DNA of 64,000 bases from Ectocarpus siliculosus (Eukaryota > Sar > Phaeophyceae > Ectocarpales > Ectocarpaceae). A program made the position numbers and the translations under genes. Positions 1-64,000 of the stretch are shown here, piece after piece. How positions within the stretch are numbered: position 1 is the stretch's first letter; each line of letters opens with the position of its first letter. Location of the stretch: NCBI GenBank assembly GCA_000310025.1, contig FN649743.1, positions 3,333,903-3,397,902 on the forward strand. The letters run 5' to 3'. The notes under the pieces were generated by a model. The model did not search any database, had not been told where the DNA came from, and saw only the letters and a program-made list of their open reading frames with translations.

Positions 1-285
1 CGGCGAGACGACAGACTTTTTCGGACGACCGATCTCTTGCTGTCTTTAGACCTTTGCAGCGTCCCTCCTTCACAAACTTCAAGGATATATATCCATTAGC
101 CGTCTGGACAAACGAAACCCCCCCCAGCCTTCCCCTTTCCATCCGTCGGACCCCTTTTACCGCCCCCACCATGTCCACTCTGTCGTTCCCCCGGGCAGCA
201 CACATACATCCAACCGCGTGCCTTTCAACAACCCCTTTCTTTGCACCACCGCCGACAAAAAATCCGCCGCACCTTTGTTTGCCAG

Positions 286-2178
286 GACGCCTTGCGCCGC
301 GGCGTGACGCAACGACCACCGTGCCGCTTCGAGGTGCTCCAGGTAGACGCCCCCGCGGCGGCGGCGGCGGCGGAGGCGGCGGCCACCGGAAAAAAAGTCG
401 AATCTTCGCATAGCGGGGGAGAAGCCGGTGCCGGCGGGGGGGGGAGCGGAGGCGGAGGCGTTGTCACGGTGGTGCTGGATGTTGCACACAACCCTCCGGC
501 GATCGTTCGGTTTTTCCAGAAGGTGATGGATGGATACAGTGGATACACTTATCACAAACTGTTTGTATCCTCCGACGTTTCTTCCTCGCTCGCGAAACCG
601 AGGAAAACAACAGGCCCTTGTCGTATCGAGACGACGTCTAAGCCGCTTGAATCCTCTAATTATCTCCTTCATTCGCGAAACCTAAGGAAAAGAAAAAGCC
701 GCCGCTTCGAGCCGGCGACCCGTCGTCGTCTCTACCATACGATAAGGGCTGTTTTTTTTTTTTTACCGTTTTGTTTGTTGTTTTGTTTCCACCAGCCCCC
801 TTTTTTATGATCCGTTGTGCTCGCTCGTCGTCTTTCCGATTTTCTTGCGATACTGTCTCTTGTGTGACGCTTGAGTTCCGCGACGATTTCGCGATTACAC
901 CGCCAATCCCATTGAGTTTGGCTGCTGACGGGGGTGTTTATTTATCCCCCTTGTAGCATCACTCCCGCGTTCCCCTGATCTCTCGCGTCTCGTATTTAGA
1001 TGGACAGCGTTCGGATGAGAATGCAAGGCACAAAAAGTAGGCATCCTTATCTTTTTATGGCCGGGATATCGTTTTTGGCATCTATTCCTTTACCAGGTGG
1101 CGAAGGAGTTCCCGGGGAGGCGTATTCGTGTTGTGGCGGCATTTTCGGGCGACAAGGACTCGAAGGATTGCCTCTCGACCATCGTGACAAGTGCTGCCCC
1201 CGAAAGGATACATCTTGCCGAGGCGAGTCTCGTTTTGTTGTATGCGTAGCGCTGAACTAATCTCGAGCGAATGGGGTAGGCTTGTGCCATGCGATGGAGT
1301 GTACCATCGTTCGCAGACATGTATTCATAGTATTCTAGAGAGATTTGTCTACCCTTGTTGTTTTTTCCTGTGCCGGACTTTGGAAAATGGATGGCACAAA
1401 GAGTAGGCGTCCTATGAGTGCATAGAGGAGTCATGCCGTAGAGCGTTGTTTCCGAAATACTTACATCTATTGTATTGCACGTGGAATGAGGCAAAATTGT
1501 TTTGTAAGGTACTTGGCCTGCTTTCACAGGTTCAGCATGCTGCCGAGTGTGTACGCACCAGAGGGCTCGACAGTGTGTGAAAGGGAGACATATTGCCTAG
1601 AGGCGTGTGGCAATGTACTTGACTACAGCAGCATGCTGCCAACAAAGCCGTTTCGATGTTTTGGCGCTTGAGGTTTGGGCGTGAGACGTGTCGTTTCGTC
1701 AACGGTTCCACGAAATCTCCGAGGCCGATATTGGACGAGCCGATACGAGGAGACGGCGTATTTTTCCTCACCGCTGGCCCACCGCCGCCCCTTTCCAACC
1801 GCGAGTATTTTCATACAGCCAGTTTCTGAAGAAACGCAGCAACATGCGGAAGAAATGAACTATTTGCTCTCCCACTGCAACCAAGACTTCAAGACTTCGA
1901 TTCATGGCTGAGTGGCGAAACATGACCTCCCGGCGTGCATCCAGGATTAAGAAAGCGGACGAAGTCAATCGCGAGCCAAATGACGCCTGCGTGGTTTCCC
2001 CACTCGCCCCATCACTCACTTCCGTCGTGATAGGCTGCGACTCGTCGAGCGACGTCGGTGGACGTCTTAGCCTCGCGCCTTTCCGAGCTGTCCGGAGGGA
2101 GGTTCGACTCGTCGTCGAGCAGGGTGAGGAGGGGAGACGAGAGCGTGCGGCAAGCTTTAAGGTAAGAAAGAGCATTGG

Positions 2179-2211
<33 letters not shown>

Positions 2212-3172
2212 GTGTTTGTTGTTGCGTTAGCTTTTAGGGTAAAGGGGGAAGACAGAGAGATAATTGTTGCCGTATGTTGTTTTTGTTGCTGCTGCTACAG
2301 CTAGTTTTCTTGTTTTGTGCCACTCGAAGTACACAGCGGTTGACAAACGCTCGATATTGATGGTATCGTCTAGGGTGGTGGTTGTGGTGGTATTCGTGCA
2401 GAGTACCTCGCTCAGACGCGTGTGATGTTTCGTCCACTGCCGAGCATCCGAAGCCGCGGCAGCCACGGCATCTAGCCTAGATGTCTATTAGCAATGATCG
2501 TCCTGGGCTTTGACTTTCTCATGCTGTCTTGGTTCGCTCCTCCTCCCTGGCTACCCCACGCTCCACAGCTCCAACCATACCTATGTTTTGTAACTGTAGG
2601 GTTTTGGTTTGAGCCAGGCCGGCCTCCACGGCGCAAGCTCAAACACCAAATGTGTTTCTCCGACCCCCTTCCCGTTGCGGTAATGCCAATGCTATCATCA
2701 GCACCATATCGAACGCGGACGCGACGGACCCACAAACCTAGCCGAACCATCGTTCACGCGCCCCCCTGCTGCCCTAGCCACTATTTGTCCGCCTACAACG
2801 AGGTGTAGGTAGCAAGCAGGATGGCTCTAACCCGAAAACCTCTCCCTTTTACTGTCATCACTAACCATGAATCCGCACCGTAAAAATATCGCCACTTGCG
2901 GTCGGCGGCGGGGGGGGGGCGTTTGCTGCAGAGATGCCATCGCAGAGGCATCGTTGTCTGGAGACGGAGGAGAAGGGTCGGAGAGAGACGTGGTGGTGGT
3001 CTGCGGTACGGTGTTCATGATGGTCGACATCAGGGAGGAGCTCGGCTTCAACGAGCCGAGGGTGAGAGCGAACGCTCGGCGAAACGACGAATGCTTTAGC
3101 GCAGGACCGGGAAGGAATGACGTTCTTGACGGTCAATCGGAGGAAGGACGCGTCAAAGGCAATGACGCGTAG
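286..3172 (+). CDS. Dihydrofolate/folylpolyglutamate synthase (FolC/Mur ligase family), 3' part, spliced
   Basis: Three exons are readable. Exon 286-522 encodes a FolC signature (RFEVLQ, then VVLDVAHNPPAIVRFFQK), follows a TTTGCCAG acceptor and ends at AAG|GTGATG. Exon 1097 to about 1225 follows TACCAG, continues in phase 0 and reads VAKEFPGRRIRVVAAFSGDK then DSKDCL and APERIHLAEA, the C-terminal domain strand with the DKD motif; its donor is either GAG|GCGAGT (a GC donor) or a nearby GT. The last exon, 2932-3172, reads RDVVVVCGTVFMMVDIREEL and NEPR, the family's VVVCGS-F-MAEARE motif, then a 36-residue tail to the TAG at 3170. One or more exons between 1225 and 2931 (the usual HPRA motif) are not resolved. 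The enzyme adds glutamate to dihydropteroate or folate using ATP. A poly-Ala/poly-Gly insertion sits just before the AHN motif. The N-terminal ATP-binding part lies left of the window. Family membership is clear; which of the two activities is not. Confidence 0.85.
2176..2226. repeat. (GTT)n microsatellite
   Basis: An almost pure GTT run in the last unresolved intron region of the FolC-like gene. It lies directly after a possible donor, AAG|GTAAGA, at about 2161. Confidence 0.9.
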
Positions 3173-3536
3173 AAGGGGGGGAAACAGCCGCGAGGGAGGC
3201 GAAGCGAACGGGAATGTCGGCAGTGAAACTCTGAAACTGAACACGAAGCGTCGGCGCGAAAGAGCAACCGAGGGGCTGGTTTCTTCGCCTTTTCGGCGGC
3301 GTAGACCCCTCGCGCCTCTCCCCGCTGACATATGCCCTGTTTATCCTCCACAGCAAGACACAGTTCGCGCTGTGATCGTGTGAAACCTTTCAAGTTCGAC
3401 AACAGCAGTGCCGGGTTGGTTCCACCACAGACCGTGTCGCCTTTCCGTTCGCCCTGATGTATCTTGACCCCTGCCGCTTCGTGACGTGTTTTGGTTTTCC
3501 GCGCTTCGTGTGCGGTGTGTTTGAGCAGGACTCCGC

Positions 3537-3780
3537 NNNNNNNNNNNNNNNNNNNNNNNNNNNNNNNNNNNNNNNNNNNNNNNNNNNNNNNNNNNNNNNN
3601 NNNNNNNNNNNNNNNNNNNNNNNNNNNNNNNNNNNNNNNNNNNNNNNNNNNNNNNNNNNNNNNNNNNNNNNNNNNNNNNNNNNNNNNNNNNNNNNNNNNN
3701 NNNNNNNNNNNNNNNNNNNNNNNNNNNNNNNNNNNNNNNNNNNNNNNNNNNNNNNNNNNNNNNNNNNNNNNNNNNNNNNN
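3537..3780. other. Assembly gap (244 N)
   Basis: A run of N ending directly in a long AG microsatellite, so the gap is probably a collapsed or unassembled part of that repeat. Confidence 0.99.
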
Positions 3781-3795
3781 AGAGAGAGAGAGAGA

Positions 3796-3883
<88 letters not shown>

Positions 3884-3888
3884 TATAT
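3781..3888. repeat. (AG)n microsatellite with short (AT)n tail
   Basis: About 50 AG dinucleotides with one GGG interruption, then four AT units. It borders the assembly gap. The reading frames through it (Arg-Glu or Ser-Leu repeats) are artefacts. Confidence 0.97.
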
Positions 3889-5150
3889 ACAGAGATCAAG
3901 GCCGACCGAGACAGATATGTGTGTAGACGTAGACGTAATTGTAGACCGAGAGAGACTTCCGAACATGAGCATCCATCTGGACATTCTCTAGTTTTTGTGT
4001 TCGAGCTTCCCGTTACCACTCCTTGCGGCGAAAGCCCGTCGCCAGACCTGTACGAAAATGTAGCGACTTCAACATCTTCGCACTCTATCTACCGCCTCCG
4101 ACCCCAACATCCGTTGCTTCAGGTCCGCGTGGCCCCTTCCTTCCATCTCGATAAGTATTTAGTCGCTGTTGCTCCCTCTGTGGCATCCCCGGTAGGTGTC
4201 ATTTTTCTCCCGCAGTCCCTTGTCTTTTGTCAGACTCGAGTACAACTACACCCGTGCAGTACATTTTGCCACCTCGTTTTTCACCTCTCATTTGCCATTC
4301 TCGCTCACGTCCCATCGTCCTTCCCCGCGATGACAACCATGCCCGTCAGGATAATCTGGTACGAACCGGCACGGACGGGTGAGGAGGAGCTTTCCGCGAC
4401 GAGTTAAATGCGAATATCCCACCGTGCCACCCTCTGGCGGAGTCATTCTGTCCACGGTCTCTGCGATGCATGGTGGCAGCCGCTGCTGTTGAAGTAGAAC
4501 CTCAAACTATCAAAACCTGCAGCACCGGCTGTGCCTTGTCCCGACGAGGGGCTAAGGGGGGCAGTCGTGCATGCTGAACTTTGGGTTGTGTGTTTTGCCG
4601 GAAAAGCTACTCCGCCCGTACGTTTGGAAGCCTAAGTCCCGACCTGGTGCTAGGTGTGCCGTTTAGATATGCTTCAAGCGTGGGACCCACGCGTGTAACG
4701 CTGAAGCCATCCGCAGCTATATGGCATTTCTTGTGTAACTTCACATTTCGGTACGTTTCGTGAGGAGGCACGACCCGCATTCCGGATGTTGCTGGCGCAA
4801 GCATCAGCAGGTTTTGAAGCCGACGGGTGCGTGGGTGGTGGGTGGTGGAAAGCGAATGTGGAGTGGAACCCAAACTCGAAAGCCTTTCGAATTGCAGGGA
4901 GACATCGCGGCCGCTGTGTTGGGCAGCGACAGCGAAAATCAGTATAAGCACGAACGCATGTTGGTGGTGGCAATCGCGGTTACCTGATGTGAACATCCTT
5001 ATTGTTTTCCCGTTGGAGTCTGGCGCGAGGTTGCCCAACATATGCTTGCGCTTTTCCTGAATCTCAGCTCGTTTCTCTCGCTATGGAGATGGCGGTATTA
5101 TAGGAAGGCTTAGCACCTAATACTAACATTGTACGAATTCCCCCTCAACT
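3889..5150. other. No recognisable gene
   Basis: A plus-strand frame runs from the gap to 4407 without stops after the microsatellite but matches no family I know. No repeat or RNA gene was seen up to 5150. Confidence 0.5.
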
Positions 5151-5690
5151 TTGACCAACAGAACTGCGACATGTCAACGTTGCCTTGGACAATTAACTAC
5201 AGCACCCATTTTCAGCAATATCTTCTGGCAAGACCGTGAATGGCACATGCTGGTCGCCGTTGAGGATGCTTCCCCATTGACCACACGTACTGGTAGGGGG
5301 AAGGGGCTCTACAAGATGAATTTGGTGATCCCCCCAGGACAACACGCAGGAGACAAAGTCGAGGAGCTCTGCCCCAAGTTCGTTCTTGTAGATTTCACAA
5401 TCAATCGTCAATTCATCTACATATCTGCAAGTAGAAGCATCGACAAGCTGATTCAAACACCAGGATCCGCCATTGAAGATCGACCTGCCAGCAAGGCAAA
5501 CCACAATGCAGGAGCTTTCACCCCGCCTAGATCTACCCTCCTTACTGCTGCGTTTCCAACGCATGGTGGCCTTGGCAAAGGAACAAACAGGTTAATTGTA
5601 GTTATCGCCAACAGTCTGGCCCACAAGAACTCTGCAGCGGAAATATTGACGATGAGTCTATGTACGTTTCTTCGCCTCAAGGCTTCTTAA
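5151..5690 (+). CDS. Unassigned 179-residue open frame
   Basis: The longest open frame between 4.4 and 6 kb. The translation has no signal peptide, no membrane segment and no motif I recognise. An antisense frame of 123 residues (5564-5193) overlaps it and looks equally plausible, so the coding strand is undecided. It may be a remnant of an unidentified element. It is listed only because it is uninterrupted and less biased in composition than its surroundings. Confidence 0.15.
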   Translation: MTNRTATCQRCLGQLTTAPIFSNIFWQDREWHMLVAVEDASPLTTRTGRGKGLYKMNLVIPPGQHAGDKVEELCPKFVLVDFTINRQFIYISASRSIDKLIQTPGSAIEDRPASKANHNAGAFTPPRSTLLTAAFPTHGGLGKGTNRLIVVIANSLAHKNSAAEILTMSLCTFLRLKAS

Positions 5691-6124
5691 TCAAAAAGGA
5701 TTGGGAGGCGGTTCACTTTCGAGCTAGCTCGCTATCTACCATTTCGAAATCGCGACGTGTTAAACGACATGGGCTACTGATTGACCAAAATCCGCCAAAA
5801 CCAATAGGTAGAGACTTCAGTGGTGCGGACAAAGACGATGGCAACAATGAGGGGCATTAATTTGAGAGTGACGGAGATGAAGGATCGGGAAAGGAAAAAG
5901 GAGAACGAAGACGATGATGGAGGAGGAAAACATGGCGTAGAAGAGAGCAAAGGGCTTGAGCCAGATGCCCTTCCTCTTAACAAACGCCGCAGGACTGGAG
6001 AGGACCTGTTCGATAGATGTGGGAATACTCGCAGCGAGGTGGTGGTAGTAAATGCAGGGAGGACGACGAAAGCAACTCAATCCAAAACGCACGCGCATCC
6101 AAGTAGTAGCAGCCTAGCAAGCAC

Positions 6125-6310
6125 GTGCAGTTTTCTTCCGTTATTGCTACGGTATCTGTCTTTCATCCGGCGAAGAGTAGCGTAGACTCCCCCATGACGC
6201 TCAGCCACAGGGTCCCAGATCGTGGCCTATAGAAGCATTTTGTGTTTTCCACCGTACTGAGACTTACGTATTTTCATTGGTCAGCCGGTTAAGCGCGGTC
6301 GATGCAGAAA
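6125..6310 (+). repeat. Dispersed repeat, copy 1 (related to 12285-12490)
   Basis: This stretch aligns by eye with 12285-12490. Shared blocks are the CAGTTTTCCTC start, GCATATAGAAGTGTTTTGTG and TCATTGGTCAGCCGGTTAGC (small differences between copies). A third, shorter match to the last block lies near 12105-12165. The acidic coding-like sequence before copy 1 (DDDGGGKHGVEESK at about 5905) resembles that before copy 2 (about 12230), so the repeat may include a decayed gene end. Confidence 0.6.
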
Positions 6311-6605
6311 AAAATGACACGCACGAGAACACTCGTGCACCAAGACTTACGACGGGTCGTAGCCTCCCCCCCCCCTCGACCCTCGACAATAGACGATGAC
6401 AGGAAACAACGTCGTCGTCGGAACGACATATACAAAGACAAAAAGGGGGGGGGGCATGTGCTATCAGAGCAAAGACTAGCAAAGCACCAGACATCGCGTC
6501 GGTGGAACGGCCAACTGTACAGAGTACCCCGAGAGTCTCATAGCGCCGCAAGAGAGGGGCAGCCGTAAAAAAAAACACAAACACACACATAAAAACACAC
6601 ACACA

Positions 6606-6960
6606 AACATCTACGCTCGAACCAAGGCGAAACTTCTGTTCAAAATGGATGATGGTTCGATCGAGGTTATTCTTTCACAGCACGGAGTTCAACAAGGCTG
6701 TAATTCGGGAGGGTTCGGCTTCTGTGTAGGACTCCTTGATATCATGAAAGAGTTCAACAACAAGCCACCAGTGCCAGGAGTCAAACTCATCGGATACGTC
6801 GACGACCTCCAAGCGCATCTTCCACCTGGTTTGGCTAGGAACATGCGCAGGCCATATCCACTGTAACGAATTGGATTCAGGAACGTCTCTCCCAAAAAGG
6901 GATTGAGCTCAGTCTCCCGAAATCCAAAGTGCTTTTCCTGGAAGGAATAAGACTGCCATA
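6606..6960 (+). mobile_element. Non-LTR (LINE) retrotransposon reverse transcriptase fragment, frameshifted
   Basis: The translation contains HGVQQGCNSGGFGFCVGL followed by GVKLIGYVDDLQAHLPPG, the LINE-type RT GVxQGCPLGP-like motif and the YxDD catalytic box (here YVDD). A frameshift near 6840 moves the continuation (AISTVTNWIQERLSQKG, then SLPKSKVL) into another frame, ending at the TAG at 6958. The N-terminal RT, endonuclease and 3' end are absent. The left side begins just after an A/CA-rich stretch. The right side abuts gypsy sequence at about 6961. It is a dead fragment. The RT assignment rests on motifs; I did not assign a clade. Confidence 0.8.
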
Positions 6961-9300
6961 GTGCCACCACGACCACGAACGGACTGGTGTCCGTTTACGC
7001 TTTCAACCTCGAGACATTCGACCGGAGTCGATACGTCGTCTTGCGTAATATGGCAGGGAGGAGATTTGTTCGCATAAGAGTCCAGCATGTCCGGGGTAAG
7101 ACCAGCAGGCAGAACTCTCGGCAGGCCATCGGTGTCATGCGGGCTAGCCCAAGGCTTGTAACGCACAACTGACACACGAAGGTTCCAGTCTTGGCCCGGC
7201 AGGTCCGACGGGAGATCCAAGTAGAGCAACTTGGACGCCACAAACGACCATAGGGGCGTCAGAATACAGGCCCACAGCCAAAGCTGTGAACGGGCCAGTC
7301 CAGAGAAAAGACAACTTGGCTTAAAGAACCGCGTCACCCGTACCTGGACGAACACCTTGCTTGGCGGATAGTGGATTCGGAGTTGTACACCAAAACCCAC
7401 CCACCTACGGTAGAAAAGGGAAGCTTACGTAAAGCAACCGAAAGAGCGGAATTTCGCCGCTCGATCCTCGCAACGGTTGTGCTTCTCACACGCCAACTCG
7501 TACGAACGGTGTTGGCGATCAGCAGCAAGATCGTATTACTTGAGTTGATCACGATTCAAGCCTTGGTGGTCGCGAGCATAGGGATGCTCAAGGACAGTCA
7601 TCGGCAAACGCGGCAATTGGTTCATGGGCACCTCGTTGGGCGCTAAACGAGTAGCTGCAAATTAGTGCCCAACCATCTTGTCTCTCGCTGACGACCACCG
7701 CTAACGAACATTGGAAGCGTAGAGCGGAGTTGACGCGAATCGTGCAGGCACGAAGCCGCCCGAAGACGCTGGTGCGTGGAATGGGTTAACTTTCTATACC
7801 GCGTTATGGAGAGATGACGTCGGAACGTGATCGGCAGAAGACAGCAAACGAGAGCTGCACTCGGGAGGCGGGGCACTTTTTTCGTAAAAGACTGCGTACT
7901 CGTTGGAGGGCGCTGCCCAACAAATATTGGCCGCGCCATCGAGATGTAGATCGAGCGTCGGGATCATTGGCCGGAAGGCCAATGCCCCAAATACGGTCAA
8001 CGGGACTGGTTTCGGCAAGGATTTTGTGACCAGGTTCGAGAAGATTATCTCGTAACTCGGAGGTTTGACTAGATTTCGCGTAAGGGCCAGTGAGCACAAT
8101 GTTTTTGCGCTCTCGTTCCCAAATAGATTGGTCGAAACCACGGACGTCGCCGCCGAACTTCTTGTGCAAGACAGGGTCGGATACTCGCATGATGTTCTGC
8201 AAAGCTCTGTGGTCTTCAAAACGACGAGCTTTCTCCGCAGCAAAAACTGCTCAGCACACAATTAAACAACTCTATCGGCCACAATAGGCGACCGTGTTTA
8301 TTGGGAAAACTGAGAAGGGGGTTTCCTACAGAAAATCATGTCTGGAATACAATACTCTATAGACGGGTCGAAAGAAGCCAGAGCTGCAGGGGCCGGAGCG
8401 GCCTACGTGCCGTCAGCCGAAGCTGGGGTGCAGCCGAAGCTGTGGTGGGCAAAACGCCCATGTTTCCATTGACGGTATGAATACGCGTGGGAAACGTCCC
8501 AGCGATGGCGGGGACTGGTGAAGAATCGACCGGGTATGGATTTTCCGCAATAATTGGGCCAGCAACGCGGGGCTGGGAGCGTCCCAATTCTAGACCTGAA
8601 ACGACGCCTCATGAGGGGTCTTGCAACAGGCCGCTTTTTCGCTGGGAACGAATGCCGACGCCAAGTCGGTTAATGGACTGGACTGCGCGTGGTGCTCCTG
8701 GCCATTCCCCCGTGACAAGGTACGCGAGACCGCCGGCTGTTCGGAGGTCACTCTGGAAGCGTCCTCGGAGCGGTGGTGTCGACCCTGTCGGTGGTTTCAA
8801 CCCTGTCGATGCCGGTCACGGCTGCCCAATATCACGCCCCTTGAGGTGAGCGTACGTCGGAAGAGATGGGGCTTGGAAAGACGACCCATGGTCGAAATGT
8901 CGTGTAGCGGAATCTGATTTTGTTCGGTTGTCGAAACCAGCGGGACAAGGCGATTCAAATCCAAGCGACTTTGACCCTAAAAGTTGCCGGTCGGAACCAG
9001 TCAAGTTAGCTATCGGCGCTACGGTCGACGACCGACCCTCAACGGAAGCAAGCACAGACAAAGTGAGGGCGTCCGAGGATTCACCCGAAGTAACCAATTC
9101 AGGCACTACCTCATCAATCGTCCAAAGCGTATGGCTACGGCCGGTCTTATCTGCAGACGACGGGGGGAGCGAACGAGGGGTACCCGACAAGCGAGCGGCA
9201 CTCGATGGCCCCGAAGGTCCTACGGTTCGTTCCCGCACCTCAAGACAGCACTCTCATCAGACTGGTTAGGTTCGGACGGAGCATCAGCCCGAAGAGGCTA
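6961..9300 (-). mobile_element. Internally deleted Ty3/gypsy copy, related to the element at 57.7-64 kb
   Basis: Read on the minus strand, 9300-8340 is 5' sequence of the element. 8330-7770 encodes a decayed NADAR domain (SPVDRIWGIGL and SRWRGQYLLG are clear), and 7640-6961 matches the integrase C-terminus and start of the third frame (VNGHQSVRGRGG). The block 6961-7646 aligns with 58303-58985 and 7766-8330 aligns with about 63440-63990. The missing part is protease, RT, RNase H and most of integrase, about 4 kb, with the junction near 7646. Frames carry stops and shifts. The 5' limit near 9300 is uncertain and no LTR was identified. The region 8340-9300 is the only view in this window of sequence upstream of the NADAR domain. 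Confidence 0.8.
7770..8330 (-). pseudogene. Decayed NADAR-domain frame of the deleted gypsy copy
   Basis: The minus strand gives CAEQF at about 8250. After a shift it gives NIMRVSDPVLHKKFGG, VRGFDQSIWERERKNIVL, KILAETSPVDRIWGIGL and RWRGQYLLGSALQRVR, the NADAR/YbiA core in order. It keeps the Glu of the AEQ motif and the IWGIGL glycine that the intact copy has lost (IWVIGL). Stops and at least one frameshift make it nonfunctional. It serves as an independent copy showing that the domain belongs to the element. Confidence 0.75.
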
Positions 9301-9483
9301 AGGTGCAGAGGTCGTAGATGATATGTGCTATTGATGACAAGGTTCGGGTGAGAGCATGTGCAACCTGATCGACACTTGGCGAAACAACGTGTACCGGAGT
9401 ATCGTTGTTGTTGCATAGCACCGGAGTGTTAGAGGCAACGAAGTGTGTAGGGACATATACATGATCCAAATTCCTTCGACGGG

Positions 9484-9690
9484 TACCCATGGTGGTACCA
9501 ACGCTGAGGATCAATCGGGCACACCGTGGGTCCCATGGTATTAACGGTGGGAACCCATGGGTACCCATGAGGTCATGGGGACGTATTTTGGACCTTCCAT
9601 GGTGCGTCCCATGGACATGGTGCCTCCCGTAGGAACCCATGGGACGCACCATGGATCCCCATGGGAACCCATGGGTTCCCATGGGGCGAA
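9484..9690. repeat. Cluster of CCATGG / CCCATGGG palindromes
   Basis: Roughly a dozen CCATGG or CCCATGGG cores occur in about 200 bases, often as ACCCATGGG or GTCCCATGG variants with irregular spacing. The surrounding sequence is otherwise not repetitive. No gene was recognised here. Confidence 0.8.
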
Positions 9691-9699
9691 CTAGGATGA

Positions 9700-11219
9700 C
9701 GTCCACGGTTTACACGTACGTCTTCCCTACCCTTTGCTGCCTCCAGGTGTTTTGGCATGCGCACCGGTATGGTATCCGACCACAAACGACGGCAGGAGTT
9801 GTCTAAATACCTCAAGGCAACGTTTGATGTGTTGCCGAACAACACATCCATCCCTTTCCCTCTGTCTGTTTGTAATAGCAACACAGTCTACAGCCGTAGG
9901 TGCTACATATCTCCGGTGGGTGTCAAGTGGGCTGCTTGCAGTTGAACGGAAACGTCACGAGTACCACGCTCGTGTTTGCAAGTATCTACAACGCCCAAAC
10001 TCTAGCTAACTTCTGAGCAGGTTGACCCACATTAACTCCCAGCTGCTAAAGTTGATCCTGCCCGAATCTTCGTGCAACGCATCCACAACCCCGTCGTTCA
10101 TCTCCCATAAGTTTCAACAGTTCAATGTGCAATCTTAATCTTTCAGCGAATGTTAGGAGCGTTGTGCCTTTGCGAACCAGATCCGCGTGCACGAGACCAC
10201 CATGCTCCATCTCACCACTATGTAGACCAATGCATTGTGGTTTTGAGCCCGACGTCCTTCATGAGAATGAAAGGCACATCAACGAATGTGAGAGGCGACA
10301 GGTCTGTATTCGCAGCAGCAGCAGCAGCGTCATTATTACAGCTACAGCAGGTCCCTTGCAAGATCTCGCATTGATGGAAATATCCTGCAATCGTCATTCA
10401 AACCTCGCTTGCAACGATAGTTCCCTCTGAGAATTATCCCAAGCGGATGCCTCTGTGATGTGTCGTGTAGCGTAACAACTTGTAGATAATATGTAGACGA
10501 AACCCATGTTGGGAAAAGCCGTCTGACCGGCCGGCGCTAGACTATTGCTACACAAGCGCGCGCATACGCACCTCCCTTTTTCCATGGGCCAGATTCTATC
10601 AATAACGGCTGCATGGTGTCCGTCACGCTACGTCTAACAGATTCGCCATGGCAGTCTCACGCGGACCCGTAGCGGCAAGGTGCCCAGAAAACCGGGGATG
10701 TTGGCGGGCAGTCAAATGTTGTTGTAGCGAGAACGCGTCCCCCCCGCAGAATTCCCACCCTTGACCTAGACTAGCACACCCTTGTGCATATCTACAACAT
10801 TTTATTCCGGGAAGCGTGTGTAAAGGCTCATGCTTATTGTCAATAGTTTTACATGGAGGCTACTAAGCAATAACTGTAGAGTCCGCTCACCCGAAACGGG
10901 CCTCGAGAATGCGTGTGGCTCCTTGGCAGGAGGGAGTTTCGTATTTTGTCTTCGCAAGAACAACTTGGGAGAACGAAATAACCTACGCGATCAAAATAAA
11001 ACCCTGTGCATGCATGAATGTACGGTTGTGGCCTTTAGACAGCTACCCATACACCAACAAGTTTCCCTGGACCCACACCCCACTTTGCTCAACGACCGCA
11101 CGGTGGTTTACATGTGTATGTATTGTTTGGACAACATTTTGCTGATCTACTGACGACGTCAAGAGGGCTCCGAAACACCTGTCTGTTTTGCCTGTTGTCT
11201 GCTGAGAGGGGGGAGGGGG
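9700..11219. other. No recognisable gene
   Basis: Only short unassigned frames on both strands. The best is 9757-9945 on the plus strand, after a possible acceptor CCTCCAG, but it matches nothing I know. A short CAG run lies at about 10313. Confidence 0.5.
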
Positions 11220-11358
11220 TGGGTTCAGTTTTTTTTTTGTTTCTTAATATGACACAACGAATCCATCTCTATCATAGAAAAGAGTCTAAGACAGATTGTC
11301 AATGAATTCATAGCTTCAGAAAGTACCTGTATGTCTACGGTTTCCCAGACAGCATATA
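11220..11358 (+). repeat. Direct repeat, uninterrupted copy (empty transposon site)
   Basis: A T-rich lead, TTAATA, then TGACACAACGAATCCATCTC and on to CCCAGACAGCATA. The same sequence recurs at 13691-13796 with a few substitutions. There the pogo-like element separates it from a matching T-rich lead at about 11862-11889. Confidence 0.85.
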
Positions 11359-11506
11359 GGGACATCTCCCCTGTGGGTAACAGGCTCAACAAGACAGTTT
11401 GGTAGGTCTTGTATGACTCATATATGTTATGTTGGCAAGGTGCAGAGGATGTGTTAGGTACTGGTCGTGCGTTTTGTGTGTGGCACCCTTTTAGTCGTAG
11501 GGCATT

Positions 11507-11572
11507 GTTAAGGAGGCCCCGATTCGCCGCGTATCAGTCGATTGACTTTTCCAGAATCGGTACACCTTCGCA
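11507..11572 (+). repeat. 65-bp dispersed repeat, copy 1
   Basis: Starts GTTAAGGAGGCCCCGATTCG and ends CAGAATCGGTACACCTTCGC. Copies lie at 11782-11847 (same strand) and 26411-26477 (opposite strand). The two ends carry short inverted similarity (CGATTC/GAATCG). Confidence 0.8.
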
Positions 11573-11781
11573 CATGGCGTCAGCTGGATACTGGTTCGAA
11601 TCTCCTTGGGTGCACACTTTGTCTCCTGACTTGGACACTTTCCCATGTACACAATGTGTGTCAGTCCTGAGAATACCTCTAGGAATCGACCCTTTAAAGA
11701 ACCTTGTGACACTTCCATCGAATTACCCATCCTGGCCACAAGAGGTTCCCAGTTGAGGGTAAATTCTGTGGGTGGAGAGTG

Positions 11782-11847
11782 TTAAGGAGGCCCCGATTCG
11801 CAGGGTATCCGTCAATTGACTTTTACCAGAATCGGTACACCTTCGCA
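11782..11847 (+). repeat. 65-bp dispersed repeat, copy 2
   Basis: Same unit as 11507-11572, 275 bases downstream in direct orientation, with a few substitutions (CAGGGTATCCGTCAATTGAC). Confidence 0.8.
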
Positions 11848-11889
11848 GCATGCAACCTCCCTCAGTTTACAAACTTTTTTTTTTATTAA

Positions 11890-13690
11890 TACAGTCGTGG
11901 GCCCGGTTTAGCGGTTCCCTGTTTAGCGGGATGCCCTGAATAGCGGTTATATAATTTCGTGACACGGCTGCACCCCGGTTTAGCGGAACCGCTAAACCGG
12001 TCGTGCCATCAATAGCGGTTATTGGACATGTTTGCAGCCACCAATAGCGGTTATCGGTTCAATTTTTGCGGGGACCTAGTGCGCGCTTCGCTTGCACATA
12101 CTCACAGCACAGCGACTTGGTCAGCCTGTTAGCTGGTCGATGCTCATAATAAAAAGGACACAGCGAGACACACACACATACACCAAACGACCCAGGGCCA
12201 GAGAAGAATCGCCGAAAAATAGCTGAAGAAACGACGATGAGAGTGATGGTGGTGAAAGCAAGGAGGATAATGGTGAAAACACTCCTAAACGAACTCGAGT
12301 GCAAGGTGGCAGTTTTCCTCTGTTGCTACCTACCGTGTCTGCCCTCCTCCGGGGAATAGCTTTTACCTGCCCTCACGAGGTCCCAGTAAATGGCATATAG
12401 AAGTGTTTTGTGTTTTCAACCGCGCTGAGATTGACGACGACGTCTTTTCATTGGTCAGCCGGTTAGCGCGGTCGATGCTAATAATAAAGACACACACCAT
12501 GCGGCGCGTGGATGGAGAACTGTGCAAGCTTCTAGATGCGGCACGAGTCCAAGCGGCGCGCACGATTGTAAAGGTTGTGGTGGCCGCATACACGGCATGT
12601 GTGTGGGGAGGTGGAGGTTCGGGATGAGAACGAAATGCAACCGGCGTACAATCAAGAAGGCGCAGAGTTCCCCTCACTTCTCAACTCCGCCCAAGCGCCA
12701 AGAGGTGTTAGGTGGCTTTCTAGCACCAGGCGCGCGGAAAGAAACAACTCGCGCTGCAGCTACACGACAACAGCCCCACACGCGGCTCTACTTTGGCTAG
12801 AATCTCGAGGTTTTGAAGCTTCTTGACCAGAAGGTAGCGCAAGCAGAAATAGTGCGCACAGGAAGAGATCGCCGAAGCTTTGCGGAAAAGGGCGCGAATG
12901 ACGAGGTTGTTGAAAGGTGTCCGGTATGTACATGGAGGGGGGCCTAACCCCTCTGACGACGACACGACGACCTAGAGCTAGGGCTAGATACCACCGCACA
13001 ATTTGACGGAGCGAAGGGCAGGGGGGTGATGTCGCCGTCACCACACTCGGAGCTATCATCGGATTTTGGCCAGCGTGGAGAGCGCGGAGTCGTGTGGCGT
13101 AAGCGAAGGAGCACACTATTTCACAAGGCAAAAATGGCGTTCCTCGCAGCGCACGCCGCTCCTCCAGCGCATAAGGCAGATACCAGAGAGATTGCTTTGG
13201 GTGCAGAATGATCGATACGCGACACATGGCAGAAATGAGATGCTCAAGCACGTGGTTGATTGCCATTGCGTTGTCACAAGTTTGTCTCATCACCTACTTC
13301 ACTTCGTTAGAGACGCGAACGATTTTCCAGTCTTGATGAGGGGCTTACAGTCCGGAAGGGAGAATAATCTTCGTGCTTTGGCGAATTTAAATGCATCATT
13401 AATGAATGAATGTGCTTGCGGCGTTGTCCTTCATTGACTCGTTACTTCTTCGTCTGCACCTTCGTATGACTGCTGCAATGATACGCATGGCCCTATCAAT
13501 ATCAGCTTTCCACGCTGTTATTGTAGGGCAAAAATGGGCTTTTTCCCGGTTTAGGGGTTCATGAACGCTATTAAGCCTCCTGGTTTAGCGGATAATGACC
13601 GCTGAATAAAGTGGTTTAGCGGCGATGCCCTGAATACCGGTAATAAACATTCGTGACACTATGGACCGCTAAACCGGGCCCACGACTGTA
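11890..13690. mobile_element. Decayed pogo/Tigger-like DNA transposon, 1.8 kb
   Basis: The ends are perfect inverted repeats beginning CAGTCGTGGGCCCGGTTTAG, about 24 bases, each flanked by TA; a CAG start and TA target duplication are typical of pogo/Tigger elements. Subterminal zones on both sides are rich in GGTTTAGCGG and TAGCGGTTAT. The block GATGCCCTGAATAGCGG to TTCGTGACAC occurs near both ends in the same orientation. Inside are copy 2 of the 6.1-kb dispersed repeat and a broken zinc-finger-like frame near 12525-12620 (GAHDCKGCGGRIHGMC). I found no DDE transposase. The unrelated internal cargo suggests a nonautonomous or nested element. Confidence 0.7.
12285..12490 (+). repeat. Dispersed repeat, copy 2
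   Basis: Partner of 6125-6310. The acidic coding-like lead at about 12230 (NDDESDGGESKEDNG) precedes GSFPLLLPTVSALLRG. Its last block, GGTCAGCCGGTTAGCGCGGT, also recurs in weaker form near 12115. Confidence 0.6.
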
Positions 13691-13796
13691 TGACACAACG
13701 AAACCATCTCTATCATAGAAAAGAGTCTGAGACAGATTAGCAATGGATTCATAGCGTCAGAAAGTACCTGTATGTCTACGATTTCCCAGACAGCAT
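13691..13796 (+). repeat. Direct repeat, copy interrupted by the pogo-like element
   Basis: Continues directly from the right TA of the transposon as TGACACAACGAAACCATCTC and matches 11248-11358. Together with the T-rich left flank at 11862-11889 it reconstitutes the repeat seen uninterrupted at 11220-11358. Confidence 0.8.
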
Positions 13797-13799
13797 AAT

Positions 13800-16700
13800 A
13801 TTGTATAGTTTTTGTTTTTCATGTACCCTTGACATACAAATTACTTGGAGGAAAATATCAGCTGAAACAAGTTCTGTACAGCGGCATCTGGAGGCGTGTC
13901 CCTCTACTGTACCCCACTGTAAAAATACTTCTATACATCCCCTAGGACCGGGTACTGCCTCGAACGGATAACCCTTGTTTGATTCTTTCTATGCATCAGA
14001 CTAGAACGTTGTGATAGATATAGGAATGCATGCGTATCGCGTGTACTCGACAGACGCACAAGCGGTGGAACCTCGCCCACCGGCCCGAACCGCAACAAAC
14101 CACGCCGCTCACATTATCCGTCACCTGCCGAGCTCAAAACTGCTACGCTCACACCAGCAGTGCTGCGATATCACCCTCTTGGAGGAAAAATATACCCCCT
14201 TATGCTACACACACAGGCGACTGGAGCAGGGTAATGGGCGGCGGTGGCGACGGTGGTAAGGTAAGGTGTGACTTGTGACCGTGCGACTACAGTGAGAAAG
14301 AGTGCGGTGCAATTTAACCTTTTGGGCGGCCCGCTGTCCTCTGCTGACGTGCTGCTGTTTACGTATTGCGAATGACGAAGTGGCACCTCGCGCTATGTGG
14401 AAGGGCCCTTCATGAAAAGGTCTAGGTCAAGAGAGGCAAACAACCCGTGCACGTGCTCAACAGCTCGGCCGTGAGATGTATTCACAGACCTACCCTCATG
14501 AAAAACACGTCACTACCGACCCGAGAGAGTTGCTGTGGCATTGGTGCATATTGGATGGTAGTTAATACTGCCGTGCTTCCAGCTCCCTTATGGAATTCGT
14601 CGGCTCGCCCACTTGCTTGACTATTGAGCATACCGATGCTTACAGTAATACTTTACCGTTGACCCACACAAACCCAAACCATGAGGATCGCGGCACTGTG
14701 CGGGTGGTGATGTGAAATACGAACATTGCCAACGTCCAGCGTTGCGCTCACGGGATTGATTCTGGTACACTTGCCGGACGGTCAGAACCCTTGCACACGT
14801 TGGCTGGGAGAAATGAGCACCGTACCGACTCTATGTAGAGGAAGACATCGTTTTCGCGAGCAATTGGCACATAGACTGGTAGGGGGGAGAGAGGAGAGAG
14901 GACAATTCGAATTTTCGAACTTCCGATCCACGCACACCTACCTGTCGTACCTCCCAATAGCCACCGCTGTCGCCGAATCCTTGCGGAATTGGACATTGGA
15001 TAAAAGGTGGTGTGCGTTGTCTTGTTTCCAACCTGAGTCAGAGACTATTATTTACTGTAGGTCGTCTCTATGGTCCCAAGTACCCCCGCGACCCTCCTGA
15101 AGAGGCAGCCCGCGGACTAGGCGCGCGTGTGTGATTTGTGTCCCACCAGCGTGTGTGGCTTCTGTCCCACCAGACTAGACGCGGGAGTGAGGTTATTATG
15201 AGCCGCGGAGTGCGAAGCGCGACATTGTTTTCCTTCATCCCAGGAGGGAAAAAAGGCTCTAGACATTGTCCTGTTCCAACACGATGCATGGTCCCCAATC
15301 TTGATTCCCGGGGGGCCTAAATAGCCCTCCTTTTCTACCAAACCAAGACCTGGGCACCGATTGACGATCTGTTGGCTTCTGGGGAGGAAGAAAAATAGGG
15401 CACTCCTCGTCACACCGGTTTTCCCGCGCTTCGACAACAGATGGTCGTGCTACACAGGCATCTGTGCCCAAAGTTCGAAGGACATTGCTCTCCCTATCCC
15501 CTGGGTTTCGGCACGAGAGCGGGCCCACAAAAGCGAAGATCTCACGCGCGCACGATTCAAACCAGTAGAAGAAACAGAGAGAAAAAGACGCATCACCGGC
15601 AAAAAAATGCGTCACCGCTGGGACGCCGATCCGAGGCCAGCTAGGAAAACCAGGAGGGGCCGAGCCCATACGACCTGCGTGCCGTGGAACTAGTCATGCG
15701 CCATTTGTAACCTGACGGGTGTTTTTTTATGTAACGTGGCCCCAACTGACTGCTCAACCAAGCAATAGAGTGGTGAGCTCGCTCATACACAACAATAACA
15801 TGCACCTTCTTCCCAAGCCCAGAGCACACTTATCATCGAGATAAACCTTCGAGGGCGTGACGGTCTACTGCTGCGCGTTATCAGAATGGTTGTCTGGGAC
15901 TGGTTATGGCTGCGTACTTGCGCCGCGCTGCTGACTGTCTTCGCAAAGCCGTCTGCCCTGCCTGCTGTTGCTGCTGCTGGGGCTCTCGCGTCAAATATTC
16001 ATGGCCATCAACGTTTTTTTGTGGTGAAAAAGTGGTATCAACGTAGACTGCTTGCTTTCACTTCGCGGGAACTTCGGCAGGCTTGAGACGATTGTGGTGG
16101 TTATGTTGTCAGCCTGGTGCACCTGTCTGTCACGTATCTGTCTGTCACAATCCTATGTCTACGCCGCTGCTGCTGGTGTTCCTCGGCGCTGTGCTGTGTG
16201 ACACGCTCACCGCCAGGTATATGCCGCACGCGTGCCTTCTCCCGATGTGCGTGTTGGCGTCAACGGAAGCGTAACTGCCACATGAAAAGTGCATTTTTTC
16301 AACGGGTGCCGCATATACAAGCGCCTCGTCCGCCCGTTGTACGCCTCTCCCTGAACAGCTGCACTTCAAACATTTCACGCTGCTGTGTGTGGGCCTTAGT
16401 ACATCAGCATCGCAGATATTGACGACTGCATGGTATTGAGTCGGTTACCCCGCGGCTCATTACCCCGCTCTATCTTGTGCCACTCGCCAGTCAGGATTTT
16501 ACACGGTGGAACGAACACATCGTTCTCGGCCATGCAGGAACACGCGACAAGCAACTCGGATGGACTAGATTCCACAAACGAAAAGTCAACATCCATATTG
16601 CTGATGTGAATGGAGGTTGGCACGTTGCACTCGTTGCGTTGCTAGTTCCGTGAGATCGTGTGTTTGCGTGTGTCGGTGCCTCCTGCTTTGTGACGGGGCC

Positions 16701-17100
16701 GTCTTCCTCTCTCTCTCTCTTGCTTATTAGGCTAGCTGCCTACATGTGTTGAAAAATTTATCCCCAGCAAACGTTTACTAAAGTCTAAGTATGAAGCGGT
16801 ATCAGGTATGCTCACAGAACAAGGCCCGTCTACTCGCACCCCCGTCCCCGTAGGTCCTTGGGCACGTCGGGCGAACGACCAGTCACAACCATGGAGTTGC
16901 CGGGGGAGGGCACCGGCCACACTCTTCAAGACACGGCGGGCATCACGCTTCAGCATCACAGGGGGGAGGGGGGGGAGGGGGGTCGACATCCGCCGATCAT
17001 GCCGGGCCCCCAGATCACCAAGGTGCCCACACACATCGGCAGTGGGGTTACCTGCCTCCTCATTGCGTACGAGAGAAACGAGTTGCTTGCCTCGCGTTTG
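13800..17100. other. No recognisable gene
   Basis: Short unassigned frames only. At 15122-15180 a short phrase of the type GTGTGTGATTTGTGTCCCACC is repeated twice. A CT run lies near 16708. The GC-rich stretch 16800-17110 is open on both strands but shows no family motif. Confidence 0.4.
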
Positions 17101-17124
17101 TCTCTCGACGCGGGATCTTCGTAG

Positions 17125-17403
17125 ATGCACCCACCACGAAGTCGGGCGTTGAGCGAGTCTCGGGGGCAAGCTGAGCTGAAGTGGTGTGGAGTGTTTTTTT
17201 GTTCGTCCGCTTTGAAATACATGTGTCCGAGGGATATACTCGCTTTCCTCCATGCCCAAACGGAAGATCGGCGTGTTTTGGCCACGGTGCTGCTGGAAAG
17301 TTGGCCAAAGGGGCTCAACATGCCCGCACGAAGAATGCTGTCTTTGTTGTTAGATTCCGCCGTTGAATTGGCGCATGCAACGTCGGCGGCGGCATCCACA
17401 TAA
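17125..17403 (+). CDS. Possible C-terminal exon, unassigned
   Basis: An open frame ending at TAA 17401 reads like coding sequence (PRDILAFLHAQTEDRRVLA, then LLESWPKGLNMPARRMLSLL) with a helical, leucine-rich composition. I recognise no family. The upstream boundary is unclear because the frame crosses a T-run that could be an intron end near 17200. An antisense frame (17399-16956) is also open, so this is a weak call. Confidence 0.25.
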   Translation: MHPPRSRALSESRGQAELKWCGVFFCSSALKYMCPRDILAFLHAQTEDRRVLATVLLESWPKGLNMPARRMLSLLLDSAVELAHATSAAAST

Positions 17404-18169
17404 GCTCAAACATCCCCAGAAACCCTTTTTCACGCACGGGGCATCTTTCTGAGTGAGCGTGGCGGGGTTGCAACACCGCCACAGCACGCAGCTCCACCCT
17501 CGCGGGACGTGCGGGAGTCATCAACTGCCTGTGGGGCCCAGCAAAACAAACCAACGTTCTGCAGCCTGCCGGATCGCGCGCGCGTATCTTATTGATACGA
17601 AGGACAATGCTCTTGCACAGGGCAAGGTTGAGCACAACCCTGGGAAGGGTTGAATACCACAGGCATTCTATCCTGTCCAAAACGTTGTGCTCTAACCTCT
17701 GCGCATTACAGAGTGGAGCAGCACCTCAACGTTATGTGTTGGCACCGAACTTTGTCCTTGTTTGCTCCTCTCTCCGAAGACGTGCGAGGGTCCCTGCCCG
17801 CCTGAACCCCGAGCGTTACACTTTTCGGCAGGGTCCCTTGAGGACGAACCGGGGCCGGGGGTCACACAGCAGGGAACGCAACACGGGATTTCCATGTTGT
17901 GTGTTGATTTTTCCTTCTCCGATCTCAAAGCAACAAACAATCGCTACCCCAGAGCCCCCAACGCCCGAAGATGCTTTGTCACTCCGTGCGGAGAAATAGT
18001 TTTACGGAGTGCAACAACAGATTCTTCGCATGGTGGAAATGGCGGTTGAATCAGGAACAATACCACCACCACCCCCTCCCCGTAACTGCATCGCCACCAC
18101 CGCCCCAAAATCCCATTCTCACTACGAAACCTCACATGTTATTCTCTCGTTGGTTCCAAATACACGACA

Positions 18170-18366
18170 CAGGAGGCTCCCACGCATCCAAGGCGGGCGG
18201 AGGCGGGGGCTCAAGAAATACAGCAGCCGCGGGAGGCGGCGGCGGCGGCGGCGGGGGTGGCGGCGGGGCGGGCGGGGCGGGGGCGGCGTGGAGGGGGGAC
18301 TTGGCGGGCAAATCGAAGTCGAGCAAGGCGATAGCGGCTCCCGCTCTGCCGTCTCTTGCAAAGTGA
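18170..18366 (+). other. GGC-rich tract, possible Gly-rich exon
   Basis: A GGC/GGA-rich stretch. The plus frame gives a long Gly/Ala run followed by LAGKSKSSKAIAAPALPSLA and a TGA at 18364. The minus frame gives a proline run of similar length. Neither can be preferred from sequence alone. Confidence 0.25.
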
Positions 18367-19118
18367 GGGGCACGTCTTGTGACCGTGGGTATGGCGCACG
18401 CCGCGCGCTGCCCTCTTATCGTTCGTGACTAGTCAGAACGAAAGTTGTCAGAGCAAAAACCTGTGTACGTGCAGCCTTTCCGTGCCTGCTTCTTGTTCTT
18501 GTTCTTGTTCTTCTTCTGCTTTCGGTTTTCGTAGAAGACGTCGGCAGGGAGCGGGAAGCTGTTACGGGATTGTACGCAACTCTCCCTACTTGGGCGAAAT
18601 AATATCTCGTTGCGGCCAAGCCGCATCGTGTCCGTGTTTCCATTCTATCCTTGATTTTTACGTATGGCAAGCGCTCAACAACACAAAGCGTGGCCGGGGT
18701 GGAGGTTGGTACCTACCTCTCATGGCCTTGGTTGGACACAGCCTGCTCGGCCGTACGTTGACGTGCCATACACTAAACCGCAGAGTATATTACAGCCAAG
18801 TTTCAGAACGGTGTCAATAAACACGAGGGGTTGGGCAGTGAATCACGGTGCCGAGAGGTCGCAATCTGGCGTCTGAACGACCAGTGGGCGAACAGCGCTT
18901 GGCGACGTACCTCGGTTTGCGGCGGAGCTCTTGTTGAGTCCTTGGTCTCTCGACGGACAGGGCCAATCGGTTGTGAACAAAACGAAGTGCAGAAAATGTA
19001 ACAGTGCTCCTCTGCGGCGGATGCAGAAGTGAATCGACTCGGAAACGTCCAGCGTGGGTGGGACATAGGACCTTCGTGGGACTGACGCCACAGCTCGCGA
19101 CGGTGTGTTATCAGACTA

Positions 19119-21549
19119 TTGGCCACCCGATCCAAAACCATGTCTACTCCACGGGGGCGGGTGGGTGTTTTGCGTAGTATGCTGTTGGTGCACACGATGA
19201 ACAGAGGGAGTATCGAGATGCCGTTGTTGCTGCTGTGGTTGTTGTTGCTGTCGTTGTCGTCGTCGCTTTTAATGAACCCCGCCCCCTCCGCGAGCCCATC
19301 TGCCCGATTCTCCATCCCCGATGTTGCGCTGAATGTTTGCAGGCCAGGAGGCTCAGGCACTCGAGCCCCGCAAACGCAGAGCCGGGATGCATTGGGTGGC
19401 GGTGGAGGTGGCGGCGAGGGGGGCGGGGGTATGCTTGGTGCGGTGTGCATGTTGATGGTGAGGCTGCTGTCCTGCGGGCGGCGTGGGGCCAAGCTGGCGC
19501 CGATGGACGTGACGCTGGACGAGGAGACCGAGGAGCTCGTGGAGCTTCTTCAAGGTGAATTTGCTAGCGTTGTGTGCGCCGTTGTCGTTGTCGTCGTCGC
19601 TGCATGGTTGAAGTTGTTCGGTGCTGCAGGAAGATACAACGAGATTCGTTTGCGCTGCTGATGTTCAAAGCCCCGGTCACGGGGGGGAAAGCGTTGGCAG
19701 GTCGTCTTGACCAAACTGACTAGTGGCTGATGCCAGGGTGCTACCAATACACACGGTTGTTCTCCACTCTCGATGGGGTTACCTTTATCTTTGCGACTAA
19801 TACTGTGGTTGCCTTCCTTTTCTCCCACTCGGAGTTACACAACCGGCGGCAGGAGCTGGAGCATGGGGCGTAAGCGAACCTCTTGCTTGCCTTCGTCATT
19901 AGCCACTTGGCCACATGCTCGTTTCCTCGAGACGGAGCACCTTCACACTCCTCGGAACGCTTCATCCACCAATCGAAACGTCTTCATGTCCCTGTCGAAG
20001 TATCTTGTTGGGGGCGCGGGGGCCACTAAGTTTTGGAAACGGTTTGAAAAGCGAACCTACACAGAGCTTTCTATGCCCTTTCAGAACGAACACTACTCTC
20101 GTGCTGTTTTTGTCACTCGATGCCTCTATCGATGGCTGAGCCGGGAGTTTCCGAAGGCCACCTATCGCCAAGCTCGAGGGAGCCTTTTTTAAGATTCGTT
20201 CACGCACTTTCCGCAAAGACTTGCTCGCCCTTGTCGTTGTTCTCGTTGATAATGATGATGATGTTGTTGCTGGTGGTGGTGGTGGTGGTGGTGGTGGTGG
20301 TGCTGTCGTCATTGTCTTGAAAACGTCCGGCTTTTCGTGCAAACAACGAACGCAGTCTCGAAGGCCCACCTCGCCAAGCTCCGAGGGATCTTCGAGAGCA
20401 TCGACGTCGCCAAGACCGGGACCGTCTTCTGTTACGAGGTGTTGTCGGCGGTGGACATGGCGCAGTCTCCCTTTACGGACAACCTCTTCCGATTGGTCGG
20501 TAAGCATGTTTTGTTTTGCACTTTTTCGAATCGATCGGTATTCGAGCTCGCGCGCTTCCTTTGCTCAGTCTTTCATGTCGAAAATCTGTTTGGTGCTTCC
20601 AGCATGCCGGGGAACTCTGTCTGCCCGTCTTACACGGGCAGCCGCGCACGACCGCGCGCTACAGAACGCGCCACGACCCAGTCTAAGACCCTCTACTATA
20701 GTTTCACCCGAGGGCGTTCTTACTGTCATGCTACGAATGGTCGCTGTACAAGTCTTAAGTGTAGGGGTTCTTCACCGAGTTCACAACTGGTGCTCAAGTT
20801 CTTGAAGGTTTTTTTTTTGGCTCAATAATATGTTAACTCCAGAGTACATAGAAAGTGCGGGCGCGTTCTTGACGTCACGCCACACACCCTCGACCCGTGC
20901 CGTTGGCTGTTGTCCTGCCGCTGCTGCGAGCAGGGGTTCATCCGGAGGGGTCTCTGTCGTTTTGCCAGCTCTGTCGGATCTTGATGACGTACTGCGTCTT
21001 CTCCAAGGAGGACATCTTGCTCTGTGAGTGGGTTGTGGGTTGGTCGACAGCGAAAGTTCAAGCTGCACTCTCAGTGTGTCGTTTAATGATGACTCGGCCC
21101 CGTTCAGTGCAGCAAGCGCACCCTGGTGCTGATGATATCAAAGCTTGCCTGTCTAATGTACAAACGGCTGGATTTTGCCTTCGTTGCTCATGCACGACAA
21201 AAGTTGATCGTTCTTCCTCCTCTTGCCGACAAGATCACGGCCGTGCTAGTATTTTGCGAAGTCCCCCTTTGCTGTTGTTTTGTTTTTTCCCCGTAGTCTT
21301 GTTTCGGCAGTACGACACGGACAATAGCGGAGCCATCGACGAGAGAGAGTTTCGCGAGCTGGCCAAGACGGTCAACAACGCCTCGCCGATGTTTCCGGGA
21401 AATTTCGCCAAGGCCCTGCTCGACTTTGATACGTGAGTCAGGCAACGAGAGAGAAAGAGGCAGACGGAGGGAGGGAGGGAGGGAGGGAGGGAGGGAGGGA
21501 GGGAGGGAGGGAGGGAGGGAGGGAGGGAGGGAGGGAGGGAGGGAGGGAC

Positions 21550-21618
<69 letters not shown>

Positions 21619-22923
21619 TAAGGTGNNNNNNNNNNNNNNNNNNNNNNNNNNGAGAGAGAGAGAGAGAGAGAGAACGTAATCGACGTCGACATTTGGGTGT
21701 GCAACACCTCGCCTCCCCTCCTCGCCTTTGCAAGCACGCTACCATCGTTGCTCACGAGATCGATTTGAAGATGTCTCCAGGATTTTATGCATATAGAATA
21801 ATCTCTTTCGTTCCTCTCGGTGGTTCGTGCTACTTGAACTCTTACCTTTTTCTCGACCTTGAAATGATGCTCGAACCGGCATTCACCCTCTATCGCACAT
21901 GGCGACGTCGTCACTTTAATGCTAGGTAGGTGCCTTAGGTTTGAGCGTAAAAGGACTGCAGCAGCGAACACGGAGGGTACGGCTTTCGCAGATCACATAA
22001 TTGCCTCCTCAAGCTCGTCAGAATCGAGCTAAAAAATGCGCCCATCTGACTTCATACAACCCCGCCCTTCCCACCTTTTAATCGCGCTGTCTTCGATCGT
22101 TTTCGGGTCCCCAGCAACTCGGACGGCCAGATCGATTTTGAGGAGTTCCGGGCGATGGACAAAGCGTTCCCCTTGCTCTTTTTCCCGGCGTTCAGGCTTC
22201 AGGATTCCCTGCAAAAGTTCTTCCTAGGTGACGGAGTGGGAGGAAGAGTTTTTTTGTTGTCTACTCGTCTCATTTGAGTGTACCTTCGAAGAAATCCCAT
22301 GAAACCTTCAACTGCTTCCTCCACGGACATGTTGCAATTGTTTGTTTACCGGAGCCAGGATAACGAACGCCGCCGTACACAGGCACAGGAGCAATCTCCC
22401 ACAAGCGAAAGCAGTAGATATATCATCCTTTGGGACAATGAGTCTTGCGCGCCTCTCTCGTGCTGATCGGCGCCTGCTGATCTACCACTCTCTCAACCGA
22501 CATCTCCACTACAAATACTGGAAATTTATGCGTGCTGCATTTGGAAAATCAACTTCGCCATAGAAAATTCCTCCAGTCTAAGTTCGGGCATTTTTGTTTT
22601 GACCACGGGAAAGAACGAGAAACTGGCCATCATCGAGAAACAATCTGCTCCTGTCTTGGGAGTTATGTTGTTAGCACGGTCTCGCACAGCCCACCGCAGT
22701 ATTTCTCCCTTTCGCAGAGTATTATGTACCAGAACCTGTCTCCTCCTGCAGCAGGACTTCGTTTTTGCGACACAGAGAAAACAACTGCAATTCATTCCTT
22801 GATGCAACTGTCTCAATCAAACATTGCGTTTCTCCGGCAGGGAGCACTTTCTGGGTAAAGGCGCAAGAAGGCGTCCTAGCCCGGCAAGGCGTTGCGGAGT
22901 ATCAGGCCACCCATGGCGGCAGG
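19119..22923 (+). CDS. EF-hand calcium-binding protein, six readable exons
   Basis: Exons with matching phases are: first exon ending 19554 (GAKLAPMDVTLDEETEELVE), 20356-20499 (SKAHLAKLRGIFESIDVAKT), 20934-21023 (GVHPEGSLSFCQLCRILMTY), 21297-21432, 22115-22227 and 22841-22923. Joining 21297-21432 to 22115-22227 completes two calcium loops: DTDNSGAIDEREF, and DTNSDGQIDFEEF built across the splice. Between and after them are VNNASPMFPGNF and the tail FPAFRLQDSLQKFFLG, then EYQATHGGR. This arrangement is familiar from algal EF-hand proteins of unknown role, so calcium sensing is inferred. The start is uncertain: the first exon is open from 19119, where a hydrophobic leucine run could be a signal anchor, or translation may begin near 19431. 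After 22923 there is a good GTGAGA donor; without splicing the frame stops at 23193. The terminal exon was not identified. Confidence 0.8.
20271..20302. repeat. (GGT)n microsatellite
   Basis: About ten GGT units in the first intron of the EF-hand gene, 50 bases before the acceptor of the second exon. Confidence 0.9.
21463..21670. repeat. (GGGA)n then (GA)n microsatellite with an assembly gap
   Basis: About 20 GGGA units, then GA units, in the intron between the two EF-hand-loop exons. A 26-base run of N at 21626-21651 interrupts the GA part. Array length is therefore not reliable. Confidence 0.95.
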
Positions 22924-25900
22924 GTGAGAACGATCTATTACGTCGAACCTAGCAGCCACTCGCCACAGTTTTCTTCCCCCTTCCCTCCTCCACATGCTTT
23001 CCTGTCATGGCCTTTGGAAGCCTTCGGTGACAAGGGCAACATCGGCGAAGTCAGGGAAGATGACCAGGAGATTCTCACTCGGGTTCATGACCCAACGCCA
23101 ATCACCCCAACACGTTTCAGCGTGCGCCTGAAAGCAAGAATGAGTCAAATGTTTCCGCTTGGGTTGATCAGCGCTTCCCTCAGCACCCAATAATATCCTT
23201 GTCAGTTTTGACCTCAGAAGACGCAAACCGTTGGCCCCTTGAGCGAAAGTGAGGAGATGAGCAATAGAGAACGCGTGGAAACATGGGTAGTGAACCAAAT
23301 ATCTACACAAGGTTATATTTGCGTATGGAGTGTTGCACCACTGGCCGTCCCATGTACCCCGTCTTGAAGCAGATTTTTGACATCCTCGCGAGGTATCTTC
23401 GAGGGAGAATAGCGTTAAGCTTCAAAACCGCTGCAGTCCGAGTAGATGGTAGGTCCGATTTCATACATTTCCAAACTCGGGGGTTCCTGTTATATGTGTG
23501 CGTACCCTATTTGTGCTCCGATGGACGACAGACATGATGATGAACGAAATGATGTACGGGAGGCGCGAAAGCGCACACTTTTTGCGTGTAAGTGCCGCTA
23601 TCACGCTTGCTGCATTGTTTGGGCCGCGACATTGGTGCGCAATTCGTTTGGCTCCAAGAAGAGAGTTCATGAAGAGTGTTAACGCCGCCTTTCAGCGCAA
23701 CAACGCGCTTGCTTACTCGAGTGAACTTGTGCGGTGGCAGCGGGATACACTATATACAATGCTATGCGCCAATTCTGCTCCATGGATTGACCACCTGATA
23801 CGCTGTTTCTTTTTTCGCGAACGAATACACTAGGCCCCGGACAAGCGCGGGAGGCAAGGACGATTATGACGAACAGGCGGGGCCACAGCGAGAATATATT
23901 TTTCAGACCCCTGGCCGCGATGATACCATCTTGAATTTTTGTATGGGTATGTGGGTACGAGATGTGGAATCGACGATTGCGCCTGGACGACGTGCGTGGA
24001 AAAGAAAGGTGGAACGAACGAATGTTGGTGTCGCGCCGAAAGGGTGAAAGCCAGATGTGCACATGCAGGAATTGGTCAGCGGGTGCTGTCTAGTATTCGT
24101 GGTATTGCGCGCTTGCCATTGAGGTTAGGGGGCGAAGGGGGCGAGGGAGTTCTGCAAAATAGACATCACCCTATCATCAATGACGGACCGAGAAATGCCT
24201 CAAGATCAACGACACACATAATGGAGACAACCTTTAGACTACTGGAAACATTCGAAGGGTTGGCTGGAAGGAGCAGCGCCCAATGAACCATTGCTAGCTA
24301 GGCTTTCGTCGACCAAGACCATACTCACGGGGCAACGTGGCCGACAGGGGGTTCGCCGGGTATCGCCATTCGTTGCTGATCGCTGCCAAACGACGAACCT
24401 CTGGAGGGATGCCAGCGACAACGTTCTTGTCACCCATTCGGTTCACTCTATCTTCCCCCTACCCAACTGAGAAATATTTCTTTGGCAGTTGGGATACTAA
24501 GGGTAGTTTCACGTCACAACAAAATGAAATAGAACCTTACCGATAAGTTCCCTGTTGGTTTCCTCACTGATCAAACAAGGAGCGAGCGTGGGTAGCAAAA
24601 AGGAAGAATTTCCTGCGTATGCCCCCTGCTTCCTCTTTTCCCATATTTCTCCTCCAAGGCTGACAGTTCATGTCGAATTGTGGCAGAACCTCAGTGACAA
24701 CCGCAGCCCGCGATAGTACAGTTGCGTGCGGTGCTCTCGCGGACCAATTGATCGTACTACGCATGCAGTACTACATAATTGCTTGAAGATGAATGAAGGC
24801 AAACGGTGATGTCTATGTTTTTTTCCACCCTCATCATTTGAATTGATCTCACTAAGGGTTGCACCAGTGCGGGCGTGACATGGTGTTTGACCCTTTAGCC
24901 AAGATACGATCTGTGTGGGGGGTGTACTCATAGTCGTGCATGCCACAGTCGTTAGACCATTGACCTGTCATCCCTACAAAGCCGTTGCGGAGCACGCCGG
25001 GCTCTCCCCGGGCCAGCCTCTCACATCACCAAGCGCGAAGATATCATCTGTCTCGGATTCATTCCCTATTTATTGAGCAATGCGGAGGGGACCATTTATT
25101 TTTTGCGCCAAGCAAAATTTGGTGCACATGCGTGATGGTTGACTGGTTTGGTTTCCCTCTACAAGATCCACAATGAATGGTGACTGGTTTGCACAAACAT
25201 ACTATTTCCGGCGGACAACCCCTTCGGTTCTCCCATGCTTACCTCGAGCGCTTCACACTCCATATCTCTGCATAAAAGCGGCGGGAAATAGACTGGGGGT
25301 GTTTTCCATCAGTCGAGCTGTGCCAATGGCAAGGTATGCTACGGACCGATGATATCTAGAGCTCTCACAGAACGGAGAAAAGAAATGAGTGAATGAATCA
25401 ATGAATCAATGAAGATTACGTTCAGTCCTGAACCACGCACTTTTTTGAGCCAACCGCCGAGGCGTGAGAAATCTCCACGGCCATCCTGCACTATTTTAGA
25501 CGCCCTCAGCAAGTTTAGCTTACTGCTTTAACGTTTGGTTGTGTCGGTGATCGGCCGTCTCAATCGCGAAACACAAGCGAGCGGCTGGTCCTACGGACAC
25601 CAACTTGCTGGGATCCCGATCGATTGGTGCGTAAACGTTGCCTATCCTCCACCAAATCAAAGCCCCGTACAATCTAAAGCTGGATTGACAACTCCTTCCA
25701 CGCTGGAATGGCTGTGTGTCTGCCAATTGTTCCTGTCAACGAGAGGTTCGGGACACCGCTGCAAGCTCTCGACGCGGAAGTATGTTCCGCCGCAGTTGGC
25801 ACACGCACTAACATTTTGACATGATGATATAGGGTGAGAACTCATCAACCATGCATTCCATTGTACATACAGTAACTCCGATCTCGGCCAAATTGCGCAT

Positions 25901-26110
25901 GCATGCGTATGGTTGCATGTACCTGCCATCAAATTCCAATCTACGAGGGATTACCCGCTTCGAGGTCGGGATAAGCCTGCCAACGACAGGGTCTGGGCAC
26001 ACCTCTGCCACCTGCCCCACGACGGAGGCTGCTTATTCCGCCGCCTTTCGGCGGTTAATTTATTTTGTTCTTGTTGATACATACGCGCTCGAGCATATTT
26101 ATTTATGTAG
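22924..26110. other. No recognisable gene
   Basis: May hold the last exon of the EF-hand gene, but I could not identify it. Frames such as 24062-23679 (minus) carry no family motif. No structured repeat was found until 26111. Confidence 0.4.
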
Positions 26111-26365
26111 ATGTTGTGCCATTGGGTTCATGAATTTTATTCTTCTCACTGTAGACCGGCACACGAGCGGACTCCTTCTTCTTCGCATGGAACTGGACCT
26201 ATCCTTCATAACGTTGAGTTCAACTGTATGTCGGCTTCTTTGACAATGCATGTTGTGCCATTGGGTTCATGAATTTTATTCTTCTCACTGTAGACCGGCA
26301 CACGAGCGGACTCCTTCTTCTTCGCATGGAACTGGACCTATCCTTCATAACGTTGAGTTCAACTG
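26111..26365 (+). repeat. Tandem duplication, 116-bp unit with 139-bp period
   Basis: 26111-26226 and 26250-26365 appear identical by eye (TTGGGTTCATGAATTTTATT, then GTAGACCGGCACACGAGCGG). They are separated by 23 unrelated bases. The apparent identity suggests a recent duplication. Confidence 0.9.
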
Positions 26366-26410
26366 AAATTCCGCGTTTGTTTGCAACACACGGTGGAAAC
26401 GCGAGACCAC

Positions 26411-26477
26411 TGCGAAGGTGTACCGATTCTGGAAAAAGTCAATCGACGGATACCCTGCGAATCGGGTCCTCCTTAAC
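26411..26477 (-). repeat. 65-bp dispersed repeat, copy 3 (inverted)
   Basis: Reverse complement of the units at 11507 and 11782, lying 45 bases after the 139-bp tandem duplication. Confidence 0.8.
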
Positions 26478-26889
26478 ACCACCCCGCAAAACAACGAAAA
26501 CCTCTTGAGGACCAGCACGGTTGCCCGAGGCAAGCTTCGATACCAATGATGAGTTGTACCAAGGGTGCCCGAAGAACAAAATTTCCGACACCTAGGTATA
26601 CATTTTCATATTTGTTTTTTTTTGGGGGGAGGGTAAGAAATAACCACCCCCCCAAAAAACGCCATACTAAATCCTATATAAACCAATGCCATACTAATTC
26701 CTTTATAAAAGGGGCACCGTATGACGTAGGGGGATCTTTGGGGATCTGCGTGCCCCCTAGCCTGTGCGCTGCGAGTGTGGTGCGCCCTGGGGAGCCTGTA
26801 CGCTGTGTTGCGTACCAGGGAGAGCATCATGAGCGCGCCCTCAGGGGGGATTGTAGGCCAATACAGAAATGGGCCCTCTATAGTCGCGG

Positions 26890-27025
26890 GGTTGTGTCCT
26901 AAAATTTTACCGGCACTATACCGGGCACCGGCGCTATTCAGAAGTGCTTCATAGTGCCGGTGCGGCACTATTCAGGGTTGGGTTATCCCTCGATAGTGTC
27001 GGTCCGGCACTATTGAGTAAGGTGG
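26890..27025. repeat. Cluster of CGGCACTAT motifs in both orientations
   Basis: CCGGCACTAT, ATAGTGCCGGTGCGGCACTA and TAGTGTCGGTCCGGCACTAT occur within 130 bases, forming small palindromes. It resembles the subterminal zone of a TIR transposon, but I could not find a partner end. Confidence 0.5.
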
Positions 27026-27499
27026 TGTTTGATTTCATGGTGTGGTGCTCACGCTTTGCGTGGCCGACAAATACAAAATGGATCAAAATTGTGTATTATT
27101 AATAGTGGACGAAGCTAAATCTCAGTCACCCTCCTTCGATGTTGCAAGATAAACAGAAGACAAAACGAAAAAGAAACACGGCAGGAAGTGAGCTGCTAAA
27201 AAACAACCAACCATGTTGGGAATCCGTGAACGAACATGGTGCTGTGAAAGCCGCGTCTCATTTGGGAGTACTTTTTTGCGTTGGGTCCCGGAGAAGCAGG
27301 GTTTGGGCTGGCCGTTATTTTCAAGACAAAATTAAACCGGCCGATTTTTTCGCTCAAACTTGGTGTGCGTGTAACCACCGATGCCAGTCGAAGAATGATG
27401 GCCGTACCATAGCGTAGTTCATTCATTGTGGTTCAAGAGTTATGACTGAGTTCCTGCAACATATGTAACTTTGACTGTACCTCGATCGTGGCACGCACA

Positions 27500-27770
27500 T
27501 CGAGATGCGCCGCTGTGTTATCGAGTTTGGACCTGAAATTTGGCATGTGATTTGGAACGTTCTCGCCAAGACGCCACCGGAAGACCCTCAGCATTCTTTT
27601 AATTTTTCGCCGACTTGCGCCCGTCTTTTGTATCCCTGAAAGGGGAAGTTGGCCATATCTCGACACTCGAAAACAAAAAAGCTTAGGGTCTTCCGGTGGC
27701 GCCTTGGTGAGAACGTTCCAAATCACGTGTCAACATTTCAGGTCAAAACTCGAAAAACTCAGCGCCTCAA
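27500..27770. repeat. Inverted repeat with ~70-90 base arms
   Basis: 27529-27597 and 27677-27742 are near-complementary (core TGATTTGGAACGTTCTC; CGCCACCGGAAGACCCT), with weaker pairing outward to about 27500 and 27770. The loop is about 80 bases. This is the structure of a foldback or MITE-like element. Flanking target duplications were not resolved. Confidence 0.75.
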
Positions 27771-27779
27771 TCCCAGCCG

Positions 27780-28550
27780 TCTTGGCCGGACCAGCTTGTA
27801 TGACGTCATATTTTCCACAAGTGGTCGTTTTTTCTGGATCTTTCAGGCAGGACAGAGCTAGCCTCTGACACGCTGAGGTCACCGCTCACCGGGAGTAAGA
27901 AATTGTTGGCCATCCTCACAAGAGACGGAGGAGGACGGTGGGACGGTGCGGTACCGAGGTGGTCCAGGACCGAGGCATGTGGCCAGAGTGTGAGTGTTAA
28001 ATGGGGGAAGTATCTGAGTGGTCAAGCTTTGGCAGCTTGGAGCAAAGATGGTGGGGGGATTGGGGTACTGGGGATAGGCCAGCACACACGACGTGTGGAA
28101 TGTAAAAGAGAGGTGCACGACAACCACCAACTACATATGAACATCTCCTTTTGCTAGCCTGGCCGCTCATGATGGTTCTCTCCAAACCTGGTAGAGGCTG
28201 GCAATACATATGGATCCTTTTGGTTTTGGTTTTGCAGTTGTGTTACTGCTGTACAGCAGTAGTACATATTGTTCTGTTCCCGCGTACCGCACACAAGATA
28301 CCACCCCCCCGCAAATCAAAGCTCGATGACTTCCTACGAAATTGGATGCCAGAATCAAATGACACTGCTGCTGTACCCTTTCGGAAAGCTCTCGACGCGG
28401 CAGTTCCGACGCCGCCTTGTCGGCACAACGTAACTGTCTTTACTGCAGACGCGGGCTTTGAAAGCAGCGGGAGGGTGCTGCGTGATGGCAGTGGCATTTT
28501 ATGCTGCTGTTTGACTCTGTTTCGGAACATTTCCCTCTGCTCGGCAGCAT
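27780..28550. other. No recognisable gene; possible diverged MITE end near 28286
   Basis: A 136-residue plus-strand frame (28151-28561) has a hydrophobic start but no family motif, and it overlaps sequence like the MITE terminus (ACACAAGATACCACCCCCCC at about 28293). It is probably not a gene. Confidence 0.4.
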
Positions 28551-28551
28551 A

Positions 28552-28768
28552 CCGTATATGACACAAGATAACACACCCCCTTGACCGATTTTCAAAGATC
28601 GATTTCTCAACAGAAGGAAGACTCACAAGGCCGAAAATGGCGGCGTTGGAACCGTCTCGTTGAGAGCTTTTGGAAAATGTATCATTTCGTTTATGTATCC
28701 TCTTCGTCGTCGAGTAATCGATCTTTGAAAACCGGGCCAGGGGGTGTGTTATCTTGTGTCATATACGG
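28552..28768. mobile_element. MITE with ~60-base terminal inverted repeats, TA flanked
   Basis: Left end CCGTATATGACACAAGATAA and right end its reverse complement; pairing continues through ACACACCCCC and TTTTCAAAGATCGATT. TA lies on both sides (28550-28551 and 28769-28770). At 217 bases with no coding capacity it fits a TA-targeting MITE, superfamily not assigned. Confidence 0.8.
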
Positions 28769-28772
28769 TAGT

Positions 28773-30244
28773 CTACAGTAGCCACTTTGCGCATTTGATG
28801 CTTCTGCGCTTGCGAAAGGAACGCACCACGGACCTGTTCCACACATCCCCGTGAAATATTCCGCAGCATCACGGGCGCCAAACTACATGTGAATATCTTT
28901 ATGGAATGGACACGCGTGCTTACAAGGAAAATCACAACGCGCGAAACAGGTTACTGTAACATTGTTGGGTTTCCTCGTGATCATGATCATGACCGGATCA
29001 CGAACCGCCAAAATCCATGACGAGGCGTACTGCTGTCGCAACTGTCGACGCATAAAGAGGAGGGATCTGTTGGGGAGGTTGACCTTCGCTCATCGAGTTT
29101 TCCGTACGTGTAGCACACGGTTGTCTGCGCCCCTTGATGTGTAGTCGATAAAGAAGAACGGGCCCGCTGAAGCAACAGAGCCTCACATGTTCACGAAGGA
29201 TATGAAAATTGGCACACCACAGCGAGCGGTGGATTCTTTCACTCTAAACTCTAGTTCGAAGAAAATAACAACGTAAAACAACCTGTGCTCGACAACAGAT
29301 GGTGACGAAATAAGAAACTGAGCCTCGACCTAATCTTGAAGTCTCATATCTCGGGGCTCGTGCTGTGGTACTACAGTGTAGTATGCGGTATTGGGAAGAC
29401 AACTGCTGCTGCCGTATAATGAGTACACGATTAAAACCACTTCGTTCCAATAAAAACGCTGTAAACCGGCAGCGGAAGTTCGAGGCGACCTGAACTAGGC
29501 ATTCCTCAGCTGCATCGTCGATGCGACGGGATAAATTATGTTGTCCGACTCGTCATGTTCACCCGTTCGTGCACACCTGCACACATTTTTCTTTCCCTCG
29601 AGACGTTCTCCCCATCATGATCGTTCCGGCTGTCTGTTCCCTCTCGACCTGCAGTCGGGCAAGCCTTGAGGTGGCGATGGAGGCTGTTCGACCTTCTCAC
29701 CGCAATCTTCTTCACTGGCGCGCAAGGCTATTCCTCGTCAGCAGGTTGGGAGTCGTGGCGTTAGGGTGAAACAAATAATTCACGCAAAACAATAATTCTT
29801 GTGGACACCGCCGCACCCGTCCCTTTCGTACCGCGTTCAATAGCCAATCAAATGAGTGTCCAAGTGTTGTGAGCATTTGCACCATTTGACCGGGTTTGGT
29901 TTTCGATTGTGTGTCAAAACGCTTGCGGTGCCGCGTTGGATGTATATTTCGGAAAACAGCACCACATTGAAACGGTAATCAATAATAGGACCGTACCGTC
30001 AACGCCATCAGTCGAGACATGACGTGAGGAAGCAAGCGAAGCAAGCGACGCGTCGGCCGAGAATGTCCAGCATATGGCTCAGATGCCCACCGTTTTGTTT
30101 TGTTTCGGCGATATCTAATGCAGAGGGGGTATCTCCTGGTAGCAGGGAGCGAGTTCTTCCCCCCTCTCCCCATCAGCTGAATCCCCACCTCGCCGCTTTG
30201 TCACTGCAAATCGTTACCTCCACTGACGGCAATCATCTCCGCAG
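28773..30244. other. No recognisable gene; should contain the 5' exon(s) of the LNR gene
   Basis: The LNR gene needs at least one upstream exon with a start and signal peptide ending in phase 1. A few short frames here (for example from the ATG at 29617) could serve, but nothing supports one over another. Confidence 0.35.
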
Positions 30245-33200
30245 ACTATCCGGACTGCGAGGGATTCATAGGGCGCATCGGCACTGGGATATGCACTCCC
30301 GGTACGACAACATAGATGACACGGGGTTTATGTTGATCATTTTTGTCGTGGGCTCCTTGTCAGAAGCGTGCGTAAGGTGTCAAAGCGATCATGCTAGCCC
30401 CTTGGCGTGGAAAGCGCATGGGGAGTGTTTTGTGTGGGCGATCGTGACTCCCAATAGGCGCAAGACTTGTTCGTTTTGTCTAAAGCAAAAGGGCCATTGT
30501 CAAGTCTTCCAGCTGGTTTGCTTTCCCCCCTCCGTTTGGCGGTTGTCCTTGCCCGGTTTTGATCCGACATCTCTCTGTGGGCTAACCTCATCGTTTCCGC
30601 CCCGTGTTTCGTCCCGCAGAAAACAACAACGAGCTATGCGGGTACGACGGCGGCGACTGTGAGTGAAAAACAATTTGAAATATTTGCTGACCCGGTTTCT
30701 TGAATACATTTGCCATGATGAACGACCGACTCAGGGAGGAACTTCCCGGTCTGTAGACGAACTGGTCAACGTGTCGGACAATCGGACGTGGACGAAAACA
30801 GGAAGGTGCTGGCCCACATGACGATTTCCAGTGACAGAGGGTCCCCGCGGGCTAATTGTATCGACTCGGAGTGGCGATTCCCAGAATGATGTCTTTGACC
30901 ACGTGCTTAGCGCTTCTCTTAAGGACAACAGCATGTACGCAGCTTTCGACTTGGTGGGAATGCTCGATGAACGCTCGATCTTGTTGGTCGATATATGACG
31001 AAAAATCACATTTTCCATGCATTTTTCCAACCCAACCGAAGCCAAAAATGCCCCAGCCAGTCGCTGTTTCGTCGGCAGTGCGTGAAATAGGAACGAAGTG
31101 TCGCGCCGCGGTGGAGCAGCTGCAAGGGATCGCCTAAACCGCTGCTCGCGTTTCTATTTATTTAGGTTGCTGGTGTGACTGTGATTCAACTGAGTACCCT
31201 TGTGAGGAACAAGGCGATTCGAGTTACAACTGTATCGACCCCGAGACGACCTGCAAAGAAGAAGAAGAAGAAGAAGAAGGTATGCGAAACATTCGCATGC
31301 ACGTGCCCGGTACAATGTGTTACGTTGAGCTGATTTTCTAAGGAGGCGCATCGTCTGTGCTTTGATGTTAGCTTTCGAAAATGTGCACAGGTTTTTGCCA
31401 TACATGCCTTGAGAAATGCAGCCAACAGTTGCGGGCGATACAGGCGGAATAGAGGACCCTGACCTGTGTTGGCGGGCTCCCGTCGACAGTGGAGGACCGA
31501 GAGCCTTCCTTCGCGTTCATGATTTGTCCTAAATGCGTGGACTACTGCAGCCGACGCCTACGGTGCTCCAATACCTCGACCAATCGCCCACGGTGGCCTG
31601 CTGCCCCGGTCACCGCCGCATTCGTACAGATTGCGACTCCGCTTGTCGATGCCAGCGAAGAGTGTAACCTTGGTGTGCGCACGCGCAAAATTCATTTTGT
31701 GGCAAGGGCCGCAGCCCAATTGCTGTGGCAAACAATAGCTTACGCAAGCATGCCAAGCGTCAGTCACAATGAAGCGCAGGAGAACGTTAGGGCACTTCTT
31801 TGTGTTGTGTTTTCGGCCATGTTTTTCGGCGATTGTTTCGGCGAGTTTCTGTTGTCGCCTGCCCAGCGAGAATCTTGATGACAGCGAGACTGCCCTCTTC
31901 GCCCCCATCTGAGCCCCCACCCGCGCCGCTTCGTTTTCCTGGTGTTACTTCCCGCTCTTCCCTCCGTCGACGGCAGTCATCTCCGCAAAATATCCTGACT
32001 GCGACGGAGTCTTAAACATTGGTACAGGGATGTGCTCTCCCGGTACGCGTCGATAAAGAGCACATTGATTTCTGTCTCGAACTCCGGTGGAAGATTTGGC
32101 CGCCACAACCTTAGGCATGTCTTTGCTGGCCGTAAGGATCATATCATTGCTATGTAGTCTGCACAGCAGATTGTTGCTCTACTTTCGGTTTTGGGTTGGA
32201 CTGCACACGAAGCGTGGTTGCGTGTCATGATTGTGACCCTTCGTGTTTGTACTCGCAAGACCCGCTCGATTGTCCGCAAGAGGGGGTAGATATACGTCTG
32301 ATGGGTGCCTTGTTTCGTCCCCAACGATTGAACATATGCCGTCCCCATACTCCGTGGTCTAACCTCATCGTTTCCATTTAATGTTTTCTTCCACAGACAA
32401 CAACAACGAGCAATGCGGGTACGACGGCGGCGACTGTGAGTAAACCAGACAGCAGTAGAACAATCTGCTTGACCCGACTTCATAAAGACTTTCTTCGTGT
32501 TGAGTGACAGGCTAGAACTTGCCCTTCATCCCGTCATGTCCACCAGAACTACCCAACATGTTGGGCAGCAGTTAGACTTGTACTTGAATAGATCGGTGCT
32601 GGGGGGATTCGCGATTTCCGGTGACAGGGTCGAGGCAGGACAAAACCAGCTCGATGTGGCGTTTTTCAGAATGATGTCGATTACAATACGACGTGGGTAG
32701 CACTTGTTCGCGAAGGGCACGGCGATGTTTCTGGCTTTCGAAGTGGTGCGAATGCTCTTCGAACGGTCAATGTGTTGTTGGTCGATATATTATGACAACC
32801 GCCGCCCCTTTGTATGGATTTTCCAGCCCATCCTGAGTCAAGAATGTCCTAGCCAATCGCTCTTTCGTCGGCTTTGCGAGCAATACGCACGAACCGTCGT
32901 GCCCCGTTGGAACAGCTGGGAGGTTTTACGGTCGCCCAACTCTCGATTTTTTCAGGTTGCTGGTGTGACTGCAATTCACCCGACTGTGAGGAAAAAGGCG
33001 ATCCGAGCTACGACTGTATCGACCCCGAGTCGAAGTGCAAAGGAGACGGTATGTGAAACGCCTGCACATACGTGCCTGGTGTGTACGTGGTGTATATGTT
33101 GTCTGCTTGTGTTTATTCCTGGGGCAAGCATAGGCTGTGCTTTGATGTTTTGCTAGTATCGAACGTACTCGGCTGCGTGCCTCGAAGAATACAATCCCGA

Positions 33201-33740
33201 AGTTGGGGGCGAGACAGGAATACAAGACCCTGAAATATGCTGACGGGCTTGCAGTGGCAGTGAGGGACGGGCAGCCTTTTGTCGCCTGCGGTATATGTGT
33301 TTTTCTCTCTTCGTGGGCTGCTACAGCCGACGCCTGCAGTACTCCGAAACCTCGATCTATCGCCCACGGTACTTGGCTATCCACCGCAAAGAGTGCAAAG
33401 TATAGCTCCGTTTGTCGATCCCAGAAACGATTATAGGCTTGGTGTGTTCATGTGCAAATAACGTTTGTGAAGATTGCCGAAGCGCTAAGGCAAACGCACG
33501 CGGGCCGTGACGTCCACGTTGGGAGCCGACCGGGTTCAAACTCTAAGACACTCCGTCTTTACGTTTTGGGCCCAGACAAGGTCGTCGAGGTCTGACATGA
33601 AACGCCCACGCCGTGTATCATCGGGATAGAGCCCCAGAGCATACCAAGTTCATGCATGCGAGAACGTTCGGAGAACCTTTCCGAGTATTTGGTCGCGATA
33701 ATGTGTGCGCTACCACCGTATTCTGGTGGGGAATAATGTG
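30200..33740 (+). repeat. Tandem duplication of ~1.77 kb, two copies with one LNR exon set each
   Basis: Corresponding points are offset by 1.74-1.79 kb: exon 30245 with 31977, 30620 with 32397, 31166 with 32956, and the intronic stretch 31540-31680 with 33310-33450. Exons are better conserved than introns. The join lies near 31960. Confidence 0.75.
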
Positions 33741-34454
33741 TCGTCACGTCCTTCTCTTACGCCGTTTCTATCGTGTCGCCGCTCTGATTCCCCCTGCCCA
33801 CCCAAGGCTCCCTGCCTATAAGGGGACTTCAGGAATCGCCACGGGTCGACAACACCGGTGTCCCTACCTCTTCCCCGACCACTGCCGCCCCGATCGCCGA
33901 CTCTTCCACCTTTTCCCCGACGGCTGCGGCGATGCCGGTGGTGCCCGTTTCCCCCGGTGTATCCCAGCCGACAGACCCATCTTCTGATGGAGGTGAGAGA
34001 CTTTTGTTTCGGCCGCTTGTTTTCTCTCAAAATTACTTCATGAAGTCATCACCGAGCTTTGCAAGAATCTGGCCGAGTAGTGCGGGCAACAAACCAGGTC
34101 TTTCCTTTTCTCCGCCGCTGTCCACTGCCTCAAGTGTTTTTTTCATCTCTTGGCGTTTTTGATGTTGACCTCAATACCCGTCGATGGTCTCTGCCTATAA
34201 ATTTATTTCCAGTTCCGCTGGGCCCCGTCGTGGGAGGCGTGGTGGGCGGGTTGGTGATCGTGGCGATCATCTTGGCGGTTGCGATCAAGGCCGGTCTTCT
34301 CAAGAACTCAAGACATAGCAACACCGGTCCGACCCCTGCCGCCCCCGTTGACCCGGCGTACCCCGCTGCTCTCCAGCAGTATCCCTCACAGTCTTCTGGT
34401 CGTCCTACCACCCAGTATCCTGGAGCCCATCAGTATCCCGCACCAGTACAATAA
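30245..34454 (+). CDS. LNR (Lin-12/Notch repeat) single-pass membrane protein, 5' incomplete
   Basis: Phase-consistent exons: 30245-30301 (YPDCEGFIGRIGTGICTP), 30620-30658 (ENNNELCGYDGGDC), 31166-31279 (CWCDCDSTEYPCEEQGDSS, then a Glu run), 31977-32042, 32397-32435 (DNNNEQCGYDGGDC), 32956-33048, a Ser/Thr/Pro stalk exon ending 33992 and the last exon 34213-34454. CGYDGGDC is the hallmark of LNR modules, which bind calcium and are disulphide bonded outside the cell. The last exon reads VVGGVVGGLVIVAIILAVAI, one membrane helix, then a basic stop and a Pro/Gln/Tyr-rich cytoplasmic tail to the TAA at 34452. The stalk exon starts at 33807 or 33833; only the former keeps phase. The signal peptide exon was not found. 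The family suggests a surface receptor or adhesion role; ligand and function are unknown. Confidence 0.85.
31258..31279 (+). repeat. (GAA)n run inside an LNR-gene exon
   Basis: Seven GAA-type codons encode poly-Glu directly before the GTATGC donor. The duplicate exon at 32956-33048 ends instead in AAAGGAGACG without the run, so the repeat grew after duplication or was lost. Confidence 0.85.
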
Positions 34455-36125
34455 GCCCCGGTGAATTTGGACGTTTAAGACAGTAGATGCTAATAGGCGG
34501 AAAGTAGCCTGTGCGCGTGCTCCACCAGTCGAGCAGTTCCAAGAGCAAGGCATTCTGCGTTGCTCGACACACGTTGACGTGAGGTTCTTCAGGCAGCAGG
34601 GTATTTTTGGCGGGTATTCATCGGTCGAGAGCCGTGAATAGTTGCCCCTGGGATGTTTTTTTTGTGAGACAGGCCACAAGCTGGCGGAAAGTGCTTGTTC
34701 TCTCGGGTCGTGATGGCTTAAGTGAAGGATGGGCGAAGCAGTTGTTCAACACACCCAGGGCTGTTTGGACGATTTTCTCGACTTGTGACCAAGTATCATC
34801 GATCCCTTGACATATGCTTGTTTTTCCGTCTGCAAGGAAGGGTGGATCTCAAGACTCTTGTCCGGGGGGCCGATAGCTAAGATCATGTCTCTCTCGATGT
34901 GCGCATCGCACACTGGTACATTGCTGTAGAACCGAGCGGCTGCGTCCAGCTCTTTTTTCTTGTCTGCCATACACGTCGGATTGGTTTCCTCAGAGTGTGG
35001 CTGAGCCCGGCCGAGCATAGGGCAACTGTGGTGACGATGATATCCACTCTGGGTGAGGTATGCAGCCAATGGCACAACTCGAAAGATCATTGATCGAGAT
35101 GGTGGGATCAACCGCCTAGCGATTTCATAGATAGGTTTACAAGTCGCCCTCTTTTTGTGGGGCGGAAGAATCAGCAAGATTGAGAAACGTTTGTCCAATA
35201 CTGTCGGACACGATGGGGCTGCCAAGATGTGCTGGTGTTCAAATATTCGTGGTGTGTGCGTCATTTCCTTAGTTACCGCCAACGCCCTTACCTCCGATAG
35301 GCGAGATGGATACTACTTGCGACACTCGTGTGAACACATCCAGCACATCCCATGCTCCCACATAGAATATGAGGAGATACGTGCTTCTCAGGACAGTACA
35401 CGTCGTTGTGTGGTACTGCCCGCGGAAGAGTCTACGGGACGGTCCCAGCGGCTCACTCTCTTGTGAATCAGCCCCGGCGAACACACGACGCTTGCTTGTT
35501 GGTTGTAGACAGCACGGAACCTGTAGCACCGTACACCCCGCTGAAATTCCAGAAGAAGTGTCCTTGGCGGTCTTGTTTTGCCTTTTGCCGCTGTCGCGTG
35601 ATATATATCATAGCTGGATGCGCACGATCGGCGGGGAAATTCCTTCTCGGAGGCCGCGCGCCCCGAACGGCAACAACAACAACAGCCACGCAGTATTCAT
35701 ACCACAGCGTAATCGGTTCGTTTCAAAATGATGCCATGATGTTGGTAGTTGTGCTCTGTCTACAGTACATCAAAATCGAACGACGGCCACACCTCCGGCG
35801 CTTCCAGCGCTTGGCGGCCGCGTCTTCTACGGAAGATGAGATGCCGCAGCGGGGATATCGTTCTGCAGCTGCCTGCACTGACTGTTGGAACACTACTCAA
35901 TTTCACGCAGTTCTCAGCGACAATCGTTCATTCGGCGCTCGCAGCACATGTATTGTGTTCTCCCATATGTGCTGTAGTACGTGTGCACTGTGCTCCGCGC
36001 TGCCGGCGTCGTCGCGTGTAGAGGTCACTTAATTTTGTCGAATTACAGAACCATGTCCTGTTTACATCTTCATGCCCGCTTTGTACACTCCGTTTTCTCC
36101 CACATCATAACGGAAACGGCGATGT
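34455..36125. other. No recognisable gene
   Basis: Several overlapping frames, for example 35406-36032 plus and 35282-34746 minus, without motifs. No repeat structure noticed. Confidence 0.4.
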
Positions 36126-36126
36126 T

Positions 36127-37221
36127 GTGGCGGTTCATGGCCATCCGGATACCACTGACCCACAAGAATCACATGGGCCATTCCCGAAAGGAATTCCGTC
36201 TCTTGCCTTGGATGGCCACCTCGTCGCTTCTCGGCGGAGACATGTCGCAGTCCGACGGCAGTACCACCGGTTACCGTTCGGCGACGAACCCGAGGTTGCA
36301 GCGCTCGGCGACTTCAACGACCGGGTCGTCGTGTGGGTGGAGGCGCACGGGAGTCGATCAGGTCATCCCGATGGCGGCAGGAATTCCTCGCCGCTCCCGG
36401 CCCTCCTTTGGTCATTGTCTGTCGAGATCCTCGGTATCCGGGACCGCACGAGAGACGCTGGACCCACGGCACCGGCTTCGCTGCAGACCGCGCCGCCCCG
36501 AACGATGACGTTCTCCTTCCGCCCCACTGTGCGGTGAGTGTTTTTGACGGTGTGCTCCTCGTAGTGGTAGGTGCGTTGGCCGTTGTACAAGTGCCGATGG
36601 ATGCCAATCAATCTCCCTGCTTCCTTTGCTCGGGTTTCGTGCCTTAGGGTTAAGGTTAAGACATCGCGGGGCTTGAGTGCAATGTCCCCGGCTGTTTAAC
36701 TCCTGTCGTTTGTCGTGCGTTGAGAACGTGCCGGCGTCTTGTTCCGCCCCGTCCTAAAGCTGCTTTGGTTTGAAGTGCTGGCTTGCTTTACCGTCATGAT
36801 GTCGGGACGCCTCTACTCACGTGTGCTCGGCATACCGTAGTCGTGTGTTGCTCATCAACGTTTCTTTGCTGACCGGGGACGACGTCCTTTTCCTCTCCCG
36901 ATTCCCCGCTCGCTTTCTTTCGATCGCTCCACACGACAGAACCGGGACGCGTGCCTACAACAGGTGTTGTACTTGGTCGACCTCCAGTCGCCCAAGACGC
37001 CTACGTCGAGTGTCCGTTGTCCATGTTTCATCTTGACGTCGCTCGGATAGAAGCAGACCCACCACCTTGGGTTGCGTCCATGCATTCCACGAAAGCTGTC
37101 TCGAGGACCTCATCAGGATCGCGCACTTGGGAGCCCTTGACTTCGGAAGTTTTCGTCTGGTCGCCGAAGTGACGTGCCCGTACTGCGGGCAAGCGGTGTG
37201 CCGTCGGAGATACTTTGTTCG
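36127..37221 (+). pseudogene. RING-H2-like gene, broken or poorly resolved
   Basis: The strongest part, 37072-37221, reads GCVHAFHESCLEDLIRIA and then VTCPYCGQAVCRRRYFVR, ending at a GTAAGA donor. These are the central C-x-H-x2-H-x2-C and final C-x2-C of a RING-H2 finger, typical of E3 ubiquitin ligases. The first metal-binding pair should lie just upstream. There the other frame gives ECPLSMFHLDVARIEADPP, with Ser in place of the second Cys, and a one-base deletion or two-base insertion separates the halves. A GC-rich open stretch ending at a GTGAGT donor (36533) may be an earlier exon. Either the gene has decayed, the assembly has an indel, or an intron is misread. Confidence 0.4.
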
Positions 37222-37666
37222 GTAAGATCGGATGCCGGCTTCCTCGGCTCGCCGCCGGTCCGAAGGCGGTCGCCCGGGAAGATTGGGGAAAACTGGGCCG
37301 AAAAGGGTGTTTCCCTGCCTTTTGGAACTGCAATAGTCTACAGTAGCTAGGCGTCATTCCCTGCAAATGTGTTTCCTCTTTGTCCATGTGACTATGCCGG
37401 AAAGTTTACCAGAATAGACAATCCAGGGCAGACAGTACCAGACGCGGCACGACCCGGGGGTCTCCCGTGCTCGCCAGGGGTGTGTCGCATGAAAACATGG
37501 GTTTCTCTGTGTCGTACAGATTGAGATCCCCCCCCGCAGCATGAGGTGTTTGGCACCTTCGTTTGAAGCATGTTGCTACTTGCTGCTACCGCGACACGCG
37601 TCGCAGCGGTTCACATCGCCCGAGGCACCACACAAACAAAGCTCCAACATTTGATTCACCTGAACC

Positions 37667-38557
37667 ATGCGGCACTTCGTAAGAACAATCGATCATCCGT
37701 CCCACATTGTTATGGAAAGTTACGGTGGTATGGGGAACGGGATTTCTGCATGGAAAGCCCTGAAGGAGCGGTTCGACGGCAACACCAAACAAGCCAGGCG
37801 TGTTGCACGGGAAGAGCTCTTCCGGAGCACAATGGACGAACACGTCGACCCGGAGGACTTCTTCGCGAAAACCGACCGCCTGCGCCACCGTCTCGAAGAA
37901 AAGGGGCAGGATATCTCTGATGAAGTGTACGAGTCCTCGCTTCTATACGCCCTGCCGGAGAAATTCGCGTTCATCAGACACCGACACTACGAGGATGACT
38001 CTCTCGATATCGATTCGCTGAAAAAGACCGCCATCACCTATAACATAGACATGAATGTAACGCCTAATATTTCAGGGTGCGGAATGGCAATGGGGGTGTC
38101 TGACGCAGGAACGGGCTCTTGCTGCAAGGCGTGCGGACACTGCAAGACCGACGGAAACCAAACCAACAAAAAGGAGTGGAAGAAAGGCAAGACAGGCAGT
38201 GGTGGCGGACAGCCCAAGTGGTGCTCATACCACAACACCACTACACACGGTGACAATGAATGCCAAAAGCAAAATGAGCTAAAAGGGTGGGCTGCAAACC
38301 TGGCGCTGCTTCAATCTGCTGGCCACCGAAACGTCTCCAACGTCGGGAGCGCCCACGTAGCGCAATCTCACGGACCGCAGGCTTCCATCAACTTTGGAAG
38401 CGCCCACCTGGCCCAGCATCAGGGACCCGAGCCATCCACGTTCGGATTCTCTTTCAACGCTATAAGGGAGACCCTGCCTGAGACTTCGGCGAACGCGACA
38501 CCTTCAATGGCCCAGAAGGACTCTCATCTCCCTGACGGGTTGTTTGGCGCGTCTTGA
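37667..38557 (+). CDS. Copia-type Gag with zinc knuckle
   Basis: A 296-residue frame. Residues ~29-130 (SAWKALKERFDGNTKQARRV to KKTAITYNIDM) are the copia Gag region (UBN2 type). WCSYHNTTTHGDNEC at ~190 is a CCHC-like knuckle, and the tail carries two similar GSAHxAQ phrases. Gag forms the particle that packages the RNA. The N-terminus is displaced: matching sequence (TQTKLQHLIHL) continues upstream in another frame from 37570, so a frameshift near 37660 is likely. Confidence 0.8.
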   Translation: MRHFVRTIDHPSHIVMESYGGMGNGISAWKALKERFDGNTKQARRVAREELFRSTMDEHVDPEDFFAKTDRLRHRLEEKGQDISDEVYESSLLYALPEKFAFIRHRHYEDDSLDIDSLKKTAITYNIDMNVTPNISGCGMAMGVSDAGTGSCCKACGHCKTDGNQTNKKEWKKGKTGSGGGQPKWCSYHNTTTHGDNECQKQNELKGWAANLALLQSAGHRNVSNVGSAHVAQSHGPQASINFGSAHLAQHQGPEPSTFGFSFNAIRETLPETSANATPSMAQKDSHLPDGLFGAS

Positions 38558-38970
38558 TTCTACAAGTTCCATCGTACAATTCTTCTCTGGGGGAGTTATG
38601 GCGCGTCTACTTCATCGCTTCACATATTTCGCCATCACCGAGAACAACATTCTACATCTTCAACTCCGTCTTTCAAGATCAACATCAACATTTTCATCTT
38701 CAACGTTATCAATGTTTGTATGTTTGTCATCTGTTGTCTGTTGTGTGAATCAGTCTACTAGTTCAGTCGTTAACTTCTCGACTTCGCACCATTGCTGGTT
38801 GAATAGTCACCTAGGCTAGGTTGAAACTGTACTTTCGTTTAACGCAGGAAAACAGGGACAGTACTCTGCAAGCACATTTTCTATTTATCTTAGTGGTTGA
38901 CGCATCAAACGGATTTGTTTCTTATACTCAATTTTCTCTTCGATTCAATGCAACTTTCATTGAGGGGGAG

Positions 38971-39430
38971 TGTTATGGAAGTATTGGCTTATGTCCTGTA
39001 CTGTAGTCAATGTTCAGCAGCATTGCTCTCTATCGTAGATCATGCATCGTAGATACTGTGTGTTTCGGTTCACACGTAACGCATCAGTATGCGGAGGAAT
39101 TACTGCTGTAGCACTCTCTGCTCGAGGGATCGCGTGTCTCTCACTCTCGCATGATCTCTCGCATGGACTTCTCTGGATAGTCATGGCTCTTCGCTTTCCC
39201 GGTCATCTCTAGGAACTGACATCCTCTGGACTTCTGCGTTCTCTGTGGATCTATCTGCGTGTGTCGGCCAACTAAGCCAGTGTTCAACATATCTTTACGT
39301 CTCTACACAGCACAAGAAGTACTCCTACTTCTGCTCTTCAATCACTCGCGGTGCCAACCATCTCGAGTACCATCGAGAGGCACAGCCTTGCCGACTTGTC
39401 AAGGGTATCTCAGACGATATTCACAACACA
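38971..39430 (+). repeat. Copia 3' LTR (right boundary approximate)
   Basis: Starts TGTTATGGAAG directly after the PPT. It contains alternating short TCTCTCG/CTCTGGA phrases and runs to a candidate CACAACA end. Without a second LTR the end cannot be fixed. Confidence 0.55.
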
Positions 39431-39752
39431 CATCAATTCGACAACCATAGATATTGTTCCTTATACTTGTGGAGTGATCAAAACCGCGTAAAAAATGAAA
39501 GTTTGTCCCGTCTGGTAGTACTCGGAGGGAGTTTTTGCGTTTTATAAGCAGAGACACGTTAGGATACCGCAGAGGCTTTGTGCCGTGCGGAACGTGTGGT
39601 ACGGGGGATGTCTCCCGGCCACAGAAATATTAATCAAGGCAATTCGAAAGAAAACAATAAAATTGTTGCTTACAAAATGCATTCACTCATCATCAATCAA
39701 ACAATTCGGCACATCCCTTCCACCGGGTCATCACAGTTCGGCAGGTTAGGCT

Positions 39753-40020
39753 TGTTGATCACTCCTAGAGCCGGAGTGCTTGCCGGGTATGCCCGTATTT
39801 GTGTCCAGTGACTAGAAGTCTCGTTGATAGCTTGTATTAGATCCGCAGGACGAACGCACGACAGACAGAGAAGAAAGAGAGTGCCCCACACAGGCTGACG
39901 AAGCATGGGGGCAACGCAGACTCATCCAAGTCTACCACAACAGGTACCACAGCAGGTCCCTTCATCTACGGAACACGGAACCGTCCTCAGATCCTTCCTA
40001 CATATGCACACACACGAACA
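39753..40020 (-). repeat. LTR (left) of the nonautonomous element
   Basis: On the plus strand TGTTGATCACTCCTAGAGCC to ATGCACACACACGAACA. The preceding AGGCT is the target-site duplication. Confidence 0.9.
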
Positions 40021-40724
40021 CCCTCCCTGGTTCCTTACGCTAGTAATTAACCACCACCGTGTGTTGCTCAACGTACTCGGACACTCAAACAGAAAAAAAA
40101 GGCGTTGCAAGGGAAAACCCGGCCTCCGAGCCAAAAACCCTCGCAATAATTCCACGACTACCGAAATAAAACATCATCGTTGTCATCTCAACTACTCCAA
40201 TTCCCTACAAACGAATGCCAATTGCAGCGTTACGTTGGCATTTGAATTACTTCAATTCCCCTACATGGCGACATACCAAGCGGACCAAACTACATCGATG
40301 GTTCGGATGATCATCTCAACATTTTCAGGGAATAACAAACATATAACTATACCAACGTTAGCTGAACACAGCTGTGCTCCCCCGTGACATCTGGCCTACA
40401 ATTCGAACAACAAGGAACGACGTTGATAAGGTCCAAACACGGTAGCGACTGTTGAGGGGAGGTCGTCAGAGGCATGCGCGTTCACTAACATCGGGTTAAC
40501 GCCACAATGGATGCCCTCCCATATTGTGCGACTACACGCAAAAAAACTCGAATTGCTACCAGTATTCCCTGCTACAGGTACCAACCGGATTGTCGGTCTT
40601 GGTAGAGGTCTTCTCTCCATTGCCAAGCGGACTCCGGCTCCTCCCAACCACCGGCAAGAAAAAACCCTGCGGCTGCTCACCACCCTGGTAAGCGCGCCGA
40701 CTACAACGACAAATGCCCACGCTG

Positions 40725-41515
40725 CCCCCCCTACATCTGGAAGCGCGTTGGCGGAGATCTGTGATGACTGCTGTGCAGCTCCCCCCTTCATCTGGAGAAC
40801 CGTCCAACCGAAAAGTCCTGCGCTGCCCCCCCTTCATCTGGAGGCGCGGAGGTGAAGAAAATGCTGCCCGTCCCCTACATCTGGAGAGCGTTAACCCGCG
40901 TTGCCCCCCCTACATCTGGAGGCGTGCCGGTGAAGAAAAGTTGCCCTCCCCTACATCTGGAGAGCGTTGACCCGCGTCGCCCCCCCTACATCTGGAGGCG
41001 TGCCGGTGAAGAAACGTTGCCCTCCCTTACATCTGGAGAACGTACACCCGCGCCGCCCCCCCTACATCTGGGGGCGCGCTGGTGAAGAACTTCTGCCCTC
41101 CCCTACATCTGGAGAGCGTTGGCCCGTGCTGCCCTCTCTGCATATGGAGGTGCACGGGTAAGGAACTACTGCCCCCCACGTCTGGGGTGCGTCGGCTGGC
41201 GCTGCCCCCCCTACATCTGGAGGCGCGCTGTTGTGTAACCACTGCTGTACGTCCCTCCCCTACATCTGGAGGGCGTATACTGATGCCCTCCCCCTTTTTT
41301 TCTGGGGAGAACACCTGTGAGATATTTTACGCTACCCCCCCTACATCTGGGGGTGCGTGTTAGTACCCTCCCCTACATCTGGAGAGCACACCTTCGAAAT
41401 TTTGCGCTACCCCCCCTTCGACTGGGGGTGCGTGTCAGTGTCAGTACCTTCCCCTACATTTGGAAAGCACAATTTTAAGAACTCACGTCGCCCCCCCTAC
41501 ATCTGGGAGCGTGGA
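40725..41515. repeat. GC-rich minisatellite, about 19 cores of CCCCTACATCTGGAG
   Basis: The core CCCCCCTACATCTGGAGGCG alternates with a shorter CTCCCCTACATCTGGAGAGC, about 36 and 42 bases apart, giving a dimeric unit near 77 bases. The right-hand copies diverge (CTTCGACTGGGGG, CTACATTTGGAAAGC). Frames through it give PPYIW/PTSGG repeats that I consider non-coding. Confidence 0.9.
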
Positions 41516-41878
41516 GTGTTGGGGCTGGGGATAATGGGTTCCCTACCTTACAAGGCTTCGCACGCAAGATCTAGCTCATCTTGCGACATTTCGACCGCCA
41601 ATACCGCTTCCTCTTTCGACAACATAATTGACTGTATCATCGTAAGCGAAACTGCAGACGCTCTACGAACACCGACTCAGAAATAGAAACGTCTGAACTG
41701 CGAATCCCCTTCAGAAACTTTGGTATCATTCGTCACAAGCAAGATCACTCAAGAAATCACTCATGAATCAACCTGAAATCAAGTGTCCGCGGCACACGGC
41801 AACGCCGCGCTGTTGTTAGCCCTCTTTCAAAAGCAAAGCAGTATTGCGCGGTTTTGCTCCTCTGCAGCAAGTCGACAT

Positions 41879-42298
41879 TCACCAGAATCGCCATGAATGC
41901 AATACTCCAGCTCTCTCGGAGCGAGTACTTGTACTTTTCCCGCGATCAACAGGCTCGTGTGTTGTGCCGCCCGCTACTCCACCGCTGACGCCGCCGCTGT
42001 CCCGAGCGCCAGGGCCCACAGTATCGGGTAGGTTCCCTGCGGCGGAACCCCTCCCGGTTCCCCCTAGGATTCCAACCGCACCCCCCACGGCGCCCCCGTC
42101 CGCCACGGCGCCGTGTGACCCTCCTCCTCCTCCTCCGTCTCGCGTGGGCTGCTGGAGCAAATGTGCCTCGAAGCTACCGAGTGGCTGCTCCATCCTCGCC
42201 TCGGCCCTGTTCTGCTTCTCCTCAAAGCGTTCTGTCAACGCCCGCTTAACATCTCCGAGTTTAGCGGCGAGCTCCTGCTGCGAGACTCCTCCCGACAT
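41879..42298 (-). CDS. Short coiled-coil, Gly-rich protein of the nonautonomous element
   Basis: From the ATG at 42298 the minus strand encodes 139 residues. An amphipathic helical start (QQELAAKLGDVKRALTERF, then EEKQNRAEARM) is followed by a Gly/Ala/Val-rich stretch after RDGGGGGG. It could be a reduced Gag-like protein, as in nonautonomous TR-GAG elements, but no capsid domain or knuckle is visible. The same frame remains open through the LTR, which is probably coincidence. Confidence 0.4.
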   Translation of the reverse strand: MSGGVSQQELAAKLGDVKRALTERFEEKQNRAEARMEQPLGSFEAHLLQQPTRDGGGGGGSHGAVADGGAVGGAVGILGGTGRGSAAGNLPDTVGPGARDSGGVSGGVAGGTTHEPVDRGKSTSTRSERAGVLHSWRFW

Positions 42299-42360
42299 GT
42301 TGCTGGCACGGGCTCTTTCGTTTCCTTGCAAGGACGATGGAAAAAGAAAGAACTCTAGAG

Positions 42361-42628
42361 TGTTGATCACTCCTAGAGCCGGAGTGCTTGCCGGGTATGC
42401 CCGTATTTGTGTCCAGTGACTAGAAGTCTCGTTGATAGCTTGTATTAGATCCGCAGGACAAACGCACGACAGACAGAGAAGAAAGAGAGTGCCCCACACA
42501 GGCTGATGAAGCATGGGGGCAACGCAGACTCATCCAAGACTACCACAACAGGTACCACAGCAGGTCCCTTCATCTACGGAACACAGAACCGTCCCCAGAT
42601 CCTTCCTACATATGCACACACACGAACA
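42361..42628 (-). repeat. LTR (right) of the nonautonomous element
   Basis: Partner of 39753-40020, followed by the second AGGCT. The purine run GGAAAAAGAAAGAA lies just left of it. Confidence 0.9.
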
Positions 42629-42633
42629 AGGCT

Positions 42634-45090
42634 CTCTGGTCGTACGAATATTTGTCAAATACTTGTAGTGCTACCGCATATTACATCACGGTGTTGCATA
42701 TTCGTTCATGCAGTTTGTTGTGTATGTTGTAGACCGTTTTGATCGTGTATTCCCCCGGACCCCGGACCATCGTGAAGATATGATGAGAACATTTGTTTTG
42801 ACGTGTGAACATGTTCATACCCCATTGGCTAGAAGCTGCCCAATAAAAATAGGCCCTCGGTGGGTCTTTTCGGTCAGGCAAGTCCTGCGTTCCTGCCAAC
42901 ATTGTTCAAGACGTGTGCGTAGAGGGTGAGAATTTCAAGCCTCTGCCCGTCAGCGAGACTCCTCCTGTGTCACGTCGTTCGCCGTTCAGCGCTGTTTTCT
43001 TATCCTCCATCACCGAAGGAGCTACAGTAAAGACAGCAATTCTCCCCAATGTCCGAACAGGTGGGTCGGGAGAAGTTGAAAGACGGGCAAACACGCGGAT
43101 CGGATCGAATGTATGTGTAGACGTATACCGCACAACTACATCAGCAAACTGCACGGCCGGACATTGGAATTGGAGCTGCGGCATAGGGAACAGTTGTATC
43201 TCTTGTGCGTGTTCCGTGGCTTTATTCTTCACTATCTTGTACCACTTAAGTGTGCACTTAGGTGATAGTGGTACGGATGGGCCGCTTCACGGGCTTAAAC
43301 AGTGATGGTATATTGACATGGTCGTCGGACTGCTTGAGTCGTGTATTCGACATAGTATCGGCCATCACTCATGTGACTGCTAAGGAAACGTGTGGTGGCC
43401 GATGCTGAGATAGACTATGCTGCGGGCTTCCCGAAGGGCCCTCCTCGTTGGGCGCTCAACGGTTTCCGCGGGAGCGACGATACTTACTGCAGGGGCCACT
43501 GGATGTCATACATGAGGTGCTGTGTTTGGAGATTGTATTGCAGCGAATGGGCTTGAAGCCCTCAATCGGGCAGCCTATTTATCGGCGTGGGTACTGCCAT
43601 ACGTGCGGCGAGGTGCAAAAACACGTGACGGTCTGGACGTGCGGTTCACTTTGTAGGCTAAAGGCGAGATAAATTTCGATGTGCGAATGGGTGAAAGCAA
43701 ACGCCAAGAGCGGAGGTGACGCGTTCCTCACTCAAGATATGCATACAGTAGACCATATCTCACTCCATTTTGCGAGTGTATACCATTGGTATGGGAGCGT
43801 AATCGACCGCGGGGTCGGCGTTGAGTTCGTTACACTGCTATAATACAGTAGATATATTTCAGGCAGTCATGCATGCCGCTACATGAGTAGCGTGGGTCAG
43901 TCATCGCCGCGGGACACAGCGAGTCATTCTTTCAAGAAGCAAGTTCACCGCGGCGATGGTGTTCATGCCTCGCTCCCGAAGAAAGTTGTGCGTTTGGCTG
44001 GCGGGGAAAACTGCCATTTCGGCAGGCCAGCAGAAAGCGGTGTACGTATCGATCTACACCGCATACAGACGTATACAGTACACAGTACAGTAGATACATG
44101 TGACCCGTAGAGGCGTACAGAACGGGCCCGGGGACAAGAAAACGCCAATATCGGGTGGAGGATCAGTTTTCTCATTTCATCTGTCGAGCACAGCTTGGTA
44201 TACGGAGTTTTCTGTAGTTAGTGTAGGATCCCCCGCTGTGAGCTGTGTTTCTAAAACCCTGTGTTCTACTCTATGCTTCGTGAAATATACTTTACTGCGG
44301 GCCGTTCTGTACACTGGTAGATACAGTAGGTGCTGTTCGTCAACATTGATGCAAAAAGCGTCCTTGTTTCAATCACCGAACACGTTTGTTCGTCCGTGGC
44401 TCTGAAGCCCCGCGTGTGCTTTGGTCGATGTTCACCGCAATGAATGTTCAAAATGACTTGATGTACCTTCTGTAGATGCTGACATGTTGCCCTCACAACA
44501 TACCGTCATTTTTTAACACTCCGCTTGTTTCGCTTCTAGGGATACGACCCAACACAGACGGGGGTTGGGGTAGGACCTGATCCTGCGCTTGAAGCCTTCA
44601 ATGAAGCCCCCATCACGGGTCTTCTATCCGAGGTAACCGCTTCCTCTGCACTACGAACCCTGGCTCGACCTCCCTCTCACGTGGCACAACATGCAACATG
44701 GATGCAGTGAAACAGCGATGGCGGAAGAAATTCGCCACGAACGTGTGCACACTGGACTCCGGACTGCTTCTGTGATGTATTGTATGTAGTTGTGGTTGGT
44801 GAAGAGAGAGCAGGATATATTTTTCGCGAGGAATAACTACATACCGCAGCAAGAAATCTCATCGCGGCAAGGAATACAGTAGGCCAACGTGTGAAGGTGT
44901 GAATACATGTATGTACAGTAGTTTGGTCTTTTGTATCTATTCCCTTGCTCAAGCGAAAATATTGGATCTATAGCATCGTGAACCCTCACAGCTGGTGGGC
45001 GACGACATTGTTCACTACATGTAAGACAAAATGTGTGTGTGGGGGCGGGTCAAGTTTCTCACTTGCCACCCCGATCTCCCACAGTATTTC
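42634..45090. other. No recognisable gene; TACAGTA-rich intergenic DNA
   Basis: Unassigned short frames, including 42913-43305 plus. A palindromic stretch lies around 43230-43275 (GTACCACTTAAGTG with a partial complement). TACAGTA-type words cluster at about 44060-44110 and 44870-44930. Confidence 0.4.
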
Positions 45091-45104
45091 ACAAATGTGT
45101 ACCG

Positions 45105-45410
45105 CTTCCATGGAAGACTATATCAGCTTCCATGGAAGTTGATCTACTTCCGTGGAAGCTGATACCTGTTCGATGGAAGATACACGCTTCGCACTTTCAT
45201 GGAAGCGCGAAACGACATTTCCAAGGGAGCGATATTCACTTCCATGGAAATAAAGATATGAAATATGGATGTGCCACTTCCATGGAAGTTCACTTCCACA
45301 GAAGTCCTATGGAAATCTCGTGGAAGTTGAATAGCTTCCATGGAAGCCTGAGGTTCTGCTTCCATGGAAGCTATTCAAAACAGGTTGAGGGCTGCTTCGA
45401 TGGAAGTATT
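45105..45410. repeat. Array of ~14 CTTCCATGGAAG palindromes
   Basis: Perfect copies at 45105-45116 and 45127-45138 and near 45278, 45333 and 45358. Others carry one or two changes (CTTCCGTGGAAG at 45147, TTCGATGGAAG near 45170 and 45394). Spacing is irregular, 20-45 bases, and intervening sequence is not repeated, so this is not a simple tandem array. Confidence 0.9.
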
Positions 45411-45439
45411 CAGCCTCGGGTTGGCTTCAACGGTCTTAC

Positions 45440-48400
45440 CGGGAATAGGTACATCTAACCGAGGTACAGCCGAAGAAAGGGAGTCACAACCACACTAGAC
45501 GAAAACGGCTTATAAGCTAGTACCGTAGACGATAAACAGCTAGAGACTGGCATTGAAGTACTTCCCAAGGCAATACATTGCGAACTCTAAGCTTGTGTAC
45601 CCCTGCGTACCGTCCTTCTCGAGGTTCCCGGTATCGGACCTGCGTTCTCAGGCCTACTGGGAGAAGGAGAAGGCGAGGACTGCATCAAGAACACGTTCCA
45701 GCTGATCGGGAAGTTCTTGGTGTTGCGAACATCGAATGAAGAAGATGGAAAGCTGGTGCGCGCTACTCTGTAGTCGGGGTGTACGTTTGGTCATATCATT
45801 AAATCGATTCTCACCACATAGACCACAGTAGGGGTCACCAACCTGTACTGCCGTACGGTATCCGCAATGTAATTGCCTGATGCATGGCTTCCGCGATCGA
45901 CCAGCGAGGGCTTGGTCTTGGCCGCGCACTAAACCTCTTACAGGCAGTAGACAACGAGCAATATCAGCTCGGTGCACCTTCGCATACATTACGATCGAAA
46001 ATTGTGTCGCGTTTTCTGTCGGTGTGTTCTGTTTTGTGTCTGTTGAAGATCGATTGCGTCGAGCACTGCGATAAATTTTATTGGTGGCTGCAGTCCAAAG
46101 GAATCGGCGGTGTTCGTGGTCGCATCGTCCAATGCATTGCCGAGAAGGTCAACATGTCATACCCTGGTGAGTTACTGTAGAAATAGCGCTTAGCGGTTGT
46201 AGACAAAATAGATTGTGCAGTCTAGTTGGGGAATCCCGGGGTCCCCCAAGTCCTACAGTGGTCGGTCAAATAAAGGATAATATGTTGTGTACTCTATTGT
46301 ATTGTAGTCTACGTATGTAGACTAGTCTCTGCTGTACAGTACATAGATACAGTAGATCAAATGTGCACCGACGGCATGGAACATCCGATTACCTGCACGG
46401 AAGCCAATCTCCGGCCTCCGCATGACGAGCGAAGTCAACTGCAATGGTAGCGATCAACAGCTACCACAGATCTCATGCCTGCTTCGCTTTTGGTCGAGCA
46501 CCCACCGTCCGTACGTACTACTATTGTAGGCAGTGTGCGCCACCCGAGGAATACCTTCTTCTCGGGCTCGGGTTTGCTCGAACCCCGTCTCCACCCTCTT
46601 TCCCCTCCCACTACTACCACCTCTTGCAGGAATATACAACAGTAAGGCGTGGACTGGCCCCAAGGCCGAGGAGAAAAATTGAGCGCGGTGTAGGCGTCGA
46701 GCTCGGCCGGCACCGCGCGCAAGCGGTGCTCAGTCACATAGTCTAAATGGCGTAGGGGGTTTCTCCGTTTGATGGGTGTTTGAGCCCACGTGTCCGTAGT
46801 GTGTGGGGGGGATGTTCTTCGTTCATTTCCTGAGCTTTCTCGTACTGCTGGTTGCCTACGCCGAGAGAGTGCTGATGATTGTCGAGCGCCCGTGTGCCGC
46901 AGTGTCGTGGGGGTGTTTTTCGTTTGAAGGGCATTTTTCGTGTTGAGGCGTGCCTGATAGTTCTGCGAGGGTGCTGGTGATTGTGCGAAACCGTGCCGAG
47001 AAATGATGGCACGTCGCCGCTTGATTGAAAGTGAAAGGTATCCAGGGTGTAGCCTATTTTCCCACTTTCCAAACTTCTTGAGGGTGAACCCACGAGAATC
47101 AGCACCGGATACTTCACTTCTTCAAATTTGGGACGGGAAGTTGTAGTCATACGTACATTCCACATGTTTCTCTAGAGGGCATCAATGGTGCTTCGACCAT
47201 CAGGGGCCTAACAATATTGTTCTTGACTTTTCGCCAGTTTCCGCGGTGACACTGGTGTATGCGTGGATAGTCTTCATTTCGTTTCGAAATACTGGCTGGC
47301 GAATACTTCCGGTCAATTCCACCGAAGCGCCTTTCCTCGAGTCCCCCGTCAAACCAAACCAAATCCCCACCACTTATGAATCAACGAAGACAGCGAACGA
47401 ATCCCCCCAAGAGATCGCTGTACAAATAATACAAACTAGGGTTAAGGATTGGCCCCCCGCCCCCCAATGGGGCTGTGGGCCAACATCCAGGACGGATGGT
47501 GGTGAGTGTCCAGGAGGACGGAAAGAAGAAGAAGAAGGGGAGAGGATTTGTAAGGGCGGAAAGAAGGGACGGTGTTTGGAGAGGCAAGGAAGTGACGAAG
47601 AATTTCGGCACTCGACGAGCGCGCGGTCCCGTCGGAGGTGAAAGGAACATGTCAGTCCGTAGTCTTGTCTATCGGAATCGAAAAGCCGAAAAATGGAGGT
47701 ATAGTATACATTATGTACACAACGACGGAGAAGAAGGCCGACGAGGAAGGTACGAAGAGAGGAAATTGCACCCCACGTTCGAACTCGGGGTGAAAACCGC
47801 CGCAAGGATGGAGTGCGAAGGGAACAAAAAAAAACCGGAGACGTCGACGTTTGCGTGGTGGAGCGACCCTTCTGTATATCGCAGGTACTCACCAACGCAA
47901 GACGGGGAGGTGAAATACCCATCGTGAAAGTCAAAGCGCAGGTCATAGCTGCATATATATGACTCATGCGCGGAGAAGCTACCACACGGAGACTTATCAA
48001 CAAGAAGTTTGAAGGCCGGCTGAGAAGGTTTGAAGACACAAAACACCTACGCGGCGACGATGGCAAGCGCAACGTCAAAACTTCACAAGAAGAAAAGTGC
48101 ATACAAAAAAAGAACGAAGAAAAGGCCGGATGGCGACCTATGGCTCTCTCTCTCGGAATGAAGGGATTCCCACAATTTCCAACAGAACAGGTAGTCCACA
48201 AGTATCGAGGAGGACGTCGGAACGGTTTTTAATGTGGAGACAACAGCAACAACAGCAACGATGAAGGTCGACCCGTCCTGCGTCGTTCAGTGTAAAATGA
48301 TAAATGCAAAAGATGTACTGCGTAAAGATCCAACGGTCTTCTTCGGCAGTGGCAAAGAAATATGCGACCACATGCCGCGAAAAAAAAAAAAAGTTGAGCG

Positions 48401-48440
48401 GGATACTCTATTACAGTAAATAGAACACCGCCTTCTCTGT
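45440..48440. other. No recognisable gene
   Basis: The longest frame is 48201-47374 minus (275 residues, Ser/Arg/Phe-rich). It faces an A/G-rich plus strand that is also open (47475-47927), and neither shows a domain. TACAGTA words recur at 46280-46370. Confidence 0.4.
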
Positions 48441-48446
48441 TTGTTG

Positions 48447-49095
48447 TTGCAGGCAGGTTTGCTTCCACAACCCGGGAGTCCAATCCACTCTTGTATTTCG
48501 GCCTACAAGACTCCAACCGACACAAGCACCGGCAGGAGAGTGCGTGGGAGATGCCGTGACAGCACAACTCCACTCTCCTACGACATCCATGTACAGTAGT
48601 AGTACTGCTGTCGTTGTAGCACCATGTGGAACATCTCCGAGGGGTCCTCCTGCGCGGTAACGACAACATGGCGAGAGCTCTACGTGTACCTGTCGTCGAC
48701 ACATGTGGCAGCCGCGCGACACACGAGCGGATATTTGCATCGCATTGTACTGTGGTTCGCCGTGGCAGGAAGTATCCCATCCCGTTAGGTCGTTGCGGTA
48801 CTTATAGCACGCGGACGTCGTTCGGCGTCTAGTCCATACTGCTGTAGCAAAAACACAGCAGCAGTATAATCGAGCTATGCATGAAATGTTTTGCTCTGGT
48901 TCACTTTTGCCTCCACAACCCGAGAATCCCACTGCTGTATCTCGACCTACAAGACTCCAATCAACAAACCAGCACTGGCAGAAGTGCGTGGAAGATGCTG
49001 TGACAGCACAACTAAGTCGACACTCGTACGACTTCCATGTAAAGTCGGCGTCTGGTCCATACTGCTGTAGAAATACAAAAATCGAGCTATCTTTT
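48447..49095 (+). repeat. Diverged tandem repeat, ~445-base period
   Basis: 48465-48600 matches 48905-49045 (CCTACAAGACTCCAA; GTGACAGCACAACT). TAGTCCATACTGCTGTAG (about 48830) matches GGTCCATACTGCTGTAG (about 49055). Confidence 0.75.
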
Positions 49096-49239
49096 TTTTG
49101 TTTTTTTCCATACTAATAACAAGAAATGTATCACGTCACGACGACCATCCTGTAAGTATAGACTTAACTACATTTATGTCGGAGGCCTGAGACGCAAGAG
49201 TTCAACCATTGTTGCACTCTAAAAGCAAGACGTTTTTTT

Positions 49240-49600
49240 TTGGTGCATCAGTTCGCGGTCGCCTTGAGACTTTTTTTTCGCCGGCTGTTGCCCGCTGCAG
49301 CGGGCCAGTCTCTGGATCGCATCGCCCCTGTCGCGAGCTCGAAACTCCAAACGCGAGTAGAGTTACAGCACGGTGAATGCACGCAACCATTATTATTTCA
49401 GTCATTGAGCTAGACGTTGCGGTGCGGTAAATCGGTTTTAATTGTTTTTAAATGGGGTTCAAACAATTTTTTCGGCCGTCTTCGCCGACGTGGGCGTGCC
49501 ACTCTCGAGACCACAGCGCCCTTGTCGCGAGCTCTAGACTCCAAGGGCGAGCCGAGTTACAGCACCGTGAAGTACGGCTAAATATCGTGCATCCGGGCGC
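49240..49600 (+). repeat. Diverged tandem repeat, ~195-base period
   Basis: 49268-49383 and 49467-49575 share a T-run, TTTTTCGCCGGC/TTTTTCGGCCG, then GTCGCGAGCTC-AACTCCAA and GAGTTACAGCAC-GTGAA. Confidence 0.75.
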
Positions 49601-50435
49601 GTCTACGCAAGGGACATCAAGGGACTGTGATCTCTAAAGAATCACGAAGCTCATTGGACGAGATTTCGGAGAAAGTCAACTCATAAATCATGACACATAC
49701 GTACTTGAAGTACAAGCATACATGCAGTACCTAGGACAGACTTTTTTTTGCCGCATGGTCTCATCTATCTGTAGATAGATATCGACAGACTGTCCGTACT
49801 ACGCGTAAGCAACGCGCGGATGGTTACGTACTACGTATGTATATGCCACACACGTCCAAGACGCACATATTCTACAGCTAGCTGTAGTAAGGAAGATTGG
49901 ACAAATAAATAAATTTAGATTGATTGTTGTTGTTGTTGTGGTATGCCACAACTTTAGACTTCGATTGCTTTGTTTTGAGCTTGAACATGCACGTAAATCT
50001 CACGGCAACATCAATGGCTGCAAGTGCTGCAAGGTTGGGGGCATATGTCTTCTGAAATACTGTGAACACTGCTGTTGTTGTATTGAAGGTAGGTGCTGCT
50101 GCTGTAGACTGCGCTATATCGTATATCTATGTACAGTTGTTAAACAAGAGAGATGAACTTTTCGTGATACCACACCACACCGTTTCATGGAATAATTGCT
50201 GGAAGTTAGTCAGAAGTTAGATATTTGCTGGAAGTTTGTCAGAAGTTTCTCTGTGCAGAGTGAATGAAAGAGTGCACATTTCGTCGAATGTTCCGAATTT
50301 ATTTCCTCTCCAAGTTAGTCAGAATTCAATCTGTAAAGAAAGCGTGAAAACGTGCTCCAGCCCCACCGGCCGCACCCGGTCACTTTCATTTTCGACATCC
50401 TCCCCTCTCATCCCCGCATCGACCTTCAGCTGCAA
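49600..50435. other. No recognisable gene
   Basis: A short GTT run at 49925. No motif or repeat beyond that. Confidence 0.4.
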
Positions 50436-50441
50436 CACAAC

Positions 50442-51676
50442 ATGAACGCCCTCTCCCGTAGCTCCCCAGCAAAGCGCAAGTCCACCCAGTCAGAGAGTCG
50501 TAGTGGAGAGTCCCGCCGCCCTGTACAAAAGGCCGACACCAACTGGCTGGCCTTACCCCGGGCCCGACTGCGACGACGGCGGTCACCTTTAGCTCATGAA
50601 CAAGCTCGACGGTAAAGGCAAGTTTGCCCCTTGCGACCGTAACAACAACCGCGACGAGGACACAGTTGTAGCGTATCCTGCACCATCCTCACCCCGTGGA
50701 CAGCGTACCCCAAGCCGTGCCAGCTCTGCCTCGCCCCGGTGGGAGGTACTCCTTCGCTCGGGATCCCAACCGAACAGGTCAACAGCCGCGGCTACAAAGA
50801 AAGGTAAAAGCATTTTTTCTCTTTAATTATATCAAGTAAATATCCGCCTGATATGTGCCCGAATGTTGTTCAGGTGTTGCATGAAGCCCTGACATGAAAC
50901 TGCATCGCAACCGCCACCGCTAAATCTCTCCACAACAATGCCCTTTTTGCTTGCTGTTGTTGTCAGAGTGGAATAATATCCACGCGGTGTGGCGTCTTTG
51001 CGCTGGTGCCAAGTCTTCGGACGGCAAGAAGTTCAAGCACGTCATCGTCGCCCCCGCCAGCCTTATCGGGGTAATCATGTGTCCACCCGTTTACATCGGA
51101 ACGTGATTGTGTAATGAACAGTCGTGTGTGTGCGTAGTTACCTAGATATGGGTGCGCGGATGCATCCGACTGTTGCTGTAAATTAGTTGTTTCCCGTATG
51201 TCACAAAAGTACACGGTCGACGTCATGAAAAAATTAACATTTTTTAGTATGGGCAAACCATGTGACATTTATTTCTTATATTTTCCCCTGTCAGTACACC
51301 GAGTTCAACCGTCGACGTCATAAAATAAAATATCATTATTTCTTTATGTAGTAAAACCATGTGAAATTTACTCCTTATATTTTCCCCTGTCACCCATCCG
51401 ATATCCACTGCAAAGGTGTACTGTGAGTGTTCCGACGCAGCGACTAACGAGGAAGACCTGGCCGACGGGTGCACGGGCGAGATCGTCGAGGACGACCTGA
51501 TCATGAAGGATTGAGACTTCCCGCCGCTGCACTACCAGTGCGCCCGCCGCCTGTGGGACCAGACCATCAACGAGATCCTCAACAAGACCGACGGGCACCG
51601 CGACCTGGGAACTACCCACGACAAGGAGTCTTACCAGCCCTCTGCCACCGTCCCGGCCGCCCTCGCCGACCTCTAA
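50442..51676 (+). pseudogene. Unassigned spliced gene with an in-frame TGA in its last exon
   Basis: Three coding-like blocks have strong G/C third positions: 50442-50803 (frame uncertain, ending at a GTAAAA donor), 50967-51060 (WNNIHAVWRLCAGAKSSDGK, then KFKHVIVAPASLIG, ending at GTAATC) and about 51415-51676. The last reads ATNEEDLADGCTGEIVEDDL, IMKD, a TGA at 51512, then DFPPLHYQCARRLWDQTINE and a normal TAA at 51674. Codon bias is unchanged on both sides of the TGA, so it looks like a recent nonsense change, most simply TGG to TGA, or an assembly error. I recognise no family. Phase between the blocks was not proven. Confidence 0.4.
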
Positions 51677-51809
51677 AGTAAGACGCGTGTTTCCATTTCA
51701 GAAAAAAGTAAACGTCTCAAGTTATTCAAGGCACATTGTTGTCACCTTCAACTGGCTTTCGCCAACTATCAATTGAGTAAAGATATCACCCCATGTCTGA
51801 CAATCATCG

Positions 51810-52979
51810 ATGTCGGCCGACGCCAATTCATCGGGTAACTCGTTCAGCAGCCGCATCTCAAATATCGCCAAACACGATCACATACTGCACGTCACAATCC
51901 ACACCAAAGTTCTACACCCAGCCAGAGTAACACTCCCTCAAGGAACGTACAAACAATTCCAACTCGACGACCACCTTCAGCTCGTCGAAATACCCAACGA
52001 AGATCGCTCACCCAACCACGAACGACGCCTGAAACTCGAACACCACAAACCTGTCCGGATAACGTGCAAGCTGAAATCATAGCGGAACGTAGACGTCGCA
52101 ATCCAAACAATAACACACCACACGACTCAGACCCTGAACTCGATATGATACGTCAACATTTTAGCCAAATGAAGAATCGTGCACCAAGGTTACCGGCACC
52201 CAGTCTAGACAGGCATCGCGGTGATGCCAATAACCAAATCTGCCTTGGAGTGCAAGACATTGACTCGCAATCATTCGACTTCCCCTCGGCACCTTTCGAG
52301 CTAAAACACACGGATTTGGATGATCCACAAAATATCCCAATGTTCTCACTGCAATGCTCAACTTTGGAAAGAAGAAAAGGGATTAAATTGTTGTAACAAA
52401 GACAAGTCGTGTATCCATCCTCTCAAATCTATCCCCCACCATCTTATGGCGCTGTTTGAAACTACTAAATTCATTTCTGCTCAAAGAAGGTACAACGGGC
52501 TTTTCGGATTTACTGCAATAGGCGCAGGCGGTATTAAAAAAAAAACTTGAACTGAACCGCCAGCCCCTTCAATGCTCACCTTGCATGGACGTGCTTACCA
52601 CCGCATATTCGACCTCCAACAACATTATGAGAACTATTCCGTGTCGAAGAAATCATCGCAGCTAAACGATTTATTTGTTGATGCTCAGATAAACATCCAC
52701 TTTAATGCCTCCACATTACCTCCTCCCCAACAACCTCTTTCTTCTGCTTTAAATGTACGTTATACGGTATCATCTAGGCATTATGACACGTACACGCTCT
52801 TACATATCCATCTCCCCAATAATTGCATTCTGCCGCCAGCGCAGGCACCCTACCGCCTGCACCATCACCGACATCATCACGGCCATCACCGTCGTGCTTC
52901 AACATTGAGAAGCTCGAGACCTGCGTACAAGGCTGCAAACGAAACCAACCGTATCTTCCGCAGTGGTAATCGGCAATAA
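51810..52979 (+). mobile_element. Helitron remnant: N-terminal region of the Rep/helicase protein
   Basis: 52064-52396 and then 52320-52550 encode pieces of the Helitron-like N-terminal region: RQHFSQMKNR, CSHCNAQLWKEEKGLNCCNK, FISAQRRYNGLFGFTAIGAG. In the same frame, after a TGA at 52548, comes LTLHGRAYHRIFDLQQHYE. This order (C-x2-C and CC, RYN-FxFT-GA, then G-YHRI) is the start of Helitron Rep proteins. A frameshift lies near 52350. No HUH nickase motif or helicase domain follows, so the copy is truncated and dead. The lead frame 51810-52082 is probably part of it. Confidence 0.7.
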
Positions 52980-53031
52980 CCACCAGGGCCGTAAGGGGCA
53001 ACGATGACCCGAGGCGGGAGGCGCCAACTCT

Positions 53032-53400
53032 TTCACCGTCAACTAGCGGCAACGCAGTCGAACCATTGCGTGCGGTGTTCGTTCTTACTTTGTCTGAATG
53101 TTGTTGGTGTTCGACTCCTTTCACAATGTGAGGGATACCGCATATCGGCGTCATTAGAGGGGGACATTGGAGAAGGGCGCGACATTAGAGCGGATCGACA
53201 CTGAAGAAGTTAGAATATGACCATTCGAGCGGGACGACACTGAAAAATTTAGAATGATAGCACCAGAACGTTAGAGGGGGATATTAGAGAAAGGCGTGAC
53301 ACTGAAGAAGTTTGAATATGAGAGCTAGGCGGCAACACACCATCAACTACCGGCAATACCGTCGAACAATTGCAGTATTCGTTCTTTCTTTGGCCCCCGT
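53032..53400 (+). repeat. Diverged tandem repeat, ~300-base period
   Basis: CACCGTCAACTAGCGGCAAC to TTCGTTCTTACTTTG (53037-53095) recurs as CACCATCAACTACCGGCAAT to TTCGTTCTTTCTTTGG near 53338-53396. Between them a GACACTGAAGAAGTT-type phrase occurs three times. Confidence 0.65.
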
Positions 53401-54678
53401 GGGGAGGATATGGATATTGGCCACCGCAAAGCCACTTAGAGAACGTTGCCGGAGAGTGTGACTACGTTCTTACCGGCGCAAGAATAGGGAGGCGACCGTA
53501 GCTTACATCTCCTTTTCGTCCGCACCAGGCGAAGCTAGACAAAAAAATCACGTACACGCGACTCTTTTGGCTTCATGTTACACCGGGAACGATACATTTC
53601 TCGAATACATCGCGAGCATCTTCACACCGTCCATTCGGTCACCTGCGGCTTCATGCCCTTGGTATTCTGTGCACAGTCTTCACACCTTCCCTTTAAGGCT
53701 ACTACTGAGGACGAGGGCGCCTCTGCGCCCGAAGTCCGGAGCCCTTGTAAATATAACATGATGTACAGCTCAAACTATTTCGCGGGCGGGCGTTTGGAGT
53801 TCCAAGATCGAGGAAGCAGCCTAATTTCAGAATCGATGATACACGCACTGCGCCTACACACTCTCCGTAACCACTCTCCCGCGCTCCCCCGTCCAGTCGC
53901 CAACAACAAACAATCGCCCCAGAGTCAACCAAAAGGGTGCAATGACAGTCGCAGACGAAACATGAAAACACATCTTGGGTGATGTTCCGTTTCGCTGCCG
54001 GGGGAATTGCGAAAAAATTCATTCGCAGCATTTTACAAACAGGACGTATCGATCTGAAGCACATCGGACCACACATCTGTCGCTCAAAGGAGGCAAAAGT
54101 GCCGCTAACTCTCGATAGTCAACGCCACTGAGAAATTGGCGATTTCGAAGAACCCAGTTCGTGGGGGTCCCGCACACCGGTTGCTCTGATAATTAGCACA
54201 AACTGCGCCGTTTCGTATCGTACTGCGTTGCAAAGACGGCTGAGACTTTGGTGCAACCATGTGCCGCACGGTGGGACCAATTACAATCCCCATAAAATGC
54301 ACCCATGATCTTCCCATCCGCCCTTTCGGACCGCGAACCACTCGTGAGATGGCCTGCCCCATCCACCCATCAAGAACCATTTATTTGTGAAACCTTCCCA
54401 GCAACCTCAAAATCACGGAGTAAGGTTGGGGTACAGCTGTTGTAGCAATGAATGGTTGTTTGCTTTTCTTCCGGTGCGCTTCCTGTCGTGCTTTTCTTTG
54501 TTTTTGTTTCTTCTTGTCACATCCAAGAGTTGCTGCTACGTCGCGAGGGCGGGGACAACAGCTAGCTGTGGTAGAGTATGGCTATTATATATAGGGGTGT
54601 TTGATTTTTTAATTAATTGTTTTTGGGTTTGGGGAGTACATATCCGCGCCCTGGACCTCTTCGTCACGAATAGAATAT
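53400..54678. other. No recognisable gene
   Basis: Short unassigned frames on both strands. Confidence 0.4.
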
Positions 54679-54834
54679 TTACCGCCCCCCCCCGCTTGCA
54701 GCATCGGCACCCGTACCGCCAGCCACAGCGGGACAGGGTTCGCTTGCAAGGACGACGCAGGGCGTGAGGTCCTCGTCCTTTTTCCCATTGCCGTACTTCT
54801 CCACAGCCTGCTTCAAGAGGTTGATGCGTTCTGC
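54679..54834 (-). CDS. Probable terminal exon, unassigned
   Basis: On the minus strand, after a CCCCCTAG acceptor, the frame reads AERINLLKQAVEKYGNGKKD, EDLTPCVVLASEPCPAVAGG and a short Gly-rich end to the TAA. It has a coding-like composition and a good acceptor, but I recognise no family. Upstream exons would have to lie to the right on this strand, towards the plus-strand epimerase exon at 55686. Confidence 0.35.
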   Translation of the reverse strand, partial: AERINLLKQAVEKYGNGKKDEDLTPCVVLASEPCPAVAGGTGADAASGGGR

Positions 54835-55685
54835 CTAGGGGGCACGCACACAGGACAGTCCCAAACGTTTGAAAAATACCTGGTATGTTATAGTACGAAA
54901 AAAAAAAGAGGCGACGGCGATGAAACCGAGGGCCCGGGGAGGATGTGCCGCTTCAAGCGTGGGAGGCTTGGAAATGCTTGCATGGGCCACGGTCAATAGA
55001 AGAACACCAGGGATCAGGCACAAACAAGCTCAAGCAGAGTGGCACCGCTCTCGTCGGCAATATCTTACACAAAATGAAGCTTGAAACAGATTTGCGGACA
55101 GCTCTTCATCAAGCAGGCACGGAGGAATTTAAATCCGTTGCAGTTGGGCAAGGGTCCTAAGGGACAGATATAGCAGTTATTGTACACAAGACCAGATTCC
55201 TCCTCTTCTTGAGTACCAACCCTCCCAATAATTTATTGTTGTTCCTTTGTCTCGTCTGTTTCTTCCCGCTTTGAGACAGTGAAAGTACAACACAAGACCG
55301 CAACGCCGACTGGAGCACCGGTTTTGGGTCAATGACTGTTGTTACAGATCACGAGGGTAAAGCGGGGGCTGCCACGGGTCGATTTACCTCGGCTCGCATA
55401 TCACAACCGGAACCTTTCGCGCGAGTCGAACAACCTAAACTACCAGGCGAATTGCGACGTTACACCCGTGGTTGTCCGCGTGGTTGAATTTGGGTGCTAT
55501 CAACCCGACGTGAAAAGAGCAGGGGCGGCGATGACCCGCCTTAAACGACGAAAAGGTTGGGCAGCACGCGGACTCATTTCCCATCCTCCAGGGTTGTGGT
55601 CGCGGTAGACAAGATTCCCACAAACCACACGCGCCGAACCTCACAGACGCGTTTTTTATTTTTTCTGTTGCGGTGGCCGTGGCAG

Positions 55686-55832
55686 ATGTCGAAGGTCAAC
55701 GAGTTGCGGCGATGGTACCCGGGCCTGAACATTGAGGTCGACGGGGGGCTCGCGGACAAGACGATCGAGGAAGCGGCAAGAGCTGGGGCCAACCTCATCG
55801 TGTGTGGCAGTTACATCTTCAAGAGGGACAGG
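55686..55832 (+). CDS. RPE: Ribulose-phosphate 3-epimerase, single penultimate exon
   Basis: Between a GTGGCAG acceptor and an AGG|GTAATG donor, 49 codons in phase 0 read [20 protein letters not shown] then [20 protein letters not shown]. This is the C-terminal (beta/alpha)8-barrel part of ribulose-5-phosphate 3-epimerase, including the phosphate-binding DGG loop and the GAN-IV-GS loop. The enzyme interconverts ribulose 5-phosphate and xylulose 5-phosphate in the pentose phosphate and Calvin cycles. I could not find the upstream exons (substrate and metal site, GFGGQ loop) in the preceding 2 kb. A short terminal exon near 55923 is possible but ends quickly. It may be part of a long-intron gene or a stray exon copy. 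Confidence 0.65.
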
Positions 55833-57736
55833 GTAATGTGGGCGCGCGGTCGTTTTGGAGGGAGACTGCGATCAGGGAGGAGTTGTGGATGCGGCTAGAC
55901 CAACACCCCTCTGCGTTGCAGTGCCATGCAACTAGGGGAGAGGGTAGTTTACCTTGAGGGGATGGACGATCGTGCGCGATGGCTGCAGCTTCCAGGGGAC
56001 CCGAAGCGTGGTAGTGCTGATGTGGCGAAGAGTGGAAGAATCTCATCGTTTGACGTCACTGACATGTTATTGGCCACGATTGTCTGTTCAAACATGCTTT
56101 CTCTTGGGCAAGGGCTCGACCGACACCAGTTTGTTTCACTTTTTTGCCCGAAATATTCTTCTTAGCAATCTTGGCCAAGATTTCGGACGTCGAGGAGGCG
56201 GACCTTTATTTTTTTTGTCAATTTCTGGCCTAGTGGTTCATTTCTGTTGGAAATCGATTAAATCATGGCGGGCGTTGAAAGGCCAGAAGGCCGAGTAGGC
56301 TCCCGGGAACCGTGCAGTCTACGGAGCAAGTCATCGTGAAATGCGAGCCGTGGCTCTCTTGTTAGTGTCAACCGAACCTAGTTGGTCGGTGTGAACACTA
56401 CGAGTGCTCGCCGCGGAGGTAATTGACGCTATCGCGCGCGGTGAAAATAATGGTTTAGTCGCAGCTTCTGTATTCGTCTACCATACCGAGCAACAGTCGA
56501 TTCTCGGGTCGAAGTGAACAACGACCGTAAACACCTTGTACTCGGTAGCTAGATCAGAGCCGACCTTTCAGGCTTTCAGCTTCATTCACTCGCCGGCTCC
56601 GTGTGGATGAATGAAGGCATCATGTTGTGGGATTACACGCGTAGCGGTCCCTGAAGACCCTGATGAAGACTCACTTGTTTATTAATCTCTTGGAACAGCA
56701 GTGCTTGCTGTTGCTTTGCTCTCAAAGGTAGACTGAGCACAGAGGGGAGGACATGCTCCCTCTAAAAGGGGTCACAAAGGTCCTGTCCCCTGTTTTATCC
56801 TTCCATCGGGAATTACATCTCCCGCACTTTCCTCTGGGAATTACCCCGCCATACCGTTGGCACTGGCTACATTCAAATCCCAAAACACTAGCCCACCCTG
56901 GAGGTTCTCATACGCAGATACTTGAAACCTAGGAACTTGACAAATAATTGTCGAATCCCAAAAAATGAAAGGATCGAGGATGTGGAGCTCCAAAATACCA
57001 AGAATCACCCTCCCACACCTCTCACACGATGAGTCGCAAGACCATCGTTTGACCCAAGCAAAAAGAACGAAAGAGAAGGGAAAGACGGGGCTAAGAATGA
57101 AACAGGGGGACAATAGACACGATCATAGAAAAAGTCAACGCTACAAATACCATAACAGGTCGGAACCCAAAGAAAGGAAGAAAATGCTGGAAAAGCACCG
57201 TCGGAACGGCGAAAACCAACCTTATCGACAAAACGATACAAAACACGAAACAGTCGGTGTCGCTCAACGACTAAAAGCGACGAAAATACGCACGGCTAGC
57301 CCGTATAAGCTAACTAATCACAAAGAAAACCTAATGACGCCATAGGGTGACGTACGCAAAAAGGTAAGAAACCAATCGTTTCGACAGCGAAAACCAGGGG
57401 GCCATGACCCAACATAAGGTCCGTCGAAATCAAACCGCCGCGGGGAGCCGAAAATAAAGCTCAACCATGCGAACGGCGAAAGAAGCAGAAAGGCAAAAAG
57501 GACTCGAAAGACAAGACGACGTACCAGGCGGAAACAAACCGATCGCCAGAATGACGAGAAAAAAGGGGTCGAAATACCAAAACGAGGCCTAACACTGCGC
57601 TATCCAGAGGCAACAACAGCCTACACTCACTTGCAAATGAGAGGACCGGACGAGATCAGGGGCGACCTCGAGTCCGCATCCCATCTAGGATAGAACACAC
57701 ACGTCACACAGGTAGATCCCAAGACACACACGCTTG
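55833..57736. other. No recognisable gene; may include the gypsy 3' LTR
   Basis: The stretch 56950-57720 is A-rich on the plus strand and lies just past the 3' end of the minus-strand gypsy element, where its 3' LTR is expected. Without the 5' LTR in the window its limits cannot be set. Confidence 0.35.
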
Positions 57737-58354
57737 CTAATCGGTGCGTGCCGGATCAGTTGGCGGCGAATTCTCCACCTCCACGTTTCGCGACATGTCG
57801 ACATTGCGAAGAAGTCCTTTCATGAGGGCGCTACCGCTGTGGACTTGAAGGCACCACGAACCGCAGACGGCCGATCCGAGGGTAGAGTAACGAACAACGG
57901 AGAGGGCGATCTTGACCGGTCCGGGGTCGTCGAGGAAGCTTACGATGTAGTGGTCAGCCCGTTCAGTCGGTCCAGAAATCTTGCCCAGCCACCAGAGTCC
58001 ATCTTGAGCCTTGTACCAGAAGAACGCACCCACAGGTAGAGGAGTATCGGCGAAACGACGGTCCCAGGTTGAGCGGGAGACAAAGGAGTAACCCGGAGGC
58101 AAATATCTCTCGCCCTTAGCACGTGCCAATTCGCGTGCGGCTGCGCCAATACGCATTGCACGGTATCGGCGATTCGTCTGACGGTGTTGATCGGGCGTAC
58201 CCGTCCAATACCGGAGAATCTGCGATCGAGAGTGCTGAAGGTCCATCTCACGCTCCCAAGAAGGGCGGAGAAGACCCTTCCAATGTGTCTGATACAGAAC
58301 TGCGATAACACCACCACGACCGCGAACAGACTGGTGACCAGTAATTTGTTCCAC
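57737..58354 (-). CDS. Third frame of the gypsy element, Tudor/SH3-like domain
   Basis: About 205 residues in a frame different from pol, overlapping nothing but pol's last codons. The N-terminal phrase GHQSVRGRGG is shared with the deleted copy near 7000. Residues ~105-165 (VGAFFWYKAQDGLWWLGKIS, then YIVSFLDDPGPVKIALSVVR) look like a Tudor/SH3-type barrel, as in chromatin-reading or integrase C-terminal domains. It might target integration or be the displaced integrase tail. No signal peptide or membrane segment argues against an envelope. Confidence 0.5.
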   Translation of the reverse strand: MEQITGHQSVRGRGGVIAVLYQTHWKGLLRPSWEREMDLQHSRSQILRYWTGTPDQHRQTNRRYRAMRIGAAARELARAKGERYLPPGYSFVSRSTWDRRFADTPLPVGAFFWYKAQDGLWWLGKISGPTERADHYIVSFLDDPGPVKIALSVVRYSTLGSAVCGSWCLQVHSGSALMKGLLRNVDMSRNVEVENSPPTDPARTD

Positions 58355-58382
58355 CTCGAGGCGTTCGACCGAAGTCGAGACG

Positions 58383-61300
58383 TCATTTTCCGTAACATGA
58401 TACGGAGGAGATTTGGTCGTAGTTGTTTAAAACATACTGCGTCGGCAGAAACCGTGGCAGGTCCTCAGCGTCATGCGGATTAGCGCATGGCTTGCAGCGT
58501 GCGACCGAAACACGACGTTTCGAGTCTTTGCCCGGCAGGTCCGACGGAAGATCCAAGTATAATAACTTGGCCGCGAGAGGACTGCCATCAGGGGCTTTCG
58601 AACAGGGGCCTACAGCCAACACTTTAAACGGACCGGCCCAAAGCAATGATAACTTCGCTTTGAGAACCTTGTCGTCGGTACCTGATCGAACACCGGAGCG
58701 AATGGTAGATTCGGTATTATAGATCCAAACCCAATCGCCGATGGTGTAAGTCGGAAGCTTGTGCAAAGCATCCGAGAGAGCGGAATTTCGACGCTCGATC
58801 CGAGAAATGGATAACTTGTGCTGCTCGCGTACTAGCTCGTAAGCACGACGTTGGCGATCAGCAGCGAGGTCGCAATATTGGAGATGGTCGCGATCCAAAC
58901 TTTGATGACCACGAGCATAAGGATGCTCGATGACAGTCATCGGAAGGCGAGGCAAACGGTTGATATGCACCCCATTAGGTGCTAAACCGGTGGCCGCGCT
59001 AACAGAGTTATTATAGGCAAACTCTACATGAGAGAGATGGACATCCCAATCATCTTGCCGTTCGTTAACGACCATGGCAAGCATTTGTGCCATAGTATGG
59101 TTAACACGCTCGACACCACCATTTCCATTAGGATGGTACGAACTGGTGGCCACTTTGCGAACTGCGAGACGTTTGTAAACGGCTTGTGACAGTTTCGAGC
59201 AAAATTCTGTGCCATTGTCTAATAAAAGACTCAAAGGGCAACCCCACAGAATGATATACCGATTCACTAAAATATCTGCAGTACCTTCAGCGGTAAACTC
59301 AGCAGCCGTAACGGCGTACATGTCAGCACGCCGACTAAACCGGTCGGTTAAAAGCAGAATGTAAGTGTTACCCCTAGGGGTAGTCGGCAGTGAGCCGAAA
59401 TAATCGACACTCACGGACACTCCAGGTCCGGATGGCAGTGGCAAGCTTAAAATGGGCCACCTGGCCGTTTGTCGGGAAGTTTTACGAGCTTGGCACTTGA
59501 GGCAATGGCGAATCCACCATTTGGTACAGACGCTCATGCCTACCCACCAGTAGAAACGCTCTAACATAGACAGCGTACGAGCTGCACCAAGATGACAAGA
59601 CGCATTAGCGTGACAGATCTGCATGATCCATGGGCGCATCAACATGGGGACGTAAACTCTAATAGGTTCGTCGTTGAGGAAACGTGCCGCACGCCCGCCA
59701 TGGCGCGTGGAAGTGGCAGAAGCGGTTGTGGTGGGCTTCTTAACGAGAAGCACTACGTCATCGTCGTCAACGTGCAACCGGCCTTTATGTGCCAGTTCAC
59801 GGATGTCCGAAAACGAAGGTCGACGGTGTGACGGAAGGTGGTCAAGAAAACCAGGCGGTAATTCGGGAGGTTGACCTAGAAGGATGTAGCGTATGGCGGC
59901 ATCGCACACGGGTTCACCGCGTTGTTCTCGCCCCCAATCAGAATGGGAAAAACGCTCAACCGATTCGCGGAAATCGAGCTCCACGCCCGAAAGCACTGGG
60001 GTATCAACAGCCGGCGGAACACGTACCGAACCAAGCAAAGGTCCAGACGCGGGCGTCGGCGGTGTCGGGTCTGGGCGAACGGCCATCTCCGGAATTGGAC
60101 TCAGTGGCGCAGAAGCGGCGGAATCCACCGGCCGGGGAGCCGAAGATTGATGAACGCGAAGCGCACGAGCTACAGACTGAGGAACAGTCGGCTCGAGAAG
60201 CGAGTCCTCCGGCTGGGAAAAGCCATAGTCCACAGCCGGGCGCGGAGTACCGGCGGCAGCAGCAGCGCGCCGACGGGTTCGTGTTGAAATGAGATCGGTA
60301 GGATCCAGGGCGCGCCTGGATGAAGCACCAGGGCGTGTAGCGGGCGTTTCTGACGCATCTTGTACGGAAAAAACACCAGCAGCAGTCGAAACTGCAGAAC
60401 GACCCGAGGCGACCAAGGGAGGGCGGTTGCGAGCGGTTGTAGAGCCCGAAGCACCGATAACAGTCGGGGTTAAACCTCGAACAGACCAAACGCCCGAGGG
60501 AAGGTCAGAATGAGCGACAGTAGCGCGCGGTCCGTGCTCGCGAAAATCAGCAAAATCAGCTGAAGAAGGCGGTAGCCCACCCAAGACTGAACTCGGGGCG
60601 GACGGCACGATCCCACCCAGGCCAACACCGGGTTGATGGCCAGAAGGCACAAACCCACAAGAGCGGATAAAATAAACCGTTTCATCTTCAGCCGACGGAG
60701 TCAAACGACTGCGGCCAGAACGGTCACGCTCGGTAGCTTCTATCGGTAGTCGAGAAAGGAAGTCAGCATTGCCGTTGGACGAACCCTTGCGATACTCGAG
60801 AGTGTAGGAGTATGCTGTCAGGAACTCCAACCAACGTTGAACGCGAGCGTTCTTTTCCCCCACCTTTGCAAGGTGTTCAAGGGACTTGTGATCCGTGAAA
60901 ATCTTGAAGTGGGTGCCCCATAGGTAACCGCGAAGGCGCTTGATGCACCAAATGATACTGCCAGCTTCAAGATCCAGAGGAGTCCAATGACGCTCAGATT
61001 CCAAAGTAGCTCGGCTAACAAAAACGATAGGCCGAATAGAGCCATCAGGTTGTTCTTGTTCCAAAGTTCCACCAAACCCATCTTTACTCGCGTCACAGTA
61101 GAGGCGAAAAGGGCGCGAACCGTCGGATACAGCATCCCAATCTGGATACACCAAAACTGGAGGGTTCGCCAGTTCTTCGAGAAGTTGGCGAACGACGGAT
61201 TCCATTGAACCCGTGAACTCAAACTTCACATTCTTTTTAAGAAGCGTCGTAAGAGGGCGAATACGCTTAGCCATCTGTGGAAGAAACTTCCGGTAATAAC

Positions 61301-61832
61301 CCAAACCACCCAGCAAAGCTCGAAGCTGCTTGGTGTCTTTGGGCATCGGCATCGTGGTGAGAGCAACAACTTTTTCACCATTGGGCCGAACTCCGTCCAG
61401 AGATATAGTGTGCCCAAGAAACTCGGCTTCCGTGGCGCCAATAGTGGCTTTCGGAGGAGTCAGTTTCAAATTGTGCTCGCGCAATCTTTCGAAAAGAGAG
61501 CGAATGGTCGCTACATGAGCGGCCGGGGTCTCATCAAAGACAATGAGGTCGTCCAGATACGACGCAACACCTCGAAGATTTTTGATGACTTCGTTGACGA
61601 CCTTACAGAACCATCCGGGAGCAGCGGCACTGCCCTGAGGCATTTTCAACCACTCAAACAGCCCAGAAGACGTAACAAACGCCGTGAGGGGAATGGTATC
61701 ACGATGAACCGTGATCTGATGGAACGAAGATTTCATGTCAAAGAGAGAATAAATCTTCCCCTTCAACAATTTGTCCAGAGTATCATCAACTCTAGGAATC
61801 GGAAGCTGACTAAGAGCACATAGTTTATTCAA
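58383..61832 (-). CDS. Gypsy Pol: reverse transcriptase, RNase H, integrase
   Basis: 1149 residues downstream of a TAG. RT: LPIPRVDDTLDKLLKGKIYS, FVTSSGLFEWLKMPQGSAAA, catalytic ASYLDDLIVF, FLGHTISLDGVRPN. RNase H: RLYCDASKDGFGGTL, KIFTDHKSLEHLAK, GNADFLSRLP. A linker of about 330 residues rich in Ser, Pro and Ala follows (362 to ~690). Integrase: HANASCHLG with CLKCQARK (HHCC zinc domain), catalytic D in SVDYFG, D in LLLDNGTEF and E in GGVERVN with 35 residues between the last two. The C-terminus runs into FKVLAVGPCSK and LPSDLPGKDSK, conserved in the deleted copy. All catalytic residues are present. The true start is upstream in the protease frame; the RT N-terminus (KSGGVRITVNYRKL) lies between the TAG and this frame's first Met. 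Confidence 0.9.
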   Translation of the reverse strand: MNKLCALSQLPIPRVDDTLDKLLKGKIYSLFDMKSSFHQITVHRDTIPLTAFVTSSGLFEWLKMPQGSAAAPGWFCKVVNEVIKNLRGVASYLDDLIVFDETPAAHVATIRSLFERLREHNLKLTPPKATIGATEAEFLGHTISLDGVRPNGEKVVALTTMPMPKDTKQLRALLGGLGYYRKFLPQMAKRIRPLTTLLKKNVKFEFTGSMESVVRQLLEELANPPVLVYPDWDAVSDGSRPFRLYCDASKDGFGGTLEQEQPDGSIRPIVFVSRATLESERHWTPLDLEAGSIIWCIKRLRGYLWGTHFKIFTDHKSLEHLAKVGEKNARVQRWLEFLTAYSYTLEYRKGSSNGNADFLSRLPIEATERDRSGRSRLTPSAEDETVYFIRSCGFVPSGHQPGVGLGGIVPSAPSSVLGGLPPSSADFADFREHGPRATVAHSDLPSGVWSVRGLTPTVIGASGSTTARNRPPLVASGRSAVSTAAGVFSVQDASETPATRPGASSRRALDPTDLISTRTRRRAAAAAGTPRPAVDYGFSQPEDSLLEPTVPQSVARALRVHQSSAPRPVDSAASAPLSPIPEMAVRPDPTPPTPASGPLLGSVRVPPAVDTPVLSGVELDFRESVERFSHSDWGREQRGEPVCDAAIRYILLGQPPELPPGFLDHLPSHRRPSFSDIRELAHKGRLHVDDDDVVLLVKKPTTTASATSTRHGGRAARFLNDEPIRVYVPMLMRPWIMQICHANASCHLGAARTLSMLERFYWWVGMSVCTKWWIRHCLKCQARKTSRQTARWPILSLPLPSGPGVSVSVDYFGSLPTTPRGNTYILLLTDRFSRRADMYAVTAAEFTAEGTADILVNRYIILWGCPLSLLLDNGTEFCSKLSQAVYKRLAVRKVATSSYHPNGNGGVERVNHTMAQMLAMVVNERQDDWDVHLSHVEFAYNNSVSAATGLAPNGVHINRLPRLPMTVIEHPYARGHQSLDRDHLQYCDLAADRQRRAYELVREQHKLSISRIERRNSALSDALHKLPTYTIGDWVWIYNTESTIRSGVRSGTDDKVLKAKLSLLWAGPFKVLAVGPCSKAPDGSPLAAKLLYLDLPSDLPGKDSKRRVSVARCKPCANPHDAEDLPRFLPTQYVLNNYDQISSVSCYGK

Positions 61833-61871
61833 CTTACGATAGTTTACGGTGATGCGAACACCACCGGATTT

Positions 61872-63218
61872 CTAGGGTATAACAACCAAAGGACTCGAGT
61901 ACGGTGACGTCGAGTGTTGTATAAGACCCGCAGCAAGATATTGGTCGAGAATAGCGTCCACTTGCTTCGAAACCGGAGCACTAACTCGGTACGGACGAGA
62001 TGTAACGGGCTCACTGCCGGAGGGAACGGTCAACTTGAACGGGACCAAAGAACAAGAACCGAAATCCGTAGGCGAACTGGAAAACACGTCGTGATATTCA
62101 TATAGCACCTTACCCAATTCGGTAATAACGTCCGGTGTCCAACCAGGACCATGTAAATTAAACGTGATTTCTCGCAAGTGACGGGGGAGCTTATCCCACA
62201 CACGAGAGAAACTGGCACGTTGATCTGGTGCTAAACGCGCCAAAAGAGCCGGGGAAGGCGAAAGAGGAGTCAAATCAGAAGGATTCGAACCAGGCGCCGG
62301 ATGCGGAGGTTTGGCGGTCCGTTCATGCAGATCATACACAAACGAATGAGCCGGCGGTGACGCTGTCGAACCGGAGCAAACGTAGTTAAAAACGGGGCCA
62401 GGGTCCGTATGGGCAGATTGCGAGGTGTCCGAAACGGGAGTGGGTGAAACGACGGTGGCCGGAAGACCAGCTCCGTCGGTATCACAAGGAAACGCACCAA
62501 GAGGAACCTTGAGAAGGGGCGCTGAAGCGGTACCCAAAACATCACCCGGTTCCAAACTCGAAACTCCCGCTAACGGCACACGTTGGCGACCATGAGTAAC
62601 AAAATGTTCTTCTGAAGAAAACATGGACGTTTGAGCAAACATATCTACCAGATAATTGCCTACACGGGCAGGAGACCCATCACTGCGAACTAAATCAACT
62701 GGAACCAGTTGGTGTTCAGGCAGTAATTGAATGGGATGTCGGCCAGCATATCTAAGCTGGAAACTACCCTCACGAGCAGTGACGTCATGCACAAAAGCTT
62801 CAGCACCACCGTGCTTATGGTGGGCTGAAGTCAGTTCCCCGAAAACGCGATCATTGGGGCGTCTTGTGGGCAAGGCACGGTAGGAACGGTCGCTAAAACG
62901 CATCCAACTATCCCTGCCGAGCAACACATCATGTTGCATAACACCGTCAGGCACAACATACGCCCAAACGGCAAGAGAAGCGGTCGCGAATTTTCGCCGA
63001 AGAAACTGCACGCTTAAACGGACCATGGTCGACGTTTGAAGGGGGGCGGACTCACCAAACCCTCCCCAACAACGAGGTTGGGTGCGTGGTTCAAACAACG
63101 ACGAAGCTGCACCCGCGGCTTTCATGGACTCCCAAGTTCGAGAACTAACGAAAGTCTGGGGTGAACCGGTGTCCAGCAACGCCACACGCATCCAAATTGC
63201 GTAGAAGCCGAGCCACAA
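61872..63218 (-). CDS. Gypsy aspartic protease and start of RT, ended by TAG
   Basis: 448 residues. Protease: VALLDTGSPQTFVSS (catalytic DTG) and HDVLLGRDSW, the flap-side and second conserved element of retropepsins. A spacer follows, then the RT entry SRPYRVSAPVSKQVDAILDQ with YSSPLVVIP. The next codon is TAG (61874-61872), after which the same frame continues as KSGGVRITVNYRKL into Pol. The stop therefore lies inside the RT fingers, where gypsy proteins normally read VVxVPKKDG-like sequence, so a nonsense mutation is the simplest reading. The frame is -1 relative to the NADAR frame, which it overlaps by about 97 bases. Confidence 0.85.
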   Translation of the reverse strand: MWLGFYAIWMRVALLDTGSPQTFVSSRTWESMKAAGAASSLFEPRTQPRCWGGFGESAPLQTSTMVRLSVQFLRRKFATASLAVWAYVVPDGVMQHDVLLGRDSWMRFSDRSYRALPTRRPNDRVFGELTSAHHKHGGAEAFVHDVTAREGSFQLRYAGRHPIQLLPEHQLVPVDLVRSDGSPARVGNYLVDMFAQTSMFSSEEHFVTHGRQRVPLAGVSSLEPGDVLGTASAPLLKVPLGAFPCDTDGAGLPATVVSPTPVSDTSQSAHTDPGPVFNYVCSGSTASPPAHSFVYDLHERTAKPPHPAPGSNPSDLTPLSPSPALLARLAPDQRASFSRVWDKLPRHLREITFNLHGPGWTPDVITELGKVLYEYHDVFSSSPTDFGSCSLVPFKLTVPSGSEPVTSRPYRVSAPVSKQVDAILDQYLAAGLIQHSTSPYSSPLVVIP

Positions 63219-64000
63219 TGGGTGAGGATTCGTGCAGTGAAAGAGTCATCGTCAACGGTGATTACACTGCCGACTAAACTAGGACCTTGCTCAGGAAGCA
63301 AAGGCGACTGAGGACCAGGATGGTCAGTGTCCCGAGACACAGCCCAAACGCTGTTGTCATGATCGGACGGGACACTAGTGGCGTATTGCGAAAAGGACGC
63401 AAAACGCTCCGAAGACGACGGCACAGGTGCCGTCGACAGCCGTTGATGCGTGGAAGGATTAACTCCGAACACGGTACAACGATCTGGGCTGGGCGTTTTA
63501 CCCAAAGCCGCTAAGCGAGAACTACGTTCTGGCTGTGGGGCGTTTGATCGTAAAAGTTGGCGAACGTTCTGTAAAGCTACACCCAACAAATTTAGACCAC
63601 GCCAACGAGAAGGACGACAAGCGTCCGGATGATCTGCACGAAGACCGATTACCCAAATGCAGTCATAAGGACTGGCTTCTGCTAAAAGTTTGTCTCCGGA
63701 TCCAAGGAGGTGTAGTCTCATCTCTGGATTTTGGGAAAATTTAGCGTAAGAGCCGGTCAGCACGATATTTTCGCGCTCCTTCTCCCAGAGAGTTTGGTCG
63801 AAACCCTGGACCGCACGACCATACTTCTTGTGTAGATCGGGGTCGGAAACTCTCATGATGTTCTGTAGACATTCGCGGTCGCCAAAAAGGCGAGCTTCCT
63901 CTGCAGCAAAAAATTGCTCTGCACACACATACGAAGTACCATCAGCGACAAAAGTAGATGGGGTCCATTGACAGAAGGGAGAAGGGGATTTCCAAAATAG
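63122..64000 (-). CDS. NADAR-domain (YbiA/DUF1768) frame of the gypsy element
   Basis: Open from the window edge. The domain spans 64000 to about 63550: SPFCQWTPSTFVADGTSY, CAEQFFAAEEARLFGD (the family's catalytic-site E in the EH/EQ motif), KKYGRAVQGFDQTLWEKE, YAKFSQNPEMRLHLLGSGDK, LAEASPYDCIWVIGL and SRWRGLNLLGVALQNVR. NADAR proteins are N-glycosidases: bacterial YbiA cleaves unstable riboflavin-pathway intermediates, and relatives remove ADP-ribose from nucleobases. A Ser/Pro-rich linker leads to VGSVITVDDDSFTARILT, where the protease frame takes over, and the frame ends at 63122. One glycine of the usual WGIG motif is Val here. Activity is inferred from family only; placement in the Gag-Pol precursor is seen directly. 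Confidence 0.85.
   Translation of the reverse strand, partial: LFWKSPSPFCQWTPSTFVADGTSYVCAEQFFAAEEARLFGDRECLQNIMRVSDPDLHKKYGRAVQGFDQTLWEKERENIVLTGSYAKFSQNPEMRLHLLGSGDKLLAEASPYDCIWVIGLRADHPDACRPSRWRGLNLLGVALQNVRQLLRSNAPQPERSSRLAALGKTPSPDRCTVFGVNPSTHQRLSTAPVPSSSERFASFSQYATSVPSDHDNSVWAVSRDTDHPGPQSPLLPEQGPSLVGSVITVDDDSFTARILTHCGSASTQFGCVWRCWTPVHPRLSLVLELGSP

Follow-up and report, generated by a model that had tools for sequence, protein, structure and literature searches.

A conserved NADAR domain upstream of the protease in a brown-algal Ty3/gypsy lineage

An extra enzyme in a retroelement tells us what limits that element in the cell. The stretch of DNA analyzed here (the window: 64,000 nucleotides of Ectocarpus siliculosus contig FN649743.1) presents such a case: at its right end, a Ty3/gypsy element seems to encode a NADAR (YbiA-like) N-glycosidase domain. 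Is the domain genuine, does it belong to the element, and what might it do there? A first-pass annotation had proposed the domain and offered several roles for it, among them the undoing of host ADP-ribosylation.

The domain is genuine. The Pfam search called for in that annotation gives 141.6 bits against the NADAR profile (PF08719), whose curated cut-off is 35.1. The structure prediction likewise called for yields a model with the NADAR/YbiA fold and a PDB match, and the NADAR is 32% identical to that of Phytophthora nicotianae (PDB 8bau). The proposed surroundings hold as well: the domain lies upstream of the protease, in an element with LTRs, a target site duplication and the PR-RT-RH-IN order of Ty3/gypsy (PR by motif only; Table 1). 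We regard the observation of a NADAR in a gypsy element as confirmed, and its first interpretation as partly supported.

Table 1. Features of the Ty3/gypsy copy at the right end of the window
Feature	Position	Strand	Basis
NADAR (YbiA-type) domain	63548..63997	minus	residues 2-151 of P0001; Pfam profile, residues, model and PDB match
Linker NADAR-protease	63122..63547	minus	stop here closes the NADAR frame
Retropepsin (aspartic protease)	62840..63180, limits approximate	minus	motif only (LLDTGSP, D at 63171-63173; ORF 61872-63245); no Pfam match in the Pfam scan of frames
In-frame TAG breaking RT	61872..61874	minus	ORF reading
Reverse transcriptase (RVT_1), part	61404..61865	minus	Pfam E 9.3e-25
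RNase H (RT_RNaseH)	60810..61118	minus	Pfam E 4.2e-32
Integrase zinc-binding domain H2C2	59478..59651	minus	Pfam E 2e-12
Integrase core (rve)	59130..59426	minus	Pfam E 8.1e-7, 29.7 bits, slightly below curated cut-off 32.6
Possible chromodomain, Pol C-terminal extension	58205..58357	minus	weak: E 0.0091, 16.3 bits, cut-off 25.1; frame differs from integrase
3' LTR, TG...CA, 265 bp	56623..56887	minus	LTR comparison
5' LTR, TG...CA, 266 bp	past window end, genome C18:3398658-3398923 (L009 1757-2022)		LTR comparison
Target duplication TGAT, 4 bp	56619-56622, adjoining 3' LTR		LTR comparison

The window covers this copy except for its 5' end, which was read from 9,999 bases that overlap the window end by 1 kb. 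Its two LTRs differ by five substitutions and one 1-base indel, and a TGG-starting stretch, TGGCGTCGTC, directly follows the 5' LTR as the primer-binding site. The copy is damaged in at least four ways. Compared with L026, a member of the same family, it has neither Gag nor the start of Pol after the 5' LTR. The protease and NADAR frames do not join (63122/63245); the NADAR frame stops within the linker, which implies a frameshift between the two. The reverse transcriptase is broken by a TAG, and the frame changes near 58400 in the C-terminal part of Pol.

Does the domain belong to the lineage or only to this copy? The genome searched (189 Mb in 492 contigs) contains at least 150 scored NADAR matches (150 of 230 candidates), all over the curated cut-off. 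Among the best 112 of 641 matches to the window's RT-RNase H, 99 have a NADAR in the same orientation no more than 9 kb upstream, at a distance from RT of 1.38-1.88 kb in 96 of those loci; most of the best-matching copies therefore have the domain. Six of the 13 RT matches lacking a NADAR were inspected at the expected site: three have an apparently frameshifted NADAR, and three show none in 601 bases there. One of the other seven sits at a contig edge. The 109 copies that we read, out of the 150 scored matches, group as 28, 26, 19, 19, 7 (the window's family), 6 and 2, plus two broken singles. The lineage is a brown-algal-type Ty3/gypsy with a Pol of linker-NADAR-PR-RT-RNase H-IN-C-terminal extension. 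The window itself holds a second decayed NADAR (7804-8250, minus strand; genome C18:3341784-3342149), followed at 6909-7424 by what resembles a remnant of the C-terminal part of Pol; this locus looks like a relative from that lineage with an internal deletion.

The annotation's impression that no standard gypsy family has such a layout is not supported. Section 5 of PMC12477816 (2025) reports a Gypsy lineage with NADAR in Ectocarpus sp. 7, Gypsy-12_Ec32 for example, and describes the domain as highly conserved in families of one of four lineages. We liken the window's family to that lineage by its published description, as set out in that section, rather than by comparison with the Ec32 sequences. 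For Gypsy-12_Ec32 a putative chromodomain at the C-terminus is described as well (PMC12477816, same excerpt); the window copy shows the weak match of Table 1. In a search of the literature on NADAR/YbiA with retrotransposons, judged by titles and the starts of abstracts, this was the sole paper on the fusion among those listed. The NADAR-gypsy fusion is already published, and what we add is an estimate of its constraint, a count of retained active-site positions and a likely readthrough arrangement; 'stop codon', 'readthrough', 'frameshift', 'catalytic' and 'active site' are all absent from the paper's main text. A Tx1 LINE of Crassostrea gigas is also described there as carrying a NADAR, but it is a non-LTR element with a divergent NADAR in ORF1 (PMC12477816, in excerpt).

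If the domain is an enzyme, its active site should tell. Residues were mapped by alignment to the P. nicotianae NADAR, under an inferred shift of 2 in numbering, giving nine pairs (family = P. nicotianae): E28=E43, K35=K50, K58=K75, R62=R79, W72=W89, R76=R93, E108=E125, D113=D130 and W116=W133. In the excerpts of PMC11543638 that we draw on, these P. nicotianae residues are assigned to the ADP-ribose pocket or to catalysis; of the nine, no more than three, those matching E28, K35 and E108, are backed there by mutations that abolish hydrolysis, and the role of K75 is given in two versions. Each of the nine positions is kept in 105-108 of 109 copies, the catalytic ones in 108 (E28), 106 (K35) and 107 (E108), and all nine together in 97. 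They do not vary among the seven groups with more than one copy, and all nine thus fall in the 65 of 150 columns that these groups share (hypergeometric 4e-4); if the two broken singles are counted as groups, only five of the nine are identical, K58-R76 being apparently out of frame there. The family's K58, F67 and R76 approximate the ADP-ribose-binding Phytophthora enzyme (K, Y, R); the corresponding E. coli YbiA residues are A, P and K. One ribose contact of the Phytophthora enzyme, D86, is not conserved: the family column, Q69, is variable. Since the family retains its pocket and catalytic residues, the annotation's idea of undoing ADP-ribosylation is a live reading, its substrate inferred.

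The window copy is an exception to this conservation. It keeps E28, K58, R62, W72, R76, E108, D113 and W116, but position 35 is E, not K; the lysine is kept in the other six copies read from its own family. This lysine is essential in a characterized NADAR (K95 of E. coli C7, K50 of Phytophthora; PMC11543638, in excerpt). Decayed as it is, the window copy is probably inactive. Decay of single copies is usual in a multi-copy element, and the lineage retains the domain.

Substitution patterns bear on the same point. Between families (up to 8 copies from each of 7 groups), mean pS is 0.55-0.89, near saturation, against a pN of 0.15-0.35; within six families, pN/pS is 0.21-0.64. For L026 and L014, dN/dS is 0.061 in NADAR, 0.069 in PR and 0.040 in RT-RNase H, compared with 0.51 in the N-terminal linker, 0.14 in the NADAR-PR linker, 0.13 in the RH-IN linker and 0.11 in the C-terminal extension; these values are rough, and not computable for PR-RT and IN, because dS is near saturation. 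Only amino-acid identity is usable for L026 against L010 and L011, where it is, respectively, 0.68 and 0.58 in NADAR, 0.54 and 0.52 in PR, 0.68 and 0.62 in RT-RH, and 0.81 and 0.68 in IN, with linkers at 0.27-0.51. Between L026 and L014, members of two families, NADAR appears about as conserved as the protease, and under stronger constraint than the linkers. Chance capture by a single copy, the alternative named in the annotation, is rejected on the family-wide presence of the domain together with its protease-like dN/dS and the excess of pS over pN.

How would the protein be made? A Gag frame with a CCHC knuckle lies upstream in 11 of 21 long loci and is absent from the window copy; the three upstream frames scanned gave no Pfam match. 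In related copies, the Gag frame ends at one UGA followed by C, and Pol runs on in the same frame. This site was found in 18 of the 21 long loci (L010-L021 and L023-L028, four families), always as UGA-C, in a search that used contexts from known junctions and to which other forms would be invisible. It is in frame with NADAR in 16 loci, 14 of them free of any other stop. In four families, Pol has its first methionine at residue 14, 32, 221 and 381, which favors readthrough over a separate start. Judging from these frames, Gag-Pol is likely made by stop-codon readthrough in these elements, and since Pol follows Gag in frame after the UGA-C, NADAR is probably made as part of Gag-Pol and packaged. 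The fission-yeast Ty3/gypsy elements Tj1/Tosmo have a comparable arrangement, Gag-UGA-C-Pol sharing a single frame, and their readthrough site is UGA-CT; unlike for the algal family, the excerpts of PMC10085805 that describe them make no mention of NADAR.

The best explanation, to which we assign a probability of roughly 0.5, is that the domain is a particle-borne NADAR N-glycosidase that clears ADP-ribose adducts. It draws on the domain, its predicted fold, its active-site positions, constraint and place in Pol, and the in-frame UGA-C, all directly established; substrate and function we infer. NADAR would be produced only within Gag-Pol, in low amount, by readthrough of the UGA, and would enter the virus-like particle alongside reverse transcriptase, where the adjacent protease perhaps frees it. 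There, with the chemistry of a YbiA-type N-glycosidase, it would most likely remove ADP-ribose from the element's RNA or cDNA or, alternatively, from small molecules that would spoil reverse transcription. It would thus be a house-cleaning enzyme at the position where betaretroviruses place dUTPase. The two enzymes are unrelated in fold and chemistry, and the parallel is an analogy only. Betaretroviral dUTPase, a house-keeping enzyme too, lies N-terminal of Pro (PMC1224870, in excerpt). The constraint on NADAR, similar to that on the protease, and its location, after a stop that is probably read through and ahead of the protease, suggest that these gypsy elements encounter ribosyl or ADP-ribosyl adducts often enough to need an enzyme. 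A testable question follows: does nucleic-acid ADP-ribosylation restrain mobile elements in stramenopiles?

Relevant chemistry is known. Phytophthora NADAR hydrolyzes guanine-ADP-ribose, and is described without DarT linkage (PMC11543638, in excerpt); the same excerpts do not mention a retroelement, whereas the family NADAR sits in one. PMC9503650 sees the NADARs of eukaryotic RNA viruses as mainly aimed at the host's macromolecular ADP-ribosylation. Residue conservation does not identify the substrate: in vitro activity on guanine-ADP-ribose does not necessarily mean that a NADAR protects cells (PMC11125620, in excerpt). The weak point of the clearing of ADP-ribose adducts is that no host enzyme for ADP-ribosylating nucleic acid was found in exon-by-exon searches of the genome. 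Such searches, which can miss genes, gave no match to DarT or to Tpt1/KptA. Nor did Pfam scans of the element's frames show an ART domain, and a linked DarT, as in DarT1-NADAR toxin-antitoxin systems, was not found. The exon-by-exon searches did return short matches, four to PARP above the cut-off and one to Macro, which suggest ordinary host ADP-ribosylation but point to no particular substrate. A bolder version is possible but doubtful: the packaged enzyme would reverse a novel host defense that ADP-ribosylates guanines in the RNA or cDNA of retroelements. It would then do in a eukaryote what phage NADARs are proposed to do against the base-modifying toxins of bacteria.

The strongest rival, which we consider possible but doubtful, has NADAR act before or outside reverse transcription on soluble molecules, either signals that the host derives from NAD or metabolites that have been damaged, for instance intermediates of the riboflavin pathway. 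Those intermediates are the other known substrate of E. coli YbiA and are removed by YbiA-type NADARs (PMC11543638, in excerpt), one section of PMC9503650 proposes that viral NADARs preferentially target soluble derivatives of ADP-ribose, and the kept active site suits this reading too. Placement in Gag-Pol, however, better fits a particle-bound job, E. coli YbiA has other residues at the positions of K58, F67 and R76, and PMC9503650 prefers macromolecular targets for eukaryotic RNA viruses. Quite unlikely, in our judgment, is a non-catalytic role in which the NADAR fold would bind RNA or form a structural part of Gag-Pol. PMC12477816 (in excerpt) proposes that the domain processes the RNA intermediate, giving no mechanism; nematode SNA-3 NADARs have a snRNP-linked role with chemistry unassigned (PMC9303266, in excerpt), and polyproteins of some animal RNA viruses keep a NADAR with the polymerase (PMC9503650). 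Against it stands the retention of the nine mapped positions across copies and families, and SNA-3 itself is impaired by mutation of catalytic residues, although its authors say that folding may suffer (PMC9303266, in excerpt). That NADAR is a functionless passenger from a single capture is very improbable: the window copy has lost the essential lysine and three of the six unpaired RT matches inspected show no NADAR in 601 bases, but pN stays low between families whose synonymous sites near saturation, and a PR-like dN/dS contradicts the neutral-like expectation.

Where did the domain come from? When the N-terminal 1440 residues or so of Pol served as query and matches were scored on NADAR, 18 proteins came back, nine of which also have RT: P0122, P0123, P0127 and P0128 of Ectocarpus sp. 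CCAP 1310/34, the closest named NADAR-Pol proteins among the matches listed; P0129, from a EukProt set, whose gene model also holds Copia-type domains; and P0124, P0131, P0132 and P0133. The best 120 of 1398 matches to the window's NADAR protein are mostly metagenomic entries of 160-210 residues, and organism names among them are bacterial except for Ectocarpus. A tblastn search of a phage collection with the window NADAR gave 670 records, every one below 60% identity, and names no donor. In a first tree of 83 rows (27 from retroelements, 56 other), the retroelement NADARs do not form one group (3 changes). A 40-row tree (20 and 20) puts them on one side of a branch with support 86/91, which is not decisive; 8 retroelement and 35 other rows were dropped for it, among them the long rows P0035, P0113 and P0139 and the animal or long-branched P0125, P0126 and P0135-P0138, and P0098 was moved to the retroelement side because its N-terminal part resembles the P0006 flank. 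Trees of RT and of NADAR (17 rows each) recover the same close family groups and disagree in their deeper branches: RT places P0129 and P0133 with families B and E (80/84), and NADAR places them with A, C and D (87/89). In these trees L029, a broken copy, has a long branch. The simplest reading, a tentative one, would be a single capture from a bacterium-like source.

Several other observations were made along the way. Two limpet (Patella) proteins, P0125 and P0126, have NADARs 43-45% identical to the retroelement NADAR, with no RT domain listed; P0125 has several NADAR-like repeats by eye. The NADAR of L079 (C1:545184-545627) is 98.6% identical over 148 residues to ENA protein P0021, whose assembly may stem from this species or a close neighbor. 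On the plus strand of the window, 37664-38557 holds a frame like a Copia-type Gag by eye, and 55545-55898 a peptide like a ribulose-phosphate 3-epimerase exon, also by eye, which is probably a host gene near the element's 3' end. Past the window end, a minus-strand frame (L009 2882-3436) adjoins a masked stretch; its tail resembles what we take, from its motif, to be the catalytic region of a tyrosine recombinase.
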